Part shown: positions 1 through 64,000 of the stretch, in pieces | Position numbering within the stretch: position 1 is the first letter of the stretch | How the letters are laid out: every line of letters begins with the position of its first letter | Source: Fusibacillus kribbianus | Lineage (GTDB): Bacteria; Bacillota; Clostridia; Lachnospirales; Lachnospiraceae | Direction: 5' to 3' | Assembly (NCBI RefSeq): GCF_030053595.1 | Contig: NZ_JASGBQ010000010.1 | Span: 1 to 64,000 of the forward strand | DNA: 64,000 nt | Program-made: the position numbers and the translations under genes | Notes under the pieces: model-generated | Told to the model about the DNA's origin: nothing | The model's database searches: none | What the model saw: the letters and a program-made list of their open reading frames with translations, nothing else

Positions 1-2
1 CC

Positions 3-47
3 AAACCCCGGCCGAGATATCCCAAAATGATATCTGAGCCGGGGTTT
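3..47. terminator. Hairpin at window edge, likely terminator
   Basis: A near-perfect inverted repeat: the arm AAACCCCGGC at 3-12 pairs with GCCGGGGTTT at 38-47, and the inner GATATC boxes at 16-21 and 29-34 also pair. The A-rich left arm and T-rich right arm would suit termination in either direction. No gene is visible to its left, so which transcript it serves is unknown. The rest of 48-203 holds only a short GGAGC/GCTCC hairpin and AT-rich DNA. Confidence 0.55.
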
Positions 48-203
48 CTGAGCTAAAAACGAAGGAGCGTTGCTCCTGACCTACAATCGTTCAGATTTTA
101 GGTCATTCTGCAACACTCCCTTACTTGTTTTTTCTGTTTCAATCTGGCTGTAGTTCAATAAAGTTCTGTGAAATTCTATCTTTTTCGCCAAATGACTATG
201 GAA

Positions 204-599
204 CTACATTTTAATAACTTTGGGTTCCTCTGTGAACGAATAAATGGTTGCCGTTCCACCTTCAAAATACAATACAGTCATTAAATTATCATCTACAGAA
301 TACATACTACTAAGTGCAGCTGTATTGTTCTCCATCATTGCAACTCTGGCTTCACGACGCAAATCTTCTTTTACAGTTCCTTCTACACGTATCCATTTTC
401 CATTATTCATACCGCAAATTTCCACTTTTCCATTCTTCAACATTTGCCGATATACTTTTTTCTGATTGTTTGTTACAATATATAATTTTCCTTCAAACTC
501 ACATACTGCACCAAACGGGCGAACATGAGGCTGGCCATTCTCCTCAGTTGCAAGATAAAACGTCCCACAATTCTTTAAAAACTCATATACTTCTTTCAT
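204..599 (-). CDS. Pyridoxamine 5'-phosphate oxidase-like split-barrel protein
   Basis: A 131-residue protein of the flavin-binding split beta-barrel (PNPOx-like) superfamily. It starts MKEVYEFLKNCGTFYLATEE and carries the usual strands GQPHVRPFG, GKLYIVTNN and KWIRVEGTV, ending in a short PKVIKM tail. Members bind FMN or F420 and reduce small molecules; the substrate cannot be read from sequence. The reading frame stays open upstream to 737, but the ATG at 599 has AAGGAA nine bases before it. The ATG at 608 sits too close to that site, so I chose 599. It stands alone, with no obvious partner; the DNA just upstream looks like element debris. Confidence 0.8.
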   Translation of the reverse strand: MKEVYEFLKNCGTFYLATEENGQPHVRPFGAVCEFEGKLYIVTNNQKKVYRQMLKNGKVEICGMNNGKWIRVEGTVKEDLRREARVAMMENNTAALSSMYSVDDNLMTVLYFEGGTATIYSFTEEPKVIKM

Positions 600-642
600 A
601 ATAGTCATTTCCTTAGCAGAAAAATGGTTAATCCCCATATTT

Positions 643-732
643 CTGATCGTCGCCTCACGGATGACAAAGGTTTTGAGGCAGGAAAACGGGGGCCCCAAGA
701 GAATACCGGACAGCTTCTCCTTCATAGACTGA
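643..732 (+). pseudogene. Possible 3' remnant of an unknown gene
   Basis: A plus-strand frame ends at a TGA at 730-732. Its last residues (about VLRQENGGPKRIPDSFSFID) look protein-like: charged, then Gly-Pro-Lys-Arg, then a hydrophobic tail. It lies ten bases before a Shine-Dalgarno site and a small intact ORF, as a truncated upstream partner in an operon would. The frame also overlaps the 5' region of the split-barrel gene on the other strand, so it may be chance. I do not recognise the family. Confidence 0.22.
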
Positions 733-753
733 ACCATCCGGGGAGGTTTTGAT

Positions 754-957
754 ATGGGCAGAACAGGTGCTCCGATCCATGTGATTGTTTACGATCCGAA
801 AACAGAAACGGGCAGACAGGAACTGGCCGAGAGAGCTGCTCATGTACATGCAGATATGATCATAGAATCTGTCAAAAAACTGAATTGTCCTTCTGAGCAG
901 AAGGGGCGCCTTTTGAACTCGGTGATCAAAGCCGCATCTGTGCAGGAAGAACTCTGA
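754..957 (+). CDS. Small conserved-looking protein, function unknown
   Basis: A 67-residue ORF starting MGRTGAPIHVIVYDPKTETG. It has an excellent GGGGAGG site seven bases before the ATG and a strong hairpin terminator just after the stop. The middle is helical and Ala/His rich (ELAERAAHVHADMI), followed by KKLNCPSEQKGRLLN. No membrane segment or signal peptide is visible. From memory, short proteins of this style occur next to recombinases in integrative elements of gut Firmicutes, but I cannot verify that here. The remnant-like frame just upstream fits an element scar. Confidence 0.6.
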   Translation: MGRTGAPIHVIVYDPKTETGRQELAERAAHVHADMIIESVKKLNCPSEQKGRLLNSVIKAASVQEEL

Positions 958-963
958 AATTTA

Positions 964-993
964 AAAGCCTGTCGGAGTGAACCGACAGGCTTT
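964..993. terminator. Bidirectional hairpin terminator
   Basis: The arm AAAGCCTGTCGG at 964-975 pairs perfectly with CCGACAGGCTTT at 982-993 around a six-base loop, with A-rich and T-rich flanks. It separates the converging small ORF (plus) and the AICAR formyltransferase gene (minus). Confidence 0.85.
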
Positions 994-997
994 ATAT

Positions 998-2176
998 TTA
1001 GTGATGGAACAAACGGATTCCCGTGTATACCATCGCCATGCCATACTTATTGCAGGCATCGATTACCAGATCATCACGGATGGAACCACCAGGCTGAGCG
1101 ATATACTTCACGCCGCTTCTTTGAGCCCGATCAATATTATCTGAGAAGGGGAAGAATGCGTCCGAACCCAGAGTAACATCCTGAAGCTGATCTAACCATG
1201 CCCGCTTTTCTTCTCTTGTAAACACCTCCGGCTTCTCCTCAAAGATCCGCTCCCAGGCACCGTCTGCCAGAACGTCCATATAGTCCTCTCCGATGTACAG
1301 GTCAATCGCATTGTCGCGATCCGCACGGCCAATGGTATCCTTAAACTTCAGTCCCAGTACCTTCGGACACTGGCGAAGGAACCAGTTATCAGCCTTGGAG
1401 CCTGCCAATCGTGTGCAATGAATACGGGACTGCTGACCGGCACCGATACCGATGGCCTGTCCGTCTTTTACAAAGCATACGGAGTTGGACTGTGTGTACT
1501 TAAGGGTAATCAGTGCAATCGCCATATCGATCTTTGCAGACTCCGGAATCTCTTTGTTCTCAGTCACGATGTTAGCCAGAAGCTCATCATCCACCTTCAG
1601 CTCGTTGCGGCCCTGTTCAAAGGTGATCCCAAATACCTGCTTGCGCTCTATCGGATCCGGTACATAATCCGGATCAATCTGAATCACATTGTAATTGCCC
1701 TTCTTCTTTGCTTTCAGGATCTCCAAAGCCTCATCGGTATAACCGGGAGCAATCACACCATCCGACACTTCACGCTTGATCAGAAGTGCTGTATCCTTGT
1801 CACATACATCAGACAGGGAAATAAAATCACCAAAGGATGACATCCGGTCTGCACCACGGGCTCTCGCATATGCACAGGCTAAGGGGGACAGTTCACCCAG
1901 GTCATCTACCCAGTAGATCTTTGCCAGCGTATCTGTCAGTGGCAGGCCGACTGCTGCGCCAGCCGGTGATACATGTTTAAAAGATGTTGCTGCCGGCAGA
2001 CCCGTAGCTGCCTTCAGCTCCCGTACCAGCTGCCAGCCATTAAAAGCATCCAGAAAGTTAATATAGCCGGGGCGGCCGCTCAGTACCTGAATCGGAAGAT
2101 CACTTCCATCCTCCATGAAGATCCGGGAGGGTTTCTGGTTAGGGTTACAGCCGTATTTTAATGCCAATTCGTTCAT
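998..2176 (-). CDS. AICAR formyltransferase, stand-alone domain (PurH-like)
   Basis: A 392-residue protein corresponding to the transformylase half of bifunctional PurH. It should formylate AICAR to FAICAR with 10-formyl-THF, the penultimate step of IMP synthesis. Visible hallmarks are TSFKHVSPAGAAVGLPL and the IGIGAGQQSRIHCTRLAG segment of the AICARFT fold. The N-terminal IMP cyclohydrolase (MGS-like) domain of E. coli PurH is absent; the missing activity is supplied by the gene directly upstream, 23 bases away. Both are downstream of a ZTP riboswitch that senses the substrate's own phosphorylated form. The ATG has a GGAAGAAG-type site. Length matches the separate clostridial form. Confidence 0.92.
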   Translation of the reverse strand: MNELALKYGCNPNQKPSRIFMEDGSDLPIQVLSGRPGYINFLDAFNGWQLVRELKAATGLPAATSFKHVSPAGAAVGLPLTDTLAKIYWVDDLGELSPLACAYARARGADRMSSFGDFISLSDVCDKDTALLIKREVSDGVIAPGYTDEALEILKAKKKGNYNVIQIDPDYVPDPIERKQVFGITFEQGRNELKVDDELLANIVTENKEIPESAKIDMAIALITLKYTQSNSVCFVKDGQAIGIGAGQQSRIHCTRLAGSKADNWFLRQCPKVLGLKFKDTIGRADRDNAIDLYIGEDYMDVLADGAWERIFEEKPEVFTREEKRAWLDQLQDVTLGSDAFFPFSDNIDRAQRSGVKYIAQPGGSIRDDLVIDACNKYGMAMVYTGIRLFHH

Positions 2177-2199
2177 CTCAATCTTCTTCCTTTCCTGTT

Positions 2200-2913
2200 C
2201 TACACATTTTTATTTACAATTCTGGTCTCGTACTTCCCTGTTGCGATGTCAATATAGCGCACAAACAGAGAAACCTTATTATCCTCGTTCAGGCTCTCCC
2301 ACAGCATCCCGGTGAACTCATCAATGTCCTCCTCGATTGCCACCAGCTTGGGTTCTCCCTCAAAGCTCGGCAGCGGATTGCCGTCATGCATGTACGTATG
2401 AATAAAGCGGCCTTCACCAGCCTTCGGATGCTCATAGGCAAATGTGAAACGATTGCAGCAGGACGGATCCCCCTGATCGCTCTTCAGGATCGACATGGCA
2501 TAATTGTACTTTCCGTTCTCAATGTGCATCACACCGGAAATCCGAGGGGTATAGTTGGGGCCATCCGGTTCAAATTCACGGCTGCGCAGAGACTGTTCAA
2601 AGGTCATCTGATGGTCCATTCCCTCATAAATGGTATCCGTCTGATCCCCGTTGGTCACAATCGTCTTGTTGCCCAACACACGAACCGGTGCATAGATGAT
2701 CAGGCTGGGGTCAGATAATTTGCTCGGATCGAAGGCCTGTGTCCGAATACCCTCGCCATCCTCAACAAATACACGGTTGCGGCTGTTTACACTCCGTCCC
2801 ATAATGAAATACGCGGTTACAGCTTTCGTTCCGTCCAGAGACTTCCCGATCACGATCCCTCTTCCGGGATAAGCATTCTGACTTAACTCTTCTCTCAATG
2901 ACAGTTTCTGCAT
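2200..2913 (-). CDS. purO: IMP cyclohydrolase, PurO type
   Basis: A 237-residue protein beginning MQKLSLREELSQNAYPGRGI. It matches the archaeal-type IMP cyclohydrolase (IMP_cyclohyd, PurO), which closes the FAICAR ring to give IMP. Typical segments are AYFIMGRSVNSRNRVF, the YAPVRVLG strand, PNYTPRISGVMH and the FIHTYMHDGNPLPSFEGEP stretch. The ATG at 2913 is preceded by AGGAGG with five-base spacing. It is the first gene of a two-gene operon with the AICAR formyltransferase. Its 5' leader is very long (about 620 nt) and carries a riboswitch, a terminator and a repeat array. The split arrangement replaces bifunctional PurH. Confidence 0.92.
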   Translation of the reverse strand: MQKLSLREELSQNAYPGRGIVIGKSLDGTKAVTAYFIMGRSVNSRNRVFVEDGEGIRTQAFDPSKLSDPSLIIYAPVRVLGNKTIVTNGDQTDTIYEGMDHQMTFEQSLRSREFEPDGPNYTPRISGVMHIENGKYNYAMSILKSDQGDPSCCNRFTFAYEHPKAGEGRFIHTYMHDGNPLPSFEGEPKLVAIEEDIDEFTGMLWESLNEDNKVSLFVRYIDIATGKYETRIVNKNV

Positions 2914-2943
2914 GGTTACCTCCTAAATGTATGATGATTTCAT

Positions 2944-3343
2944 TGCTTCGCATTTCCTCGCCGCCCCGCTCCAATTGCTTCGCATTTCTCGCTTGGGGCG
3001 GTCGCCTCGCTTTCTCTCCGCTCCTCGCCGCACTGCTCCAAATGCTTCGCATTTCTCACTTGGGGCGGTCGCCTCGCTTTCTCTCCGCTCCTCGCCGCAC
3101 TGCTCCAAATGCTTCGCATTTCTCGCTTGGGGCGGTCGCCTCGCTTTCTCTCCGCTCCTCGCCGCCCCGCTCCAATTGCTTCGCATTTCTCGCTTGGGGC
3201 GGTCGCCTCGCTTTCTCTCCGCTCCTCGCCGCCCCGCTCCAAATGCTTCGCATTTCTCGCTTGGGGCGGTCGCCTCGCTTTCTCCCCGCTCCTCGCCGCC
3301 CCGCTCCAAATGCTTCGCATTTCTCGCTTGGGGCGGTCGCCCC
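2944..3343. repeat. 67-bp tandem repeat array with internal hairpins
   Basis: The core GCTTCGCATTT recurs at 2977, 3044, 3111, 3178, 3245 and 3312, exactly 67 bases apart, with a shortened first copy at 2945. Each unit carries the small palindrome AAATGC-TTC-GCATTT. Most also carry a CCGCCCC/GGGGCGG pair; two units have CCGCACTG instead, which breaks that stem. Because 67 is not a multiple of three, every frame stays open on both strands; these frames are not genes. One strand is strongly purine-rich. The array lies between the ZTP riboswitch terminator and purO, so it should be transcribed as leader RNA whenever the riboswitch allows read-through. Confidence 0.9.
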
Positions 3344-3345
3344 AT

Positions 3346-3411
3346 AGCTCAGAAAGCGAACAGCCTCACCGGTGAGCAAGCTCCCCGTGAGGCCTGTTCA
3401 CTTTCTGAGCT
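3346..3411. other. Long imperfect hairpin between riboswitch and repeats
   Basis: AGCTCAGAAAG at 3346-3356 pairs with CTTTCTGAGCT at 3401-3411. The pairing continues inward through GAACAG/CTGTTC and CCTCAC/GTGAGG, with one mismatch and one bulge. Neither strand has a T run after it, so it does not look like a simple terminator. In the purO transcript it would be a stable stem of about 24 base pairs between the riboswitch terminator and the 67-bp repeats. Confidence 0.75.
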
Positions 3412-3427
3412 GCGCGGCTCGTCGCTA

Positions 3428-3473
3428 ACAAAAATACCGCCTGGGTTGCTCCTTTTCTAAGCGCCCAGGCGGT
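3428..3473 (-). terminator. Riboswitch-controlled intrinsic terminator
   Basis: On the minus strand, ACCGCCTGGG (complement of 3464-3473) pairs with CCCAGGCGGT (complement of 3436-3445) and is followed by ATTTTTGTT. The 5' arm is itself the conserved CCGCCTGGGC box of the ZTP aptamer. Ligand binding should therefore sequester that arm and prevent termination, giving more purO-purH expression when ZMP/ZTP accumulates. Confidence 0.8.
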
Positions 3474-3534
3474 CGACATTCTTTCATAACGTGCTCCCTG
3501 TGGTTTCCCCACTGATCCGCCAGTCGCACGCTGC
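3462..3534 (-). promoter_or_regulatory. ZTP (pfl) riboswitch aptamer
   Basis: Reading the minus strand, the segment contains GACTGGCGG (3517-3525), the GTGGGGAAACCAC hairpin and AGGGAGCACG. It ends in the conserved box CCGCCTGGGC (3463-3472). These are the diagnostic parts of the pfl/ZTP riboswitch, which binds ZMP or ZTP (AICAR nucleotides) as a signal of 10-formyl-THF shortage. The downstream genes use exactly that metabolite. The start lies about seven bases after a sigma-A -10 element. I assign this by motif and context; no covariance search was possible. Confidence 0.85.
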
Positions 3535-3540
3535 GATTTA

Positions 3541-3569
3541 ACTATATACTACTCTTGCGAACTTTGCAA
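3541..3569 (-). promoter_or_regulatory. Sigma-A promoter of purO-purH
   Basis: On the minus strand TTGCAA (3564-3569) and TATAGT (3541-3546) are separated by 17 bases. Transcription would start near 3534, at the 5' edge of the ZTP aptamer. Confidence 0.65.
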
Positions 3570-3663
3570 GTATTTTTTATTCTTTAACAGTAAGCGCCAA
3601 ATATTCCTGCGGATTTTCTAATCTTCTGGATACCTCTATAATTGCAGGCGAAAGATATTTAGA

Positions 3664-5310
3664 CTATTTTGCTCTTTTCTTCTTACCGTAAACCGTTGTT
3701 CCGATTACGCCTGCTCCGCTCACAAAGAGAAGTGCAATCCACAATGCCATGTTGCTGCTATCTCCGGTCTGCGGAGACTTGGTGTCATTATTTGCATTTT
3801 CTTCCGCTTTCGCATTCACGGTAAATGTTGTGGAAGCAGTACCGCTCTCGGATACAATGCCGATGCTATGCTTGCCGGCTGAAAGTGTGGCTACATAATC
3901 AGCCTTTAAGGTTACAACCGTACTGCCTTCCTTGACGGTATAATTCTTCTCATCAAGGGTTTTCCCGTCAAGCTGGGCACGAACAAAATCGCTGAACGCC
4001 GCATTTGATTTGAAAGTAAGCTCTTTCTTATCTCCTGCGGTTATGCTCTGTCCTTTGCCCTCAATGATTTCAGGCGAGAACTTTGAAATTACCGTGTCCT
4101 CAAGCTTAATTTCGTTTGTGCCTTTTTCATCGGCGAAGTATTTTCCGCAATCTTTACAATGCCAATACTCCTTGTTTCCTGCTGCGGTTACGGTTGCATC
4201 CTTTGCAGGAATCTTTTCAAGATTATGATTTGTGCTGTCAAGCTCATCGTACTCTTCGCCACAGGTATCGCAGACCGCCTTGCTTATGCAGGTGGCTGTG
4301 CCGCCGGTGTGCTGGGATAATATTTTTCTGCAAATGTCACACTTATGATCTTTCGGGTCTTCATCGACACACTCATGACCTGCAGTATCAAAGCTGATTT
4401 TATCTACGGCAATAAGTGCCGTATAAGCCGGTACGGTAAAGGTAGAGCCGCTGACCTCGTCAAGCTTTTCTACGCCGGCTGAGACGCCGTTGGCGATTAC
4501 TACCCACTCGGTAACGGAAGTATCCTTAAGCGTTATCTCGGTAGGAGCGGAATCACTGTTATAGATAACCGCCATCTTACTCCACTCGCCGGGCGTGTCG
4601 TTGGCGATAGTGAAGGCGATTTGCTTTGAAGCGTCGGTCATATTACCGTTAAAAATGTACGCATCACTGTACGAATTATCCGCACAGGTCAAAGGAGTAA
4701 AGTGTTTTCTTATATTAGAAAGTCCCTTGTAGTATGAAACAACGTCAGCATAATCAACTACATTCTGCCACTTAATCATATTAACTTCAGGATGTGACTT
4801 GAAGCTGTTTGTGTCGCCGTCCTTGCTGCGGCACATTTCCTCGCCTGCGAGCATAAATGAAATACCCTGTGATGTGTAAACAATTGCACCGCCGAGCTTG
4901 TTCATCTTCACTGCTGTTGACTCACGAACTCCGTAAGAAGCCAGTCCTGTTGAACCGAGAATCTGGTCGTAGAGAGTTGCGTTGTCGTGGCTGGATGCAT
5001 ATGATACGCACTGTGAGGGTGCGCTTGCAAGCCACTTGTTTCCGCCGGATGAGTTGGCGCTTACACCATATCTGATGTCGGGAGCAGAAGTTTCTGCACC
5101 CTGAACGAAGCCCTGGTTTGAAATGCTCATACAACCGCCCGTGATACCGTCACGGATTGCATCGTTAAAGAGAGCGATTCTGTCGCTGAGCTTTGCAGCG
5201 TTAGCCTGTGTAGCAGGATAGAACTTTTCACCTGTGCATGTATTTGTGGGATGATATGAGGCACCGCCTGCCCAGCCTTCGCCCCATGTTGTGATTCTTG
5301 CTCCGGTTTG
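3664..5310 (-). pseudogene. 5'-truncated cell-wall-anchored type I pullulanase (GH13)
   Basis: The frame runs 548 codons from just behind a TAG at 5311-5313. It is homologous to the C-terminal part of pullulanase. It keeps the GH13 region with the acid/base Glu (TTWGEGW) and the SSHDN region. It lacks the N-terminal modules and the earlier GH13 regions, including the nucleophile Asp, so it cannot be catalytic alone. C-terminal parts are a beta domain, a Cys-pair module (HKCDICRK, HCKDCGKYF), a sortase-like SPQTGD motif, a membrane helix and KKKRAK. Internal ATG 5130 has no role I can support. In frame behind it lies truncated sigK. It is a deletion or transfer relic, or an assembly join. Confidence 0.75.
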
Positions 5311-5628
5311 CTATTCGGGGGGATTGGCTTGGAACCATAAACGCATCTGTGAGAGGATAGCATTATCAATGCACTTGGCGGCGTAGGTTCCCAGCCTGCT
5401 CGAACGCTCCGGATTAAAGGTATCCACCGCCTTAATAAGCCCAATGGTTCCAATGGAGATCAGATCCTCCAGCTCGTGATCTGTCTGACTGTATTTTTTC
5501 ACAATGTGGGCCACCAGACGCATATTTCGCTCGATCAGTACATGCTTCGCTTTCTGTTCCCCCTGTCGCAGCTGATCTAAAAAAATCCGCTCTTCCGAAG
5601 CGGTCAGGGGTTTCAGGAAAGTTTTCAT
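5311..5628 (-). pseudogene. sigK: N-terminal part of sporulation sigma factor SigK
   Basis: A 105-residue ORF with AGGAG eight bases before the ATG. It aligns with the start of late mother-cell sigma factor SigK: KPLTASEERIFLDQL, ERNMRLVAHIVKKY and DLISIGTIGLIKAV, then GTYAAKCIDNAIL, after which homology stops. Regions 2.1-2.3 are present; the rest of region 2 and regions 3-4 (needed for -35 recognition) are missing. There is no membrane pro-sequence, as in C. difficile SigK. The break lies next to CIDN, the codons homologous to the spot where skin elements split sigK in B. subtilis. It is either a dead fragment or the 5' half of a gene rebuilt by excision in the mother cell. Confidence 0.8.
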
Positions 5629-5775
5629 GGAAACTGCTCCTGCAGGTTCTTTCTTTATATTTTATGCCGGGACAGCTTTCGCAGTGCTTTTACAACTTTT
5701 TTATTTTTTTGACAATCCCTGTCCCTGTTCTGCACTTGTGAAAGGATACTGTCTATGTTTTTTGTCAGTACTCTC

Positions 5776-5804
5776 TTGTCCCCCTTTCATTTTTCTGCTA
5801 TACT
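5776..5804 (+). promoter_or_regulatory. Promoter of the first MATE exporter gene
   Basis: TTGTCC at 5776-5781 and TATACT at 5799-5804 are 17 bases apart. The predicted start lies about 25 bases before the GTG start codon of the MATE gene. Confidence 0.55.
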
Positions 5805-5840
5805 CCCTTAGGCAGTAAAATGAAAAGAGGAATTCCTATC

Positions 5841-7220
5841 GTGAAAACACATTCTGATCTTGGAAAGGACCCGGTCTTTTCCCTGGTACTGCATCTGGCC
5901 GTACCGGCCATGATTGCAAATTTTGTCAATGTTTTATATAACATCGTAGACCGCATGTTTATTGGAAATATTCCCGGCTCGGGCGGTCTGGCCCTGGCAG
6001 GAGCAGGAATCTGCGGTCCCATCGTGACCCTGCTTTCTTCCTTCGGCACTCTGGTTGGCCTGGGCGGCTCCATTCTCTTTTCCATGCGCCGCGGCGAAGG
6101 AAAAGAAGAAGAGGCCAAACGGATCCTCGCCAACAGCTTCCTTATGCTGTGCATTTTTTCGTCTGTGCTGACCGTCTTATTTCTTCTTTGCAAAAACAGG
6201 CTGCTCATGTGGTTCGGTGCCAGCGCAGAGACCTTCCCCTATGCCAATACCTATATGACGATCTATACTCTCGGCACCTTTTTTGCCCTGATGGCTATCG
6301 GCCTCAACTATTTTATCACCTGTCAGGGCTTTGCCTCCATCGGTATGATGACCGTGCTGATCGGCGCCGTATCCAATATCCTTCTGGACCCTTTGTTTAT
6401 TTTTGTCCTGAACATGGGAGTTGCCGGAGCTGCCATCGCCACGGTCCTCTCCCAGCTGTTTTCCTGCCTGTTTGCCGCCGGCTTTTTGTTCAGCAGGCGG
6501 GTTCCGATCCGGATCTCCTTTGGCAATTACTCATTTTCCCTGATGAAACGGATCATTGGCCTGGGGCTTTCCCCCTTTCTGATCCTGGCAACGGACAGCG
6601 TCATAATGATCGTTTTGAATGCCTCTCTCCAGCGCTACGGCGGACCTTCCGAAGGGGATCTTCTCATCACTGCCGCCGCGATCATCCAAAGCTGGCTCCT
6701 GACTGTGACCTCCACAATGCTTGGAATATCCAGCGGGACTCAGGCCATCTTAAGCTATAACTATGGGGCAGGTCGTATTGACCGTATCAAACAGGCAGAA
6801 AAATACATTCTGCTCCTCTGCCTCTGCTTCACGGTCTTTATGTTTATCCTGTCCCGGATCGTTCCGACAGTTTTTGTCCGTATTTTTACAAAGGAAACTG
6901 CCACCGGGCAGATGGCTGTCCGCGGCATCCGCATTGCTACCCTGGCCATCATCCCGCTGAGCTTCCAATATGCCTTTGTGGACGGACTGACCGCACTTGG
7001 CAGGACAAAAACAGCCCTCGCTCTCTCCATGCTCCGAAAAGGGATCTACATTTCGTCTGTTCTGCTCCTTCCAGCCTTTTTCGGTGCCAGAAATACCTTC
7101 TTTGCCGAACCGATCTGTGACGGACTCGGGGCCATCGTTTCCACGATCACCTTCCTTCTCGTCTTTCAAAAGCACCTGGACAGGCGGCTTAAAAGCGGCG
7201 GTATTGATAAAGCTGCTTAA
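5841..7220 (+). CDS. MATE family efflux transporter
   Basis: A 459-residue integral membrane protein with about twelve hydrophobic segments. It has the MATE signature in its first helix region: LAVPAMIANFVNVLYNIVDRMFIG, with the related LGLSPFLILATDSVIMIV segment opening the second half. Such proteins export drugs or metabolites with Na+ or H+. The frame stays open to an ATG at 5820, but AGAGGA stands nine bases before the GTG at 5841 and the ATG has no site, so I prefer 5841. It has its own promoter, is monocistronic, and converges on aspS. A second MATE gene lies at 12.1-13.5 kb. Substrate unknown. Confidence 0.88.
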   Translation: MKTHSDLGKDPVFSLVLHLAVPAMIANFVNVLYNIVDRMFIGNIPGSGGLALAGAGICGPIVTLLSSFGTLVGLGGSILFSMRRGEGKEEEAKRILANSFLMLCIFSSVLTVLFLLCKNRLLMWFGASAETFPYANTYMTIYTLGTFFALMAIGLNYFITCQGFASIGMMTVLIGAVSNILLDPLFIFVLNMGVAGAAIATVLSQLFSCLFAAGFLFSRRVPIRISFGNYSFSLMKRIIGLGLSPFLILATDSVIMIVLNASLQRYGGPSEGDLLITAAAIIQSWLLTVTSTMLGISSGTQAILSYNYGAGRIDRIKQAEKYILLLCLCFTVFMFILSRIVPTVFVRIFTKETATGQMAVRGIRIATLAIIPLSFQYAFVDGLTALGRTKTALALSMLRKGIYISSVLLLPAFFGARNTFFAEPICDGLGAIVSTITFLLVFQKHLDRRLKSGGIDKAA

Positions 7221-7233
7221 ACAAACCAGCATT

Positions 7234-7274
7234 TAAAAAACAGGCAGAGAAGCACGATCCGCTCCTCTGCCTGT
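7234..7274. terminator. Shared terminator of MATE gene and aspS
   Basis: ACAGGCAGAG at 7240-7249 pairs with CTCTGCCTGT at 7265-7274. On the minus strand a run of six T follows, so it mainly terminates aspS. Confidence 0.8.
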
Positions 7275-7294
7275 ATTGCGTTTACTCTGAATCA

Positions 7295-9040
7295 TCAATC
7301 TCTGATCTTAATATGCACTTCTCTCAGCTGCTGCTCTGTCACTTCATTGGGTGCGCCGCACATCAGATCCTGCGCCGTTCCACTCATAGGGAAGGCGATG
7401 ACTTCACGGATATTCTCCTCGTTTCTCAGGAGCATGATCATGCGGTCAACGCCGGGAGCCATACCTGCATGAGGCGGTGCTCCAAACTGGAAGGCGTTGT
7501 AAAGTGCCCCGAATTTGGACTTTAAGGTTTCCTCATCGTAGCCTGCGATCTCAAAGGCCTTCACCATAATATCCATATCATGGTTTCTCACGGCGCCGGA
7601 TGAAAGCTCCACACCGTTGCAGACAATGTCGTACTGATATGCAAGGATATCCAGAGGATCCTTCTCGTTCAGTGCCTCCAGACCGCCCTGAGGCATGGAG
7701 AAGGGATTGTGGGTAAAGCCGATCTTCTTGGTCTCCTCATCCAGCTCATACATGGGGAAATCATTGATATAACAGAATCTGTAGGCATTCTTTTCGATCA
7801 GATCAAGGCGTTCACCCAGCTCATTTCTGATCTGTCCCGCATATTTGGAAGCGCGCTCCTCATTGTCGGCAATGAAGAAGATCACATCGCCGGGAACAAG
7901 ACCTGCAAGGGAGGCAAGCTCGCTCTTCATCTCATCGGGAATGAATTTATCAATAGGTCCCTTGTAGGACAGATCTTCCTTCACTTCCAGATATCCAAGG
8001 CCGCCCATGCCGATGGACTGGGCAAATTTCAAAAGCTTCTCATGGAAGCCCTTGGAAAGCTGTGCATGTACCTTGAGGGCGCGCACGGTCTTCTTGTGGA
8101 AGGGCTTGAAGGTACATCTCTGGAAGAATTCCGTCACGTCAAGGATCCGTAAGGGGTTTCTAAGGTCGGGCTTATCGGTGCCGAACTCCAGCATAGCCTG
8201 TTTATAGCTGATCACAGGATAAGGCGCCTCTGTGATGGCATATCCTTCCGGAGCAAATTTCTTAAAGGTGCTGGTAAGGACCTCCTCGCCGACCCGGAAT
8301 ACATCCTCCTGGGTGGCAAAGCTCATCTCGAAATCCAGCTGATAAAACTCTCCCGGAGAACGGTCTGCACGTGCATCCTCATCACGGAAGCAGGGAGCGA
8401 TCTGGAAGTATTTATCGATTCCGGACACCATCAGAAGCTGTTTGTACTGCTGCGGTGCCTGGGGAAGGGCATAGAATTTTCCTTTATATTTTCTGGAAGG
8501 AACGATATAATCTCTTGCTCCCTCAGGAGAAGAGGCACAGAGGATCGGGGTCTGAATCTCCACAAAGCCCAGCTCTGTCATTTTTTCTCTCAAATAGCTG
8601 ATGACCCTGGATCGGAACAGGATGTTTTCCTTTACCTTATGGTTCCGAAGATCCAGATACCGGTATTTCAGACGGACATCCTCCCGGATCTCCTTGGAGG
8701 TAGTCACTTCAAAAGGAAGATCCCTGTATACCTTTCCGAGGATCGTGATCTTATGAGCCTCCAGCTCGATGGTACCTGTGGGGATCTTGGGATTGTAGGT
8801 TTCCTCATCCCTGTGCTCCACCAGACCCTCAACGGAAATACACTCTTCCTTGCGAATGCCCTTTAACAGGTCTGTATCACGAAGAACCACCTGCATGACG
8901 CCATACATATCACGCAGATCAAGGAAGGAAACACCGCCGTGGTCACGGATGTTTTCCACCCAGCCTGCAATTTTAAGCTCGGAGCCCACATCACTCTCGC
9001 TGACCTGGCCCATATTTTTCGTACGGTACAAATCTGACAT
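7295..9040 (-). CDS. aspS: Aspartyl-tRNA synthetase (bacterial type)
   Basis: A 581-residue class II synthetase that charges tRNA with aspartate. It has an N-terminal OB anticodon-binding domain (GSELKIAGWVENIRDHGGVSF) and motif 2 with the FRDEDARADRSPGEFYQLD segment. The bacterial GAD insertion follows (PFHKKTVRALKVHAQLSKG), then motif 3 (GMAPGVDRMIMLL). Length is normal for the bacterial family. AAGGAG lies eight bases before the ATG. It is a single-gene unit controlled by a T-box leader whose specifier appears to be an Asn codon. That suggests a non-discriminating enzyme that also makes Asp-tRNA(Asn) for later amidation; no gatCAB is in the window. Confidence 0.95.
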   Translation of the reverse strand: MSDLYRTKNMGQVSESDVGSELKIAGWVENIRDHGGVSFLDLRDMYGVMQVVLRDTDLLKGIRKEECISVEGLVEHRDEETYNPKIPTGTIELEAHKITILGKVYRDLPFEVTTSKEIREDVRLKYRYLDLRNHKVKENILFRSRVISYLREKMTELGFVEIQTPILCASSPEGARDYIVPSRKYKGKFYALPQAPQQYKQLLMVSGIDKYFQIAPCFRDEDARADRSPGEFYQLDFEMSFATQEDVFRVGEEVLTSTFKKFAPEGYAITEAPYPVISYKQAMLEFGTDKPDLRNPLRILDVTEFFQRCTFKPFHKKTVRALKVHAQLSKGFHEKLLKFAQSIGMGGLGYLEVKEDLSYKGPIDKFIPDEMKSELASLAGLVPGDVIFFIADNEERASKYAGQIRNELGERLDLIEKNAYRFCYINDFPMYELDEETKKIGFTHNPFSMPQGGLEALNEKDPLDILAYQYDIVCNGVELSSGAVRNHDMDIMVKAFEIAGYDEETLKSKFGALYNAFQFGAPPHAGMAPGVDRMIMLLRNEENIREVIAFPMSGTAQDLMCGAPNEVTEQQLREVHIKIRD

Positions 9041-9074
9041 TTTTTTCTCTCCTTTTCTGTAAGCCTGTGCAAAT

Positions 9075-9347
9075 AAAAAAAGCCGTCTCCTGAAAAATTT
9101 CTTCAGGACGAACAGCTTTCCATGTCCGCGGTGCCACCTGATTTACCGCCGCTCTCTGCGGCAGTCGCCTCATCGCTGCCGGTTGACGCCCGGCTTACGG
9201 CGCACCTACTGCCCGCACAGCGGGGTTCAGATTGCAGCTCGGGAGTGTTATTCATGCGGATTCACTTTGCGGGGTTCTCACTGTCTCCCGCTCACTGGGA
9301 ACGATAATCCGTACTACTTCTCTCCGTCATCGCTTTTGCCTGTTTCT
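9075..9347 (-). promoter_or_regulatory. T-box riboswitch leader of aspS
   Basis: The minus strand carries the T-box AGGTGGCACCGCGG (complement of 9126-9139). It is followed by a terminator made of complementary arms at 9080-9094 and 9102-9118 with a run of T. Stem I is recognisable: AGTAGTA, then CGGATT pairing with AATCCG, then the 3' side of the specifier loop TGAATAACACTCCC. With the A that precedes the closing CTCC, the specifier is AAC (complement of 9247-9249), an Asn codon. Uncharged cognate tRNA should disrupt the terminator and switch aspS on. Confidence 0.88.
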
Positions 9348-9353
9348 TACCGT

Positions 9354-9382
9354 ATTTTATACTAGGAAAAACAGTTTGTCAA
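9354..9382 (-). promoter_or_regulatory. Promoter of aspS and its T-box leader
   Basis: On the minus strand a consensus TTGACA (9377-9382) and TAAAAT (9354-9359) are separated by 17 bases, putting the start near 9347, just before stem I of the T-box. Confidence 0.75.
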
Positions 9383-9409
9383 TTCAATTTTTCCCATAAT
9401 TCCGTCTTT

Positions 9410-10777
9410 CTATGCCTTTTTTGCAGCCGCATCCTCCTCCAGACGTCCGCCCCAGAGATAATAATCAGTCTCCGCTGCAATGACCCGTTGTAAACCCAAA
9501 AGGCAGATCAGATTCGGCACTGCCATAAGTCCGTTCAGAAGATCCGAGATTTTCCAGATCACCCCCATGGAGGCCACGGCTCCGCCAAAAGCTGCCGCCA
9601 GATAAAGAAGACGGTAGTATTTCACAGCCGATTCTCCAAACAGATAGGATACTGCCCGCTCTCCGTAAAAGCACCAGCCCAGAATGGTAGCAAAGGCAAA
9701 GACGATCAGGGAAACAGCAAATATCACATGACCGTACCGGTTCATCAGCCCAAAGGACTGTTCTGCCAGAGCACCATCTGTAAGACCGGCAAAAAGCTCC
9801 GGCTTATGGAGCATGGACGACACGATGACAAGGCCTGTCACCGCGCAGAACACCACCGTATCCCAGAAGGTACCCGTCATGGCCACAAGGGCCTGACGCA
9901 CCGGATTTCTCGTTCTGGCTCCGGCCGCCGCCATAGGGGCGGTTCCAAGCCCCGACTCATCGGAAAACAGTCCTCTGGCAATGCCCTGCCTGGCCGCCTG
10001 TATCACCGTAGTTCCCACGAAGCCCCCGGCTGCCGCCCTCGGAGTGAAAGCCGCCGTGACGATCAGGCGGAGAGCAGAAGCCAGATACCCTCTGTTGATA
10101 TAAAGAAGGGCAGCGCTCCCGCCCAGATAAAAAACTGCCATAAAGGGAATGAGCTTTTCACAGACTCCCGTGATTTTCTTTGTACCCCCAAGGATCACCA
10201 CCGCCGCCAGACTTAAGATCACAAGCCCGGTGATAAAGGGCTTCACGTGAAAGGCAGTCTCCATCACTCCGGCAATGGCATTAGCCTGGACACTGCACCC
10301 TGTCCCAAAGGCTGCAAAAGCCGCAAACAGAGAAAACACAACTGCCAGTGCTTTCCTGTGGAGCACCTTCTCCATCACATACATGGGGCCACCCATATAC
10401 CCTCCGTTTCTGTCCCGTTCCCGGTACTTGACGGACAAAAGAGCTTCCCCGTACTTTGTCGCCATGCCAAACAGCCCGGTGAGCCAGCACCAGAGAACCG
10501 CTCCCGGCCCGCCCAGGGCGACCGCCATGGAAACGCCGATGATATTGCCGGTTCCGAGGGTGGCCGCCAGGGCCGTCGCCAGCGCTCCAAACTGGCTCAT
10601 TTCCCCTTCGCTTCCCTCATCCTCCGTCACAGAAAGCCTGAGAGCCTTCCCGATTTTTCTCTGAGGTACCTTCAGGCGCACCGTAAACAAAAGATGAGTT
10701 CCGAAAAGCAGAACCATCATCGGGATGCCCCAGACAAATTGATTTAAGGTGTCCAGAAAACTCTTTAATCCGCTCAT
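9410..10777 (-). CDS. Alanine/glycine:cation symporter (AGCS family)
   Basis: A 455-residue membrane protein of the sodium:alanine symporter family that imports Ala or Gly with Na+ or H+. Family features are GALATALAATLGTGNIIGVS near residue 70, the GGPGAVLWCW segment, YMGGPMYVMEKV, and GLFSDESGLGTAPMAAAGA in the middle. Length is normal. The ATG at 10777 has no good Shine-Dalgarno site. It overlaps by four bases (ATGA) the stop of an IS21-type istA fragment. The native upstream region therefore seems to have been replaced by insertion-sequence DNA, and expression may now depend on translation through the fragment. It ends without a clear hairpin. Confidence 0.9.
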   Translation of the reverse strand: MSGLKSFLDTLNQFVWGIPMMVLLFGTHLLFTVRLKVPQRKIGKALRLSVTEDEGSEGEMSQFGALATALAATLGTGNIIGVSMAVALGGPGAVLWCWLTGLFGMATKYGEALLSVKYRERDRNGGYMGGPMYVMEKVLHRKALAVVFSLFAAFAAFGTGCSVQANAIAGVMETAFHVKPFITGLVILSLAAVVILGGTKKITGVCEKLIPFMAVFYLGGSAALLYINRGYLASALRLIVTAAFTPRAAAGGFVGTTVIQAARQGIARGLFSDESGLGTAPMAAAGARTRNPVRQALVAMTGTFWDTVVFCAVTGLVIVSSMLHKPELFAGLTDGALAEQSFGLMNRYGHVIFAVSLIVFAFATILGWCFYGERAVSYLFGESAVKYYRLLYLAAAFGGAVASMGVIWKISDLLNGLMAVPNLICLLGLQRVIAAETDYYLWGGRLEEDAAAKKA

Positions 10778-10932
10778 GGAACAATATATGGAACGGGGAG
10801 ATTTTCTATTCCTTCGGAAGAGACACTTAAGACTTTCTTGACAGTGTTCCTGGAAACACCGGCGCTTCGCGCGATGTTCCGCTCGCTGAATTCCAGACTG
10901 CGAAGTCTGAGAATTTCACGATACTTGGTCAT
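10774..10932 (-). pseudogene. IstA-like transposase N-terminal fragment (IS21 family)
   Basis: A 52-residue ORF starting MTKYREILRLRSLEFSERN, followed by IARSAGVSRNTVKKVL. This is the N-terminal helix-turn-helix of IS21-family IstA. AGGAGG lies before the ATG. After VKKVL the residues no longer look like IstA, so the catalytic DDE core and istB have been deleted. The stop overlaps the start codon of the symporter gene. Confidence 0.7.
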
Positions 10933-11109
10933 AGTCGTGACCTCCTTTATCTGTAATCACATCGAAAGGTGCGTGATTACAGTATAAAGGAATGATCAGT
11001 TATGAGCCTGTCAGAGTGGCTCTCAATCTCTGGATTTACTGGCTCTGAGGCACCGGAATGATGGCGCTCAAAGTCCGGACTGGTGGCTCAAAGGGGGCTG
11101 GAATATTCA
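10774..11109 (-). mobile_element. Remnant of an IS21-type insertion sequence
   Basis: The left end appears to begin at 11109, where an sce7726-like reading frame stops and TGAATATT starts on the minus strand. The leader that follows has repeated GAGCC/GGCTC motifs (about 10990-11095), as expected for multiple terminal repeats of IS21 elements. A GTAATCAC/GTGATTAC inverted repeat lies at 10953-10980, followed by the istA start. Everything beyond the first fifty or so codons of istA is gone, leaving about 330 bases joined directly to the symporter gene. Confidence 0.6.
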
Positions 11110-11247
11110 GTATCCGGTTAGTTGATCAGTCACGACCATAAGATCACAAATTGAATTGACGATGCTTTTCTCCTGATAGATACGCATTTCCATTCCTTGG
11201 GTTTGTAGATATGCAATTAAAATTTTTCTTATTTCCTTGTCATTCAT
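11107..11247 (-). pseudogene. 5' fragment of an sce7726-like gene cut by the IS
   Basis: A 46-residue ORF with an excellent GGAGGAG site. It begins MNDKEIRKILIAYL, contains RIYQEKSIVNSICDLMVV and ends QLTGY before TGA. It resembles the start of sce7726-family proteins, in which the next residues would be EIKSD, the PD-(D/E)XK-like nuclease core. The stop comes from the inserted IS end, so the catalytic part is lost. Such genes often sit in phage or defence regions, fitting the AT-rich gene just upstream. Confidence 0.55.
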
Positions 11248-11356
11248 ATACTTCTCCTCCTACGATACGGCCAGCATAACTATTATACTGTTTGTCATGT
11301 GCCAAAAATGGGAGGTTTTTATTCGCGAAAAAAGCAAGTTGTAGTGAAAACAACTG

Positions 11357-12076
11357 TCATTTTAAATATTCAAATGAATTTTTAAATCTGGAACAGGACG
11401 GATGATAAACATAATAAAGCCTCACATTTTTATCTCCAATATTCCCATAGACAAAGTTTCCGTTCCATTTAGATTCTATATTAAATAACTGATCGGCAAT
11501 CCCATCAAAGCAGCCACAAAATACTACAATTTGCGGATCGTGCAGCTCGATTTGCCGTTTTATAAAATACTTGTATTTATTCACATAGTTTTTCAACTGT
11601 TTAGAATCAGTACTGCCAAATCCGCCTCTTTTATTGAGGTTCATATACCCAAAAGGAATTTTTTCTATTTCTTCCTCAGATTTTTCCTTGCTGAACTTTT
11701 CCAAAATCATTTTTAGCCTATTTGCATAAGTATCTCTTCTTTTTGAACTTCCAGAATCCGGATCATTAAACCAAAAAGCTTTATCTGATTTGTTGAGTTT
11801 CCCATCAGTATTTGCTTCTTTTAAAATGAAAAGCACATCAACCTTCGGATCTATCTTTTCCTGACACACCCTTCCATTTATCGATGTCACCCCATCCCAA
11901 CAAAAATTATTCTTATATTCTTCTTTATCACCTGGATATTTTCCATCTTTGGGATTTTTAGGAAGAGTTTCTCCAAAATTCTCTTCTGTTTCATGTGCCC
12001 TTTTCCAGTAACCAAACAGTTCCTTTAAGGTTTTTGCTTGTATTGCTTTATCTTCCCAATTTTTAAAAGTATTCAT
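11357..12076 (-). CDS. AT-rich hypothetical protein, possibly uracil-DNA-glycosylase-like fold
   Basis: A 239-residue soluble protein, Lys/Asn rich and clearly more AT-rich than its neighbours, suggesting recent transfer. I do not firmly recognise the family. The order of motifs resembles the uracil-DNA glycosylase superfamily: DVLFILKEAN near residue 80, an Arg-rich RRDTYANRLKMIL, then FGYMNLNKRGGFG, DPQIVVFCGCFDG and a C-terminal YYVYHPSCSR (compare the HPS motif). Its ATG overlaps the stop of the MATE gene by four bases, yet it has no strong ribosome site of its own. The sce7726-like fragment lies immediately downstream, making this a small accessory island. Function unproven. Confidence 0.6.
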   Translation of the reverse strand: MNTFKNWEDKAIQAKTLKELFGYWKRAHETEENFGETLPKNPKDGKYPGDKEEYKNNFCWDGVTSINGRVCQEKIDPKVDVLFILKEANTDGKLNKSDKAFWFNDPDSGSSKRRDTYANRLKMILEKFSKEKSEEEIEKIPFGYMNLNKRGGFGSTDSKQLKNYVNKYKYFIKRQIELHDPQIVVFCGCFDGIADQLFNIESKWNGNFVYGNIGDKNVRLYYVYHPSCSRFKNSFEYLK

Positions 12077-13455
12077 ATTGTTTTCCCTTTCTCTCCGCCG
12101 TTTCGAAACAATCTCCGCACCGTAAAGAGCATTGTGGTAAAGCTGGCCGTACCGCCGATAAAATTGGAGATGGGCTCCGCCAGAAAGACGCCCTGCACTC
12201 CCATGCCGGCCAAATGGGGAAGGATCAGAGTCAGCGGCACAACAATGATGATCTTCCGAAAGAGGGAGAAGAAAATGGAATGCTTTGACATTCCAAGCCC
12301 CACAAAGGTGGATTGTCCCACAAACTGAAACGCCATCATAAAAAATCCGAAGAAATAAAGATGAAGGGAGGGAATTCCTTTCGTGATCAGCTCCGGATCC
12401 GAATTAAAGATCCGCATGATCGGCTCCGGGAACAGAAACAACAGAAGCCATGCCGCCAGCATATACGACACGCCGATGGCTGTCACAAAGGCGATGGCCT
12501 TTTTGATTCTCCCGTATTCTCCTGCCCCGAAATTAAAGCCCATCACCGGCTGGGAGGCATGGGTCACCCCCTGGATCGGCAGAGAAACCACATCCCGCAC
12601 CGAGTTTAACACCGTCATGATTCCCACATAAATATCGCCGCCAAAGCTGCGAAGCGTGGCATTGCAGGCGATCTGCACTGCCCCGTTGGAGGCCGACACC
12701 ACAAAGCCGGCTGTTCCCAATCCCAGGATCTCCCGCACCAGCTTTGCCTCCGGCTTCAGATAGCATTTTCGGATGGAATACAGCGTCTTCTTTCCGGTGA
12801 GAAACCGAAGGACCCACACAGCCGACAGGCACTGGGAAATCACCGTTGCCAGCGCTGCTCCGGAAACACCCATATCAAGGACATAAATAAAGACAGGATC
12901 CAGAATGATATTGGTGACAGCTCCGATCAGTACCGTCAGCATACCGGTGCGGGCAAAGCCCTGGGCGTTGATAAAGCCGTTCATTCCTGTCGCCAGCATG
13001 GCAAAGGGTGTCCCGATCAGGTAGATTCTCAAATACTGCCAGGCAAAGGGATAGCTTTCATCACTGGCTCCAAAGAGATATAAAAGAGGACGCAGAAAGC
13101 CATAGCTGACGGCCATGAGAAGGATACAGCTGATACACAGCAGGGTAAAGGTGTTTCCCATGATCTTTCCTGCCCGCTCCTCCTGCCGCCTTCCTCTGGC
13201 AATGGAGAAAAGAGGCGTACCGCCCATACCGAAGAGATTGGTGAAAGCCAGGATCAGGGTGATCACCGGAAAGGTCAGTCCCAGTCCTGTCAGAGCCAGA
13301 GAAGAGGCACCCGGCAGGTGGCCGATATAGATCCGGTCCACAATATTGTAAAGCATCTGTACCAGCTGGGCGATGGTAAGCGGAACAGCCAGCGATGTGA
13401 TATGGCGATACACGCTGCCCTTTGAAAAATCACTTTTATTCTCCTCCTGCCTCAC
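12073..13455 (-). CDS. MATE family efflux transporter (second copy)
   Basis: A 460-residue multidrug and toxin extrusion type exporter with about twelve membrane segments. It opens with SLAVPLTIAQLVQMLYNIVDRIYIG, the same signature as the gene at 5.8 kb but clearly divergent elsewhere, so this is not a recent duplicate. The frame stays open to a TTG at 13476. The GTG at 13455 has AGGGAG eight bases upstream and is the better start. Its stop overlaps the ATG of the AT-rich hypothetical gene, so the two may be co-transcribed. Substrate cannot be read from the sequence. Confidence 0.87.
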   Translation of the reverse strand: MRQEENKSDFSKGSVYRHITSLAVPLTIAQLVQMLYNIVDRIYIGHLPGASSLALTGLGLTFPVITLILAFTNLFGMGGTPLFSIARGRRQEERAGKIMGNTFTLLCISCILLMAVSYGFLRPLLYLFGASDESYPFAWQYLRIYLIGTPFAMLATGMNGFINAQGFARTGMLTVLIGAVTNIILDPVFIYVLDMGVSGAALATVISQCLSAVWVLRFLTGKKTLYSIRKCYLKPEAKLVREILGLGTAGFVVSASNGAVQIACNATLRSFGGDIYVGIMTVLNSVRDVVSLPIQGVTHASQPVMGFNFGAGEYGRIKKAIAFVTAIGVSYMLAAWLLLFLFPEPIMRIFNSDPELITKGIPSLHLYFFGFFMMAFQFVGQSTFVGLGMSKHSIFFSLFRKIIIVVPLTLILPHLAGMGVQGVFLAEPISNFIGGTASFTTMLFTVRRLFRNGGEKGKTI

Positions 13456-13516
13456 AGCATACACTCCCTTTCGCAAAAGAACCCCGAAGCCTCATACGGC
13501 CTGGAGTTCCTCTCAG

Positions 13517-13534
13517 AATCCGGCTCGCCGGATT
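13517..13534. other. Short hairpin in the divergent intergenic region
   Basis: AATCCGG at 13517-13523 pairs with CCGGATT at 13528-13534 around CTCG. The 13456-13690 stretch between the divergent MATE and aldo/keto reductase genes holds nothing else I can support. Confidence 0.45.
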
Positions 13535-13690
13535 TATTTCTTATGATCAATGGCGGGCATCAAAGATACCCTTCCGTACTCCCTGCAGCTACTCCTGACT
13601 TCCGCCTGTTGCACGGCTTCCTGTTATCAACTGTATGTTACAATAAAAAACCAAAACGCACAACCGTTTTTTACATTCCGGGAGTCAGGA

Positions 13691-13719
13691 TTGACTTTTC
13701 TTCCCACTCTTACTATACT
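13691..13719 (+). promoter_or_regulatory. Promoter of aldo/keto reductase gene
   Basis: TTGACT at 13691-13696 and TATACT at 13714-13719 are separated by 17 bases. About 100 bases of untranslated leader follow before the GGGAGG site and ATG at 13825. Confidence 0.65.
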
Positions 13720-13824
13720 TTTCTTAGGAAAGTAATTCTTCTGTAACAGAGCCGGTTCTCAGAGAGTGTATTATCTCCTGTTCACCGACTCTGATCATCC
13801 ACAATTATTTACGGGAGGGATCTT

Positions 13825-14850
13825 ATGGTAACAGTAACACTCGGAAAAACAGGTATCACCGTCAATAAAAACGGCTTCGGCGCTCTGCCTATCCAGCGGA
13901 TTTCCAAAGAGGATGCCGCCTGTCTTCTTCGAAAGGCCTACGACAACGGCATCAATTTCTTTGACACGGCCCGTGCCTACTCTGACAGCGAGGAGAAGGT
14001 CGGTTATGCCTTCAAGGGTATCCGGGATCAGCTTTACATCTCTACAAAAACCGGCGCCTCCGATGCGGAGGGCTTCTGGAATGATCTGCACACCAGTCTG
14101 AAAAATCTTCAGACGGACTATGTGGATATCCTTCAGTTCCACAATCCGGCCTTCTGCCCCAGGCCCGGCGATGAATCCGGCCTCTATGACGCCATCCTGA
14201 AGGCAAAGGAACAGGGGAAGGTCCGTCACATCGGTATCACCAACCACCGGCTTCATGTGGCAAAGGAAGCCATCGAGTCCGGCCTCTATGAGACCATGCA
14301 GTTCCCGTTCTGCTATCTGGCTACGGAAAAGGATATTGAGATCGTCGAAGCATGCAAAAAGCAGAACATGGGCTTCATTGCCATGAAAGCGCTGTCCGGC
14401 GGACTGATCACCAACTCTGCTGCCGCCTATGCCTTCGAGGCTCAGTATGACAATGTACTACCTATCTGGGGTGTTCAGAAAGAAAAGGAACTGGATGAAT
14501 TCCTGTCCTACATCGACAATCCGCCGGCCATGACTGACGAGATGGCAGCCTATATTGAAAAGGAAAAGAAGGAGCTGGCCGGAAGCTTCTGCCGCGGCTG
14601 CGGATACTGCATGCCCACCTGCCCGGCCCACATCAACATCGCCGACTGTGCCAGAATGTCCCTGCTTCTGCGCCGGTCTCCCTCTGCCGGTCACCTGACT
14701 CCGGAAGGACAGGCGATGATGGCCAAAATCGATGACTGCCTCCACTGCGGTGCCTGCATGAAAAAATGCCCTTATGGACTCAACACACCGGAGCTTTTGG
14801 CGGAAAATTACAAGGATTACAAAGAGGTTCTGGCCGGAAAGCCCCTCTAA
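13825..14850 (+). CDS. Aldo/keto reductase with C-terminal 2[4Fe-4S] ferredoxin domain
   Basis: A 341-residue oxidoreductase. The N-terminal 230 residues form an AKR barrel with the DTARAYSDSE segment bearing the catalytic Tyr, KTGA (Lys) and a C-terminal QYDNVLPIWG cofactor region. The last 90 residues carry two cysteine clusters, CRGCGYCMPTCP and CLHCGACMKKCP, typical of two 4Fe-4S centres. This fused family is common in anaerobes and probably links NAD(P)H or flavin chemistry to ferredoxin-type electron transfer. Physiological substrate unknown. It has its own promoter, a GGGAGG site and a terminator, so it is monocistronic. Confidence 0.9.
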   Translation: MVTVTLGKTGITVNKNGFGALPIQRISKEDAACLLRKAYDNGINFFDTARAYSDSEEKVGYAFKGIRDQLYISTKTGASDAEGFWNDLHTSLKNLQTDYVDILQFHNPAFCPRPGDESGLYDAILKAKEQGKVRHIGITNHRLHVAKEAIESGLYETMQFPFCYLATEKDIEIVEACKKQNMGFIAMKALSGGLITNSAAAYAFEAQYDNVLPIWGVQKEKELDEFLSYIDNPPAMTDEMAAYIEKEKKELAGSFCRGCGYCMPTCPAHINIADCARMSLLLRRSPSAGHLTPEGQAMMAKIDDCLHCGACMKKCPYGLNTPELLAENYKDYKEVLAGKPL

Positions 14851-14897
14851 GCTTTCCTGACCGAATATCCTCGGAAATCCCATATAAAGTGTTTTCA

Positions 14898-14929
14898 GGG
14901 GGATTGACCGCCAGTCCGGTCAATCCCCC
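14898..14929. terminator. Terminator between converging genes
   Basis: GGGGGATTGACCG at 14898-14910 pairs perfectly with CGGTCAATCCCCC at 14917-14929 around a six-base loop. It lies between the aldo/keto reductase gene and the converging EamA gene. The T tail on either side is weak. Confidence 0.75.
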
Positions 14930-14942
14930 ATATGCTTTTCAA

Positions 14943-15356
14943 TCACAAAACCATCACCAGCGTGCCAGCCGTGATCAGTACCGCACCGATGGCCGACTTG
15001 GCCGTAAAATCCTCGTGAAGAAAAACAAAGGCCAGAATCAGGGTGATGACCACACTGAGCTTATCCACAGGGACGACCTTCGATGCCTGACCGATCTGCA
15101 GCGCATGATAATAGCAAAGCCAGGAGGCTCCCGTCGCCAGACCGGATAAAATGAGAAACAGCCAGCTTTTCCTGCTGATCCCGGCGATCCCGCTCTGGGT
15201 CCCGGTCAAAAACACCATTCCCCAGGCCATGAAAAGGACCACCACAGTCCGGATGGCAGTGGCCAGATTGGAATTGACTCCCTCGATTCCTATTTTAGCC
15301 AATATCGAGGTGAGCGCCGCAAACACTGCCGACAAAAGTGCAAAAACGAACCACAT
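14943..15356 (-). CDS. Single-domain EamA-type membrane transporter
   Basis: A 137-residue hydrophobic protein with four to five membrane helices, equal to one EamA repeat rather than the usual two. It begins MWFVFALLSAVFAALTSILA. It contains GLATGASWLCYYHALQIGQAS and then DKLSVVITLILAFVFLHE, which match the EamA consensus including the final acidic residue. Half-size members are thought to work as dimers. Solute unknown. It is the last gene after pabC (68 bases gap) and may be transcribed with the PABA genes, but nothing ties it to folate. Confidence 0.82.
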   Translation of the reverse strand: MWFVFALLSAVFAALTSILAKIGIEGVNSNLATAIRTVVVLFMAWGMVFLTGTQSGIAGISRKSWLFLILSGLATGASWLCYYHALQIGQASKVVPVDKLSVVITLILAFVFLHEDFTAKSAIGAVLITAGTLVMVL

Positions 15357-15424
15357 AACAACCCTTCTTTCTTTTGTATCGTTACAACCTTCTTTACTGA
15401 ATGACTCCCGCAGTCATTTTCTTT

Positions 15425-16207
15425 TTATCGCATCATCTCCTCCCTTTTGACTGCTTCATAGAATCGTCTGATCTGCTCTGTCACCGTTCTCTTTCCAAAG
15501 CTTATGACTTCACCGCCTTGGCCGATGATTTTTGAAACCGGCATGATCCCCATGAGAGAATTTGTCAGAAATGCCTCTGAGAAGCTTCCCAGTTCCTCCG
15601 GAAGGATCACCGCCTCGCCGGCCATTCCATGCTCCAGAAGCACCCGTCGGACCACCCCCGGCAAAAGACCGCAGGACACCTTCGGTGTTGCCACGGTTCC
15701 GTCCTTTCCCACAAAGAAAAGATTGGATACAGCACCCTCGCACAGCTCATTTCTCTCATTTAAAAACAGCGGCTCGTCGATGCCGGTTTCCTTTGCCCGC
15801 CGTTTCTCCAGAATGCAGTCCCCGTAATTCAAAGATTTGATATAAGTAAAAGGCGAGGTGGAATTTCGCCTGATTTCCGAAACAGCAGCCTGAAAGCCCT
15901 GTACATAATGGGCCTCCGTATACGGATTTCCCCGCTCCAGAAAAAGAATATTTTTCTGCGACACCACAATTTTCAAAGCTCCCCGATCCACAGGATGCGT
16001 ATCCAGCCAGGAATCCACCTGCCCGGCTGTGACAAAGAGCGCTCCGTTTCGGGCTCCATCTGAAAGGCCCAGGGTTTTGAGCGCCTGTCCGAGGCGTTCC
16101 AGATGCTCCTTTAAAAACAGCGGGCGATTTTCTTCCACCGCAATGGTTTCAAAAGCTCCAAGTCCAAAATAATATCCGTCATCCGGCTCGATCATTCCCC
16201 TCTTCAA
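15425..16207 (-). CDS. pabC: Aminotransferase class IV, likely aminodeoxychorismate lyase (PabC)
   Basis: A 260-residue PLP fold-type IV enzyme. Its place in a pab operon makes 4-amino-4-deoxychorismate lyase the most likely activity, giving p-aminobenzoate and pyruvate. Visible features are DGYYFGLGAFET at the start, the IKSLNYGDCILEKRRA segment with the PLP lysine, and DEPLFLNERNELCEGAVSNLFFV near the middle. Branched-chain or D-amino-acid transaminase is the alternative for this fold. Its start codon overlaps the stop of the GNAT gene by four bases, showing translational coupling. The order is pabAB, remnant, GNAT, pabC. Confidence 0.82.
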   Translation of the reverse strand: MKRGMIEPDDGYYFGLGAFETIAVEENRPLFLKEHLERLGQALKTLGLSDGARNGALFVTAGQVDSWLDTHPVDRGALKIVVSQKNILFLERGNPYTEAHYVQGFQAAVSEIRRNSTSPFTYIKSLNYGDCILEKRRAKETGIDEPLFLNERNELCEGAVSNLFFVGKDGTVATPKVSCGLLPGVVRRVLLEHGMAGEAVILPEELGSFSEAFLTNSLMGIMPVSKIIGQGGEVISFGKRTVTEQIRRFYEAVKREEMMR

Positions 16208-16971
16208 ATGTCCGTTCCTCCAAAAAAATCATATGCCCGGTAAGGATGAGCCATATGATATCCCAGCTTTTCGGCAAGTCCCACCGAATAGAGCGTCCTG
16301 GCATCCCAGCTGGGGTAAAGCCCCCGGTCCAGGCACGCGAGGATCAGTGCTGCACAGCAGGCATAGGCCAGTCTCTTTCGCCTGTGGGATTCTTCCGTCA
16401 CAACCTCGATTTCAATTCCATCCAGACAAGTGGAATAGGAAGAAGATCCCGCCGCCGGCTTTCCGTCTTTGAGCGCCAGAACTCCCAGACCCAACCGGCT
16501 GAAGGTCTCATAATCCGGATAATTTGCCACAAAATCCCGGCTCCACTCCTCCCTCCGGCACACTTCATAAAGCTCCTCATCAATGAACCTTAATTGATAG
16601 CCGGAAGGCAGAGACGCTGCTGCCTTCTTCAGCTTTTCCCGGTCAAAGATCCCCGGCTCTTTTTTTATGGCATAACGGGTCACCGGTTTTACCCGCTCTC
16701 CAAAGCAGCTCTCGATAAGCTCTTTCCATCCTTCCGTCACCGGGACCAGAATATGAAATTCTCTGTCCGATTCCAGGCGCAAAAGCTCCTGCTCCGGCTC
16801 TCCGGCAAGGAAACTGAAATCTCCCAAAATGGCTCTCGCCGCCGTCGGCTGCAATTGATCATTTCCATAGACCTGACCCATGATACCCTGCAGACAGGAA
16901 CGCAGGGAACCGTCCTGCCATCCCTCATATAAATACGCCGCATGCTTTGGTTCTTTCAGTCTGGCGATCAT
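16204..16971 (-). CDS. GNAT family acetyltransferase
   Basis: A 255-residue protein. The N-terminal half is a poorly conserved helical/beta domain. The C-terminal half is a GNAT fold with acetyl-CoA segment EIEVVTEESHRRKRLAYACCAALI, then WDARTLYSVGLAEKLGY. The closest match in memory is the clostridial GNAT group with an N-terminal extension. Acceptor unknown. It has a GAGGAGG site before the ATG. It overlaps the old stop codon of a decayed membrane-protein gene upstream and is coupled to pabC downstream, so its presence in the PABA unit is either accidental or for an unidentified modification. Confidence 0.83.
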   Translation of the reverse strand: MIARLKEPKHAAYLYEGWQDGSLRSCLQGIMGQVYGNDQLQPTAARAILGDFSFLAGEPEQELLRLESDREFHILVPVTEGWKELIESCFGERVKPVTRYAIKKEPGIFDREKLKKAAASLPSGYQLRFIDEELYEVCRREEWSRDFVANYPDYETFSRLGLGVLALKDGKPAAGSSSYSTCLDGIEIEVVTEESHRRKRLAYACCAALILACLDRGLYPSWDARTLYSVGLAEKLGYHMAHPYRAYDFFGGTDI

Positions 16972-17124
16972 ATCCGTTTTGCCTCCTCATACCGTTTTTT
17001 CGCTGTATTTAAGAAAACCAGGAACAGAACCGATGAAATCCGGTATGAGACCGATAGTGAAATCCCCGAAATTCAGATTAAAATCCAACAGAACAAGCAA
17101 AAACCCAACAAAAAGCTTTCCCAT
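16968..17124 (-). pseudogene. Decayed small membrane protein gene
   Basis: A strong GGGAGGAG site precedes an ATG at 17124. The product begins MGKLFVGFLLVLLDFNLNFG and continues to GLIPDFIG, the N-terminus of a clostridial multi-helix family as I remember it. It then loses homology and stops at 16987. A second frame gives AKKRYEEAKRI with a stop at 16968-16970, overlapping the GNAT start as ATGA. That looks like the original C-terminus. An internal deletion plus frameshift therefore removed the middle of the gene while preserving coupling to GNAT. Confidence 0.55.
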
Positions 17125-17211
17125 ACATCTCCTCCCTCACTGGTCCTGGCGTCGGTAGACAGAAAGCAGCAGGCCTCTGTTATCCGACACTGTTCTGTGC
17201 CCATTATACCA

Positions 17212-19194
17212 TCACTTGAGCGCCTCCACAAGAGCTCTGGCCTTCTGCCAGGTCTCCTCATATTCAAATTCCGGCTCCGACTCGCAGGTTATGCCTCCTC
17301 CTACGCCCAGATGGTAGCTTCCGTCCTTATAGACCAGCGTGCGGATCACAATGTTCAGATCAAGGCAGCCGTCCAGGGTCAGATAACCCATGGAGCCTGT
17401 GTAAAGTCCCCTTCTTCCCCGCTCCAGCTCATCGATGATCTCCATGGAGCGGATCTTCGGCGCCCCGGTGATGGAACCGCCGGGGAAGGCTGCCCCGATC
17501 AGGTCCATCACATCCCGATCCTTTTGCAGAGTACCGGTAATAGTGGACACCAGGTGAAATACTGTTGCATACTCTTCAATGGCAAAAAGCTCTGGCACCT
17601 TCACCGTATTCTTCTCACAGACCCGGCTCAGATCATTCCGTTCCAGATCCACGATCATGAGAAGCTCGCTCCTGTCCTTTCCGGAATCCACAAGCTCTTT
17701 TCTGAGAGCCTCGTCCTCTTCCTTCGTGGCCCCTCTTTTTCTCGTTCCCTTGATAGGTCTGGTTTCAATATATCCCTTTTTCATTTTCAGGAACCGCTCC
17801 GGCGATGCAGACACCACCTGAAAATCTCCATACTGGAAATAGCCGCCAAAGGGCGACGGATTGATCCTTCGGAGCTTCAAAAAGGTCTCATACGGCTCCT
17901 TTTTGCTTTTCAGGACCAGCTGTCTCGTCAGGTTGGTAATGTAAATATCCCCCTCCACGATATAATGCTTCATGTCCTCCACTGCCTTCAGATATTCCTC
18001 CTCGGTGGAGTCTGCCTTCACCTCAACAGAAAAACCTTCCGTCTGAATACCGTCCTCCTGTTCCTCATGAAGCGGATCACGCCCCTGTTCCCAGGCCCCG
18101 ATCAACGCCTCCAGCTCCGAAAGCCCCTGTTCTGCCGGACAGGTACGGCCGCCTGCCACCAGAAATACCTCCTTTGCACTATGATCTTCAATCAGATAAT
18201 TGTCATAAAAATTCCAGACTGCCTCGGGAATCAGCTCCTGTTCATCGGGAAAACGGCTCGAGATCCCCTCTTTTCGCCTTCCATAATCGTAGGTAAAATA
18301 TCCGATGGCTCCGGAGATCATCGGAAGAGCCGTAGGATTTTCTTCCCGGTTTTCCGCCAGATAACGCTTCAGGAAGGATTCCAGTGTCTCATCGGCTGCT
18401 TCCCCGTTGACATACAGCTTTTTCTCCTTCCGCAGAGTCAGATAGGGCTTTCTTCCGATGATGGAGAATTGTCCCAGTTCATTCTGCAGGGAGGAATCCA
18501 GAAAGACCGCCTGATCCTCTTCTTTGAAAATTTCAAACAGCTCTGCCAGAGGACGGTAAGGTTCCAGCTTTTTTATCCTGGTTCTGCCTGATTCCTTCTT
18601 CTTTCGCGTTTTCCACTCCTCACAGATCTTCACAAAATTGTGTAAAAGCTCATGACCGTATTCTGTGAGCACTGCTTCCGGATGAAACTGAACCCCGTAT
18701 ACCGGAAGGGTTTTGTGAGAAATGGCCATGATGACCCCGTCATCAGTCCTGGCATCCACCTTTAGCACCTCCGGGAAGCTTTTTTCCGAAACCACCAGGG
18801 AATGATATCTTGTCACGGAAAAGGCCAGGGGAAGTCCGGCAAACAATCCCGTTCCGTTGTTTGTGACGGCTGACACCTTTCCGTGCATGGGACAGGTGCC
18901 CTTCTCCACAGCTGCCCCGTATACATGACCGATGACCTGATGACCCAGACATACGCCGAGTATGGGAACCCGGCCGGCAAACCGCTCCACCACCTGACAG
19001 GAAATCCCGCAGTCCGCCGGACTTTTCGGTCCCGGAGAAATCAGGATTCCGTCAAGCCCGTCCCGGAGCAGCTTTTCAATTTCCTTCAGAGAGATCCTGT
19101 CGTTTCGCACCACCAGGACCTCCTCACCAAGCTCCCGCAGATATGCGTAAAGATTATAGACAAAAGAATCATAATTATCGATCATCAGATACAT
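17212..19194 (-). CDS. pabAB: Aminodeoxychorismate synthase, fused PabA-PabB
   Basis: A 660-residue fusion. Residues 1 to about 190 are a class I glutamine amidotransferase (DNYDSFVYN, ISPGPKSP, GVCLGHQVIG with the nucleophile Cys, HPEA). The rest is a chorismate-binding domain (PIKGTRKRGAT, ELLMIVDLERNDLSRVC, FPGGSITGAPK, GVGGGITCESEPEFEYEET). It converts chorismate plus glutamine to 4-amino-4-deoxychorismate for folate. PIKGT marks PabB rather than anthranilate synthase, though I cannot exclude the latter fully; pabC nearby supports PabB. The frame is open upstream to 19374, but AAGGAG lies seven bases before the ATG at 19194, so that is the start. The leader has an intrinsic terminator. 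Confidence 0.9.
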   Translation of the reverse strand: MYLMIDNYDSFVYNLYAYLRELGEEVLVVRNDRISLKEIEKLLRDGLDGILISPGPKSPADCGISCQVVERFAGRVPILGVCLGHQVIGHVYGAAVEKGTCPMHGKVSAVTNNGTGLFAGLPLAFSVTRYHSLVVSEKSFPEVLKVDARTDDGVIMAISHKTLPVYGVQFHPEAVLTEYGHELLHNFVKICEEWKTRKKKESGRTRIKKLEPYRPLAELFEIFKEEDQAVFLDSSLQNELGQFSIIGRKPYLTLRKEKKLYVNGEAADETLESFLKRYLAENREENPTALPMISGAIGYFTYDYGRRKEGISSRFPDEQELIPEAVWNFYDNYLIEDHSAKEVFLVAGGRTCPAEQGLSELEALIGAWEQGRDPLHEEQEDGIQTEGFSVEVKADSTEEEYLKAVEDMKHYIVEGDIYITNLTRQLVLKSKKEPYETFLKLRRINPSPFGGYFQYGDFQVVSASPERFLKMKKGYIETRPIKGTRKRGATKEEDEALRKELVDSGKDRSELLMIVDLERNDLSRVCEKNTVKVPELFAIEEYATVFHLVSTITGTLQKDRDVMDLIGAAFPGGSITGAPKIRSMEIIDELERGRRGLYTGSMGYLTLDGCLDLNIVIRTLVYKDGSYHLGVGGGITCESEPEFEYEETWQKARALVEALK

Positions 19195-19240
19195 GAACAT
19201 TCTCCTTTTTATGGAATCCAATCTGTCTCCCTGCAGAGAG

Positions 19241-19292
19241 AAAAAAAGCCGGAAACAAATGTATGGTCTCTCACCACACATCTGTTTCCGGC
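19241..19292 (-). terminator. Terminator in the pabAB leader (candidate attenuator)
   Basis: GCCGGAAACA (19248-19257) pairs with TGTTTCCGGC (19283-19292), with further ATGT/ACAT and TGG/CCA pairing inside. On the minus strand seven T follow. It lies about 47 bases before the pabAB start and 80 bases after a predicted promoter, so it may control read-through into pabAB as well as ending glyS transcripts. Confidence 0.75.
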
Positions 19293-19376
19293 AGTCTTCT
19301 CTTTCCGTCTGCAGCATCCGGCTGCAGGGCTTCTGCGCTCCGTCACCTCTGACAGCCGCTGGAAAAAGGCACACCT

Positions 19377-19405
19377 TATATAAGTTTTATCTCTTAAAAT
19401 GTAAA
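19377..19405 (-). promoter_or_regulatory. Promoter of pabAB at the 3' end of glyS
   Basis: On the minus strand TTTACA (19400-19405) and TATATA (19377-19382) are 17 bases apart, overlapping the last codons and stop of glyS. It would produce a leader of about 175 nt before pabAB. Confidence 0.55.
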
Positions 19406-20782
19406 CTTGTCTGCGAAATATGCATCCAGCTCTTCAATGGGAACACGAACCTGCTCCATGGAATCGCGGTCGCGGACGGTCACTGCATGGTCCGTCTCAG
19501 AATCAAAATCGTAGGTCACGCAGAATGGAGTACCGATCTCATCCTGTCTTCTGTAACGCTTTCCGATGTTTCCTCTGTCATCAAACTCGCAGTTGTACTT
19601 TTTGCAAAGCTGTTCATAAACCTTGAACGCACCGTCGTTTAACTTCTTGGAAAGAGGCAGAACGCCGATCTTTACAGGTGCCAGCGCCGGATGGAAATGA
19701 AGTACGGTACGAACATCGCCGCCCTCCAGAGTCTCCTCATCGTAAGCACTGCACAGGAAGGCAAGAGTCACACGGTCAGCACCCAGGGAAGGCTCAATGA
19801 CATAGGGAATATATTTTTCCTTCTTCTCATCATCAAAATAGCTCATATCCTCACCGGAAGTATTCTGATGCTGCGTCAGATCGTAATCGGTTCTGTCTGC
19901 GATACCCCAGAGCTCGCCCCAGCCGAAGGGGAACAAAAATTCCAGATCTGTGGTTGCCTTGGAGTAGAAGCAAAGCTCCTCAGGAGAATGATCTCTGGCT
20001 CTCATCTCGTCATCCTTCATGCCAAGGGACTTCAGCCAGTTGATGCAGTAGGATTTCCAGTAGGAGAACCACTCCAGATCGGTGCCCGGAGCACAGAAAA
20101 ATTCCAGCTCCATCTGCTCAAACTCTCTTGTACGGAAAGTAAAGTTTCCGGGAGTGATCTCATTGCGGAAAGACTTTCCGATCTGGCCGATGCCGAAGGG
20201 AATTTTCTTTCTGGAGGTACGCTGTACATTCTTAAAGTTTACGAAAATACCCTGAGCAGTCTCAGGTCTTAAATATACGGTATTCTTGGCATCCTCGGTC
20301 ACACCCTGGAAGGTCTTGAACATCAGGTTGAACTGACGGATATCAGTGAAATCATGCTTGCCGCAGCTGGGGCATGCAATCTGATGCTCGTCGATATAGG
20401 CCTTCATCTCCTCCTGGCTCCAGCCGTCCACGGAGCCCTCGATGGTAATGCCGTTTTCTTCCATATAATCCTCAATGAGCTTGTCGGCACGGAAACGCTC
20501 CTTGCAGCTCTTGCAGTCCATCAGCGGATCGCTGAATCCGCCCAGATGACCGGAGGCCACCCAGGTCTGAGAATTCATCAGGATCGCACAGTCCACACCC
20601 ACATTGTAGGGATTCTCCTGAATGAATTTCTGCCACCAGGCCTTCTTCACATTATTTTTCAGCTCCACACCCAGATTGCCGTAATCCCAGGTGTTGGCCA
20701 GGCCGCCATAGATCTCGGATCCGGGGTACACAAACCCGCGGGATTTGGCCAGGGCCACAATTTTTTCCATCGTCTTTTCCAT
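19394..20782 (-). CDS. glyS: Glycyl-tRNA synthetase, homodimeric class II type
   Basis: A 462-residue enzyme of the alpha2 type, which attaches glycine to tRNA-Gly. Motifs include [20 protein letters not shown] at the N-terminus, a zinc-like [15 protein letters not shown] pair, and [10 protein letters not shown]. Class II motif 2 follows ([34 protein letters not shown]), then the [10 protein letters not shown] region of motif 3. The C-terminus is the anticodon-binding domain. Length is normal. It is the last gene of the long mtaB-to-glyS series, 27 bases after a lipoprotein gene. A tRNA-Gly gene lies at 39.6 kb. Confidence 0.95.
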
Positions 20783-20809
20783 AATCTCTGTCCTCTTTCT
20801 ATTGTCTTT

Positions 20810-21448
20810 CTATTTAAATACAATATAGCTGACGCTTCCTGCGGGAGTCGTCACGGTACGCTTTCCGTCCACAGTCACACCGGTGCTCACAAACTGTATC
20901 GTTCCCTCCACCTGCATGGTGACAGGGCCCTCCACGATCACTACAGGATTGCTGTCCTTCTTTGTAACCCCATCCAGAGTCACATCCTCCCCCTTGGCGT
21001 TTTTAAAGGTTCCCTCAAGGGTCGTTTCGCCGACGGTGGAAAGCTCCAGCCTGTTGATCCCACCTTCCGTTCCGGCAGTTCCCGTAAAGGTCAGGTAATC
21101 TCCGCATCCGGCATATTCCAGAAACAGGGAAGCAGTTCCCTTGTCCACCTTCAGAGAATTCACCTTGACAGGAAGGACCGTATCCTTATCCTTTTCATCC
21201 GCATAAGCCTCAGCAGGGGCTCCCTTTGCGGAATTGTATGCCTTCACAGCATTCTCCACATATGTTTTCAGTTCATCTTCGCTGTAATTGCTTCCCTCGA
21301 AGGGCTCCATATCCGCGCTGATGACCGTTCCGTCCTTCTTTACATAAATACTGCTGGTCTCCGGTTCAAACTTTATCTTTCCGCAGCCGGCAAAAACAGT
21401 CATTACCACCGTCATGATCAGCAAAAGACCTGTTACTCTTTTTTTCAT
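20810..21448 (-). CDS. Predicted lipoprotein of unknown function
   Basis: A 212-residue secreted lipoprotein. The start has a run of Lys/Arg, a hydrophobic stretch GLLLIMTVVMTVF and the lipobox AGCG, so the mature protein would be anchored at Cys. The remainder is beta-rich and hydrophilic: SSIYVKKDGTVISADMEPF, later VKVNSLKVDKGTASLFLEY and a repetitive Gly/Thr-rich C-terminal half. I do not recognise a named domain. The ATG at 21448 is preceded by GAGGAGGAG; the earlier ATG has no such site. It lies between recO and glyS in the same direction. Confidence 0.8.
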   Translation of the reverse strand: MKKRVTGLLLIMTVVMTVFAGCGKIKFEPETSSIYVKKDGTVISADMEPFEGSNYSEDELKTYVENAVKAYNSAKGAPAEAYADEKDKDTVLPVKVNSLKVDKGTASLFLEYAGCGDYLTFTGTAGTEGGINRLELSTVGETTLEGTFKNAKGEDVTLDGVTKKDSNPVVIVEGPVTMQVEGTIQFVSTGVTVDGKRTVTTPAGSVSYIVFK

Positions 21449-21538
21449 GATTCTCCTCCTCATAACAGACTTTAATCATTGTACCTTGTTTCGAGGATAT
21501 TTTCAATATGTTTTCTTACGGTAAAGTATAAGATTTTA

Positions 21539-22228
21539 TTACGAAACTATTATATTTATGCTGTTCAGCACCTCTTCCGACTTAAAGCTTCTTGTAATAT
21601 AGCGGGCCTTGTTCTTTGCCGCAGCCTTCAGAAGCTCTTCGAGGACAGGCTCCGACAGGGCAAAGGTAAAAAGCTTTTCCACCGGAGTATTGATGATAAA
21701 ATCAACGGCATACCTTGCAGTGCCGCTCAGCAGAGCAAACAGGCTGCCGTCAAAATCCCCGTTCATGGCCATCATGCGAAGCTCGTAGACAAGACGGACC
21801 AGCCGGTTATCAAGGCTCTCCTTTGGCAGAGCGCGAAGAGCCTGATAAAGAAGCTTCAGGGTCGAAAACTCATCCCCGTTTTCCCTGGAATAATAATCTG
21901 CAAACTCCAGAAAATAATATCCCAGATACACATACTCCACGCTGGAGGTGACTTCCTCGAAATAATTGGTGATGGAAAGCTGCTTTAACGTGTAGGAGCT
22001 CCTTCCCTCATACAGGGTAAAGGTTCCGAAGCAAAAAGGGCGGATTCCGGCAATCAGCGGACTGTTCTGTCTTCTGGCTCCCCTGGCAAAGGCATGGAGC
22101 TTCCCTCTTTCTCTGGTGAGAATCACGACCCGCTTGTCATATTCTCCCACCGGAGACGCCGAAAGGACAATGCCCGTCACCTGTATGAGATTGTCGCCGC
22201 CGTCTGCACCGAATCCTCCTGCCACCAT
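21539..22228 (-). CDS. recO: DNA repair protein RecO
   Basis: A 229-residue RecO, which loads RecA at gaps with RecFR. The OB-fold N-terminus is visible (IQVTGIVLSASPVGEYDKRVVILT, then RERGKLHAFARGARRQNS), followed by the helical domain with EYVYLGYYFLEFADYYS and RLVYELRMMAMNG. The zinc-binding Cys set found in some RecO proteins is not evident, and the C-terminus is slightly short. The start could be the ATG at 22228 or the GTG next to it; GGGGAGG is close before both. It follows era by 14 bases, a common pairing in Firmicutes. Confidence 0.9.
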   Translation of the reverse strand: MVAGGFGADGGDNLIQVTGIVLSASPVGEYDKRVVILTRERGKLHAFARGARRQNSPLIAGIRPFCFGTFTLYEGRSSYTLKQLSITNYFEEVTSSVEYVYLGYYFLEFADYYSRENGDEFSTLKLLYQALRALPKESLDNRLVRLVYELRMMAMNGDFDGSLFALLSGTARYAVDFIINTPVEKLFTFALSEPVLEELLKAAAKNKARYITRSFKSEEVLNSINIIVS

Positions 22229-22242
22229 TTTCCTCCCCGGCT

Positions 22243-23142
22243 TTACATATCCTTATGATATCCGTAATTCTTCAGATACGTATCGTTGTCCCTCCACTCT
22301 TTTCGGACCTTGACCCAGAGCTTTAAATTCACTCTGGCTTCCATCATCTTTTCAATGTCATAACGGGCACTGCTTCCGATCTTCTTGAGCATAACACCGC
22401 CCTTTCCGATGATGATGCCCTTATGGGAATCCTTCTCACAGACGATCTCCGCCTCAATGTCAAAAAGACCGTCCTCCCGCTCCTTCATTTTTTCAATGGT
22501 CACCGCGATCCCGTGGGGAATTTCATCCTTCAGACAGCGAAGGGCCTTCTCCCGGATGATCTCCGCTGCGATCTGCCGCATGGGCTGATCTGTCACCGTA
22601 TCCTCGTCATAATACTGGGGGCCGCAGGGCAGATATTTCATCAGCACCTCCAGCACCGTATCCAGATTGGAATTTTTAAGGGCCGATACGGGAATGATCT
22701 CCGAGAAGGGATACACCTTTTCATACGCACCAATATAAGTCAGCACCTTTTCCTTCTCTACCGTATCAATTTTGTTGATAACAAGCACCACCGGCACCTT
22801 CACCTGTTTCAGAATTTCCACAATATGCTGCTCGCCTGCACCTATGTAGGTGGTGGGCTCCACCAGCCAGAGGACCACATCCACCTCTTTCAGGGTCCGC
22901 TCTGCGGCTCCCACCATATATTCTCCCAGTTTGTTTTTCGCTTTATGGATTCCGGGGGTATCCAAAAATATGATCTGGCCCCTGTCATCAGTGTAGACCG
23001 TCTGAATCCGGTTTCTGGTGGTCTGTGGCCTGTCCGAAGTAATGGCGATCTTCTGACCGATCAGATGGTTCATCAGAGTGGATTTTCCCACATTTGGCCT
23101 GCCTATGAGCGCTACAAAGCCCGATTTTTTTGTGTATTCCAT
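22243..23142 (-). CDS. era: GTPase Era
   Basis: A 299-residue GTPase that binds the 3' end of 16S rRNA and helps 30S maturation. The P-loop GRPNVGKST is at residues 14-22, and DTPGIHKAKN (G3) and NKID (G4) follow. The C-terminal KH domain is visible as IVCEKDSHKGIIIGKGG. Length is standard. It lies between the M16C peptidase gene (34 bases) and recO. Confidence 0.96.
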   Translation of the reverse strand: MEYTKKSGFVALIGRPNVGKSTLMNHLIGQKIAITSDRPQTTRNRIQTVYTDDRGQIIFLDTPGIHKAKNKLGEYMVGAAERTLKEVDVVLWLVEPTTYIGAGEQHIVEILKQVKVPVVLVINKIDTVEKEKVLTYIGAYEKVYPFSEIIPVSALKNSNLDTVLEVLMKYLPCGPQYYDEDTVTDQPMRQIAAEIIREKALRCLKDEIPHGIAVTIEKMKEREDGLFDIEAEIVCEKDSHKGIIIGKGGVMLKKIGSSARYDIEKMMEARVNLKLWVKVRKEWRDNDTYLKNYGYHKDM

Positions 23143-23176
23143 ATTGACTCCTTTTTCCGCATCAAGCTTTTTTTCG

Positions 23177-26119
23177 TCAGCTTAAACGGACTGTGGTTCC
23201 GAAAAGCTCCTGGTTTGCAGAGATCTTCGTGTCGCCTCCCAGAGCGCAGATCACGCCCTCCGAGAGCACCGCACGGACCAGATCCGCCAGTGCCCGGATA
23301 TCCTCCTTCGTCGCCGTAAGCACCTGTCTTCTCTCCTCATCCAGATCCTTCTGGGTCACGCCGGCCAGATACATCACCATGTTTCTGGCTCCCTTTGCCG
23401 AAGGATTCATGGGGGTATCCATACCGCTGATGGTTCCGATAACATATTTTGTCATCTCACGCTCATCGGCATCAAAGGTCTCCAGATATTCGGGAACCCC
23501 CTCAAAAACCTGCACCGTCTTTCCGAGATTGGGATCCCTGTAGGAAACAAAATATCCGTCCCCGCTGCGGCCGAAGCCGTTCATCACACCGTAGGCGCCG
23601 CCCTGCACGCGGACCTTGATCCACAGGTATTCATATCCCAGGATCACCTGCAGGATCCGAAGAGCTCCCGTATAGGCAAATCCCTTTTTGCGGAAGTTGC
23701 CGCACCGTGCCACATACTGCACCTGGGAGGAGGTCCGGATCCCCTCGTTTTTCTTCTCCATAGAAACCTGACCGGCCAGGATCCGGCCAATGGGAAAGCT
23801 CTTTTTTTCCCCGCCTTCCGAAAGCTTTGCGGCAAATTCGGAAAACGGCTGTTCAAATGCCAGATACCCTTCCTCATCTCCGGTAAAGCTCACAAACAGA
23901 TTTTCCTTCCGGAAGATCCGTTCGGAAAGCTCCCGCAGCTTTTCCCTTAGCTTCTCCTTCCCGCCGTCAAAATCCGTTTCCAGCCCCTTTAAAAGCTCAT
24001 AATACTCCATGCCTGCCGTTGCATCGCCAAAGGCCGACACCGGCGAATAGTAGGAGCCTGCCCGAAGCACCGCTGTGGAGTGTCCTGCACCCAGCAGCCG
24101 CTCCTTCGCTCTGGACCGGGCTCTGGCGGCCAGTTCATGAAGACGCTTATCGTCCTCAAACGAGGAGCTGTAAATAATTTCATGGATCAGCTCCAGGGCT
24201 TTTCCCAGCTTCCCATAAAATGCCTTGGCAGAGACCTCAAGAGCCGCGCGGAAGGTGCCCACCTCGTCCCCCGTCACAGGATAGGTGCCCAGGTAGGTGT
24301 CAATACCGCCGGTCTCAATGTTGATCTCATTGGAAAGCTCTTTATAGCTGTAGTTTTTCGTATTGACAAGGCCCAGCACATATTTGAGGAAGCCGAGATA
24401 CGGCCAGTCTTCCTGGGAGATTCCGCTCACATCGAAGGCCAGTCGCAGATACCCGATGCGGCTTGTAAAGAGCTCTGTATGAAGCACCGGCACACCGGCC
24501 GTCTCCTTATTTATGCCGCCCAGCTTCGCTGCCTCTCTGCCGATATCTTCCCTGGAAAGCATGGGAATGGTTTCCAGAGCCTCTCTGGGCGAGGGCTCCT
24601 CCTGATACCGTTCCAGCTCCTCCGTCTTTCTGATCAGCGCCCGGCGCTCGTCTGTAGTCATGGCCGCAAGCTTTTCGGCCAGCTTCTTTTCCAGAGCTTT
24701 CTCCCGTTCCTCCTCCAGTCCTTTCTTCGGAGAAAGAATGATGACCGCCTGATGAAGGCTGTTCAGCAGATATTCGCGGATCAGATTTTCAAAATATCCT
24801 TCATCCTTCTTTTCCTTCAGATAAGCAAAGGTATCCTCAAATTCCAGATGCATGAAGGGATCGTTTTCTTCATACAGCCAGCTGTCAAAACACTGAAGGC
24901 CGTACATCAGTCCCTTAGGGTAAGGGCCGAAATCCGCCTCCCGGTATTTAAATTCGAAATAATTGATTCCGGCTTCCAGCGCCTTTTCTCCGATGCCGTC
25001 CCGGACAAGCCGCTCAAGGGTCTCCCGGATCACTGTGAGGAACTGCTCCCTTTTATCCTTGTCCGTATTCTTTGCCACTACGGAAAATACCGGCTGCAAA
25101 ATGCCGCTGTCATAGCCTCCGTACACATCAGTGCCGATCCCCGCATCCACAAGCGCCTCTTTAAGCGGTGCGCCCGCTGCCGACAGAAGCACGTATTCCA
25201 GGATCTGGAATGCCACGTAAAGCCTGGGATTCAGATCGGTTCCCACCACCGTGTTTACCGAAAGGAAGGTCTTTCCCTTCTCCTCCTCCTCTTCGGCAAT
25301 GGGATAAAAGATCTCATACTCCTCTTTCGGAACAAACGCCTTCTGCATGGGAATTTCCGAATCGACCGTGCATCTGTCATAGTGACTCAGGTATTCCCGG
25401 TCCAGAAATGCAAGCTTCTCCTCCATATCCATATTTCCGTAGAGATAAATATAGCTGTTGGAGGGATGATAATAAGTCCTGTGAAAATCAAGGAACTGCT
25501 CATAGGTCAGGGAAGGGATCTCCTCCGGGTCCCCGCCGGATTCATTGCAGTAAGGGGTATCCGGGAACAAAACCCTTCTCGTATACCGGTCCAGAACGCT
25601 TTCCGGCGAAGAAAAAACGCCCTTCATTTCATTATAGACCACACCGTTGATGGCGAGAGGGCCATTTTCCTCCTTCAGTTCATAATGCCAGCCCTCCTGC
25701 ATGAAGATCTTTTCATTCAAATAAATATTGGGATGAAACACTGCATCCAGATAGACATCCATCAGATTCTGAAAATCCTTATCGTTGGTGCTGGCCACCG
25801 GATAGACCGTCTTGTCCGAATACGTCATTGCATTCAGAAATGTATTTAAGGAGCCCTTCACCAGCTCCACAAACGGATCCTTCACCGGAAATTTCCGGGA
25901 TCCGCAGAGTACCGAATGCTCCATGATATGGGGCACCCCGGTGCTGTCGCTGACCGGTGTCCGGAATCCGATGGTAAACACCTTGTTCTCATCGTCGTTT
26001 TCCATGAGAAAGATCCTGGCACCGCTCTTTTTATGGCGCAGCACCGTGGCAGTAACCTGGAGTTCTTTGATCTCCCGGGCTTCCACCTTTTCATATGCTT
26101 CAAAAACAGTTTCCCTCAT
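23177..26119 (-). CDS. M16C metallopeptidase (presequence-protease-like)
   Basis: A 980-residue zinc peptidase of the pitrilysin M16C group, which cleaves short peptides inside a clam-shell chamber. The inverted zinc motif HIMEH is at residues 64-68, and the third ligand region follows about 75 residues later (NEMKGVFSSPESVL). The protein has four M16 repeats, with PYLGFLKYVLGLVNTKNYSYKELSNEIN in the third and GYEYLWIKVRVQGGAYG in the fourth. Length matches the family. The start ATG follows a run of housekeeping genes. Likely cytoplasmic peptide turnover; no signal peptide. Confidence 0.92.
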   Translation of the reverse strand: MRETVFEAYEKVEAREIKELQVTATVLRHKKSGARIFLMENDDENKVFTIGFRTPVSDSTGVPHIMEHSVLCGSRKFPVKDPFVELVKGSLNTFLNAMTYSDKTVYPVASTNDKDFQNLMDVYLDAVFHPNIYLNEKIFMQEGWHYELKEENGPLAINGVVYNEMKGVFSSPESVLDRYTRRVLFPDTPYCNESGGDPEEIPSLTYEQFLDFHRTYYHPSNSYIYLYGNMDMEEKLAFLDREYLSHYDRCTVDSEIPMQKAFVPKEEYEIFYPIAEEEEEKGKTFLSVNTVVGTDLNPRLYVAFQILEYVLLSAAGAPLKEALVDAGIGTDVYGGYDSGILQPVFSVVAKNTDKDKREQFLTVIRETLERLVRDGIGEKALEAGINYFEFKYREADFGPYPKGLMYGLQCFDSWLYEENDPFMHLEFEDTFAYLKEKKDEGYFENLIREYLLNSLHQAVIILSPKKGLEEEREKALEKKLAEKLAAMTTDERRALIRKTEELERYQEEPSPREALETIPMLSREDIGREAAKLGGINKETAGVPVLHTELFTSRIGYLRLAFDVSGISQEDWPYLGFLKYVLGLVNTKNYSYKELSNEINIETGGIDTYLGTYPVTGDEVGTFRAALEVSAKAFYGKLGKALELIHEIIYSSSFEDDKRLHELAARARSRAKERLLGAGHSTAVLRAGSYYSPVSAFGDATAGMEYYELLKGLETDFDGGKEKLREKLRELSERIFRKENLFVSFTGDEEGYLAFEQPFSEFAAKLSEGGEKKSFPIGRILAGQVSMEKKNEGIRTSSQVQYVARCGNFRKKGFAYTGALRILQVILGYEYLWIKVRVQGGAYGVMNGFGRSGDGYFVSYRDPNLGKTVQVFEGVPEYLETFDADEREMTKYVIGTISGMDTPMNPSAKGARNMVMYLAGVTQKDLDEERRQVLTATKEDIRALADLVRAVLSEGVICALGGDTKISANQELFGTTVRLS

Positions 26120-26146
26120 TATTAAAGACTCCTTTCCGAAAAACCG

Positions 26147-26899
26147 TCAGATATTCCCCAAAAACTTATCCTTCATCACTGCAAAAAATTCCCGAACCAG
26201 CATATTGGGAAACAGCAGGCCGTCCGAAGGAGCTGCAATTCCCGTCGCCTTTGACATTCCCAGTTTATTCGCCAGACTGACGGAGCGGAACACGTGAAAA
26301 TTATTGGTCACGATCCCCACCGATGCCTCCGGATCGCCGATGAGCGCTCTGCTGTAGTTAATGTTTTCCCTTGTGTCGGTGGCGAACCTCTCCACGATGA
26401 TCCGGTCCTTCCCGATCCCCAGCTCCATCAGGTATCTTCGCATGGCAATTCCCTCGGCCACATCCTCCCCGGCGCCCTTTCCTCCGGTGACAACGACCTT
26501 CGTGTCCGGATGGGTCTCCAGATAATCGGCGGCTTCATCCAGCCGGTAACGCAGGGATTTGGTGATGGTCTCTCCCCTCACCTGGGCTCCCAGCACCACG
26601 AGATAATCCAGATCCTCCTCCGGTTCGGAAAACATGTGAAAAACAATGAACCCTTCCACCAGAAGAAACAGGAAGATTCCCAGAGCCACGGTGGTCCGGA
26701 CCGGGATCTTTACCCACATAGGAAGACCCCTAAGAAACAGCCGGAACCGCTTCATACTGAAAAGGACCGCAAGAATGCCGCAGAAAACGGAAAGGGCCAG
26801 CCAGAATACAGAAAAAGAGGCCTGGAAACCGGCATAGCCCACGATCACAATGTAATAAACCAGAGATAAGAGTGCAATCACTCCAAATAGTATGTTCAC
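26147..26899 (-). CDS. YdcF family protein (DUF218, ElyC/SanA-like)
   Basis: A 250-residue membrane protein. Three or four N-terminal helices (MNILFGVIALLSLVYYIVIV and so on to about residue 95) are followed by a DUF218 domain. Domain features are DYLVVLGAQVRGE, SLRYRLDEAADYLETHP, VVTGGKGAGEDVAEG, and the SVGIVTNNFHVFRS region with a conserved His. The family is tied to envelope or vancomycin-type phenotypes in enterics but the reaction is unknown. It lies in the housekeeping series between U32 and M16C genes. Confidence 0.87.
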   Translation of the reverse strand: MNILFGVIALLSLVYYIVIVGYAGFQASFSVFWLALSVFCGILAVLFSMKRFRLFLRGLPMWVKIPVRTTVALGIFLFLLVEGFIVFHMFSEPEEDLDYLVVLGAQVRGETITKSLRYRLDEAADYLETHPDTKVVVTGGKGAGEDVAEGIAMRRYLMELGIGKDRIIVERFATDTRENINYSRALIGDPEASVGIVTNNFHVFRSVSLANKLGMSKATGIAAPSDGLLFPNMLVREFFAVMKDKFLGNI

Positions 26900-26911
26900 T
26901 CGCTCACCTTC

Positions 26912-28150
26912 CTATGCGGATACGCCCTTTTTTCTCAGTATATCATATTTCTCAGGACTGTGGGACAGTTTTATCTGAAGCCTCTGTCTGGCATGGGGCG
27001 CACTTTCCTGAGAATTTCCTTCCTCATCAAAAATCCCCTCCACAAGGGTCTCGATGTTTTCACCGGAGGGCTTCATGATCTCGATGGTCTCCCCCACGGA
27101 AAACTTATTTTTCTGTTCCAGGGAAAATCGGCCATCGGAAAGCAGCTCCCCTGCAATGCCCAGATAAATGTATTCCTGATTATAGGTGCTGTTGTCATAG
27201 ATCTGGGTGTCGCTGCCCGGCTTTCCATAGAAAAAGCCGGTGGTAAACTGCCTGGTGGTACACTTTCCGATCTCCGCCCGATACCAGTCCAGATTCTTCC
27301 GGTAAGTCTCCTCCGATTCAAAATAATCATCGATGGCGCGCCGGTAGGTTCTTGCCACGGTAGCCACATAGAGAGCCGTCTTCATCCTTCCCTCGATCTT
27401 CAGGCTGTCGATCCCCGCCGTGAGAACATCCGGCATATGCTCGATCATGCACAGATCCTTGGAATTAAAGAGAAAGGTCCCCCGCTCATTTTCATAGACC
27501 GGGAGGTATTCCCCCGGTCTGCTCTCCTCCATGACCGCATACTTCCAGCGGCAGGGATGGGTGCAGGCTCCCCGGTTGGCATCCCTTCCTGTAAAGTAAT
27601 TACTGAGAAGGCATCTGCCCGAATAGGAAATGCACATAGCTCCGTGGATAAAGGTCTCGATCTCCAGATCGTCCGGAATATGCTCTCGTATTTCCTTAAT
27701 TTCCTCCAGAGAAAGCTCCCTGGCGGAAACCACCCTCTTCGCCCCCTGTCCGTACCAGAACAGGTAGGTACCGTAATTGGTGTTGTTGGCCTGGGTGCTG
27801 ATATGACGCTCCAGCTCCGGTGCCTCCTCCTTCGCAATGGCGAAGACGCCGGGATCCGAAATGATCAGCGCATCCGGCCCAATCTCCCGAAGCTCCCGGA
27901 AATAACGGCGCACCCCGGGAAGATCCTCATTGTGTGCCAGAATATTGGCTGTCACGTAGACCTTCACGCCGCGCTCATGGGCAAAACGGATGCCCTCCGC
28001 CATCTCCTCCATGGAAAAATTCTTTGCCTTGGCCCTGAGCCCGAAGGCCTCACCGCCGATATAAACCGCATCGGCACCGTAACGGACAGCAGTTTTCAAA
28101 ACCTCCAGGCTGCTGGCCGGGATCAAAAGCTCCGGTTTCTTTCTGTTCAT
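26912..28150 (-). CDS. Peptidase U32 family protein (tRNA hydroxylation-type)
   Basis: A 412-residue protein with the U32 signature in EIETFIHGAMCISYSGRC followed by LLSNYF, and iron-sulfur type cysteines at GACTHPCRW. The start is PELLIPASSLEVLKTAVRYG. Despite the name, relatives such as E. coli TrhP take part in prephenate-dependent 5-hydroxyuridine formation in tRNA. Gram-positive operons pair them with an O-methyltransferase (TrmR), which makes 5-methoxyuridine. That pairing exists here: an O-methyltransferase gene ends four bases upstream. I therefore favour tRNA wobble-uridine modification over proteolysis. Confidence 0.87.
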   Translation of the reverse strand: MNRKKPELLIPASSLEVLKTAVRYGADAVYIGGEAFGLRAKAKNFSMEEMAEGIRFAHERGVKVYVTANILAHNEDLPGVRRYFRELREIGPDALIISDPGVFAIAKEEAPELERHISTQANNTNYGTYLFWYGQGAKRVVSARELSLEEIKEIREHIPDDLEIETFIHGAMCISYSGRCLLSNYFTGRDANRGACTHPCRWKYAVMEESRPGEYLPVYENERGTFLFNSKDLCMIEHMPDVLTAGIDSLKIEGRMKTALYVATVARTYRRAIDDYFESEETYRKNLDWYRAEIGKCTTRQFTTGFFYGKPGSDTQIYDNSTYNQEYIYLGIAGELLSDGRFSLEQKNKFSVGETIEIMKPSGENIETLVEGIFDEEGNSQESAPHARQRLQIKLSHSPEKYDILRKKGVSA

Positions 28151-28153
28151 TGT

Positions 28154-28801
28154 CTACTCCTTTATCTTCACACTGACCGTAACACCGTCTCCGATGGGAA
28201 CCACAGCCGTCTGAAGACAGTCCATATGCTTGATGGTGTACAGATATTCCCGCATCCTTGCATGGATGGTCCTGTCCCTTCTGGCAACTGCAAAACGGGA
28301 TTCTATGATGTCTCCGTCCTGCAGCACATTGTCGGAGACCAGCACGCCTCCCACCGGCAGAAGCCGCAGCACCTCCGGCAGAAAATGAATGTACTGGCCC
28401 TTGGCCGCATCCATGAAAATAAAATCATAAGGTGCGTCCAGGGTCTTTAAAATATCCGCCGCGTCCCCTTCCAGCAGGGTAATGACCGATTCCTTCCCGG
28501 CCCGCTTAAAATTCTCTCTGGCAATGGGGATCCTCTTTTCATATTTTTCTATGGTGGTAATGGTACAGCCCTCCGGCATGCCCTCACTCATAAAAAGAGC
28601 CGAATATCCTGTGGCAGTCCCCACCTCCAGGATCCTCTTCGGCTGCTTCATGACCACCAGCGTCCGCAGAAAGCTGGCAGTCTCTTTTCGGATAATGGGA
28701 ACAAAAGAGGCAGCCGCCTCCTTTGCAATGACGCTTAAGATTTCGCTGTCTCCCTGTTCCAATGAATTGATGTATGTGATAGTTCTCTCGTCTACGATCA
28801 T
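28154..28801 (-). CDS. trmR: O-methyltransferase, probable tRNA 5-hydroxyuridine methyltransferase
   Basis: A 215-residue SAM-dependent methyltransferase of the caffeoyl-CoA OMT type. It shows motif I EVGTATGYSALFMSEGM, ALLEGDA-type motif (ITLLEGDAADIL), then FIFMDAAKGQY and SDNVLQDGD with metal ligands. In B. subtilis the related YrrM/TrmR methylates 5-hydroxyuridine at the tRNA wobble position. The adjacent U32 gene, four bases downstream, supports this role. The ATG at 28801 overlaps the stop of the YceG-like gene by four bases; a longer frame to 28936 is only read-through of that gene in another phase. Confidence 0.85.
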   Translation of the reverse strand: MIVDERTITYINSLEQGDSEILSVIAKEAAASFVPIIRKETASFLRTLVVMKQPKRILEVGTATGYSALFMSEGMPEGCTITTIEKYEKRIPIARENFKRAGKESVITLLEGDAADILKTLDAPYDFIFMDAAKGQYIHFLPEVLRLLPVGGVLVSDNVLQDGDIIESRFAVARRDRTIHARMREYLYTIKHMDCLQTAVVPIGDGVTVSVKIKE

Positions 28802-29163
28802 GATGCTTCCTCTGTATCGACGGCTGCTCCGGAAAGGATGTCGAGAATGTCGGTCCCCGTCATATTGGAATTGAGCCTGTACTCTCCGGGCAGAAGCTTT
28901 GCACTGTAAAAATATTTCTGAACGATGAACACCCATTCGCTGTCGATGAGCATCTCCTCTTTAAGGGCCTCCGCCACCTGCCGGACACCGTCCCCCTCAT
29001 TGACCGTAAAAGTCACGACCCTGGGATTTTCCGCGGTCCCCGGATTCTCGTCGAAAACCGCCTTTCCAAAATCATAGGCCTTCACCGCGACCAAAAGGAG
29101 CACGGACAGAATGGCCGCGGCCACCATAAACTTAACGATCAAGCCGAAAATACGTGTCTTCAT
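28798..29163 (-). CDS. Short YceG/MltG-like membrane protein without catalytic domain
   Basis: A 121-residue protein with an N-terminal membrane helix (GLIVKFMVAAAILSVLLLVAV) and one extracytoplasmic domain. That domain matches the LysM-like beginning of endolytic transglycosylase MltG: VTFTVNEGDGVRQVAEAL, then LLPGEYRLNSNMTGTDIL. The lytic domain with its Glu is absent, since full MltG has about 350 residues. The stop is real, and the next gene overlaps it by four bases, so this is an established short form rather than a fresh truncation. It may bind peptidoglycan or a division partner. Confidence 0.8.
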   Translation of the reverse strand: MKTRIFGLIVKFMVAAAILSVLLLVAVKAYDFGKAVFDENPGTAENPRVVTFTVNEGDGVRQVAEALKEEMLIDSEWVFIVQKYFYSAKLLPGEYRLNSNMTGTDILDILSGAAVDTEEAS

Positions 29164-29187
29164 GCCCGTCCTCCTCTCTCAAAATTA

Positions 29188-30882
29188 TCAGATCTCCATG
29201 ATGATCGGCAGAATCATGGGATTTCGCTTCATCTTCTTCCAGATATAATCGCTCAGGCTGTCCCGGATGACCGATTTGATCTTGCCCCAGTCGCTGACAC
29301 GCTTATCCAGACATTTCCATACAGCCTCCTCCACGACGGCATGGGCCTCTTCCATGAGATTCTCCGACTCCCGCACATAGACAAAGCCTCTGGACACGAT
29401 GTCCGGACCGGCCATCAGCTGGTTTCCCTTTCTGTCCAGGGTAAGAACCACGATGATGATCCCGTTCTGAGCCAGATTCTGGCGGTCACGAAGCACAATG
29501 TTCCCTACGTCGCCCACACCGAGGCCGTCCACCAGCACAGGGCCCGCCGTCACATTTCCGGTGATCTGGGCGCTGTCCTCAGAGAGCTCCATCACATTGC
29601 CGGAACGCATAATGAAGACATTGTCCTTGGGGACCCCCATCTCCTGGGCGATCTCCGACTGGGCCATCAGATGGCGGTATTCTCCGTGTACCGGCAGGGC
29701 GAATCTGGGCTTTACCAGGGAATAGATCAGCTTCAGATCCTCCTTGCAGGCGTGGCCCGACACATGGGTATCCTGGAAGATCACCTTTGCCCCCTTGGCT
29801 GACAGCTCGTTGATGACCTGAGCCACCGCTTTTTCATTGCCCGGAATGGGCGTGGAGCTGAAAATGATAGCATCGTTGGCGCTGATGGAAACCTTTTTAT
29901 GAATATCTGCTGCCATTCTGGAGAGGGCTGCCATGGATTCTCCCTGGCTTCCCGTGGTGATCAGAACCGTCTTCTCCAGCGGATAATTATTTAACTGGGA
30001 AATATCCACCAGTGTGCCGTCGGGGATCTGGATATAGCCCAGCTCGTTGGCAATTCCGATGATATTTACCATACTGCGGCCTTCCACCACCACCTTCCGC
30101 CCGTATTTATAGGAGGAATTGATGATCTGCTGGACCCGGTCCACATTGGAGGCGAAGGTGGCCACAATGATGCGCCGGTCCTTATTCTCCTCAAAGAGCC
30201 GGTCAAAGGTCCGCCCCACAGCCCGCTCGGACATGGTAAAGCCCTCGCGGATGGCGTTGGTGCTGTCCGCCATGAGGGCCAGCACGCCTTTCTTTCCCAG
30301 CTCTGCAAACCGGGGCAGATCCACCGGGTCACCAAACACCGGCGTATAATCGATCTTGAAATCCCCCGTATGGACGATGGTGCCCACCGGAGTGAAAATG
30401 GCAAAGGCCGCTGCGTCGGCAATACTGTGGTTGGTGCGGATAAACTCCACCCGGAAACAGCCCAGATTCACCGACTGGCCGTACTTCATCACCTTTCTCT
30501 TGGTGGAACGGGTCATTCCCCGCTCCTTTAGCTTATGCTCAATGATCCCCATGGTCAGCTTCGTGGCATAAATGGGTACATTGAGTTCCTGAAGCACATA
30601 GGGCAGTGCCCCGATATGGTCCTCATGTCCGTGGGTAATGACAAAGCCCTTAACCTTCTGTATATTGTCCTTCAGATAAGTGATGTCCGGGATAACCAGG
30701 TCAATGCCCAGCATATCATCGCTGGGAAAGGCCAGTCCGCAGTCCACCACAATAATGCTGTCGTCGTATTCAAAAACCGTCATGTTCATTCCGATCTGCT
30801 CAAGACCTCCCAGCGGAATGATCTTCAGTCTCGGTTCATCTGACTGTCTCTGCTTTTCTGCCTGTTTTAATACTCGTCTCAA
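29188..30882 (-). CDS. rnjA: Ribonuclease J
   Basis: A 564-residue beta-CASP metallo-beta-lactamase RNase with 5' exonuclease and endonuclease activity in mRNA turnover and rRNA maturation. Motifs include HGHEDHIGALP (zinc ligands), HTGDFKID, LMADSTNA, the beta-CASP segments with ATFASNVDRVQQII, and PVHGEYRH. Length is normal for RNase J1. It sits 24 bases upstream of the YceG-like gene in the housekeeping operon. The other paralogue is not in this window. Confidence 0.95.
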   Translation of the reverse strand: MRRVLKQAEKQRQSDEPRLKIIPLGGLEQIGMNMTVFEYDDSIIVVDCGLAFPSDDMLGIDLVIPDITYLKDNIQKVKGFVITHGHEDHIGALPYVLQELNVPIYATKLTMGIIEHKLKERGMTRSTKRKVMKYGQSVNLGCFRVEFIRTNHSIADAAAFAIFTPVGTIVHTGDFKIDYTPVFGDPVDLPRFAELGKKGVLALMADSTNAIREGFTMSERAVGRTFDRLFEENKDRRIIVATFASNVDRVQQIINSSYKYGRKVVVEGRSMVNIIGIANELGYIQIPDGTLVDISQLNNYPLEKTVLITTGSQGESMAALSRMAADIHKKVSISANDAIIFSSTPIPGNEKAVAQVINELSAKGAKVIFQDTHVSGHACKEDLKLIYSLVKPRFALPVHGEYRHLMAQSEIAQEMGVPKDNVFIMRSGNVMELSEDSAQITGNVTAGPVLVDGLGVGDVGNIVLRDRQNLAQNGIIIVVLTLDRKGNQLMAGPDIVSRGFVYVRESENLMEEAHAVVEEAVWKCLDKRVSDWGKIKSVIRDSLSDYIWKKMKRNPMILPIIMEI

Positions 30883-30951
30883 TCTAACACCTCTAACTTT
30901 CCGTTCTAAAAATTCACAAACGGGCCCTTCCTTCCGCCCGCCTTCCGAATG

Positions 30952-31209
30952 CTACTGAATATCCACATCCTCCAGAAGCTCATTAAAAATCCGTGCGAGA
31001 TACTGCTGCTCCTTTTCGTCCTCCACGATCTCATACACGGCTTCTGCGTCCTCTGCCTCCGATATGTCCTTCAGAATATAGCACTCACCGTCTCCTTCTT
31101 CCGAATCTGTCACAAGCACATAATTACAGCCGGCTACTCTCGTCTCCTCCAGCACGTAGCAGGGAAGCTCCTCGCCGTCCTCCGATGTCAGAATAATCAT
31201 CTCATCCAT
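30952..31209 (-). CDS. DUF1292 protein
   Basis: An 85-residue acidic protein. It starts MDEMIILTSEDGEELPCYVL and contains NYVLVTDSEEGDGECYILK, the typical DUF1292 (YrzB-like) pattern. The C-terminus is helical and very acidic. Function is unknown, but its location right after ireB and ruvX is conserved across Firmicutes, which supports the call. No strong ribosome site is visible; I place the start at the ATG at 31209 because the upstream extension is in the intergenic gap. Confidence 0.85.
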   Translation of the reverse strand: MDEMIILTSEDGEELPCYVLEETRVAGCNYVLVTDSEEGDGECYILKDISEAEDAEAVYEIVEDEKEQQYLARIFNELLEDVDIQ

Positions 31210-31245
31210 AGTTTCACCAATCTTTCTGATTTTGTGCATCAAAAA

Positions 31246-31665
31246 TCACAGGGAATCCAGATATCCCTGCAGGATCAATACTGCTGCAATTTTATCCACG
31301 TAGTCCTTTCGGTGTTCCCTGCGGATCCCGGCCTCCATCATGGCACGGTCCGCCGCCACCGTCGTGAGGCGCTCATCCCAAAGCACCACGGGAAGTCCGG
31401 TCCGTCTTTCCAGTTTTTTTGCAAACTCTGCCGACTTTTCCGCCCGCTCTCCAAAATCTCCGTTCATGTGCCTCGGACAGCCCACAACGATCTTCTCCAC
31501 CTGGTATTCGCCAATCAGCTCCTCCAGACGTGCCAGGGTACGCCTCAGCTTATTCTCCTCCGGTCTCCTTACAATCTCCACGCCCTGAGCTGTAATACCG
31601 AGAGGATCGCTGACAGCTACTCCGACCGTCTTTGAGCCGAAATCCAGTCCCATAATACGCGTCAT
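31246..31665 (-). CDS. ruvX: RuvX/YqgF putative Holliday junction resolvase
   Basis: A 139-residue RNase H-fold nuclease. The first strand [18 protein letters not shown] has the catalytic Asp. It is followed by [17 protein letters not shown] and [15 protein letters not shown] with the acidic pair, and [18 protein letters not shown] closes the fold. In bacteria the family is linked to pre-16S rRNA processing as well as to Holliday junctions. It follows ireB by seven bases, and DUF1292 comes next, the standard order in Firmicutes. Confidence 0.93.
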
Positions 31666-31672
31666 GTGGCAC

Positions 31673-31936
31673 TCAGCCTTTCAGCTTGCTTTCAATGTAA
31701 ACCTGTACCAGTTCCTCCAGGATCTCATCGCGCTCAAGCTTGGTGATCAGGCTTCTGGCGCTCTGATAGCTGGTGATATAGGTAGGGTCTCCCGACATGA
31801 TATAACCGACAATCTGGTTGATGGGATTGTAGCCCTTTTCCTTCAGAGCTGCATATACCTTTGCAAGGATCTCTCCTGCTTCCATCTTGCCTTCCTGTGA
31901 TGTATTGAAATATTGTGTTCTGTGTATATCTCCCAT
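31673..31936 (-). CDS. ireB: IreB family regulatory phosphoprotein
   Basis: An 87-residue small protein beginning [20 protein letters not shown]. It belongs to the IreB family, a substrate of the PASTA kinase IreK that tunes cephalosporin resistance in enterococci. The helical core [28 protein letters not shown] matches well. It heads the ireB-ruvX-DUF1292 triplet, 68 bases after mtaB. Confidence 0.92.
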
Positions 31937-32004
31937 GTTCTCACGTCCTTACATGCTTGTATCTCTATTCTAATACAAATCCCACCGACTGTCGAGGCCT
32001 TTTT

Positions 32005-33378
32005 TTAACTGCAGAGGCTTCCCTCCTCCTTCTTTGCCAGAACTGCCTCCAAAGCCTCGCCGCCGGCTGTCACCAAGCTGTCTGTGAATCGTCCCTTCAC
32101 CAGCTGTCCCGGCACAAGTGCAGCCTTGTTTTCCTCAGTCACTCTTATGGCTGCCTTCACATATTCCCGCGTAAAACCGGTCATAAAGGAACCGGTTTCC
32201 GTTTCATGCACCTCCTCCAGAAGGATCGCCTCGGTTTTCCCGGTATAATAGCGCCTGAAATCAGCCGAAAGCTCCGCCTCCAGGGAAAGGGCAATGCGGC
32301 TCCTCTCCGTCTTAAGCTCCTCAGGCACCTGATCGGCCATTGCCGCCGCCTTTGTCCCCTGCCTTCTGGAATACTTGAACACATGCATCTCATAGAAACC
32401 GATTTTCTTTAAGAATGTCATCGTTTCGCAAAATTCTTCTTCCGTCTCCCCCGGAAAGCCCACGATCACATCGGTGGTAATGGCCGGATGACTGTAATAT
32501 TTTCTCAAAAGCCCGCAGCACCGGGCATATTCCTCCGTGGTATAATGACGGTTCATGCGCCGCAGCGTCGCATCACAGCCGCTCTGCAGCGACAGATGAA
32601 AATGAGGGCACACCTTTTTCATGGCGGAGATCTCTCTCACAAATTCCTCCGTGACGATCCTCGGTTCCAGAGAACCGAGACGGATCCGTTCGATCCCATC
32701 CACGCCGCTTGCCAGACGGATGATGTCGAGAAGGGAAACCGGTTCCTCAAAATCCTTTCCGTAGGAGGACAGGTGAATGCCGGTGAGGACAGCCTCCCGG
32801 TAGCCTGCCTGGGCAAGCCGCACAAGCTCATTTTGGATATCCTCCGGCTTTCTGCTGCGGATCCTTCCTCTGGTAAAGGGGATGATGCAATAGCTGCAGA
32901 ACTGGTTGCATCCGTCCTGGATCTTGATAAATGCCCTTGTGTGCTCCGCCGTTTTTTCCAGGGTCAACTCCTCATATTCCTTCGTATGGGCAATGTCAAT
33001 GACCGATTCCCAGGCTCCTTCTTCCTTCCTGTAGGCTGCAAGGAGTTCCGGCAGCCGGTTTTTCTGATTATTTCCGATGATCAGATCCGCATCCCCGTTT
33101 TTCAGGATCTCCTCTGCAGATGCCTGCACATAGCAGCCGGCCGCCACAATGACTGCTTTTGGATTTTTCTTTCTGGCCCGGTGGAGCATCTGCCTGGACT
33201 TCCGGTCCGCCATATTGGTCACACTGCAGGTATTGATCAGATAGACATCGGCCTCCTCCTCGAAGGGAACGATCTCGTAGCCATTTGCTTCCAGAAGCTG
33301 TCCCATCGCTTCCGTCTCGTAGGCATTGACCTTGCAGCCCAGATTATGGAGGGCCGCCCGCTTTTTCCGGACATCCAT
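32005..33378 (-). CDS. mtaB: tRNA t6A37 methylthiotransferase MtaB
   Basis: A 457-residue radical-SAM methylthiotransferase that converts t6A37 to ms2t6A37 in tRNAs reading ANN codons. It has the N-terminal UPF0004 domain with Cys in LGCKVNAYETEAM, INTCSVTNMADRKSRQ and AAGCYVQ. The radical SAM motif CNQFCSYCIIPFTRGR follows, with a C-terminal TRAM-like region. N-terminal start HNLGCKVNAYE is diagnostic for MtaB rather than MiaB or RimO. It appears to head the long minus-strand series ending in glyS. Confidence 0.93.
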   Translation of the reverse strand: MDVRKKRAALHNLGCKVNAYETEAMGQLLEANGYEIVPFEEEADVYLINTCSVTNMADRKSRQMLHRARKKNPKAVIVAAGCYVQASAEEILKNGDADLIIGNNQKNRLPELLAAYRKEEGAWESVIDIAHTKEYEELTLEKTAEHTRAFIKIQDGCNQFCSYCIIPFTRGRIRSRKPEDIQNELVRLAQAGYREAVLTGIHLSSYGKDFEEPVSLLDIIRLASGVDGIERIRLGSLEPRIVTEEFVREISAMKKVCPHFHLSLQSGCDATLRRMNRHYTTEEYARCCGLLRKYYSHPAITTDVIVGFPGETEEEFCETMTFLKKIGFYEMHVFKYSRRQGTKAAAMADQVPEELKTERSRIALSLEAELSADFRRYYTGKTEAILLEEVHETETGSFMTGFTREYVKAAIRVTEENKAALVPGQLVKGRFTDSLVTAGGEALEAVLAKKEEGSLCS

Positions 33379-33447
33379 AGTTTTTCCTCTTTCCTATCGT
33401 CAAATTCACCAATGATTTCCGTAATTCTTTCTGTGCTCCTCTTGACT

Positions 33448-33476
33448 TTTAACCGGATTCTGACTAGTATTATAGT
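33448..33476 (+). promoter_or_regulatory. Promoter of the HPr-like gene
   Basis: TTTAAC at 33448-33453 and TATAGT at 33471-33476 are 17 bases apart. A TTGACT slightly upstream is too far for use with this -10. About 50 bases of leader precede the ATG. Confidence 0.5.
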
Positions 33477-33533
33477 AAGTGCAGACGACCTGTTTAAAAG
33501 GCCGAAATGCAAGAAAAGGAAGGGAGCATTTTC

Positions 33534-33764
33534 ATGAAAACAGTTCAGATTTCTTTAAATTCCATCGATAAAGTTAAATCTTTTGTAAACGATTTAACCA
33601 AGTTTGATTACGACTTCGATCTGGTTTCCGGCCGCTACGTCATTGACGCCAAATCCATCATGGGGATCTTCAGCCTGGATCTTTCCAAGCCCATCGATTT
33701 AAACATCCATGCGGACGACAATGTGGACGCCATCATGGAGACCCTGAAGCCTTACCTGATCTGA
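33534..33764 (+). CDS. HPr-like protein lacking the phosphorylation histidine
   Basis: A 76-residue protein with the HPr fold pattern: first strand KTVQISLNSI, helix DKVKSFVNDLTKFDYDFDL, then SGRYVIDAKSIMGIFSLDLSKPI, which matches HPr's SIMGVMSL region. The LHARPA loop with His15 is missing, so it cannot carry PTS phosphate at that site. The Ser46-like serine before IMG is kept. It probably has a regulatory or unrelated binding role. It has its own promoter and terminator. The ATG at 33534 follows GGGAGC by seven bases; the in-frame ATG at 33507 lacks a site. Confidence 0.85.
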   Translation: MKTVQISLNSIDKVKSFVNDLTKFDYDFDLVSGRYVIDAKSIMGIFSLDLSKPIDLNIHADDNVDAIMETLKPYLI

Positions 33765-33774
33765 ATTGAGCTTT

Positions 33775-33806
33775 AAGAATCCCGCAGAAGCGGGATTCTT
33801 TTTTTA
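33775..33806. terminator. Strong hairpin terminator
   Basis: AAGAATCCCGC (33775-33785) pairs with GCGGGATTCTT (33790-33800) around AGAA, followed by a run of T. It ends the HPr-like gene and overlaps the thiI stop region, so it lies between converging units. Confidence 0.9.
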
Positions 33807-35000
33807 TTCCACCCGGATCACTTCTCTTGTTTCCAGTGCCGTCTTTACCATCTCATCGATCTTTTCGGCAAGCTTTTCCTCCGACCGGCGGATCACCTTC
33901 CGGTTGGGCTTCGTCACCGGGTGCTTCGCCACAAAAATGGTGCAGCAGTCCTCGAAGGGCTGGATGGAGGTCTCAAAGGTATTGATCTTCAGTGCAATAT
34001 CCACAATATCCTGTTTATCAAAGCCGATGACAGGCCGGAATACCGGAAGCCGGCAGACCTCGTTGGTGCATGCCAGGCTGGGCAGTGTCTGACTCGCCAC
34101 CTGCCCGATGCTCTCTCCGGTAATGAGACCCAGCGCACCGGTCTCCTCAGCAATGGCCTCTGCGATCCTCATCATATAGCGGCGCATGATGATCGTCAGC
34201 TCCTCATGGGGACACTGATCGTAAATATAAAGCTGAATGTCTGTAAAGTTGATCACATGGAGATCCATGGGGCCTGCATATCTGGACACCAGCTTTGCCA
34301 GATCCACCACCTTCTCCTTGGCTCTTTCACTGGTATAGGGCGGTGCGTGGAAATAAACCGCATCGATCTTCACGCCCCGTTTCGCCACCATCCAGCCTGC
34401 CACCGGGCTGTCGATGCCTCCCGACAGAAGCAGCATGGCCTTTCCGCTGGTTCCCACCGGCATTCCGCCAGGGCCGGGAATGATCCTGGAATACAGATTG
34501 ATCCGTTCCCGCACCTCCACATAGAAAAACACATCCGGCTCATGGACATCTACCCGCAGTCCGGGATAAGCCTCCAAAAGGGCCTCTCCAAGAGCCGCAT
34601 TGATCTCGTTGGAGTCCATGGGAAACCGCTTGTCCGCCCGCTTTGTCTGCACCTTGAAGGTGAAATTTCCCTCCGGATGCACCTTTCCCACATAGTCGAG
34701 AAGCCGTTCCTTCAGATCCTCAAAGCCGTTGTTGTCAAACTGTACCATGGGACAGATCCCGGCGATTCCGAATACATGGGTCAGACATTCCACGACCTCA
34801 TCGAAATCAAAGGGCGTCCTGGCCTCCACGTATATGCGCCCGGTCACCTTTCGAACTGCGAACTCTCCCTCAGCAGCCTTCAGTGCAAACCGGATCTGGC
34901 GGATCAGGGCATCCTCAAACAGATAGCGGTTCTTTCCCTTGATGCCGATCTCCGCATATTTAATCAAAAAAGCATGAAACAAATCTTCATGTGCAAACAT
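33804..35000 (-). CDS. thiI: tRNA 4-thiouridine synthase ThiI
   Basis: A 398-residue protein: ferredoxin-like and THUMP domains at the N-terminus, then an ATP-pyrophosphatase domain with the PP-loop SGGIDS at residues 193-198. It adenylates U8 of tRNA and transfers sulfur to it. The C-terminal rhodanese domain of E. coli ThiI is absent, as in Bacillus. The sulfur donor would be the cysteine desulfurase encoded 17 bases upstream, a recognised NifZ-ThiI type pair. It is the last gene of the prmA-rsmE-desulfurase-thiI unit. Confidence 0.94.
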   Translation of the reverse strand: MFAHEDLFHAFLIKYAEIGIKGKNRYLFEDALIRQIRFALKAAEGEFAVRKVTGRIYVEARTPFDFDEVVECLTHVFGIAGICPMVQFDNNGFEDLKERLLDYVGKVHPEGNFTFKVQTKRADKRFPMDSNEINAALGEALLEAYPGLRVDVHEPDVFFYVEVRERINLYSRIIPGPGGMPVGTSGKAMLLLSGGIDSPVAGWMVAKRGVKIDAVYFHAPPYTSERAKEKVVDLAKLVSRYAGPMDLHVINFTDIQLYIYDQCPHEELTIIMRRYMMRIAEAIAEETGALGLITGESIGQVASQTLPSLACTNEVCRLPVFRPVIGFDKQDIVDIALKINTFETSIQPFEDCCTIFVAKHPVTKPNRKVIRRSEEKLAEKIDEMVKTALETREVIRVE

Positions 35001-35017
35001 GTCTTATCCTCCTTTGT

Positions 35018-36172
35018 TTACATTCTGCGGTATCTGCGAAGCATGGGAAGAAGCTCCGCAAGCACCCCGGCACAGTAACGGATCTCTTCCTCCGTGGTAA
35101 AAACGCTGAAGCTGAACCGGAGAGTCGAGTCCAGAAGCTCTCTTTTCACGCCGATCCCCTTCAGAGTTCCGCTGACTGCCGGATGGTTGGAGGAGCAGGC
35201 CGATCCCGACGATACATAGATCCCTCTTTCCTCCAGACTGTGGAGAAGCACTTCGCTGCGGATCCCGTCGAAGCTGACGCTGACCACGTGGGGCGCACTG
35301 TCCTCGCCGGTCAGGCCGTTGACTGTGGTGCCGGGAAGCTCCCTCACAAGGTCCACAAACAGCTTTTTGACCGCATACATGGCCCTTCTCTTCTCCTCAT
35401 AGTTTTCATAGATCTGGGCAGCTGCCACGCCCATTCCGGCAATGCCCGGCACGTTGTGGGTTCCGGAACGCATTCCCTTCTGCTGGCCTCCGCCGTAGAC
35501 CACCGGCACGATCTTTGTACCGTTTTTTACATAAAGAAAGCCCACCCCCTTCGGTCCATGGATCTTATGACCACTCACCGAAAGAAGATCGATGTGCTCC
35601 TTCTTCGGATTGATCCGGTACTTTCCATAGGCCTGGATGGCATCCACATGGAAAATGGTCTTTGGATTTTTCTGTTTGATCAGCGCTCCGATTTCCCCAA
35701 TGGGATTGACCGCTCCGATCTCATTGTTGACATACATCACCGATACCAGCGTAGTCTCCTCATCAATGGCCGCCTCCAGCGCCTTCTGATCCAGATGGCC
35801 GTTTTCATCTACGGGAATGTAATCCACCCGCCAGCCTTCCTCCTCCAGCCAGCCAAATACATTGTATACGGAGGCATGCTCAATGGTGGAGGTAATGATA
35901 TGCTTTCCTGCCCGCCGGTTTGCCCGTGCCGCTCCGATGATGGCCATATTGTTGGATTCCGTTCCTCCCGATGTAAAAATGATCTCTGAGGGATCCGCTT
36001 TCAGGGTTTTTGCGACGGCCTCTGCCGCTGCTTTCACATACCGTTCCGCCTCCACACCTTTTTTATGGAGGGATGAGGGATTTCCAAAATCCTCCATCAT
36101 GGTTTTAACCACGATATCTTTTACGGATTCAAACGCTCTTGTTGTGGCAGAATTATCCAAATACGCTTCCAT
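35018..36172 (-). CDS. Cysteine desulfurase (NifS/IscS class, dedicated to ThiI)
   Basis: A 384-residue PLP enzyme that takes sulfur from cysteine to a persulfide. It begins MEAYLDNSATTRAFESV. It has SGGTESNNMAIIG, the PLP lysine in SGHKIHGPKG, and the active-site Cys in SSGSACSSNHPAVSGTLKG. Being next to thiI, it likely feeds tRNA thiolation rather than general Fe-S assembly; no IscU/NifU gene is adjacent. The frame extends to 36232 but GAGAGAAA lies before the ATG at 36172 and the family starts there. Confidence 0.92.
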   Translation of the reverse strand: MEAYLDNSATTRAFESVKDIVVKTMMEDFGNPSSLHKKGVEAERYVKAAAEAVAKTLKADPSEIIFTSGGTESNNMAIIGAARANRRAGKHIITSTIEHASVYNVFGWLEEEGWRVDYIPVDENGHLDQKALEAAIDEETTLVSVMYVNNEIGAVNPIGEIGALIKQKNPKTIFHVDAIQAYGKYRINPKKEHIDLLSVSGHKIHGPKGVGFLYVKNGTKIVPVVYGGGQQKGMRSGTHNVPGIAGMGVAAAQIYENYEEKRRAMYAVKKLFVDLVRELPGTTVNGLTGEDSAPHVVSVSFDGIRSEVLLHSLEERGIYVSSGSACSSNHPAVSGTLKGIGVKRELLDSTLRFSFSVFTTEEEIRYCAGVLAELLPMLRRYRRM

Positions 36173-36274
36173 TATTGTTTCTCTCAATACTTTCTTTTTT
36201 ATTTTGCACAATAAAGCCTTTATTTCAGCCATTTGTGCAATGGTTTATAAAGTTACAGCAGTTCCGAAAATCCG

Positions 36275-37012
36275 TTATTTTTCCAGCCGGAACATCAGCG
36301 CCGAAAGCAGCGCAAGACCGGCCGTCTCCGTCCTTAAGATCCTGCGGCCCAGGGTAATAGGAAGAAATCCCCGCTCTTTTGCATAGATCACTTCCTCCTC
36401 CTCGAAGCCTCCCTCAGGGCCGATGAAGATGGCGATCCTCATCCCCGGCTTCACCTCTGAAAGGATCTTCCTGGTGTAATCCATTCCCTCCGCATTCTCA
36501 TAGGGAAACAGTCTGCAGTCAAAGGCTGCTGCCGAATCAATGGCCTCCCGAAAGCCCATCACCGGAGACACCTCCGGAATCACCGTTCTTTTGGACTGTT
36601 TTGCCGCGCTTTCAGAAATGGCGTTCCAACGGCGCACTCTGGCCTCAGCCTTTTTCGCATCCAGCTTCACCACAGCCCGCTTCGTCGCCACCGGCACGAT
36701 CCGGTGGATCCCTAGCTCCACTGTTTTCTGAATGACAAGCTCCATCTTGTCGCCCTTGGGAAGCCCCTGAAACAGTACGATCTCAGCCGGAAGCTCCGTG
36801 CCGTCCTCATCCTTCGAAAGAAGCTTCACTACCGCCTCTCCCTCCGAAAAGCTTTCGATGACACAGTTGTAGCACAGGCTTTCCCCGTCGCTGATACGCA
36901 CCTTGTCCCCCGGCTTCATCCGCAGCACATTTTTAATATGGTTCACATCCGGCCCGGTAATTCTGGCAGTTTCTTCCCCGATATCCCGGCCGTCCACAAA
37001 AAACAAATACAT
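36275..37012 (-). CDS. rsmE: 16S rRNA (uracil1498-N3)-methyltransferase RsmE
   Basis: A 245-residue SPOUT methyltransferase. The N-terminal PUA-like domain starts MYLFFVDGRDI and has HIKNVLRMKPGDKV. The knotted SAM site is seen in IAIFIGPEGGFEEEEV and ITLGRRILRTETAGLALLSAL. It methylates U1498 in the decoding region of 16S rRNA. It follows prmA by 18 bases, the usual Firmicutes order. Confidence 0.95.
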   Translation of the reverse strand: MYLFFVDGRDIGEETARITGPDVNHIKNVLRMKPGDKVRISDGESLCYNCVIESFSEGEAVVKLLSKDEDGTELPAEIVLFQGLPKGDKMELVIQKTVELGIHRIVPVATKRAVVKLDAKKAEARVRRWNAISESAAKQSKRTVIPEVSPVMGFREAIDSAAAFDCRLFPYENAEGMDYTRKILSEVKPGMRIAIFIGPEGGFEEEEVIYAKERGFLPITLGRRILRTETAGLALLSALMFRLEK

Positions 37013-37030
37013 GTTCTGACTCCTTAACCC

Positions 37031-37987
37031 TTACCGCTTCCTTGCGATAATGGATACCCAATCATTCTGATACGTGGTTTCCAGAAGCTCCCACTGAGGA
37101 TTTGCCGCAAAGGCAGCCTTCACATCTGCCTCCTTCGTGTTGATGATCCCCGATGTGATGAAGATCCCGCCCTTTTTCAGATGGCTTGCCGCCTCTCCTG
37201 TCAGCAGGATAATAACCGGAGCCAGGATATTGGCCACTGCCACGTCGAAGCATTCTATTCCCGCCTGCTCCTTAACTGCCGGATCGTCAATTATATTTCC
37301 CGCCGTCAGGATAAACTGCTCCTCCGTAAGGCCATTGACCTCCGCATTCTCTCTTGCAGCTGTCACAGCGTTTTCATCCAGATCTGTTCCGAAGGCATAG
37401 GAAGCTCCCAGTTTCAAAGCTGTGATCGCCAGGATCCCGCTTCCTGTTCCGATGTCCAGAACCCTGTCCCCCTGTTTCAGATATTTCTGAAGCTGGCGGA
37501 TACAAAGCTGCGTCGTTTCGTGGGAGCCGGTACCGAATGCCGTCCCCGGATCGATCTCGATCATCAGCTTGTCCCTGTGCTCCGGCGGAACCTCCTCCCA
37601 GGTGGGCTTGATCAGGATCTCATCCACCGTAAAGGGATGAAAATACTGCTTCCAGTTATTGATCCAGTCTTTGTCCTCTGTTTCGGAACAGGTGATCGTT
37701 CCCTCGCCGATATCCACAAACATACGAAGCTCCGAAAGGCCGTCCTGCACTCCGGAAAGGACGGCCGCATCGTCGCAGTCCTCCTCCAGATAAAAGGAGA
37801 CCCTGGCCTTTCCCTCGTCAGGGGGAAGCTCCGGCAGAATATCAATAAACATTCCCTTTGTCTCTGCTTCTGTGAGCGGTACATTGTCCTCGATCTCAAT
37901 GCCCTCAACACCCTGCTCCTCCAGCATACTGCTGATCAGATCCACCGCCTCGGTGGTCGTATCTATGGTATATTTTTTCCACTTCAT
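37031..37987 (-). CDS. prmA: Ribosomal protein L11 methyltransferase PrmA
   Basis: A 318-residue SAM methyltransferase that trimethylates ribosomal protein L11. The N-terminal substrate domain (MKWKKYTIDTTTEAVDLIS) is followed by motif I VLDIGTGSGILAITALKLG, IDPGTAFGTGSHETTQ just before it, and the NPxx-like ANILAPVIILL. Length is normal. It starts the minus-strand unit running to thiI. Confidence 0.94.
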   Translation of the reverse strand: MKWKKYTIDTTTEAVDLISSMLEEQGVEGIEIEDNVPLTEAETKGMFIDILPELPPDEGKARVSFYLEEDCDDAAVLSGVQDGLSELRMFVDIGEGTITCSETEDKDWINNWKQYFHPFTVDEILIKPTWEEVPPEHRDKLMIEIDPGTAFGTGSHETTQLCIRQLQKYLKQGDRVLDIGTGSGILAITALKLGASYAFGTDLDENAVTAARENAEVNGLTEEQFILTAGNIIDDPAVKEQAGIECFDVAVANILAPVIILLTGEAASHLKKGGIFITSGIINTKEADVKAAFAANPQWELLETTYQNDWVSIIARKR

Positions 37988-38110
37988 GAAGCGTCCTCTT
38001 TTCTTTAACGGATTCTAACTATAAAGTATAACCGAAAGTACGTGTCAGAGCAAGTGCCTCACAAAAGCTTTTCTCATTCCTTGTATTTTTCAAATTATTC
38101 AGAATACTTC

Positions 38111-38139
38111 TTGCGCATCTTTTCCTTATACGTTAAAAT
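38111..38139 (+). promoter_or_regulatory. Promoter of the PyrE-like gene
   Basis: TTGCGC at 38111-38116 and TAAAAT at 38134-38139 are 17 bases apart, with the start about 45 bases before the ATG at 38192. The -35 element is weak. Confidence 0.45.
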
Positions 38140-38191
38140 ACAAGTAAGGACTTCCATTTGTACTGCACAAATACTGGAAAGGGGGCTTTTT

Positions 38192-38833
38192 ATGGAAACT
38201 CGTGTTATGAAGTATTATGCAAAGGACAACAAAAAGGTCATTCTCCGTGCCATTCCCGGTCATTTCGCAACCAGCCATTCTCATGTAAATTATTACATTG
38301 ATATGACCGGATTAAGGACCAGATGCAGCGAGGCCTCAGAAGTAGCCAATTATCTGGTGTCAAAAATCCTCAATACCACAGTTATTGATACCATCGTCTG
38401 CATGGACGGCTGCGAGGTCGTAGGTGCTTTCATGGCCTCCGAGCTGGAAAAGCATGACTTCATTTCCACCAACAGCCACGAAACCGTGTACGTGATCACT
38501 CCGGAATTCAACTCCAACAATCAGATGATCTTCCGCGATAACCTGATTCCCGCCATCCGCAACAAGCATGTGCTGCTTCTGCTGGCAACCACCACCACCG
38601 GAATGACCATCGACCGCAGTCTGGAATGTATCCAGTATTACGGCGGCACTGTTACCGGCATCTGCTCCCTGTTCAGTGCCATTGATTCCATCCGCGGCTT
38701 CCCTGTTGTTTCCGCCTTCACCACCAGAGATATCCCCGGCTACCAGGCCTATGAATACGGGTCCTGCCCCTTCTGCAAGGGCGGACATAAGCTGGATGCC
38801 TTCGTCAACGGACACGGCTATTCCAGACTGTAG
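38192..38833 (+). CDS. Orotate phosphoribosyltransferase-like protein, degenerate PRPP loop
   Basis: A 213-residue type I phosphoribosyltransferase fold resembling PyrE. HFATSHSHVNYYID and CMDGCEVVGAFMASELEK fit PyrE strands. The PRPP loop, normally an acidic pair followed by TTG, reads LLLLATTTTGMTID here, so the two acidic residues are replaced. A CPFCKGG motif near the end adds a possible metal site. It may be a regulator or a PRT with an altered reaction rather than true PyrE. GGGGG lies before the ATG at 38192; the longer frame upstream is untranslated leader. It has its own promoter and terminator and no pyrimidine neighbours. Confidence 0.8.
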   Translation: METRVMKYYAKDNKKVILRAIPGHFATSHSHVNYYIDMTGLRTRCSEASEVANYLVSKILNTTVIDTIVCMDGCEVVGAFMASELEKHDFISTNSHETVYVITPEFNSNNQMIFRDNLIPAIRNKHVLLLLATTTTGMTIDRSLECIQYYGGTVTGICSLFSAIDSIRGFPVVSAFTTRDIPGYQAYEYGSCPFCKGGHKLDAFVNGHGYSRL

Positions 38834-38843
38834 GCTTCAATGC

Positions 38844-38885
38844 AAAACCGGTGTGACCCCGTGAGGAGCTGCACCGGTTTTTCTT
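38844..38885. terminator. Terminator after the PyrE-like gene
   Basis: AAAACCGGTG (38844-38853) pairs with CACCGGTTTT (38872-38881), followed by T-rich sequence. It also serves the converging DUF336-type gene. Confidence 0.8.
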
Positions 38886-38900
38886 GTCTCATCCGCCGTT

Positions 38901-39383
38901 TTAAAGATCCAGACGCGGAACATTCTCCACTCCCAGATAACCGGCCAGACATCCCACAATAAATTCATGATCGCATTCATGAGGCAGTGCTGATACCAAC
39001 ACCACGCCGATATTTCCTACTCCCCGCACGCGGATTGGGAATCCACCGCCGCAAAGCACATACTCCTCATCGGTAAGCCCATGATCCTTAAGGGTCTGTC
39101 CCTTAGCCTCCATGGCATACAGACTCCTCAGCGAGCTTCTGTCCATCAGCTTAACCGTATTGTATTTCCGCTCCATCCATGCCTGATTCAGAATACTGGT
39201 TCCGCAGGGGCCATACTGAAATACCCGGTATCCGTTATTCAGGCGAATACACATGGCAATCTGGATTCCCTGTTTTCTGGCCTCCTCCACCATGTAACAG
39301 CCAAGCTCCCAGCCATCGTCATTTGTAAAATGGGGAAACCATAAAAGTTCCTCCTGCTTTTCCACAATTTCCAGTTTTGTCAT
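38901..39383 (-). CDS. Heme-degrading/UPF0303-like (DUF336) protein
   Basis: A 160-residue protein of the HbpS/GlcG/UPF0303 fold. It contains KQGIQIAMCIRLNNGYRVFQY, then WMERKYNTVKLMDRSSL, and CGGGFPIRVRGVGNIGVVLVSALPH, which is the hallmark last part. Some members bind heme or cobalamin-type cofactors; others belong to diol-use operons. No partner genes are nearby, so the ligand is unknown. It is monocistronic between terminators. Confidence 0.82.
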   Translation of the reverse strand: MTKLEIVEKQEELLWFPHFTNDDGWELGCYMVEEARKQGIQIAMCIRLNNGYRVFQYGPCGTSILNQAWMERKYNTVKLMDRSSLRSLYAMEAKGQTLKDHGLTDEEYVLCGGGFPIRVRGVGNIGVVLVSALPHECDHEFIVGCLAGYLGVENVPRLDL

Positions 39384-39523
39384 ACCTTTTCCTCCTTCAG
39401 CTTTTTGGACTCAGGCAGCCCTTTCTGAATATAAGCATAGCATATTTCTGCTGCTCCGGCACCTGTTTTCTGTCTCTTCCCTTCCCGGCATCTGCAAGGA
39501 TAACTCAGGGGCAATTACAGACA

Positions 39524-39552
39524 ACAAAAAAACCCTTGAACATCAAGGGTTT
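39524..39552 (-). terminator. Terminator of tRNA-Gly
   Basis: AACCCTTGA at 39531-39539 pairs with TCAAGGGTT at 39543-39551. On the minus strand a run of T follows, directly behind the tRNA. Confidence 0.85.
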
Positions 39553-39556
39553 GAAG

Positions 39557-39628
39557 AGCGCGAGACGGGATTCGAACCCGCGACCCTCGCCTTGGCAAGG
39601 CGATACTCCACCACTGAGCCACTCGCGC
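39557..39628 (-). tRNA. tRNA-Gly (anticodon GCC)
   Basis: The minus strand folds as a cloverleaf. Acceptor arms GCGCGAG and CTCGCGC flank it, the anticodon loop reads TTGCCAA, and the T arm reads GCGGGTTCGAATCCCGT. CCA is not encoded. It has its own consensus promoter and terminator. Confidence 0.96.
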
Positions 39629-39675
39629 ATATCTTTTTTTGTTTCCGTTTCTCTTATCTCTCACGGACAAGTAAT

Positions 39676-39704
39676 ATAATACTACGCTCAGTTGTTTTTG
39701 TCAA
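39676..39704 (-). promoter_or_regulatory. Promoter of tRNA-Gly
   Basis: On the minus strand TTGACA (39699-39704) and TATTAT (39676-39681) are exactly 17 bases apart, about 48 bases before the tRNA. Confidence 0.8.
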
Positions 39705-39722
39705 CACCTTTTTTAAATTTTT

Positions 39723-40487
39723 TTAAATTAATATAATGCTTAAAAAATATTGATTATTTTTAAATTCCTTAGCTGCAATATTGTCCTTTCTCTCAAAGTC
39801 AATATCCCTCCAGCATTCCTCTGCCGCCAGACTGATATGGCACAGCATAATACCCATATTCATCCAGACCAGATTTTTCTTGCCTCCCATGGGAATCAGC
39901 TCTTTTCTGACAAACACATGGATCCTGTTCTGATAAACCATGAATCTCCAGGGCTGGCTGTTGAAGGACGACGGCGCCAGCCGTGCTGCCTGCATCATGA
40001 GCCTTGTCTCCTCTGTGGGCTCCTCCTTGAAGACGCTGATCTCCTTGAGAGAAAGCCTCTTGGCCCGAAAGGACTCCCGGTACAGCTTCTCATCGGCATA
40101 ACCAAAGGCAACCACCATTAAAGGCTCCATTCCCTCCGGCCCCTGGATATCGGTCACCCTGATCCCGCCCTGATAGCAGGTGCCGACCCCGTGGCTGGTC
40201 ATATAAAGAACGATCTGCTCCAGAATGTAACCGGCATTGATCATGGCCTGCTCCCCGGGTTCTGAAAAAAACACCAGATAATAAGGGGCCTTCACCCGAA
40301 ACATCCCCTTCACCTTTGCCTCTCCGTCCATGGCGTTATAAAGCTCCACCGAATAGCGAAGCCCGGGTACGAAAGCCTGAATACCATGCTCAAATTTTCT
40401 GAAATTCCGAAAGAAATCCTGAGGCAGAAGCTCCATCCTGTAATGTCTCACAGATTTTCTGTTAAAAACCGTCTCGTATAATGTCAT
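39723..40487 (-). CDS. Nitroreductase family protein
   Basis: A 254-residue FMN-dependent oxidoreductase. The N-terminus TLYETVFNRKSVRHYRME is the family opening. YQGGIRVTDIQGPEGMEPLMVVAFGYAD and the RLAPSSFNSQPWRF segment, in its second half, bind FMN; the duplicated look fits the TM1586-like NiRdase group. The C-terminal KDNIAAKEFKNNQYFLSIILI is more AT-rich than the rest. The ATG at 40487 follows GGGGGG by eight bases; a GTG three codons earlier is the alternative. Substrate unknown. Confidence 0.85.
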   Translation of the reverse strand: MTLYETVFNRKSVRHYRMELLPQDFFRNFRKFEHGIQAFVPGLRYSVELYNAMDGEAKVKGMFRVKAPYYLVFFSEPGEQAMINAGYILEQIVLYMTSHGVGTCYQGGIRVTDIQGPEGMEPLMVVAFGYADEKLYRESFRAKRLSLKEISVFKEEPTEETRLMMQAARLAPSSFNSQPWRFMVYQNRIHVFVRKELIPMGGKKNLVWMNMGIMLCHISLAAEECWRDIDFERKDNIAAKEFKNNQYFLSIILI

Positions 40488-40577
40488 CGCTTCCACCCCC
40501 CTCTCGTATATGCTCTAGCATACCATATTTCCTCAAAATTCACACGAAAAATCTCACAAAAATTTATTAAGATTTCA

Positions 40578-42422
40578 CTAAGAATCACTTTCTTCCCGGG
40601 AAAGCAGCTCTTCTAGCTCTGTAAGTGCCCGGCGGAAGGCCTCCATAGCAGCCCGCACCGGTTCCGGCGTCCTCATATCCACGCCTGCCTCCGCCAGAAG
40701 ATCGATGGGATCCTTGCTGCAGCCGCCCTTTAAAAAGCCCATATAATCCTGTACCGCTGCCTCCCCTTCTGTCAGGATCCTTTCCGACAGCGCCACTGCC
40801 GCCGAAAAGCCGGTGGCATACTGATAAACATAATAGGGCGTATAGAAATGGGGAATTCTGGCCCATTCCAACGCGATCTCCTCATCGATCACGATGCCGT
40901 CTCCAAAATAATCCTCATTGAGCTTTTTGTAAATGCCGCAGAGCACATCGGCAGTCAGTATTTCTCCCGCCTGACATTTTTCATGGGCCGTCTTCTCAAA
41001 CTCAGCAAACATGGTCTGACGGAACACAGTGCCTTTAAACCCGTCCAGAAAATGATTGAGAATATAAGCCCGTTCCCTTTTATCCACGGCGTGCTCCAGA
41101 AGATAATGGTTCAGCAGATTTTCATTGCAGGTGGAAGCCACCTCAGCCACGAAAATTTTATACTGGGAATTGGTAAACGTCTGATTTTCATTGGAAAACC
41201 AGGAGTGCATGGCGTGTCCCATCTCATGGGCCAGGGTAAACACATGATCCAGAGTGCCCTGATAGGACATCAGGACATAGGGATGAACGCCGTAAGGGCC
41301 GCTGCAGTATGCGCCGCTTCGCTTTCCCTCATTCTCCATAAAGTCGATCCATCTGTTTTCCAGTCCCTCCCGGAAGGCCGCCAGATATTCCTCTCCCATG
41401 GGAGAAAGGGCCCTGAGCACCAGTTCCTTCGCCTCTTCGAAGGGTACCTTCCTGCTGCTCTCCGGCACGATGGGCGTATAAAGGTCATACATGTGAAGCT
41501 CATCCACCTGTAACATCCGCTTTCTGAGAGCCACATACCGGTACATCAGAGGCATAAATTCCCGTACGGTTTCGATCAGGGTATCATAAACGCTCTCCGG
41601 TACATTGGCATCCGACAGATAATAGGCCCTCGCGGACGGGAATCTCCTGGCCTTCGCATAGAACAGAGCCTGTTTGGCATTGGCCTGAAAGGCTGCCGCC
41701 AATGTATTTTTATGCCGTCCGAAGGTCTCGTACATGGCAGTGAAGGCCGCCTTTCTCACCTGTCTGTCCCTGCTCTCCAAAAAGGAAACATACCGCCCGT
41801 GGGTCAGCTCCATCGGCTCGCCCTCTTCATTTTTGATCACCGGAAATTTTGTATCTGCATTGTTGAACATCTTAAAGATCTGGGAGGGTCCGCCGGCCAT
41901 CTCAGAGGCGTCGGCCAGAAGCTCCTCCACCTCGGGACTTCTCGTATGTGCCCTGTCCCGAAGGATCAGATCCAACTGCCGCTCAAAGCTGTCCTTTTCC
42001 TCCTCCTTCCAGGGAAGCAGCCGCCGGTCTCCTCTGATGGAAGCAAGCCGTTCCTCCGGAATCGTGAGGATCTCGGAAGCAATAAAGGAAGAGGCTGCCG
42101 AGGCTCTGGCATAGAGGGCCGCAGCCCGTCCCACCATCTGCTGATAACGGGAATTTCCCGTGTCCACATCGGATTTCAGATGGGCATAGCCATAGATCTG
42201 ATCAAGCTTTTCTCCTATCTCCTCATCCAGCTTCAGGCAGCCATACAACGCGTCTGCCGACTCACCCAGACGGCCCCTGTACGCCTCATAGGAAGAAAGT
42301 TCTTCTGTCACCTGGGAAAATGCCTGTTCCCACGCTTCCTCCGTCGGAAAAATGTCCTCCGTCGCCCAGGTGTATTCCACAGGCACGTCCGCTCTCTTTC
42401 TGATTGTATTCTGTTTCTCCAT
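40578..42422 (-). CDS. pepF: Oligoendopeptidase F
   Basis: A 614-residue M3 family zinc peptidase that degrades oligopeptides in the cytoplasm. The zinc motif HEMGH is at residues 399-403, followed by the distal Glu region FVAEVASTCNENLLNHYLL. N-terminal helical segments begin VPVEYTWATEDIFPTEEAWE. Length and layout are standard. It follows the DMT transporter gene by three bases, so the two are co-transcribed. An acidic ELEELLSREESDS tail is present. Confidence 0.95.
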   Translation of the reverse strand: MEKQNTIRKRADVPVEYTWATEDIFPTEEAWEQAFSQVTEELSSYEAYRGRLGESADALYGCLKLDEEIGEKLDQIYGYAHLKSDVDTGNSRYQQMVGRAAALYARASAASSFIASEILTIPEERLASIRGDRRLLPWKEEEKDSFERQLDLILRDRAHTRSPEVEELLADASEMAGGPSQIFKMFNNADTKFPVIKNEEGEPMELTHGRYVSFLESRDRQVRKAAFTAMYETFGRHKNTLAAAFQANAKQALFYAKARRFPSARAYYLSDANVPESVYDTLIETVREFMPLMYRYVALRKRMLQVDELHMYDLYTPIVPESSRKVPFEEAKELVLRALSPMGEEYLAAFREGLENRWIDFMENEGKRSGAYCSGPYGVHPYVLMSYQGTLDHVFTLAHEMGHAMHSWFSNENQTFTNSQYKIFVAEVASTCNENLLNHYLLEHAVDKRERAYILNHFLDGFKGTVFRQTMFAEFEKTAHEKCQAGEILTADVLCGIYKKLNEDYFGDGIVIDEEIALEWARIPHFYTPYYVYQYATGFSAAVALSERILTEGEAAVQDYMGFLKGGCSKDPIDLLAEAGVDMRTPEPVRAAMEAFRRALTELEELLSREESDS

Positions 42423-42425
42423 TTG

Positions 42426-43316
42426 CTATTCCTTCCTTCTTATAAAAGAAAACTTTGTTTCTGCCATAATGATCGCCGCAAAAATAAGGACACAGCCCGC
42501 GGTCATCCGCGCCGTCAACGCTTCATGAAGGAAGATCATAGAGAACAGCACCCCGAATACCGATTCCAGGGAAAGGAACAGGGACGCCGAGGTGGGCGTT
42601 GTATATTTCTGGCATACATTCTGCAGAAGAAATGCCACCATCGTGCTTCCCAGGCCCAGGTACAGCATTCCCGACATGATCCGCATGGAAAAGGCCGCAG
42701 CCGGAAAACCCCCGTCAAATAAAGGCGCCGTTGCCCAGGAAAGGATCGCAGCCGTGCCGATCTGCAGCACCGTCATGATGATCGGATCATGAGTCTCCGT
42801 ATACTTATCAATGTAGATCATATGAAACGCATAGCCAAAGCCGCAGACAATGGTCAGAACATCACCGATATTCATGGTCAGATCTCCCTGCAGCGACAAA
42901 AGGCCGATTCCGGCAATGGCAAGAAAGGCTGCCGTAATACAGTATTTATCCGGTCTTTTTTTGTTGATGGCCCAATGGAGAAACGGCACGATCACCACAT
43001 AAATCGTAGTGAGAAATGCATTTTTTCCTGCAGTCGTATACTGGATGGCAACAGTCTGAAAAAAATAGCTGATAAACAGCCAGAAGCCGAGAAAGCCGCC
43101 GCAGACCAGATCACTCTTTGTGATCTTCGGAAGCTTTCTGCAAAACACAAGGGAAAGCCCCACAAAAGCTATTGTAAACCGAAAAGCCAGCATATATACC
43201 GGCGGAATGCTGTCAACGGAATCTTTTACCACCACAAAAGCAAAGCCCCAGATCAGGGCAGTAAAAATCATTCCAATATTTGCAAGCCACATTACCTTCT
43301 TTTTTCCGATGCCCAC
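42426..43316 (-). CDS. DMT/EamA family transporter
   Basis: A 296-residue membrane protein with ten predicted helices in two EamA repeats. WLANIGMIFTALIWGFAFVVVKDSVDSIPP opens the first; SLFLSLESVFGVLFSMIFLHEALT ends the second. Substrates in this superfamily range from amino acids to nucleotide metabolites and cannot be told here. It is directly upstream of pepF. Confidence 0.88.
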   Translation of the reverse strand: MGIGKKKVMWLANIGMIFTALIWGFAFVVVKDSVDSIPPVYMLAFRFTIAFVGLSLVFCRKLPKITKSDLVCGGFLGFWLFISYFFQTVAIQYTTAGKNAFLTTIYVVIVPFLHWAINKKRPDKYCITAAFLAIAGIGLLSLQGDLTMNIGDVLTIVCGFGYAFHMIYIDKYTETHDPIIMTVLQIGTAAILSWATAPLFDGGFPAAAFSMRIMSGMLYLGLGSTMVAFLLQNVCQKYTTPTSASLFLSLESVFGVLFSMIFLHEALTARMTAGCVLIFAAIIMAETKFSFIRRKE

Positions 43317-43524
43317 CGAGATGTCCTCCCTGCTTATCCTCTGTATTTTTTAATCAGAGTTCAGTATACTCTTTTCTTCGGCGGTTGTCCACCATCTGCG
43401 AAAGAAAACATACCGCTTTTCTGCCCATCCTTCTCATGGTATAATACTGTCATATTCATATCGCTGCAGCGTCAGTATTCAGAGGGCGGCGCCCGAACAC
43501 AGATGCTGCTGCAGGGAGGTTTTC

Positions 43525-44388
43525 ATGAACCGTCATATTTACCGTAAGCTGACAGAAAAACAGCGCAGCCAGATCTCTTCCCTATTCTCGGAATGCACCG
43601 GAGATCTTTCGGGCCCCGATGCCCTCAGCCTTGTTCTTCCCGACGAAGAGAGCGAGGAGGAGGACACCTTTTACGCCCTTTATTATATAGAAGATTCTCC
43701 GGTAAGCTTTCTCTCCCTGTTCTGCCCTGACGGAAAGACAGCAGAGATCTCCGGCTTCACCCACCCCGCCTTCCGAAACCGGGGATATTTTTCCGTGCTT
43801 CTAAAAGAAGCGCTCACGGAAGCCAAAAAGACATTCGACGAACCGGAGTTTGCCTTCCAGGCCCTTTCTTCTGACCCGGATACCGCAGCCTATTTAAGAG
43901 CCCGCGGTCTTTCCTTCTCCCATTCGGAATGCCTCATGGTAAAGGATATCCCAGAAGTGCCCGCCGTATTCTCCGGCGATCCTCTGTCGCCTGTCCGCCT
44001 CGTTCCCTCCTCAGACAGAAAGCTTCTGGCCCGTCTCCATGAAACCAGCTTCACGGAGGAAGCCCTTCCGGTACAGGGCTACATTGACACCGTTCTGGCC
44101 GATGACCAGACCACCTCTTATCTCATCCTCGGTGAAGATGAAACGGCTGTCGGTCTGTTCCATCTGACAAATGACGGCACAGACAGGATCTTTTATTTTA
44201 TGGGACTCGGCATCGTTCCCACCCTTCGCCGGAAAGGACTGGCAAGGGCATCCCTTATCGCTCTTTTCCAGGCGCTTCCCGGAAGCTCCCGGCTCTATCT
44301 TCAGGTATCCACAGAAAATGAGCCCGCCTTCCGGCTCTATGAAGGCCTGGGCTTTCAGATAGAGACAAAGCTGGATTATTACAGATGA
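43525..44388 (+). CDS. GNAT family N-acetyltransferase (two-domain)
   Basis: A 287-residue protein with two GNAT-like halves. The first has EISGFTHPAFRNRGYFSVLLKEALTEA. The second has YFMGLGIVPTLRRKGLARASLIALF and LQVSTENEPAFRLYEGLGFQ, the complete acetyl-CoA site. The second half is therefore probably the active one. GGGAGG lies seven bases before the ATG. A TATAAT at 43440-43445 may be its -10. It ends at a terminator and converges on gltD. Confidence 0.87.
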   Translation: MNRHIYRKLTEKQRSQISSLFSECTGDLSGPDALSLVLPDEESEEEDTFYALYYIEDSPVSFLSLFCPDGKTAEISGFTHPAFRNRGYFSVLLKEALTEAKKTFDEPEFAFQALSSDPDTAAYLRARGLSFSHSECLMVKDIPEVPAVFSGDPLSPVRLVPSSDRKLLARLHETSFTEEALPVQGYIDTVLADDQTTSYLILGEDETAVGLFHLTNDGTDRIFYFMGLGIVPTLRRKGLARASLIALFQALPGSSRLYLQVSTENEPAFRLYEGLGFQIETKLDYYR

Positions 44389-44393
44389 ACAGC

Positions 44394-44432
44394 AAAAAAG
44401 TGACCGCCCAGCCACGGGATGGCCACTTTTTT
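44394..44432. terminator. Terminator between GNAT gene and gltD
   Basis: AAAAAGTG (44395-44402) pairs with CACTTTTT (44424-44431), with further CC/GG pairing inside and T-rich or A-rich flanks on both strands. Confidence 0.75.
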
Positions 44433-44500
44433 ATTTGTCCCTTATCGCACGAAGTGCGCCTGCAGGGCATGTATTGATGAGTATCCTCGGGTATCTCTTT

Positions 44501-45988
44501 CTACACCGGATTGGAATAGCCCATCAGGCTCTCGTCCACAGCCCGCGCCACTTCGCGGCCTTCGCGGATGGCCCAGACCACCAGGGACTGACCCCGGTGC
44601 ATATCGCCTGCCGTAAAGACATTCTTCACGTTGGTCTGGAATTTACCCGGCTCAGTCTTCACGTTGGTGCGCTCATTGACCTCCACGCCGAAGGCCTTGG
44701 TGACATATTCCTGGCTTCCGAGGAAGCCCGCAGCGATGAGCACCAGATCCACCTCGATCTCCTGCTCGCTGCCCTCGATGGGAACCATCATCATCCTGCC
44801 GGTCTTCTCGTCCTTTTTGCTCTCCAGCTTCACAAGGACCGCTTTCTTCAGATTTCCCTTTCCGTCGGCAATGAATTCCTTCACTGTGGTCTGGTACACT
44901 CTGGGATCCTTGCCAAATACGGCAATGGCCTCCTCCTGACCGTAATCGGTCTTCAGGATACGGGGCCACTGAGGCCAGGGATTGTTTGGAAGTCTTGTAA
45001 CAGGAGGCTTCGGCATCATTTCCAGCTGAATGATGGATTCACAGCCATGGCGGATGGAGGTTCCCACACAGTCATTTCCGGTGTCGCCTCCGCCGATGAC
45101 CATAACCTTCTTTCCCTTGGCGGAAATGAATTTTCCGTCCTTAAGATTTGAATCCAGCAGGCTCTTTGTGGTAGCTGTCAGGAAATCCACCGCAAAATAG
45201 ATTCCCTTGGCCTCCCGGCCCGGCACCTTGATGTCCCTCGGATTGGACGCGCCGCAGGCCAGTATCACGCTGTCAAACTGGTTCATAAGATCTGCCGCCT
45301 TATAGTTCTCTCCCACATTGGCGTTCGTCACAAACTCCACGCCCTCGGCCCTCATGATATCCAGCTTCCTGTCAATGATCTTCTTATCCAGCTTCATATT
45401 GGGAATGCCGTAGCGCAGAAGGCCGCCGATCCGGTCTCTTCGTTCAAACACCGTCACCTGATGTCCTCTCTTGTTGAGCAGGTCAGCGGCAGCCAGGCCG
45501 GAGGGGCCGGAGCCCACAATGGCCACCCGCTTTCCGGTCCGTACCTTGGGAGGCATAGGCTTTACATACCCCTCCCGGTAGGCCGTCTCAATGATGCTCA
45601 TCTCATTTTCCTTGATGGAGGTGGGCTGGCCATTGAGATTGCAGGTGCAGGCCACCTCACAGGGCGCCGGACATACCCGGCAGGTAAATTCCGGAAAGCT
45701 GTTAGTCTTGTGGAGACGGTTGTAAGCCTGCTTCCAGTTTCCACAGTAGACAAGATCATTCCACTCAGGAATCAGGTTGTTTAAGGGACACCCGGACACC
45801 ATTCCATTGAACAGTACACCCGACTGACAGAAGGGCGTCCCGCAGTCCATACATCTCGCTCCCTGAAGCTTTTGTTTCTTGAGCGGCAGGGGCAAATGAA
45901 ATTCATTGAAATTTTTGATTCGTTCCAGCGGAGGAATCACCTTTCCCGTCTCTCTCTCATAATCCAAAAATCCCGTAGGTTTTCCCAT
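44501..45988 (-). CDS. gltD: Glutamate synthase small subunit
   Basis: A 495-residue flavoprotein that passes NADPH electrons to the large subunit. The N-terminal Fe-S cluster region has ARCMDCGTPFCQSG, CPLNNLIPEW and CRVCPAPCEVACTCN. FAD and NAD(P)H Rossmann motifs follow (VAIVGSGPSGLAAADLL, KVMVIGGGDTGNDCVGTSI), and the C-terminus has VFTAGDMHRGQSLVVWAI. AGGAGG lies before the ATG at 45988, which fits the family start better than the longer frame. It begins one base after the gltB stop, so the two are tightly coupled. Confidence 0.95.
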   Translation of the reverse strand: MGKPTGFLDYERETGKVIPPLERIKNFNEFHLPLPLKKQKLQGARCMDCGTPFCQSGVLFNGMVSGCPLNNLIPEWNDLVYCGNWKQAYNRLHKTNSFPEFTCRVCPAPCEVACTCNLNGQPTSIKENEMSIIETAYREGYVKPMPPKVRTGKRVAIVGSGPSGLAAADLLNKRGHQVTVFERRDRIGGLLRYGIPNMKLDKKIIDRKLDIMRAEGVEFVTNANVGENYKAADLMNQFDSVILACGASNPRDIKVPGREAKGIYFAVDFLTATTKSLLDSNLKDGKFISAKGKKVMVIGGGDTGNDCVGTSIRHGCESIIQLEMMPKPPVTRLPNNPWPQWPRILKTDYGQEEAIAVFGKDPRVYQTTVKEFIADGKGNLKKAVLVKLESKKDEKTGRMMMVPIEGSEQEIEVDLVLIAAGFLGSQEYVTKAFGVEVNERTNVKTEPGKFQTNVKNVFTAGDMHRGQSLVVWAIREGREVARAVDESLMGYSNPV

Positions 45989-45989
45989 T

Positions 45990-48900
45990 TCAGTGTCCTC
46001 CTTCCTCTTCACCCTTTGCGTTGGCGAAGAAGGCTTCAATCTGTGCCTGCTCGCTGCTGAGTCCCTTCTCCTCCATCTGAACGATGGTATTCAGCATCCT
46101 CTTGTAGTCATAAGGGATGATCTTCTTAAACTTGGGCAGGTATTCGCCGAAGTGGTCCAGGATCTCCTTGCCTCTGGAAGAATTGGTGTATGCCACATGA
46201 TCCTGAATCATTTTCTTAAGCTCCAGTACATCGTACTTGTTGGTAAGTACCTCCATGGAAACCATTTCCCTGTTGAGTCTCATGTAAAGATCGTTGTCCT
46301 CATCCAGCACATAGGCGATACCGCCGCTCATACCTGCCGCAAAGTTTTTCCCGGTCTTTCCGAGAACGACCACGCAGCCGCCGGTCATATACTCACAGCC
46401 ATGATCTCCGACTCCTTCCACAACAGCGCTGGCTCCGGAGTTGCGGACGCAGAACCGCTCGCCCGCCAGACCGTTGATATAGGCCTTTCCGCTGGTGGCT
46501 CCGTAAAGAGCCACATTACCGATGATAATGTTGTCCTCCGCTGCGAAGCCGGCTCCCTGAGGAGGATAAATGATCAGCTTGCCGCCGGAAAGTCCTTTGC
46601 CAAAATAATCATTGCTGTCGCCGGTCACTTCCAGCGTCAAACCTGCGGGGATGAAGGCTCCGAAGCTTTGGCCGCCGCTTCCGTTGCATTTGATGGTAAA
46701 GGTATCTTCCGGAAGGCCATCGGGGAACCGTCTGGTGATCTCCGCTCCGAAGATCGTTCCGAAGGTCCGGTCCGTATTCTTAATATCCACTTCGATGCTC
46801 TTCTTCTGACCGCTCTCCAGGGCAGGCAGCAGCTTCTTTACAAGAACACGTTCATCCAGGGTCTTCTGAAGTTCAAAATTGTAAGCCTTCTTTTTATAAT
46901 AACCGGCCAGCTTTGCTCCCACATAAGGGTTGTCGAGGATCTTTGACAGATCCACGGTCTTAGCCCGTTCAAAGTCAAAATCGGTCTTCATTTTCAGAAG
47001 GTCGGTCCGGCCCACCAGCTCATCCACTGTGCGGATACCCAGCTTAGCCATGTATTCCCGAAGTTCCTGAGCCACAAAGTGCATGAAATTGATGACGTAT
47101 TCCGGTTTGCCGCGGAACCTCTTGCGAAGCTCCGGATTCTGAGTCGCAATACCAACCGGGCAGGTATCCAGACTGCACACTCTCATCATGACGCAGCCCA
47201 TGGTTACCAGGGGAGCCGTTGCAAAGCCGAATTCCTCGGCGCCCAAAAGGGCTGCCACCAGCACGTCCCGTCCGTTCATCAGCTTTCCGTCCGTCTCCAA
47301 AATGACCTTATCCCTAAGGTCGTTCATGATCAGGGTCTGATGGGTCTCAGCCAGTCCCAGCTCCCAGGGAAGGCCTGCATTGTAGATGGAATTTCTCGGT
47401 GCCGCTCCGGTGCCTCCGTCAAATCCGGAGATCAGGATGACCTGAGCTCCTGCCTTGGCAACGCCGGCAGCTACTGTGCCCACGCCGGCCTCGGAAACAA
47501 GCTTCACGGAAATTCTCGCATTTTTGTTGGCATTCTTCAAATCGTAGATCAGCTGGGCCAGATCCTCGATGGAATAAATATCGTGATGAGGCGGCGGCGA
47601 GATCAGACTCACACCGGGAGTCGAATGCCTCGTCTTTGCGATCCAGGGATAAACCTTCTTGCCGGGAAGCTGGCCGCCCTCGCCGGGCTTTGCCCCCTGA
47701 GCCATTTTGATCTGGATCTCATCAGCACTCACCAGGAAACGGGAGGTTACGCCAAACCGGGCGGAAGCCACCTGCTTGATGGCCGAACAGCGGTCCTTGC
47801 CGGGAATTCCTTTGGTGGAAAGTCTCTCCAGCGCTTCGCCGCCCTCACCGGTGTTGGATTTGCCGTGGATGGCATTCATGGCCAGGGCCAGCGTCTCATG
47901 AGCCTCCTGGGAAATGGAGCCGTAGGACATGGCGCCGGTCTTAAACCGTCTGACAATGGAATCAACACTCTCCACCTCTTCGATAGGAATGCCCTTCCTG
48001 GGATATTTGAAATCAAGAAGGCCACGGAGGTTCATGGGATTTTTCTCCTCATGAAGAAGCTCCGAATATTCCTTGAACATCTCATAATTGCCTGTCTTGG
48101 TAGACTCCTGCAGAAGATGGATCGTCTTCGGATTGTAAAGATGCTCCTCCTTGCCGGAGCGGGACTTGTGGCTGCCCACACTTTCCAGGGTCAGATCCAC
48201 CTGCAGTCCCAGAGGATCAAAGGCTGCCGAATGGAGCGCATCCACATCGGCTGCGATATCCTTTAAGGTCACGCCGCCCACACGGCTGACCGTATCGGTA
48301 AAGTATTTGTCCACGACCTCCTTGCAGATGCCGATGGCCTCGAAGATCTGGGAGCCCTGATAGGACTGGATGGTGGAAACGCCCATCTTGGATGCGATCT
48401 TTACGATGCCGTGAAGGACTGCCGAGTTGTAATCGTCCACCGCCGCATAATAATCCTTGTCAAGCATTCCGCTCTCAATGAGGTAACGGATGGATTCGTG
48501 GGCCAGATAGGGGTTGACCGCACAGGCGCCGTAACCCAGCAGGGTGGCGAAATGGTGAACCTCTCTCGGCTCACCGCTTTCCAGAATCATGGCCACCGAA
48601 GTACGTTTCTTGGTCCGCACCAGATGCTGCTGGAGCGCGGAAACCGCAAGCAGGGACGGAATCGGCACATGGTTCTCATCAATGCCCCGATCGGAAAGGA
48701 TCAGGATATTGGCTCCGTCCCTGTGGGCTCTGTCCACTTCCAGGAACAGATGATCAATGGCCTTTTCCAGGGATGTATTCTTATAATAAATGATCGGGAT
48801 CACCACCGGCTTAAGGCCAGGGACCTTCATGTTCTTGATCTTCAGAAGATCAGTACAGGTGAGGATCGGATTGTTGACCTTTAAGATCCTGCAGTTTTCC

Positions 48901-50573
48901 GGTACCTCCTTCAGCAGGTTTCCGTCACAGCCGATGTACACTGAGGTGGATGTAACGATCTCTTCCCGGATGGCATCGATTGGTGGATTGGTTACCTGGG
49001 CAAAGAGCTGCTTGAAGTAATTGAACAGGGGCTGATGCTGTTTGGAGAGCACTGCCAGAGGACTGTCTGCACCCATGGAGGAAACTGCTTCAATTCCGTC
49101 TCTTGCCATGGGAAGAATCATGGTCCTGTACTGCTCATACGTATAGCCGTAAGCCTTCTGGAGCTTTGCCCGCTCCTCCGGCGTGTAGACCGGAACCTTC
49201 TGATTGGGGATCTTCAGATTTTTAAGCTCCACCAGATTGCTGTCCAGCCATTCACCATAAGGCTGGCGATTGATGTAGCGGTTTTTCAAAGTCTCGTCAT
49301 CGACTACCTCTCCTTTGACCGTATCGATGAGGAGCATTTTCCCCGGACGGAGTCTCTCTTTTTTAATTACGTTTTCCGGAGGGATCTCCAACGCACCCAC
49401 CTCGGAGGAAAGGATCATATAGCCGTCCTTTGTCAGGTAATAACGGGACGGGCGGAGACCGTTTCTGTCGAGAACTGCACCAATGATATCGCCATCAGAG
49501 AATACGATGGAGGCAGGTCCGTCCCAGGGCTCCATCATGGTAGCATAATACTGATAGAAATCCTTCTTCTTCTGGCTCATGTACTTGTCATTGGCCCAGG
49601 GCTCCGGGATGGTGATCATTACCGCCAGAGGAAGCTCCATACCGCTCATGACAAGAAATTCCAGTGTATTGTCCAGCATTGCGGAGTCGGAACCGGTCTC
49701 ATTGACCACAGGCACTACCTTGAGCATTTCTTCCTTGGTGAACTCCGATTCCATATTTTCTTCCCGGGCGATCATCCGGTCCACATTGCCGCGGATGGTA
49801 TTGATCTCGCCGTTATGTACGATCATCCGGTAGGGATGCGCTCTCATCCAGCTGGGAGTCGTGTTGGTACTGAACCGGGAATGGACCACGGCGATGGCCG
49901 ACTCATAATCGGGAGACTGAAGATCTGCAAAGAAGAGGCGCAGCTCCTTTACCATGAACATTCCTTTATATACGATGGTCCGGCTGGATAAGGACACCAC
50001 ATAGGTATTGTCGTTGCTCTGCTCAAAAACACGTCTGGCCACATAGAGCTTCCGGTCAAAATCAAGTCCCTTTTCCACTTCCTCCGGCTTGCCGATGAAG
50101 CATTGCTCAATACAGGGCATGCAGTCCACCGCCCGCTTACCGAGAATCGAAGGGTTTGTAGGGAGCTTTCTCCAGCCCAGGAACTTCATTCCCTCCTTCT
50201 CCACAATGATCTCAAACATCTTCTTGGCCTGATTGCGTTCCAGCTCATCGTTGGGGAAGAAAAACATGCCGACACCGTATTCTCGCTCTTCTCCCAGGGT
50301 GATCCCGCACTCTGCGGCCGCCTTTTTGAAAAATTTATGGGAGACCTGCAAAAGGATCCCGACACCGTCGCCTGTCTTTCCCTCTGCATCCTTGCCGGCC
50401 CTGTGCTCCAGGTTTTCGACAATTTTCAGAGCGTTCTCAACGGTCTGATGGCTTTTGATTCCTTTGATATTCACCACAGCGCCGACACCGCAGTTGTCAT
50501 GCTCAAAGCTTTCGTCATACAGTCCGGGCACTTTTCTCTTTTCCTCTGTCTGCACTGTCTGATTTCTGTCCAT
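45990..50573 (-). CDS. gltB: Glutamate synthase large subunit
   Basis: A 1527-residue enzyme that makes two glutamates from glutamine and 2-oxoglutarate. The nucleophilic Cys is at residue 28 (EHDNCGVGA), so a short propeptide would be removed. The order is class II amidotransferase, central domain, FMN/3Fe-4S synthase domain (AKPGEGGQLPGKKV, SPPPHHDIYSIEDLAQLI, CSLDTCPVGIATQ) and the C-terminal GXGXG beta-helix (GATSGKAYINGLAGERF). AAAGGAA lies before the ATG at 50573; the open frame upstream is leader. A promoter and an intrinsic terminator in the leader suggest attenuation. Confidence 0.96.
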   Translation of the reverse strand: MDRNQTVQTEEKRKVPGLYDESFEHDNCGVGAVVNIKGIKSHQTVENALKIVENLEHRAGKDAEGKTGDGVGILLQVSHKFFKKAAAECGITLGEEREYGVGMFFFPNDELERNQAKKMFEIIVEKEGMKFLGWRKLPTNPSILGKRAVDCMPCIEQCFIGKPEEVEKGLDFDRKLYVARRVFEQSNDNTYVVSLSSRTIVYKGMFMVKELRLFFADLQSPDYESAIAVVHSRFSTNTTPSWMRAHPYRMIVHNGEINTIRGNVDRMIAREENMESEFTKEEMLKVVPVVNETGSDSAMLDNTLEFLVMSGMELPLAVMITIPEPWANDKYMSQKKKDFYQYYATMMEPWDGPASIVFSDGDIIGAVLDRNGLRPSRYYLTKDGYMILSSEVGALEIPPENVIKKERLRPGKMLLIDTVKGEVVDDETLKNRYINRQPYGEWLDSNLVELKNLKIPNQKVPVYTPEERAKLQKAYGYTYEQYRTMILPMARDGIEAVSSMGADSPLAVLSKQHQPLFNYFKQLFAQVTNPPIDAIREEIVTSTSVYIGCDGNLLKEVPENCRILKVNNPILTCTDLLKIKNMKVPGLKPVVIPIIYYKNTSLEKAIDHLFLEVDRAHRDGANILILSDRGIDENHVPIPSLLAVSALQQHLVRTKKRTSVAMILESGEPREVHHFATLLGYGACAVNPYLAHESIRYLIESGMLDKDYYAAVDDYNSAVLHGIVKIASKMGVSTIQSYQGSQIFEAIGICKEVVDKYFTDTVSRVGGVTLKDIAADVDALHSAAFDPLGLQVDLTLESVGSHKSRSGKEEHLYNPKTIHLLQESTKTGNYEMFKEYSELLHEEKNPMNLRGLLDFKYPRKGIPIEEVESVDSIVRRFKTGAMSYGSISQEAHETLALAMNAIHGKSNTGEGGEALERLSTKGIPGKDRCSAIKQVASARFGVTSRFLVSADEIQIKMAQGAKPGEGGQLPGKKVYPWIAKTRHSTPGVSLISPPPHHDIYSIEDLAQLIYDLKNANKNARISVKLVSEAGVGTVAAGVAKAGAQVILISGFDGGTGAAPRNSIYNAGLPWELGLAETHQTLIMNDLRDKVILETDGKLMNGRDVLVAALLGAEEFGFATAPLVTMGCVMMRVCSLDTCPVGIATQNPELRKRFRGKPEYVINFMHFVAQELREYMAKLGIRTVDELVGRTDLLKMKTDFDFERAKTVDLSKILDNPYVGAKLAGYYKKKAYNFELQKTLDERVLVKKLLPALESGQKKSIEVDIKNTDRTFGTIFGAEITRRFPDGLPEDTFTIKCNGSGGQSFGAFIPAGLTLEVTGDSNDYFGKGLSGGKLIIYPPQGAGFAAEDNIIIGNVALYGATSGKAYINGLAGERFCVRNSGASAVVEGVGDHGCEYMTGGCVVVLGKTGKNFAAGMSGGIAYVLDEDNDLYMRLNREMVSMEVLTNKYDVLELKKMIQDHVAYTNSSRGKEILDHFGEYLPKFKKIIPYDYKRMLNTIVQMEEKGLSSEQAQIEAFFANAKGEEEGGH

Positions 50574-50596
50574 AGTCCAATTCCTTTCCACGTCAT

Positions 50597-50635
50597 AAAA
50601 AAAAGTGCTGGTACGGACAATTTCCGTATCGGCAC
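50597..50635 (-). terminator. Intrinsic terminator inside the gltB leader
   Basis: On the minus strand GTGC then TACGGA (complements of 50632-50635 and 50623-50628) pair with TCCGTAC and GCAC (complements of 50611-50617 and 50605-50608). A run of eight T follows (50597-50604). It stands only about 24 bases before the gltB start codon and downstream of the gltB promoter. It would end transcription unless opposed. Confidence 0.75.
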
Positions 50636-50703
50636 TCCTTCGTGACGTATTCTTATTCTTATGAATTTTCCACCTGCAGCTTTTGATCTGCAACCTGTGT
50701 CTT

Positions 50704-50732
50704 ATCATACATCTGTTTTTTCCATTTGTAAA
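50704..50732 (-). promoter_or_regulatory. Promoter of gltB-gltD
   Basis: On the minus strand TTTACA (50727-50732) and TATGAT (50704-50709) are 17 bases apart. The start near 50697 gives a leader of about 125 nt. It carries an upstream hairpin (GTTGCAG...CTGCA at about 50670-50695) and then the terminator. The AT-rich 50733-50900 stretch holds nothing further I can support. Confidence 0.65.
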
Positions 50733-50902
50733 TAAAAACTTTTTCTTAAGTTTTCAGATAATTAGAAAATTCTATTCCTTCTTTGCAATTTGTTTCTGTA
50801 TTTTTTTATTTTTCTTGGTTTTCCATCGGTATCCAAACAATTCCCTCCCATAATTTTTTCAATATCAGGTGAGTTTCGCTGTTTCATTCGAGGAAAATCC
50901 GT

Positions 50903-50934
50903 AAAAAAAGGGCCCGTCCCACCGGACAGGCCCC
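50903..50934 (-). terminator. Terminator of ackA
   Basis: On the minus strand GGGCCTGTCC pairs with GGACGGGCCC (50909-50918 region) and is followed by seven T. It closes the ackA unit. Confidence 0.85.
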
Positions 50935-50949
50935 AACAAAACGGATTCT

Positions 50950-52143
50950 TTATTTTACAAGAGCAACGGTCTCTCTCATGATAGCCAGCTCTTCGTTGGT
51001 AGGAACAACAGCCACCAGCTTTGCAGAATCGTCTGCAGAGATCACGACCTCCTTGCCGCGGCAGTTATTCTTTGCTGCGTCGATCTTCACACCCAGGAAG
51101 CCCAGGTACTCGCAGACCTTCTCACGGATGAGAGGTGCATTCTCGCCGATGCCGGCAGTGAAAGCGATGGCGTCCACGCCGTTCATGGCTGCCACATAGG
51201 AGCCGACGATCTTTGCTACACGGTAGCAGAAAATATCGATGGCATCTGCAGCCAGCTGGTTGCCGTCTGCCATAGCCTCCTCCAGATCACGGAAGTCGCT
51301 GGAAAGACCCTTGGTCAGACCGTAAACGCCGGACTTCTTGTTAAGAATATTCAGCATCTCGCTGACGGTCTTGCCTTCCTTGTTGCAGATGTACTCAACA
51401 ACAGCGGGATCAATGTCACCGGAACGGGTTCCCATAACAAGACCCTCCAGTGGAGTCAGGCCCATGCTGGTGTCCACACATTTGCTGTCCTTCACGGCAC
51501 TGATGGAAGCACCGTTTCCGAGGTGGCACACGATCACCTTGGAGTTGTCCGGATCAAGGCCCAGGAACTTGATGGTCTCCTTGGAAACAAAGCTGTGGGA
51601 GGTTCCGTGGAAGCCGTATTTACGAATGTGATATTTCTCATAATACTCGTAAGGAATGCCGTACATAAATGCCTTGGTGGGCATGGTCTGATGGAAGGCG
51701 GTATCAAATACAGCCACATTGGGTTTGCCGGGCATCAGCTTCTGGCAGGCATAAATACCCTTCAGGTTTGCAGGATTGTGGAGCGGTCCCAGATCGCAGC
51801 ACTCCTCAACCACCTGAAGAACCTCATCGTTGATGATGCAGGACTGGGTGATCTTTGCGCCGCCGTGGAGCACGCGGTGTCCAATGGCATCTACTTCATC
51901 CAGAGACTTCAGCACGCCGGTCTTTTCATTTACCAGTGCGTCCAGAACCATCTGGATCGCCTCAGTATGAGTGGGCATGGGAGCCTCGGTCACTTCCTTT
52001 TCTCCGCCTGCCGGCTGATAGATCAGACGGCCGTCAATGCCGATTCTCTCACAGAGTCCCTTTGCCTGGACCTGTTCTGTCTCGGAATCGATGATCTGAT
52101 ATTTCAGAGAAGAGCTTCCGCAGTTGATAATCAATACTTTCAT
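50950..52143 (-). CDS. ackA: Acetate kinase
   Basis: A 397-residue kinase that makes ATP and acetate from acetyl phosphate, the substrate-level phosphorylation step of acetogenic fermentation. It has NCGSSSLKYQI, VFDTAFHQTMP, KYGFHGTSH, VCHLGNGASISAVKDS and FTAGIGENAPLIRE. AGGAGG lies nine bases before the ATG at 52143. Its usual partner pta is not next to it. It has its own promoter and terminator, so it is a single-gene unit. Confidence 0.97.
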   Translation of the reverse strand: MKVLIINCGSSSLKYQIIDSETEQVQAKGLCERIGIDGRLIYQPAGGEKEVTEAPMPTHTEAIQMVLDALVNEKTGVLKSLDEVDAIGHRVLHGGAKITQSCIINDEVLQVVEECCDLGPLHNPANLKGIYACQKLMPGKPNVAVFDTAFHQTMPTKAFMYGIPYEYYEKYHIRKYGFHGTSHSFVSKETIKFLGLDPDNSKVIVCHLGNGASISAVKDSKCVDTSMGLTPLEGLVMGTRSGDIDPAVVEYICNKEGKTVSEMLNILNKKSGVYGLTKGLSSDFRDLEEAMADGNQLAADAIDIFCYRVAKIVGSYVAAMNGVDAIAFTAGIGENAPLIREKVCEYLGFLGVKIDAAKNNCRGKEVVISADDSAKLVAVVPTNEELAIMRETVALVK

Positions 52144-52179
52144 TGGTTTGTATCCTCCTAAATAATATTCCTCACACAT

Positions 52180-52195
52180 TGTGTAAAAATACACA
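52180..52195. promoter_or_regulatory. Palindrome in ackA leader, possible operator
   Basis: TGTGTAAAAATACACA at 52180-52195 is an inverted repeat. It starts about 5 bases after the expected transcription start of ackA (near 52199). It could be an operator or a small RNA hairpin. It does not fit the CcpA cre or Rex consensus well. Confidence 0.4.
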
Positions 52196-52205
52196 GACTA
52201 CTTTT

Positions 52206-52234
52206 ATTTTATCGCGTTCCGCTTCCGGTGTAAA
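52206..52234 (-). promoter_or_regulatory. Promoter of ackA
   Basis: On the minus strand TTTACA (52229-52234) and TAAAAT (52206-52211) are separated by 17 bases, about 63 bases before the start codon. Confidence 0.65.
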
Positions 52235-52281
52235 GTCCATTTTACCCGAAGATTGGTTTTTTCCGGGAACAAACGCCTCTT

Positions 52282-52917
52282 TTAACCGCGCCTGGAAAAG
52301 ACGCAGCCACAGTAATTCTGACGGTACAGTCCGTACTCTCCGGAAAGCTCGATGGACCGCTTGTAACCGTCCTTCTTTTTAAAATCCGAGGGAAGATAAG
52401 CCACCCCGTATTCCTCAGAAAGGCCTTCCCCGATCTCCATAAGCTTCCCCGCATTCTTTAGAGGGCTGATAGAAAGGGTCGTACAGAAATAATCATACCC
52501 TCCCGCCTTTGCAAGCTCTGCGGCCCTGCGAAGGCGAAGCTCATAGCAGCGAAAGCACCGTTCGCCTCCCTCCGGCACCTGCTCCAGTCCCTTTGCCATC
52601 TGATAAAACATCTCCGGCTCATAGGGCCCTGCTTCAAACCGGATGGGATGGAGGACTGAACCGTTGATGGCATCGATAAACCGGAGGAGCTCCTCCTCCC
52701 GCTTTCTGTACTCCTCCTCCGGACTGATATTGGGATTGTAAAAATAATCGGTGACGGAAAAATACCGGGATAAATACTCCAGCACATAACTGGAGCAGGG
52801 TGCACAGCAGCTGTGCAGAAACAGAGAGGGCACCCTGCCCGTCTCTGCCGTTTCCGATTCGATCTTCTTTAAAAGAGCATCCAGCTCTCTCTGGTAATTC
52901 CTCATACCGCCCGCCAT
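52282..52917 (-). CDS. queH: Epoxyqueuosine reductase QueH
   Basis: A 211-residue Fe-S enzyme that reduces epoxyqueuosine to queuosine in tRNA, replacing cobalamin-dependent QueG. The cysteine pattern is diagnostic: LHSCCAPCSSYVLEYL near the start, ERCFRCYELRL in the middle and NYCGCVFS at the end. GGAGAAA stands before the ATG at 52917; an earlier in-frame start lies in the rpoD terminator region. It lies downstream of rpoD in the same direction but behind a terminator. Other queuosine genes are not in the window. Confidence 0.92.
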   Translation of the reverse strand: MAGGMRNYQRELDALLKKIESETAETGRVPSLFLHSCCAPCSSYVLEYLSRYFSVTDYFYNPNISPEEEYRKREEELLRFIDAINGSVLHPIRFEAGPYEPEMFYQMAKGLEQVPEGGERCFRCYELRLRRAAELAKAGGYDYFCTTLSISPLKNAGKLMEIGEGLSEEYGVAYLPSDFKKKDGYKRSIELSGEYGLYRQNYCGCVFSRRG

Positions 52918-52966
52918 ATCTGTTTCTCCTGTTCTTCCCTGAAATCTCCCGAAAAAGAATCGAAAA

Positions 52967-52992
52967 CGCTGTCCGGCCATTCCCGGACAGCG
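52967..52992 (-). terminator. Terminator of rpoD
   Basis: CGCTGTCCGG (52967-52976) pairs with CCGGACAGCG (52983-52992); on the minus strand TTTTCG follows. It sits between rpoD and queH. Confidence 0.75.
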
Positions 52993-53006
52993 CCTCAGCT
53001 TTTGTA

Positions 53007-54134
53007 TTACAGAAAATCCCGGATCCGTTTGCTTCTCACCGGATTTCTCAGCTTCCGAAGAGCCTTCGCTTCGATCTGACGGATCCGCTCTCTCGTAACG
53101 TTGAATTCCTTTCCCACTTCCTCCAGAGTCCGGGGATGTCCATCCTCCAGGCCGAACCGCAGGACAATGACCTGACGTTCCCGCTCCTTCAGATCCTCCA
53201 GAAGCGTATCGATATGCTCACGGAGCATGACAGATTCCACATTTCCCTCCGGCGTCACAGCATTGCTGTCCGCCACGAAATCTCCCAGATTGGAATCATC
53301 CTCCTCACCGATGGGAGTTTCCAGGGAAGCAGGCTCACGGGCGATCTGCATGATCTCCATGACCTTCTCCTCTGTCATATCAAGCGCATTGGCCAGCTCC
53401 GTAACGGAGGGCTCGTAACCCAGCTCCAGAGTCAGCTTTCTCTGCATCTTTGACATTTTATTGATGGTCTCCACCATATGTACCGGAACACGAATGGTTC
53501 TGGCCTGATCGGCCAACGCTCTCGTCACCGACTGACGGATCCACCAGGTAGCATAGGTACTGAGCTTGTACCCCTTCGTATAATCAAATTTCTCCACGCC
53601 CTTGATCAGCCCCAGATTTCCCTCCTGAACCAGATCCAGGAAACTCATCCCACGGCCCGTATAGCGCTTTGCGATACTTACCACCAGACGGAGGTTGGCC
53701 TCAATGAGCCGCTCCTTGGCCGCCTGATCTCCCTCTGCCTTTTTCTTTGCCAGACGAAGCTCCTCGTCCGCCGTCAGCAGGGGAACCGTACCGATCTCCT
53801 TCAGATACATCCTGACAGGATCCTCGGTGCCGATGCCGTCCAGAAAATCAATGGCATCCAGGTCAATATCCTCTTCCTCTTCTTCATCCAATCGGAATGC
53901 GTCATCATCCGCGTCCAGGACCAGATCCTCATCAATGGTCAGTTCGTCATTCATCACGCGCAGGACATCAATCCCATTGTTCTCAAGGTACGTAATGATA
54001 TCCTCGATCTGCTCGACCGTCAGCGGAGTGCCGGCAAAGGCGTCGTTGATATCATTCATATCGAGGGTGGACTTCTTGCTCTTGCCCAGTTCTACAAGTT
54101 TCTGCAAATCTTCACTAAACTTTCCTTTTTCCAC
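53007..54134 (-). CDS. rpoD: Primary RNA polymerase sigma factor RpoD (SigA)
   Basis: A 375-residue housekeeping sigma-70. A short region 1.1-like acidic N-terminus (about residues 1-95, with [14 protein letters not shown]) precedes region 1.2 [11 protein letters not shown]. Region 2 follows ([21 protein letters not shown], then [19 protein letters not shown]), then region 3 and region 4 ([38 protein letters not shown]). The usual dnaG neighbour is absent; a lipid kinase gene lies upstream instead. It has its own promoter. Confidence 0.97.
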
Positions 54135-54177
54135 TTGCTAACTTCCTTTCGCACACACTTATCCACGTTAATTTTTT

Positions 54178-54206
54178 ATTATACAAGCATTTTCAACAAA
54201 AGTAAA
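54178..54206 (-). promoter_or_regulatory. Promoter of rpoD
   Basis: On the minus strand TTTACT (54201-54206) and a consensus TATAAT (54178-54183) are 17 bases apart. Confidence 0.65.
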
Positions 54207-54250
54207 GTCAAGATTTCATTTTTCTTTTATTTTCCTCCCCAAATGCCAGT

Positions 54251-55162
54251 TTACGACTTTTTCGGAAGAGAATGAGTCATTTTCATGACCTGAACTGCCC
54301 GACAGAGATTGTCAATAGACACCTCCGTCCGCTTTCCGCCAAATTCTCCGTCCAGTACCCATTCCACCGGCTCCTCAAACTGAAACTTCACATGGGAGGC
54401 TGTGAAATGGCGCACCAGCTTGGATTTGTGCCCATTCTGCAGAAGATTTGTCACCACCTCGGGAATCTGGAAGATATTCTGGGGATTCTCCACCAGAAGG
54501 ATCTCAAAGGCACCATCGTCAAGGCGCACATTTTTCCCGTTCAGGCCCTTAAAACCGGCGATCTGATTGGCATTGCTGACCATACCCACCAGCACGTCTC
54601 CCTCATAGCGCTCCGTCTCCGTCTCCATGATCACATGGTGAGCTTTGATGGCGCCCAGACCTTTCGCCGCCTCCAGGATATAGGCCGGATGACCCAGTAC
54701 AGCCTTGAGCTCATGAGAGGTCTTGTAGGGCACATCGGTGAACGCTCCGAATGCAGCTACATAAACAAAATACCGCTCATCGAAGCTTCCCACATCCACA
54801 GGACATGCCGTACCCATGACAATGCGCTCGGCAGCCCGAAGCATATTTCTGGGGATCTTGTGGCTGGCTGCAAAATCGTTGGTGGTGCCGGCAGGAATAT
54901 AACCGATACAGGGCTTTTCCGAAAATCCCATGACTCCGGAAACCACCTCGTTCAAAGTCCCGTCGCCGCCGCTTCCCACGATCAGATCCATTTCCGCTCC
55001 CCGTTCCTCCACGATCCGCTTTGCATCCATGGCTCTCTGGGTCACATAAACCTCGATCTGATAACCTGCCTTGGTAAAAATATCGAGAATATCCATTAAT
55101 TTTGTACGAATCTGTGCCCTTCCCGAAAGAGGGTTAAAGACAAACAGCATTTTCCTGCTCAT
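54251..55162 (-). CDS. YegS/DgkB-type lipid kinase (diacylglycerol kinase family)
   Basis: A 303-residue kinase of the DAGK catalytic family. It has FVFNPLSGRAQIRTKL at the start, DLIVGSGGDGTLNEVVSGVMG (the GGDGT nucleotide site) near residue 60, then IGYIPAGTTNDFAASHKIP and LDDGAFEILLVENPQN. It likely phosphorylates diacylglycerol or a related lipid and recycles it to phospholipid. It is upstream of rpoD, 116 bases apart, and independent of it. Confidence 0.92.
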   Translation of the reverse strand: MSRKMLFVFNPLSGRAQIRTKLMDILDIFTKAGYQIEVYVTQRAMDAKRIVEERGAEMDLIVGSGGDGTLNEVVSGVMGFSEKPCIGYIPAGTTNDFAASHKIPRNMLRAAERIVMGTACPVDVGSFDERYFVYVAAFGAFTDVPYKTSHELKAVLGHPAYILEAAKGLGAIKAHHVIMETETERYEGDVLVGMVSNANQIAGFKGLNGKNVRLDDGAFEILLVENPQNIFQIPEVVTNLLQNGHKSKLVRHFTASHVKFQFEEPVEWVLDGEFGGKRTEVSIDNLCRAVQVMKMTHSLPKKS

Positions 55163-55287
55163 TTTTCTATCCTGTCCTTCCCTGCCGAAGTTCCGAAACG
55201 GTCTTCGGCAAACAACTTCGCAGGTAAAATTTTACTCTTTTCAAACATTTACGTCAATCATTTTACAAAAGCTTAAGATTTTCCGCC

Positions 55288-56565
55288 TTATAATACCCGA
55301 ATAATTCTGGAAATTTTCCGAATCACCGACATTCCCTCAAGGACTGCCATGGCATCCTGAAAATGACGTTCTCTGACAGAATCGGTGACGATCACGATCT
55401 CCGCAAAGCCGTCCTGGGTATTTTTCTGGATCAGCTTCGCAATGCTGACGCCGTTGTTTCCGAATACAGCTGCAATAGTTGCCAGCACCCCGGGCCGGTC
55501 CTCGGCATGAAGACGCATGAAATACTTGCTCTCAATGTCGCCGATCTCCTTGATGGGCAGATCCCGGTAGCAGCTGCAGCCAATGCGGCCCGAAGAGCCC
55601 CATTCCATATTCCGCAGAATATCGATGACGTCTCCCACCACGGCGCTGGCCGTGGGCATCTCTCCTGCTCCTCTCCCGTAAAACATGGCATCGTCCACCG
55701 CATCCCCGTGGACAAAGACTGCATTGAAGGCATCCTTGACGGAAGCCAACGGATGGGAACATGGAATCAGCATGGGATGCACTCTGGCCTCAATGCCGTC
55801 GGGCGTATTCTTCGCCACGCCCAGAAGCTTGATGTCGCATCCCAGCTCTCTGGCGTATTTGATGTCCTTGGCACTGATCCTGGAAATTCCTTCCGTGTAG
55901 ACATCGTTGAAGGTCACCCGGGAATGGAAGGCAATGGAGGCCATAATGGCCACCTTTCTGGCTGCATCATAACCCTCCACGTCTGCCGTCGGATCCGCCT
56001 CCGCATAACCAAGCTCCGTGGCAACCGCCAGGGCCTCGTCAAATTCCATATTCTCATCTGTCATTTTTGTCAGAATAAAATTGGTGGTTCCATTGACGAT
56101 CCCCATCACATCGGAGATCTCATTGCCGGCAAGGCACTGCTTAAGAGGCCGTAGGATCGGAATCCCCCCTGCCACAGACGCCTCGAAGAGAAAGTCGCAG
56201 TGATTCTCCTTCGCTGTCATGAGAAGCTCCCTGCCCCGGACAGCGATGAGATCCTTGTTGGCAGACACCACATGGCGGCCCGCCTTCAGTGCCTCCATGA
56301 TATAGGTGCCCGCCGGTTCCATTCCGCCCATGACCTCAATGATCACAGAGATGCTGTCATCTCCGATGATCTCCTGCCAGTCATTGGTCAAAAGGCTTCT
56401 GTCCGCCTTCTTTGCCGCCTTTTCGATGTTCCTCACAAGGATCTTCGCAACCTCTATCTCCACTCCTGCCCGCTTTGGCATCTCTGCTTTCCGCATTTCC
56501 AGAAGCCTGTAAACGCCTCCGCCAACGGTCCCCAGTCCCAAAATTGCTATCCTGATCTTCTTCAT
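55288..56565 (-). CDS. hom: Homoserine dehydrogenase
   Basis: A 425-residue NAD(P)-dependent enzyme that reduces aspartate semialdehyde to homoserine for Thr and Met. The Rossmann motif GLGTVGGGVYRLLE is at the start. VIIEVMGG, VVSANKDLIAVRG, FEASVAGGIPILRPL and GTTNFILTKM follow, with the AEADPTADVEGYDAARKVAI catalytic loop. A C-terminal ACT domain (MRLHAEDRPGVLATIAAVFGNNGVS) allows feedback control by threonine. No thrB or thrC adjacent. It has a consensus promoter. Confidence 0.96.
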   Translation of the reverse strand: MKKIRIAILGLGTVGGGVYRLLEMRKAEMPKRAGVEIEVAKILVRNIEKAAKKADRSLLTNDWQEIIGDDSISVIIEVMGGMEPAGTYIMEALKAGRHVVSANKDLIAVRGRELLMTAKENHCDFLFEASVAGGIPILRPLKQCLAGNEISDVMGIVNGTTNFILTKMTDENMEFDEALAVATELGYAEADPTADVEGYDAARKVAIMASIAFHSRVTFNDVYTEGISRISAKDIKYARELGCDIKLLGVAKNTPDGIEARVHPMLIPCSHPLASVKDAFNAVFVHGDAVDDAMFYGRGAGEMPTASAVVGDVIDILRNMEWGSSGRIGCSCYRDLPIKEIGDIESKYFMRLHAEDRPGVLATIAAVFGNNGVSIAKLIQKNTQDGFAEIVIVTDSVRERHFQDAMAVLEGMSVIRKISRIIRVL

Positions 56566-56614
56566 GCTGCCGCCTCCGTCTTATGTTGTTTCGTTCCTGA
56601 TTTTTCTAGTAATG

Positions 56615-56643
56615 ATTCTATGCAGGAATGCTCTGTTTGTCAA
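56615..56643 (-). promoter_or_regulatory. Promoter of hom
   Basis: On the minus strand TTGACA (56638-56643) and TAGAAT (56615-56620) are 17 bases apart, about 50 bases before the hom start codon. Confidence 0.7.
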
Positions 56644-56763
56644 TGATAAATGGCTCCGATGGAAAATCTGTTTTTATTAAAAAAACTTCCTATAATTTAT
56701 TCCTAATTTTTTTAATCATTTTCCCCGAAAACCCACAAAAACGCCAAAAAATCGGAACGGGGA

Positions 56764-56792
56764 TTGCCTAATTTGTAAAATGCTGTTAAAGT
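56764..56792 (+). promoter_or_regulatory. Weak candidate promoter of citrate synthase gene
   Basis: TTGCCT at 56764-56769 and TAAAGT at 56787-56792 are 17 bases apart, 32 bases before the ATG. The region is AT-rich, so other registers are possible. Confidence 0.35.
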
Positions 56793-56823
56793 ATTAAATA
56801 ATATTTTAAGGAGGTTTTTTTCT

Positions 56824-58203
56824 ATGTCCGACGATGAAAGATACAACCCCGCAGATGCCGACTTTGATGCTCGACTGGACCAGCTGGTGGAATACTGCAG
56901 AAATTCCAACCGCATAGATCTGAATCTCTACACCGAATATGATGTGAAACGCGGTCTGCGTGATTCCAACGGAAAGGGTGTGCTGACCGGTTTAACCGAG
57001 ATCTCCGACGTCATCGGCTTCGACTCTGTCAAGGGCAAGAAGGTTGCCGCAGAAGGCCGTCTATATTACCAGGGATATAATGTCAAAGACCTGATAAATG
57101 GCTTTCAGGGCCGGAAGTTTGCCTTCGAGGAGATCACTTATCTGCTGCTCTTCGGCGATCTTCCCACCCGCGCCCAGATGGATGAGTTCCTGGAGCTGAT
57201 GGGACACTACCGAAATCTGCCGGATACCTTCGTCCGCGATATCATTATGAAGGCTCCCAGCCGTGATATTATGAACTCCCTGCAGAAAAGCGTACTTACC
57301 CTTTATACCTACGATAAAAACCCTGATGACATCTCGGTTCCCAACGTGTTAAAGCAGTCTCTTCACCTGATTGCCCAGTTCCCGCTGATCTCCGTGTATG
57401 CTTATCAGGCCTACCGCCACTATCATCTGGACAAAAGCCTGGTGATCCGCAATCCGAAGCCGCAGCTTTCCACGGCAGAGAATATCCTGCGCCTTCTGAG
57501 ACCCGACGGTCAGTACACCGAGCTGGAAGCAAAGGTTCTGGATGTGGCGCTGGTGATCCATGCCGAGCACGGCGGCGGCAACAACTCCACCTTCACCACC
57601 CACGTGGTTTCCTCCAGCGGCACCGACACCTATTCGGCCGTCACCGCTTCCTTAAGCTCCCTGAAGGGCTTCAAGCACGGCGGCGCCAATCTGAAGGTCC
57701 AGAATATGTTTGCCGACCTGAAGGCCCATGTATCCGACTGGACCGACGAGGCAGCCATCGCCGGCTACCTGGAAAAGCTCATCAACCGGGAAGCCTTTGA
57801 TAAAAGCGGCCTGATCTACGGCATTGGCCACGCAGTATATACAAAATCCGATCCCCGATGCGTGATCCTCAAGCAGTATGCAGAAGCCCTCTCAAAGGAA
57901 AAGGACCGTTCTGATGAATTCCTGCTTTACACCACTGTAGAGCGCCTGGCCTGCCAGCTGCTTGCTGAAAAGAAAAACCTTCACAAGGATGTCTGTGCCA
58001 ACGTGGACTTCTACAGCGGCTTTGTTTACAACATGCTTGGTCTGCCCAATGAGCTGTTCACCCCCATCTTCGCCATCTCCCGTATTTCCGGCTGGTGCGC
58101 GCACCGGATGGAGGAGCTGGTCAATTCCAGCAAGATCATCCGTCCCGCCTACAAATATGTGGGACACCACAGAGATTATGTGGCTCTGGATGACCGGAAA
58201 TAA
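56824..58203 (+). CDS. Citrate/2-methylcitrate synthase
   Basis: A 459-residue citrate synthase with an N-terminal extension of about 70 residues before the catalytic core. The core shows LYYQGYNVKDLINGFQGRKFAFEEITYLLLFG, then VIHAEHGGGNNSTFT with an active-site His, and YGIGHAVYTKSDPR with another. Asp lies in the C-terminal part. It condenses acetyl-CoA with oxaloacetate and supplies the oxidative branch to 2-oxoglutarate, which the gltBD product uses. Aconitase and isocitrate dehydrogenase genes are not adjacent. AAGGAGG lies before the ATG; the unit is monocistronic. Confidence 0.92.
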   Translation: MSDDERYNPADADFDARLDQLVEYCRNSNRIDLNLYTEYDVKRGLRDSNGKGVLTGLTEISDVIGFDSVKGKKVAAEGRLYYQGYNVKDLINGFQGRKFAFEEITYLLLFGDLPTRAQMDEFLELMGHYRNLPDTFVRDIIMKAPSRDIMNSLQKSVLTLYTYDKNPDDISVPNVLKQSLHLIAQFPLISVYAYQAYRHYHLDKSLVIRNPKPQLSTAENILRLLRPDGQYTELEAKVLDVALVIHAEHGGGNNSTFTTHVVSSSGTDTYSAVTASLSSLKGFKHGGANLKVQNMFADLKAHVSDWTDEAAIAGYLEKLINREAFDKSGLIYGIGHAVYTKSDPRCVILKQYAEALSKEKDRSDEFLLYTTVERLACQLLAEKKNLHKDVCANVDFYSGFVYNMLGLPNELFTPIFAISRISGWCAHRMEELVNSSKIIRPAYKYVGHHRDYVALDDRK

Positions 58204-58230
58204 ATCCGAAACTTTTTCTGAAACTTCAGG

Positions 58231-58283
58231 AGCCGTTACAAAACAGATGGATTCCTTCCTCTGTGTTGTAACGGCTCTTTTTG
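58231..58283. terminator. Terminator after the citrate synthase gene
   Basis: AGCCGTTACAA (58231-58241) pairs with TTGTAACGGCT (58266-58276), followed by CTTTTTGT. It also faces the converging degV gene. Confidence 0.88.
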
Positions 58284-58292
58284 TATAACCGT

Positions 58293-59147
58293 CTATTTCA
58301 GATAAAATAACACTCCGAGGGTCCCCGGTCCGCAGTGACTGGAAATGACACCTCCTGCCCTCGTCTCTATGATCTCGTCAAATCTCCCCAGGCCCGCCAG
58401 ATAGGAATGCACTTCCTCCACCACCTGACGGTCACAGCCGGAATGGGTGATAAACACCCGTTTCTCATCGGCCATGAGAAGCTCTTCCTTCATATCCTTC
58501 GTATATTTCACAAGTACCCGGTCGAGAGTTCCCCGATACTTCTTATCCACCTGCATCCGCCCGTCCTTCACCTCGATCCTGGGCTTCAGCTTCAAAGTGT
58601 TGGCCAAAAGGGCTGTCACCGAAGAGCATCTTCCTCCTCTGGCCAGATAGGTCAGGGTATCGACTACAAAGCTTGCCCGCACCTTGCAGCGGTCCCGTTC
58701 TATCCGTTCCACGATCTCCTCTGCCGAAGCTCCTGCCTCGGCCATTTCAGCGGCCCGAAGGACCTGAAGGCCGATACCTGTAGAAAGGTTCTCGGAATCC
58801 ACCACAAATACACGGTCTGTCCCCAGCTCCTCTGCTGCCAGCCGCATCACATTGCAGGTGGTGCTCATGCCTTCGGAAATACCGAAAAACACCACATCCT
58901 GCCCCGCCTCCACATAGGGGCGCACGGTCTCCACGGCCATTTCCATGGAAATCGCCGCTGTCTTCGGTGTCGTTTTGTGTTCCTCTGCCCACCTGAAAAT
59001 CTCTTCCGGCGATATCTCTGTCCTGTCAAAATAGCTTTTATCATCCATCACGATGCAAAGGGGGATCATCCCAATATCATGAGCCTGTAAAAGCCCGTCC
59101 GTCAGATCGCAGGTGCTGTCCGCAATGATCTTTACCTTTGTTTTCAT
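58293..59147 (-). CDS. DegV family fatty-acid-binding protein
   Basis: A 284-residue DegV/FakB-type protein. It has IIADSTCDLTDGLLQ near the start, DRTEISPEEIF, TPKTAAISM, SEGMSTTCNVM, and the RGGRCSSVTALLANTLKLKP ligand loop. FakB proteins present fatty acids to the kinase FakA for phospholipid synthesis; FakA is not in the window. The ATG at 59147 is chosen because AAGGAAG precedes it. It lies four bases after the alpha/beta hydrolase gene, so they form an operon, which could supply a released fatty acid. Confidence 0.92.
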   Translation of the reverse strand: MKTKVKIIADSTCDLTDGLLQAHDIGMIPLCIVMDDKSYFDRTEISPEEIFRWAEEHKTTPKTAAISMEMAVETVRPYVEAGQDVVFFGISEGMSTTCNVMRLAAEELGTDRVFVVDSENLSTGIGLQVLRAAEMAEAGASAEEIVERIERDRCKVRASFVVDTLTYLARGGRCSSVTALLANTLKLKPRIEVKDGRMQVDKKYRGTLDRVLVKYTKDMKEELLMADEKRVFITHSGCDRQVVEEVHSYLAGLGRFDEIIETRAGGVISSHCGPGTLGVLFYLK

Positions 59148-59151
59148 TTCA

Positions 59152-59844
59152 TCAACTTCCTTCCTCCAGAAACTCATGGACATGTCTGTTAAACTCCTCA
59201 GGTCTCTCAGCTGCAATAAAATGAGTTCCGTCCATCACACAAAGCCTGCTTCCCGGAATACTCCTCTGAAGCTTCCTCGTATGAGAATCCCGGATCATAT
59301 CTTTTGTCCCAGCCATCACAAGGGTCGGAACGGAAAACCCGGCAAAGTCCTCCGGCCGGATATGAGGTTCCTTTACCATAAGGCCAAGAAGCTCCTTTTT
59401 CTTCACGGCCTTTTGATCAAAACGTGCAGCAGCCAAAGCAGCACACCAGCCCAGAACAATGGGGATCTGGTATCGGAGCTTTACCCCCGACGGCCTTGTG
59501 TTTCCGCCGTCCAGAATCAGCTTTTCCACATATTCCGGATGGGAAAGCGCAAACAGCATGGCAATATTGGCCCCGTCGCTGAAGCCCAGGAGAAGGATCC
59601 TTCTTAATTCCATTTGGTCCAGAAGTTCTTTTAAATCCTCCGCAAACTGACGCAGGGTAAAGGGAGCTGTACCCCTGGGAGATCTTCCGTGGCCCCTCGT
59701 GTCCACAGCAATGACCCGGTAATCATTCTTTAAATATTCCATTTGTGCCGAAAAATAGGAGCTGTCCTCTCCATTTCCGTGGAGAAGTACAAGGGGTGTT
59801 CCCCGCCCTTCCTCCGTATAAAACAGTTTAAAATTCTTTTCCAT
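59152..59844 (-). CDS. Alpha/beta hydrolase
   Basis: A 230-residue hydrolase. The oxyanion region VLLHGNGEDS, the nucleophile elbow GFSDGA, the acid VMAGTKDMI and the catalytic His in DGTHFIAAERPEEFN are all present. It probably cleaves an ester. The frame is open to 59952, but the family starts at MEKNFKLFYTEEGRG (ATG 59844) and the upstream part is leader. It is followed by degV at four bases. Confidence 0.9.
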   Translation of the reverse strand: MEKNFKLFYTEEGRGTPLVLLHGNGEDSSYFSAQMEYLKNDYRVIAVDTRGHGRSPRGTAPFTLRQFAEDLKELLDQMELRRILLLGFSDGANIAMLFALSHPEYVEKLILDGGNTRPSGVKLRYQIPIVLGWCAALAAARFDQKAVKKKELLGLMVKEPHIRPEDFAGFSVPTLVMAGTKDMIRDSHTRKLQRSIPGSRLCVMDGTHFIAAERPEEFNRHVHEFLEEGS

Positions 59845-59872
59845 TTTCTCCTCCGTCCTGTCTGATCTCCTC

Positions 59873-59902
59873 TTGCCAGCAGCCACAGAAAGGCGGTATA
59901 AT
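59873..59902 (+). promoter_or_regulatory. Promoter of the small Cys-rich ORF
   Basis: TTGCCA at 59873-59878 and a consensus TATAAT at 59897-59902 are 18 bases apart, 26 bases before the ATG at 59928. Confidence 0.6.
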
Positions 59903-59927
59903 ACTGACGAAAGGATGGGCAGCTTCC

Positions 59928-60104
59928 ATGAAAGAAAAACATGAAGAAACATATGAAAATCAAACTTGTCCCCGTGACGGCAGAAAGGCCGTCCACACTG
60001 TCTGGATCGCCAAGAGCACCTGTACCAGATTTCCTGACGACGTTCTGGATTTCTCCTGCAGCCTGGATCCTGATTGTTCCGAATGCATCTCAGAATATCC
60101 GTAG
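59928..60104 (+). CDS. Small cysteine-rich protein, unknown
   Basis: A 58-residue ORF with five cysteines, starting MKEKHEETYENQTCPRDGRK. Later segments are WIAKSTCTRFPDDVLDFSCS and PDCSECISEYP. There is a promoter with a perfect -10 and a hairpin terminator about 70 bases after the stop. Upstream AAGG is only a moderate ribosome site at twelve bases. The cysteine spacing could bind a metal. A 96-residue frame that starts at 59941 in another register has no such support. Its neighbour of metal-handling GTPases may be coincidental. Confidence 0.5.
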   Translation: MKEKHEETYENQTCPRDGRKAVHTVWIAKSTCTRFPDDVLDFSCSLDPDCSECISEYP

Positions 60105-60174
60105 GTCTTCACTGGTTCTCTTTCTTTACACTTATTATCCCAGTCAATTTCCAGATTTTCCATGTAGTAAAAAG

Positions 60175-60198
60175 AAAGAGGCCTTACACCTCCTCTTT
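60175..60198. terminator. Terminator between small ORF and MBL gene
   Basis: AAAGAGG (60175-60181) pairs with CCTCTTT (60192-60198), with A-rich and T-rich flanks on the two sides. It touches the stop codon of the MBL-fold gene on the minus strand. Confidence 0.7.
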
Positions 60199-61014
60199 TT
60201 ATCCGATTTCAAATTCCATTCCCGTATGTAAAGCTTCCGCCACGCCGGGAAGCTCCTCCTCCAGAACAGCCATTGCCCTCTCTCCGGTACAATGTCCGGT
60301 GATAAGTCTCCGTATTCCAAGCTTCCGTACCCTGCCGGCCAGCGCCCGCACCTCCTGCTCCGAAGTCCGGTAAAGATGCAGACCTCCTATTAGTGCACAG
60401 ATCTCTTTGCCCGGAAAAGCATCCGTGACCTCGCGGATAATCGTATCCGCTCCGCCGTGGGAACAGCTGCTGAAAATCACCAGCCCCTCCTTTGTGTCAA
60501 GTACAAGGCTCTGCTCATGGGCAAAGGAATCGGGAACCAACCTTCTTCCCCGTTTCACATAAAGCCCCGCCCGTGCACCTGTTTTATCAAGACCGGGTGT
60601 CTTATGTGGAACCAGATATGCTCCGGGAATCATTTCAAAAATCCCATCTGCATACACGATCCGATCCGTATACTGTTCCAAAAATCCTTTTTTTATCCCA
60701 ATATACTTATGAAATATCCACCTTTTTCCATAACAGTTCTCACCGGTACCGACTCTCATGTAAAAGGAGGCAGTCCTGTTCCTGGAAAAGAACTCCGCCA
60801 GGCCATCGGAATGGTCGTAATGAGCATGGGACAGCACACCGTATTCAATCTCCTCGAGATTTACGCCAAGGCTTTCCGCATTTTTCACAAAGGCTCCACT
60901 GGATCCCGTGTCAAGCAAAAGCTTGTGGCCCTCATACTCAATATACACCGCCAGGCCCCACTCACAGATCAGTCCGTGGTCAGACTTATTATCAATCAGA
61001 ATTCTTGCGTACAT
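60199..61014 (-). CDS. Metallo-beta-lactamase fold hydrolase
   Basis: A 271-residue MBL-fold protein. It contains LLLDTGSSGAFVKN, the zinc motif HAHYDHSDG, FSSCSHGGADTI and the GHCTGERAM region near the C-terminus. The pattern resembles the archaeal-type 7,8-dihydropterin-6-methyl-4-(beta-D-ribofuranosyl)-aminobenzene 5'-phosphate synthase group (GGxHL...GHCTG). Actual substrate unknown. It is 42 bases downstream of the second COG0523 GTPase gene, in the same direction, so it could depend on the metal they deliver. Confidence 0.88.
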   Translation of the reverse strand: MYARILIDNKSDHGLICEWGLAVYIEYEGHKLLLDTGSSGAFVKNAESLGVNLEEIEYGVLSHAHYDHSDGLAEFFSRNRTASFYMRVGTGENCYGKRWIFHKYIGIKKGFLEQYTDRIVYADGIFEMIPGAYLVPHKTPGLDKTGARAGLYVKRGRRLVPDSFAHEQSLVLDTKEGLVIFSSCSHGGADTIIREVTDAFPGKEICALIGGLHLYRTSEQEVRALAGRVRKLGIRRLITGHCTGERAMAVLEEELPGVAEALHTGMEFEIG

Positions 61015-61056
61015 TTCCCTCTCCCTACATCACTGATACTTCCTGCTGTCTCACTC

Positions 61057-62001
61057 TCAATAAAAGGTCGCCACAGCCTCCTTGGGCGGCTCTGTCTTCT
61101 CCATGGAAAGAACCGTAAGCACCGGTCCCTTCCGGCCGTACAGCTTGTGGAATTTGAATTCCATTTTAAACCGCATTTTATACCAGGTCCGGCTCTCGGG
61201 CAACTGATTCGGTTCCCCCTGAGCTAAAAAGCTGGCAAACTGAATGTCATCCACACAGCAGGTCATGACCTGTCGGCCAAAGGCAAAGCTCCCCTGCTTA
61301 AATCGGGGATTGACGATGGCCATGCCCTTATACTCCACGATCTTTCCGTGATATTTTTTCGGCTCTTCCGATACATCCCGGTACCAAATGGCATAGTCCT
61401 CATCCTTCAGTTCGATGACCGGCGCATTGAGATCGTAGGGAAGAGGATCTTCGATGTCATCGTATTCCACTCTTCCCTCCCCGTATTCATAGGCGATATC
61501 TGTCCGCCGGCTTACACCGCGGACGATCTTGTGAAATTCCATCTTATCCATGGACTCGGTGAACCGGTTAAATACTACCAGTTCACAGCTGGATAGCTTA
61601 TCGACCACAAGACTTCTCATATTGGCATTGTAGCCTAAGAAGGTGGACGCATCCACAAACAGGAACTCCTGGCATACCGCCCAGGCATCCGGCATATTGT
61701 CGTAAAGGCTGCTAAGCTGCCACATACCGTTGTACTCAACAAGGACCCGTTCTGCCCTGTGCTTTTTTTCCAGATAATCCAGAACCCTTGGAGTCAGATC
61801 TGACTCATGTTCCAGTGTCTCTATAAACACATTTTCCATACAGGGAAGCGTGGTGTCGTATTCCAGTTCTCCTTCCTCGCAGAGAAGAAGCAGTGTCCGC
61901 TCCCCGTCATTGAATCGTTTGTCTCCCAGAGTCTCCTGAATAAACTTTGTCTTTCCTGCTTCCAGAAATCCGGTAAACAGATAAACCGGCAAATCTTCCA
62001 T
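61057..62001 (-). CDS. COG0523-type GTPase with a fused C-terminal domain
   Basis: A 314-residue P-loop GTPase of the CobW/UreG class. GFLEAGKT at residues 11-18 is the P-loop, VFNRF acts like the G4 motif, but no CXCC metal motif is visible. The last 100 residues form a different domain: GKIVEYKGMAIVNPRFKQG then FAFGRQVMTCCVDDIQFASFL. This resembles the TIGR03943/YcgQ (DUF1980-like) C-terminal domain. It lies 14 bases downstream of the His-rich COG0523 gene. I infer a metal-delivery pair; the loss of CXCC and a CC in the C-terminal domain are unusual. Confidence 0.82.
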   Translation of the reverse strand: MEDLPVYLFTGFLEAGKTKFIQETLGDKRFNDGERTLLLLCEEGELEYDTTLPCMENVFIETLEHESDLTPRVLDYLEKKHRAERVLVEYNGMWQLSSLYDNMPDAWAVCQEFLFVDASTFLGYNANMRSLVVDKLSSCELVVFNRFTESMDKMEFHKIVRGVSRRTDIAYEYGEGRVEYDDIEDPLPYDLNAPVIELKDEDYAIWYRDVSEEPKKYHGKIVEYKGMAIVNPRFKQGSFAFGRQVMTCCVDDIQFASFLAQGEPNQLPESRTWYKMRFKMEFKFHKLYGRKGPVLTVLSMEKTEPPKEAVATFY

Positions 62002-62015
62002 TTTCTCTCCTCCAA

Positions 62016-63152
62016 TCAGGCAAACAGCTTTTTCAGAGCTTCCTCATTTATGTGAGAACCGATCACGCACAGACGGCCCGTAACTGCTGCCGAACCGTCA
62101 CGGACATTTTTTTCACCGGGCACATAATCAAAATGAAGGAATCCTTCCCCGGCTCCGGCCACAATTCCCTTGGCTCGGAGGATCGTTCCGTATTGTTCGC
62201 TGTCATCCAATGCCTCCAGCGCCCGCTCAAGCTCCTCCTTCGTAAATCTTCTGGTCGTCTCCACGCCCCAGCTGGTGAACACCTCATCTGCATGATGATG
62301 GTGATGGTCATGATCGTGGTCATGGCCGCAGCAGCAGTCTCCGTCATGATGATGGTCATGATCATGATGGTCGTGATCATGATCGTGGTGGTCATGATCG
62401 TGATGGTCGTGATCGTGATGGTCGTGATCATGGTCGTGGCCGCAGCAGCAGTCTTCCCCGTGATGATGCTCATGGTCATGATCGTGATCATCGTGGTGAT
62501 GATGGTCGTGATCGTGATGGGCTTCCTCTTCCAGCTCCCGAAGCTCTTCTTCCAGAGTATCCTTATGCTCCATGGCTTCCAGGATCTGTGCTCCGGAAAG
62601 CTGATCCCAGGGAGTCGTAATGATCGTTGCCACCGAATTATGCTCTCTTAAAAGCTCCACGCAGGCCGCCAGCTTCTGGTCGGAGATCCCGTCGGTGCGG
62701 CTTAATATAATGGAATTGGCGTGTTCCACCTGGTCATTGTAAAACTCACCGAAGTTCTTCATATACATTTTGCATTTTCCCGCATCAGCTACGGCTGTAA
62801 AGCTGTTTAAGGACACATCCTCCATATGAAGATTCTGCACCGCGCGGATCACATCACTCAGCTTGCCGACACCGGAGGGCTCAATGAGTATTCTGTCCGG
62901 ATGGAACTGATCCAGCACCTTTTTCAGAGCTTCGCCAAAGTCACCTACCAGACTGCAGCAGATACAGCCGGAATTCATCTCGGTGATCTCAATGCCGGAA
63001 TCCTGCAGAAAACCGCCGTCAATGGCGATTTCGCCGAATTCGTTTTCAATCAGCACAAGCTTCTCGCCTGCGAAAGCTTCCTTGATCAGCTTTTTGATCA
63101 GAGTTGTCTTTCCGGCTCCCAGAAAACCGGAAAAAATATCTATTTTTGTCAT
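62016..63152 (-). CDS. COG0523 metallochaperone GTPase with long His/Cys-rich tract
   Basis: A 378-residue CobW-type GTPase. The P-loop GFLGAGKT is at residues 9-16, the COG0523 motif CICC at 63-66 and the switch region LIENEFGE at 34-41. Residues 212-287 are almost only His and Asp, with the block DCCCGHDHDHDHH present twice, at 234-246 and 272-284. The C-terminal CobW_C domain follows. Such proteins store or deliver zinc, cobalt or nickel. I cannot name the metal. The ATG at 63152 is chosen as the family start; the longer frame is leader. It heads a three-gene unit. Confidence 0.92.
   Translation of the reverse strand: MTKIDIFSGFLGAGKTTLIKKLIKEAFAGEKLVLIENEFGEIAIDGGFLQDSGIEITEMNSGCICCSLVGDFGEALKKVLDQFHPDRILIEPSGVGKLSDVIRAVQNLHMEDVSLNSFTAVADAGKCKMYMKNFGEFYNDQVEHANSIILSRTDGISDQKLAACVELLREHNSVATIITTPWDQLSGAQILEAMEHKDTLEEELRELEEEAHHDHDHHHHDDHDHDHEHHHGEDCCCGHDHDHDHHDHDHHDHDHHDHDHDHHDHDHHHDGDCCCGHDHDHDHHHHHADEVFTSWGVETTRRFTKEELERALEALDDSEQYGTILRAKGIVAGAGEGFLHFDYVPGEKNVRDGSAAVTGRLCVIGSHINEEALKKLFA
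62292..62519 (-). repeat. His/Asp-coding low-complexity tract
   Basis: DNA encoding residues 212-287 of the COG0523 GTPase. It is built from short near-repeats of CATGAT- and GATGGTCGT-type units, with two larger copies of the DCCCGHDHDHDHH-coding block. Such DNA can change length by slippage. Confidence 0.85.
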
Positions 63153-63262
63153 GATTTCTTCTTCCTTTCTCTTATTAAATTGCAGGCAGAAGCCCGCAGG
63201 ACATATTTTAATGCTTTTTTCCAGAAGTTGCAAGCCCCTTTGTCCCGCATCCCATCATTGCC

Positions 63263-63291
63263 TTGAAAACGCGCCTCCGATTCATTATAAT
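63263..63291 (+). promoter_or_regulatory. Promoter of the Gfo/Idh/MocA gene
   Basis: TTGAAA at 63263-63268 and TATAAT at 63286-63291 are 17 bases apart, 43 bases before the ATG at 63335. Confidence 0.7.
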
Positions 63292-63334
63292 AGCTATATA
63301 AAACAGAGCCAATCGCGGGAAAGGAGGCTGTTAA

Positions 63335-64000
63335 ATGGAAAAAATCTTTCGGGCCGGCATTGTGGGGGCCGGAATGATGGGAGTTCTTCAGGCCGAAGCG
63401 CTCCGAAGAATCCCCGGCGTACAGATTGCCGCCGTCACCAGCAGAAATCTGGAAACTGCAAAGAGCTTCTGCAGGGAACGGTTTATTCCTCACGCCTACG
63501 ATAACCTGGAGGAGATGCTGGAAAAAGAACAGCTGGATGTTCTTCATGTATGTACTCCCAACAATTCTCACTTTGAGATCAGCAAAAAAGCACTGCTCTC
63601 CGGTGTCCACGTTTACTGCGAAAAACCACTTGCAAACTCGTCAGAGGAAACAGAGCAGCTTGTGACCCTTGCCAGGGAAAAAGGACTGGCTGCAGCCGTC
63701 AATTTCAATTACCGCCATAATGCCATCGTTCAGGATATGCACGAGCGTGTCGCCGGTGAAGAATGGGGACGGACCTTTTTTGTCCATGGCCGCTATATCC
63801 AGGACTGGCTGATGTATGAGGATGACTATAACTGGCGCTGCATTCCCGGGCTCGGCGGAGCTTCCCGTGCCGTCGCCGACATCGGCTCCCACTGGTTCGA
63901 CACCGTGCAGTTCATCACCGGCAAAAAAATCACCCGGGTATTTGCCAGACTGCTGACCGTCCATGAAACGAGGAAACAATTTGAAACTCCGGCTACCACC
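63335..64000 (+). CDS. Gfo/Idh/MocA family oxidoreductase (3' end beyond window)
   Basis: The first 222 codons of an NAD(P)-dependent sugar or inositol-type dehydrogenase; the gene is cut by the window edge. It begins MEKIFRAGIVGAGMMGVLQA (Rossmann GxGxxG). It has HVCTPNNSHFEISKKAL, the EKPLA motif with the catalytic Lys, and VADIGSHWFDTVQFI with the usual Asp/His of the C-terminal domain. AAGGAGG lies before the ATG. Substrate cannot be told without the rest and the next genes. It diverges from the COG0523 operon. Confidence 0.9.
   Translation, partial: MEKIFRAGIVGAGMMGVLQAEALRRIPGVQIAAVTSRNLETAKSFCRERFIPHAYDNLEEMLEKEQLDVLHVCTPNNSHFEISKKALLSGVHVYCEKPLANSSEETEQLVTLAREKGLAAAVNFNYRHNAIVQDMHERVAGEEWGRTFFVHGRYIQDWLMYEDDYNWRCIPGLGGASRAVADIGSHWFDTVQFITGKKITRVFARLLTVHETRKQFETPATT

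Follow-up and report, generated by a model that had tools for sequence, protein, structure and literature searches.

The 67-bp tandem array in front of purO in Fusibacillus kribbianus is the tandem-amplified P3-P4-P1' module of a cloverleaf-shaped interspersed element that is common in Lachnospiraceae. In the analyzed stretch of 64,000 nucleotides (the window), the full element spans positions 3418-2942 of the minus strand, with the 67-base repeats as its 3' part. An expanded repeat family was one of the options left open by the original prediction, and this option is borne out. We consider it highly probable that the purO copy is a structured, partly mobile repeat that was inserted after the ZTP riboswitch terminator, amplified locally and passively transcribed, and that it lies outside the purine switch.

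The array is present where it was first described. TRF reports a 67-bp period at 2955-3341 (5.8 copies, 96% matches, score 718), and six GACCGCCCC cores are spaced at exactly 67 bases in units that differ at few positions. With up to three mismatches allowed, GAAATGCGAAGCATTT is seen 7 times vs. 0.96 expected in shuffles, and 7 is reached in none of 100 shuffles. The seventh P4 core is truncated and lies 32 nt from the neighboring core. On the minus strand the order is ZTP aptamer, terminator, long hairpin (3411-3346), array, purO, and purH (Table 1), and from this gene order the array would be transcribed within the purO-purH leader. The earlier placement between the ZTP terminator and purO, in a presumed leader, thus agrees with the aptamer match (59.4 bits) and the terminator at 3473-3430; these two features are complete without the array, which lies outside the switch as had been proposed. 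Predicted folding also agrees with the description of a small palindrome and an outer stem in each unit.

Table 1. Positions of the cloverleaf element, its parts and the adjoining features in the window
Feature	Position	Strand	Basis
ZMP/ZTP riboswitch aptamer	3456..3537	-	Rfam RF01750, 59.4 bits, gathering 39
Riboswitch intrinsic terminator, ACCGCCTGGG..CCCAGGCGGT then TATTTTT	3430..3473	-	sequence
Complete cloverleaf copy P1-P2-P3-P4-P1'	3294..3422	-	R1 62.8 bits, R2 76.3 bits, RF01699 34.4 bits
P1 5' arm GCCGCGC	3412..3418	-	R2 match starts at 3418; pairing with P1' copies counted
P2, long hairpin, GAGCTTGCTC tip	3346..3411	-	inverted repeat; full-length R1 and R2 matches
P3, GGGGCGACCGCCCC hairpin, first module	3330..3343	-	R1 alignment, sequence
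P4, AGCGAGAAATGCGAAGCATTTGGAGC hairpin, first module	3303..3328	-	R1 alignment
P1' GGGCGGC, 6/7 pairs with 5' arm	3295..3301	-	pairing count
Six tandem 67-bp modules (P3 3' half, P4, P1', purine linker)	2957..3338	-	TRF, core spacing
67-bp module starts (last module truncated)	3338, 3271, 3204, 3137, 3070, 3003	-	
Unit 4 P1' GTGCGGC, 7/7 pairs with P1 5' arm	3094..3100	-	pairing count
Unit 5 P1' GTGCGGC, 7/7 pairs with P1 5' arm	3027..3033	-	pairing count
Truncated seventh P4 core	2942..2956	-	inverted-repeat/core analysis
purO (IMP cyclohydrolase), downstream gene	2200..2913	-	sub-cutoff PurO profile matches
purH-type AICAR formyltransferase	998..2176	-	NF005492, 730 bits

Elsewhere in the window (3664-5130 and 5311-5628), the C-terminal fragment of a pullulanase, which has a sortase signal, adjoins a sigma-factor gene that seems to be truncated, with only Sigma70 region 2 present; this suggests gene decay or rearrangement upstream of the riboswitch. 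The gene at 62016-63233 encodes a GTPase-like protein of the CobW/G3E type and includes a repetitive tract (62296-62520) that specifies a long His/Asp-rich stretch.

The long hairpin and the repeats belong to a single element, of which the array is the multiplied 3' module. In the predicted cloverleaf, P1 is followed by a long P2 that ends in a GCUUGC loop, by a short P3 and by P4 (AGCGA..GCGAAGC..GAGC); the interval first delimited covers the repeat array but leaves out positions 3418-3344, which make up the 5' half. The original prediction also held that two units carry a change breaking one stem. The local CCGCCCC/GGGGCGG stem is indeed disrupted in units 4 and 5, which have AGTGCGG in place of GGGGCGG, but the same change gives full pairing with GCCGCGC (7/7 vs. 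6/7 elsewhere). We read the GTGCGGC of these two units as a candidate for the older P1' strand, and the local stem of the remaining units is probably secondary. A change common to units 3 and 6 breaks one P4 pair. Compensatory changes, proposed earlier as a check, were searched for among the array units and none was seen, so the units provide no evidence for selection on the array stems.

Membership in a wider family is established with models built without the window copy. A looser P4 pattern, AGCGANNNATGCGAAGCATNNNGAGC, identifies 36 loci, 35 of them titled Lachnospiraceae or its genera and 1 an uncultured bacterium, and in most of these P4 is the last hairpin after an outer P1, a long P2 tipped GCTTGC and a short P3. 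Folding z-scores of family elements range from -8.6 to -12.7. The first covariance model (R1) was made from 13 elements of other species; in its alignment 36 of 51 pairs are changed on both sides, with a score of 0.334 vs. 0.150 in shuffled alignments that is reached by none of 500 shuffles. Because the search pattern itself prescribed the P4 core, conservation of that core within the R1 set is uninformative; the covariation is carried by P1, P2 and P3. Searched against its own genome, the window copy (3422-3294) is the top R1 match, at full length (E 8e-14, 62.8 bits), and a second model (R2), built mainly from same-genus copies, scores it at 76.3 bits. Significant matches to R1 and R2 place the window copy in the Lachnospiraceae cloverleaf family.

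R1 finds at least 5 further copies in the same genome (contigs C6, C34, C13 (two), C1, and C5), a count that is a lower bound because the model searches score part of the candidates. Seven of the 11 congeneric genomes have matches, as do 93 of the 150 Lachnospiraceae genomes sampled, with a maximum of 23 per genome. Of 196 genomes sampled across the class, 10 contain matches, 6 within Lachnospiraceae and only 4 outside. Tandem expansion of the 3' end is a habit of this family: P4 is repeated downstream in 9 of the 51 elements surveyed, and half of the 8 elements in the genome of the window are expanded (67 × 5.8, 53 × 4.7, 106 × 2.7, and 114 × 1.8).

In other genera, part of the family moves by transposition. 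Ten copies from each of two genomes of two such genera (G025 and G029) are near-identical elements with differing flanks, and their ends are GTAAC[A/T]GTTCAG and its complement. Among 20 distinct TIR-bounded copies, 17 agree between the two flanks at 7 or more of 8 bases, vs. 1% in mismatched pairs, and at length 8 only; i.e. the target duplications are 8 bp, at A/T-rich sites. In a locus from another genus (L028), purO is preceded at ~96 nt by an antisense, differently built element that is flanked by an exact 8-bp duplication. IS66 elements have GTAA ends. They also generate 8-bp target duplications (PMC3281130), and the ends and duplications seen here recall IS66. In the loci examined, a search for an autonomous IS66 partner found no TIR pairs at transposon distance (0.6-6 kb). 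Like IS66-like MITEs, the family copies of some genera are short and non-coding, with GTAAC.. inverted ends and 8-bp duplications, whereas the window copy lacks GTAAC ends and any recognizable target duplication and shares with MITEs the presence of dispersed genomic copies.

Two prophage-like viral contigs (L188 and L219) each contain a short GTAACWGTTCAG-bounded element with flanking duplications of 7/8 and 8/8. For the array, a phage origin was rejected, as two repeat patterns had no match in viral contigs, and so were plasmid relatives: only purO matched, and a query with a mobile copy of the family matched nothing. Relatives of purO itself are found in 251 of 299 family genomes, yet in 0 of 10 other genomes of the same genus; possible explanations are transfer, a loss specific to the lineage or mis-binning of the contig.

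The genomic contexts of other copies bear on whether the element does anything for its host. Elements of the same architecture are found after genes that we take, from their C-terminal peptides, to be tuf, groEL, rpsI, and a rubrerythrin-like gene, as well as after other genes, and many copies begin 0-25 nt past the stop codons of these four. The tuf, rpsI, and rubrerythrin-like sites are occupied in several genera, and at the tuf and rubrerythrin-like sites the shared pairs show more both-side than one-side changes in most, indeed nearly all, comparisons. These recurring sites and paired double changes suggest vertical descent and selection, beyond selfish spread. Three elements lie between a regulatory terminator and a gene. 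Besides ZTP-purO, these are a copy in the same genome between the terminator of the pheS T-box leader and the pheS start (L106, 1231-1661), and one in another genus where a TPP riboswitch and a terminator-like hairpin are followed by a cloverleaf with perfect inverted ends GTGATAAGCAGA and then thiW (L158, 1768-1464, minus strand). Such post-terminator placement could be due to insertion into the A/T-rich tails of terminators or to a leader role, and the numbers are small (n = 3).

The cloverleaf could therefore be a host RNA element of 3' UTRs or leaders, selected for processing, stability or post-termination control, with the purO copy acting likewise. The shared sites behind tuf and the rubrerythrin-like gene, the proximity to groEL, rpsI, and tuf stop codons and the three riboswitch or T-box leaders with an element directly past the terminator all speak for this account, which we regard as quite possible but on balance doubtful. 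Against it are the target duplications and dispersed near-identical copies of some genomes and the lack of compensatory changes among the array units; moreover, gene conversion or re-insertion could imitate conservation.

We favor instead a partly mobile repeat that would be cargo in the purO leader. The window copy would have entered the A/T-rich stretch just past the ZTP terminator, by a transposition-type event or by descent from one. The 3' module may then have multiplied via slippage or unequal recombination, to which the variants common to units 3 and 6 and to units 4 and 5 point. When ZTP opens the switch, RNA polymerase would read through the element and produce a purOH leader with ~480 nt of highly structured RNA. 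The likeliest effect is passive, i.e. added 5' structure with no role in ligand sensing; in addition, RNase III may cleave the long P2 helix, or the mRNA may be stabilized to some degree. The purO start region has a predicted accessibility of 0.59 both with and without the element. The element is most likely cargo in the purOH leader and would be read only with the ZTP switch on.

A purine-specific regulator that acts alongside the ZTP riboswitch, by pausing, protein binding or as a second sensor, would fit the location between the ZTP terminator and purO and the very stable predicted fold (z -9.7). Stable folding is, however, common to the whole cloverleaf family, identical architecture stands beside unrelated genes, and the array is absent from the purO loci of 29 other genera in the family. 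Among 20 scanned purO loci, 9 have a ZTP aptamer, and none of the purO leaders has the array. A link to purine control is not supported, and we consider such a regulator very unlikely. Regarding the scatter over unrelated sites that the original prediction raised as a counter-sign, the architecture is indeed scattered at other genes, but the 67-bp sequence is unique to the purO locus.

That uniqueness would also suit an ordinary minisatellite with no element family behind it. The 67-bp unit has no second copy in its own genome, the whole unit is absent from other genomes (a family sample of 200 and a class sample of 391), and a 20-mer from the linker is absent from 84,980 species with one genome each. 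Yet RF01699 and both covariance models, which are independent of each other, match at full length, and comparable 3' expansions occur in other copies; these results already contradict this explanation, which is highly improbable. Least credible of all is a repetitive Arg-rich protein or leader peptide encoded by the array: the consensus unit is stop-free in all six frames and a 140-aa frame ends 10 nt ahead of purO, but 67 is not divisible by 3 and the frame shifts with every unit, the ATG at 3345 has no ribosome-binding site, and neither strand is more open than the other, a feature also of large pneumococcal BOX elements (PMC3049150), so that we rejected coding and attribute the six open frames to composition.

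These results place an orphan Rfam family, Clostridiales-1, in a wider frame: multiple copies within a genome, signs of transposition in some genera, conserved sites elsewhere and modular expansion. Only a little short of an even chance, in our estimate, is the broader proposal of a large, partly mobile superfamily of cloverleaves in Lachnospiraceae, with Clostridiales-1-like RNAs as its curated tip. Its members would insert in A/T-rich sites such as terminator T-tracts, grow BOX-like via their 3' module, and become established again and again downstream of housekeeping genes and of riboswitch or T-box terminators, where they would act on mRNA. The findings also warn that structured leader sequence beside a riboswitch may belong to an interspersed element and lie outside the switch, and they make testable the question of whether the cloverleaves are parasites or adopted 3'-end and leader elements.

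Among known systems, the ZTP (pfl) riboswitch lies just upstream with its own terminator; the array is outside aptamer and terminator, and relatives have the switch without the array. REP sequences are short hairpins with GTAG/CGTC tags that go with a RAYT transposase. They are 20-40 bp long (PMC3733652) and differ from the cloverleaf in architecture. In the literature on Lachnospiraceae we found no description of array-related repeats, the only related entry being the listing of Clostridiales-1. This candidate RNA is rated, in the part of the source available to us, as "probably" an RNA and probably not cis-regulatory, with occurrence in Clostridiales and human gut (PMC2864571), and that part makes no mention of tandem modules, terminal repeats or target duplications. 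Its model, RF01699, aligns over its full length (positions 1-166) with the window copy at 34.4 bits (E 8.7e-6), which is below the gathering threshold of 48, so the window copy is a divergent relative and no formal member. The cmscan alignment nevertheless shows the P1-P2-P3-P4 cloverleaf with the GCUUGC loop on P2, and the order is the same in both, i.e. P1, a long P2 with a GCUUGC tip, P3, and P4 tipped GCGUAGC/GCGAAGC. Two other copies score 40.1 and 38.6 bits, and most copies found in the present survey also fall below the 48-bit cutoff, whereas a copy behind tuf found by R1 (L132) exceeds it with 51.7 bits. Clostridiales-1 RNA thus belongs to the same cloverleaf family.

Pneumococcal BOX elements are parasitic, non-autonomous mobile elements with a variable number of inner modules; they have stop-free frames on both strands, and one BOX occurs with T-box leaders (PMC3049150). 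BOX belongs to another lineage and has another module architecture, in which boxA/boxC ends enclose boxB modules, and our comparison concerns architecture alone and shows no homology. In that respect, the cloverleaf family is, like BOX, a modular structured repeat with a multiplied module, open frames on both strands and sites near T-box leaders.
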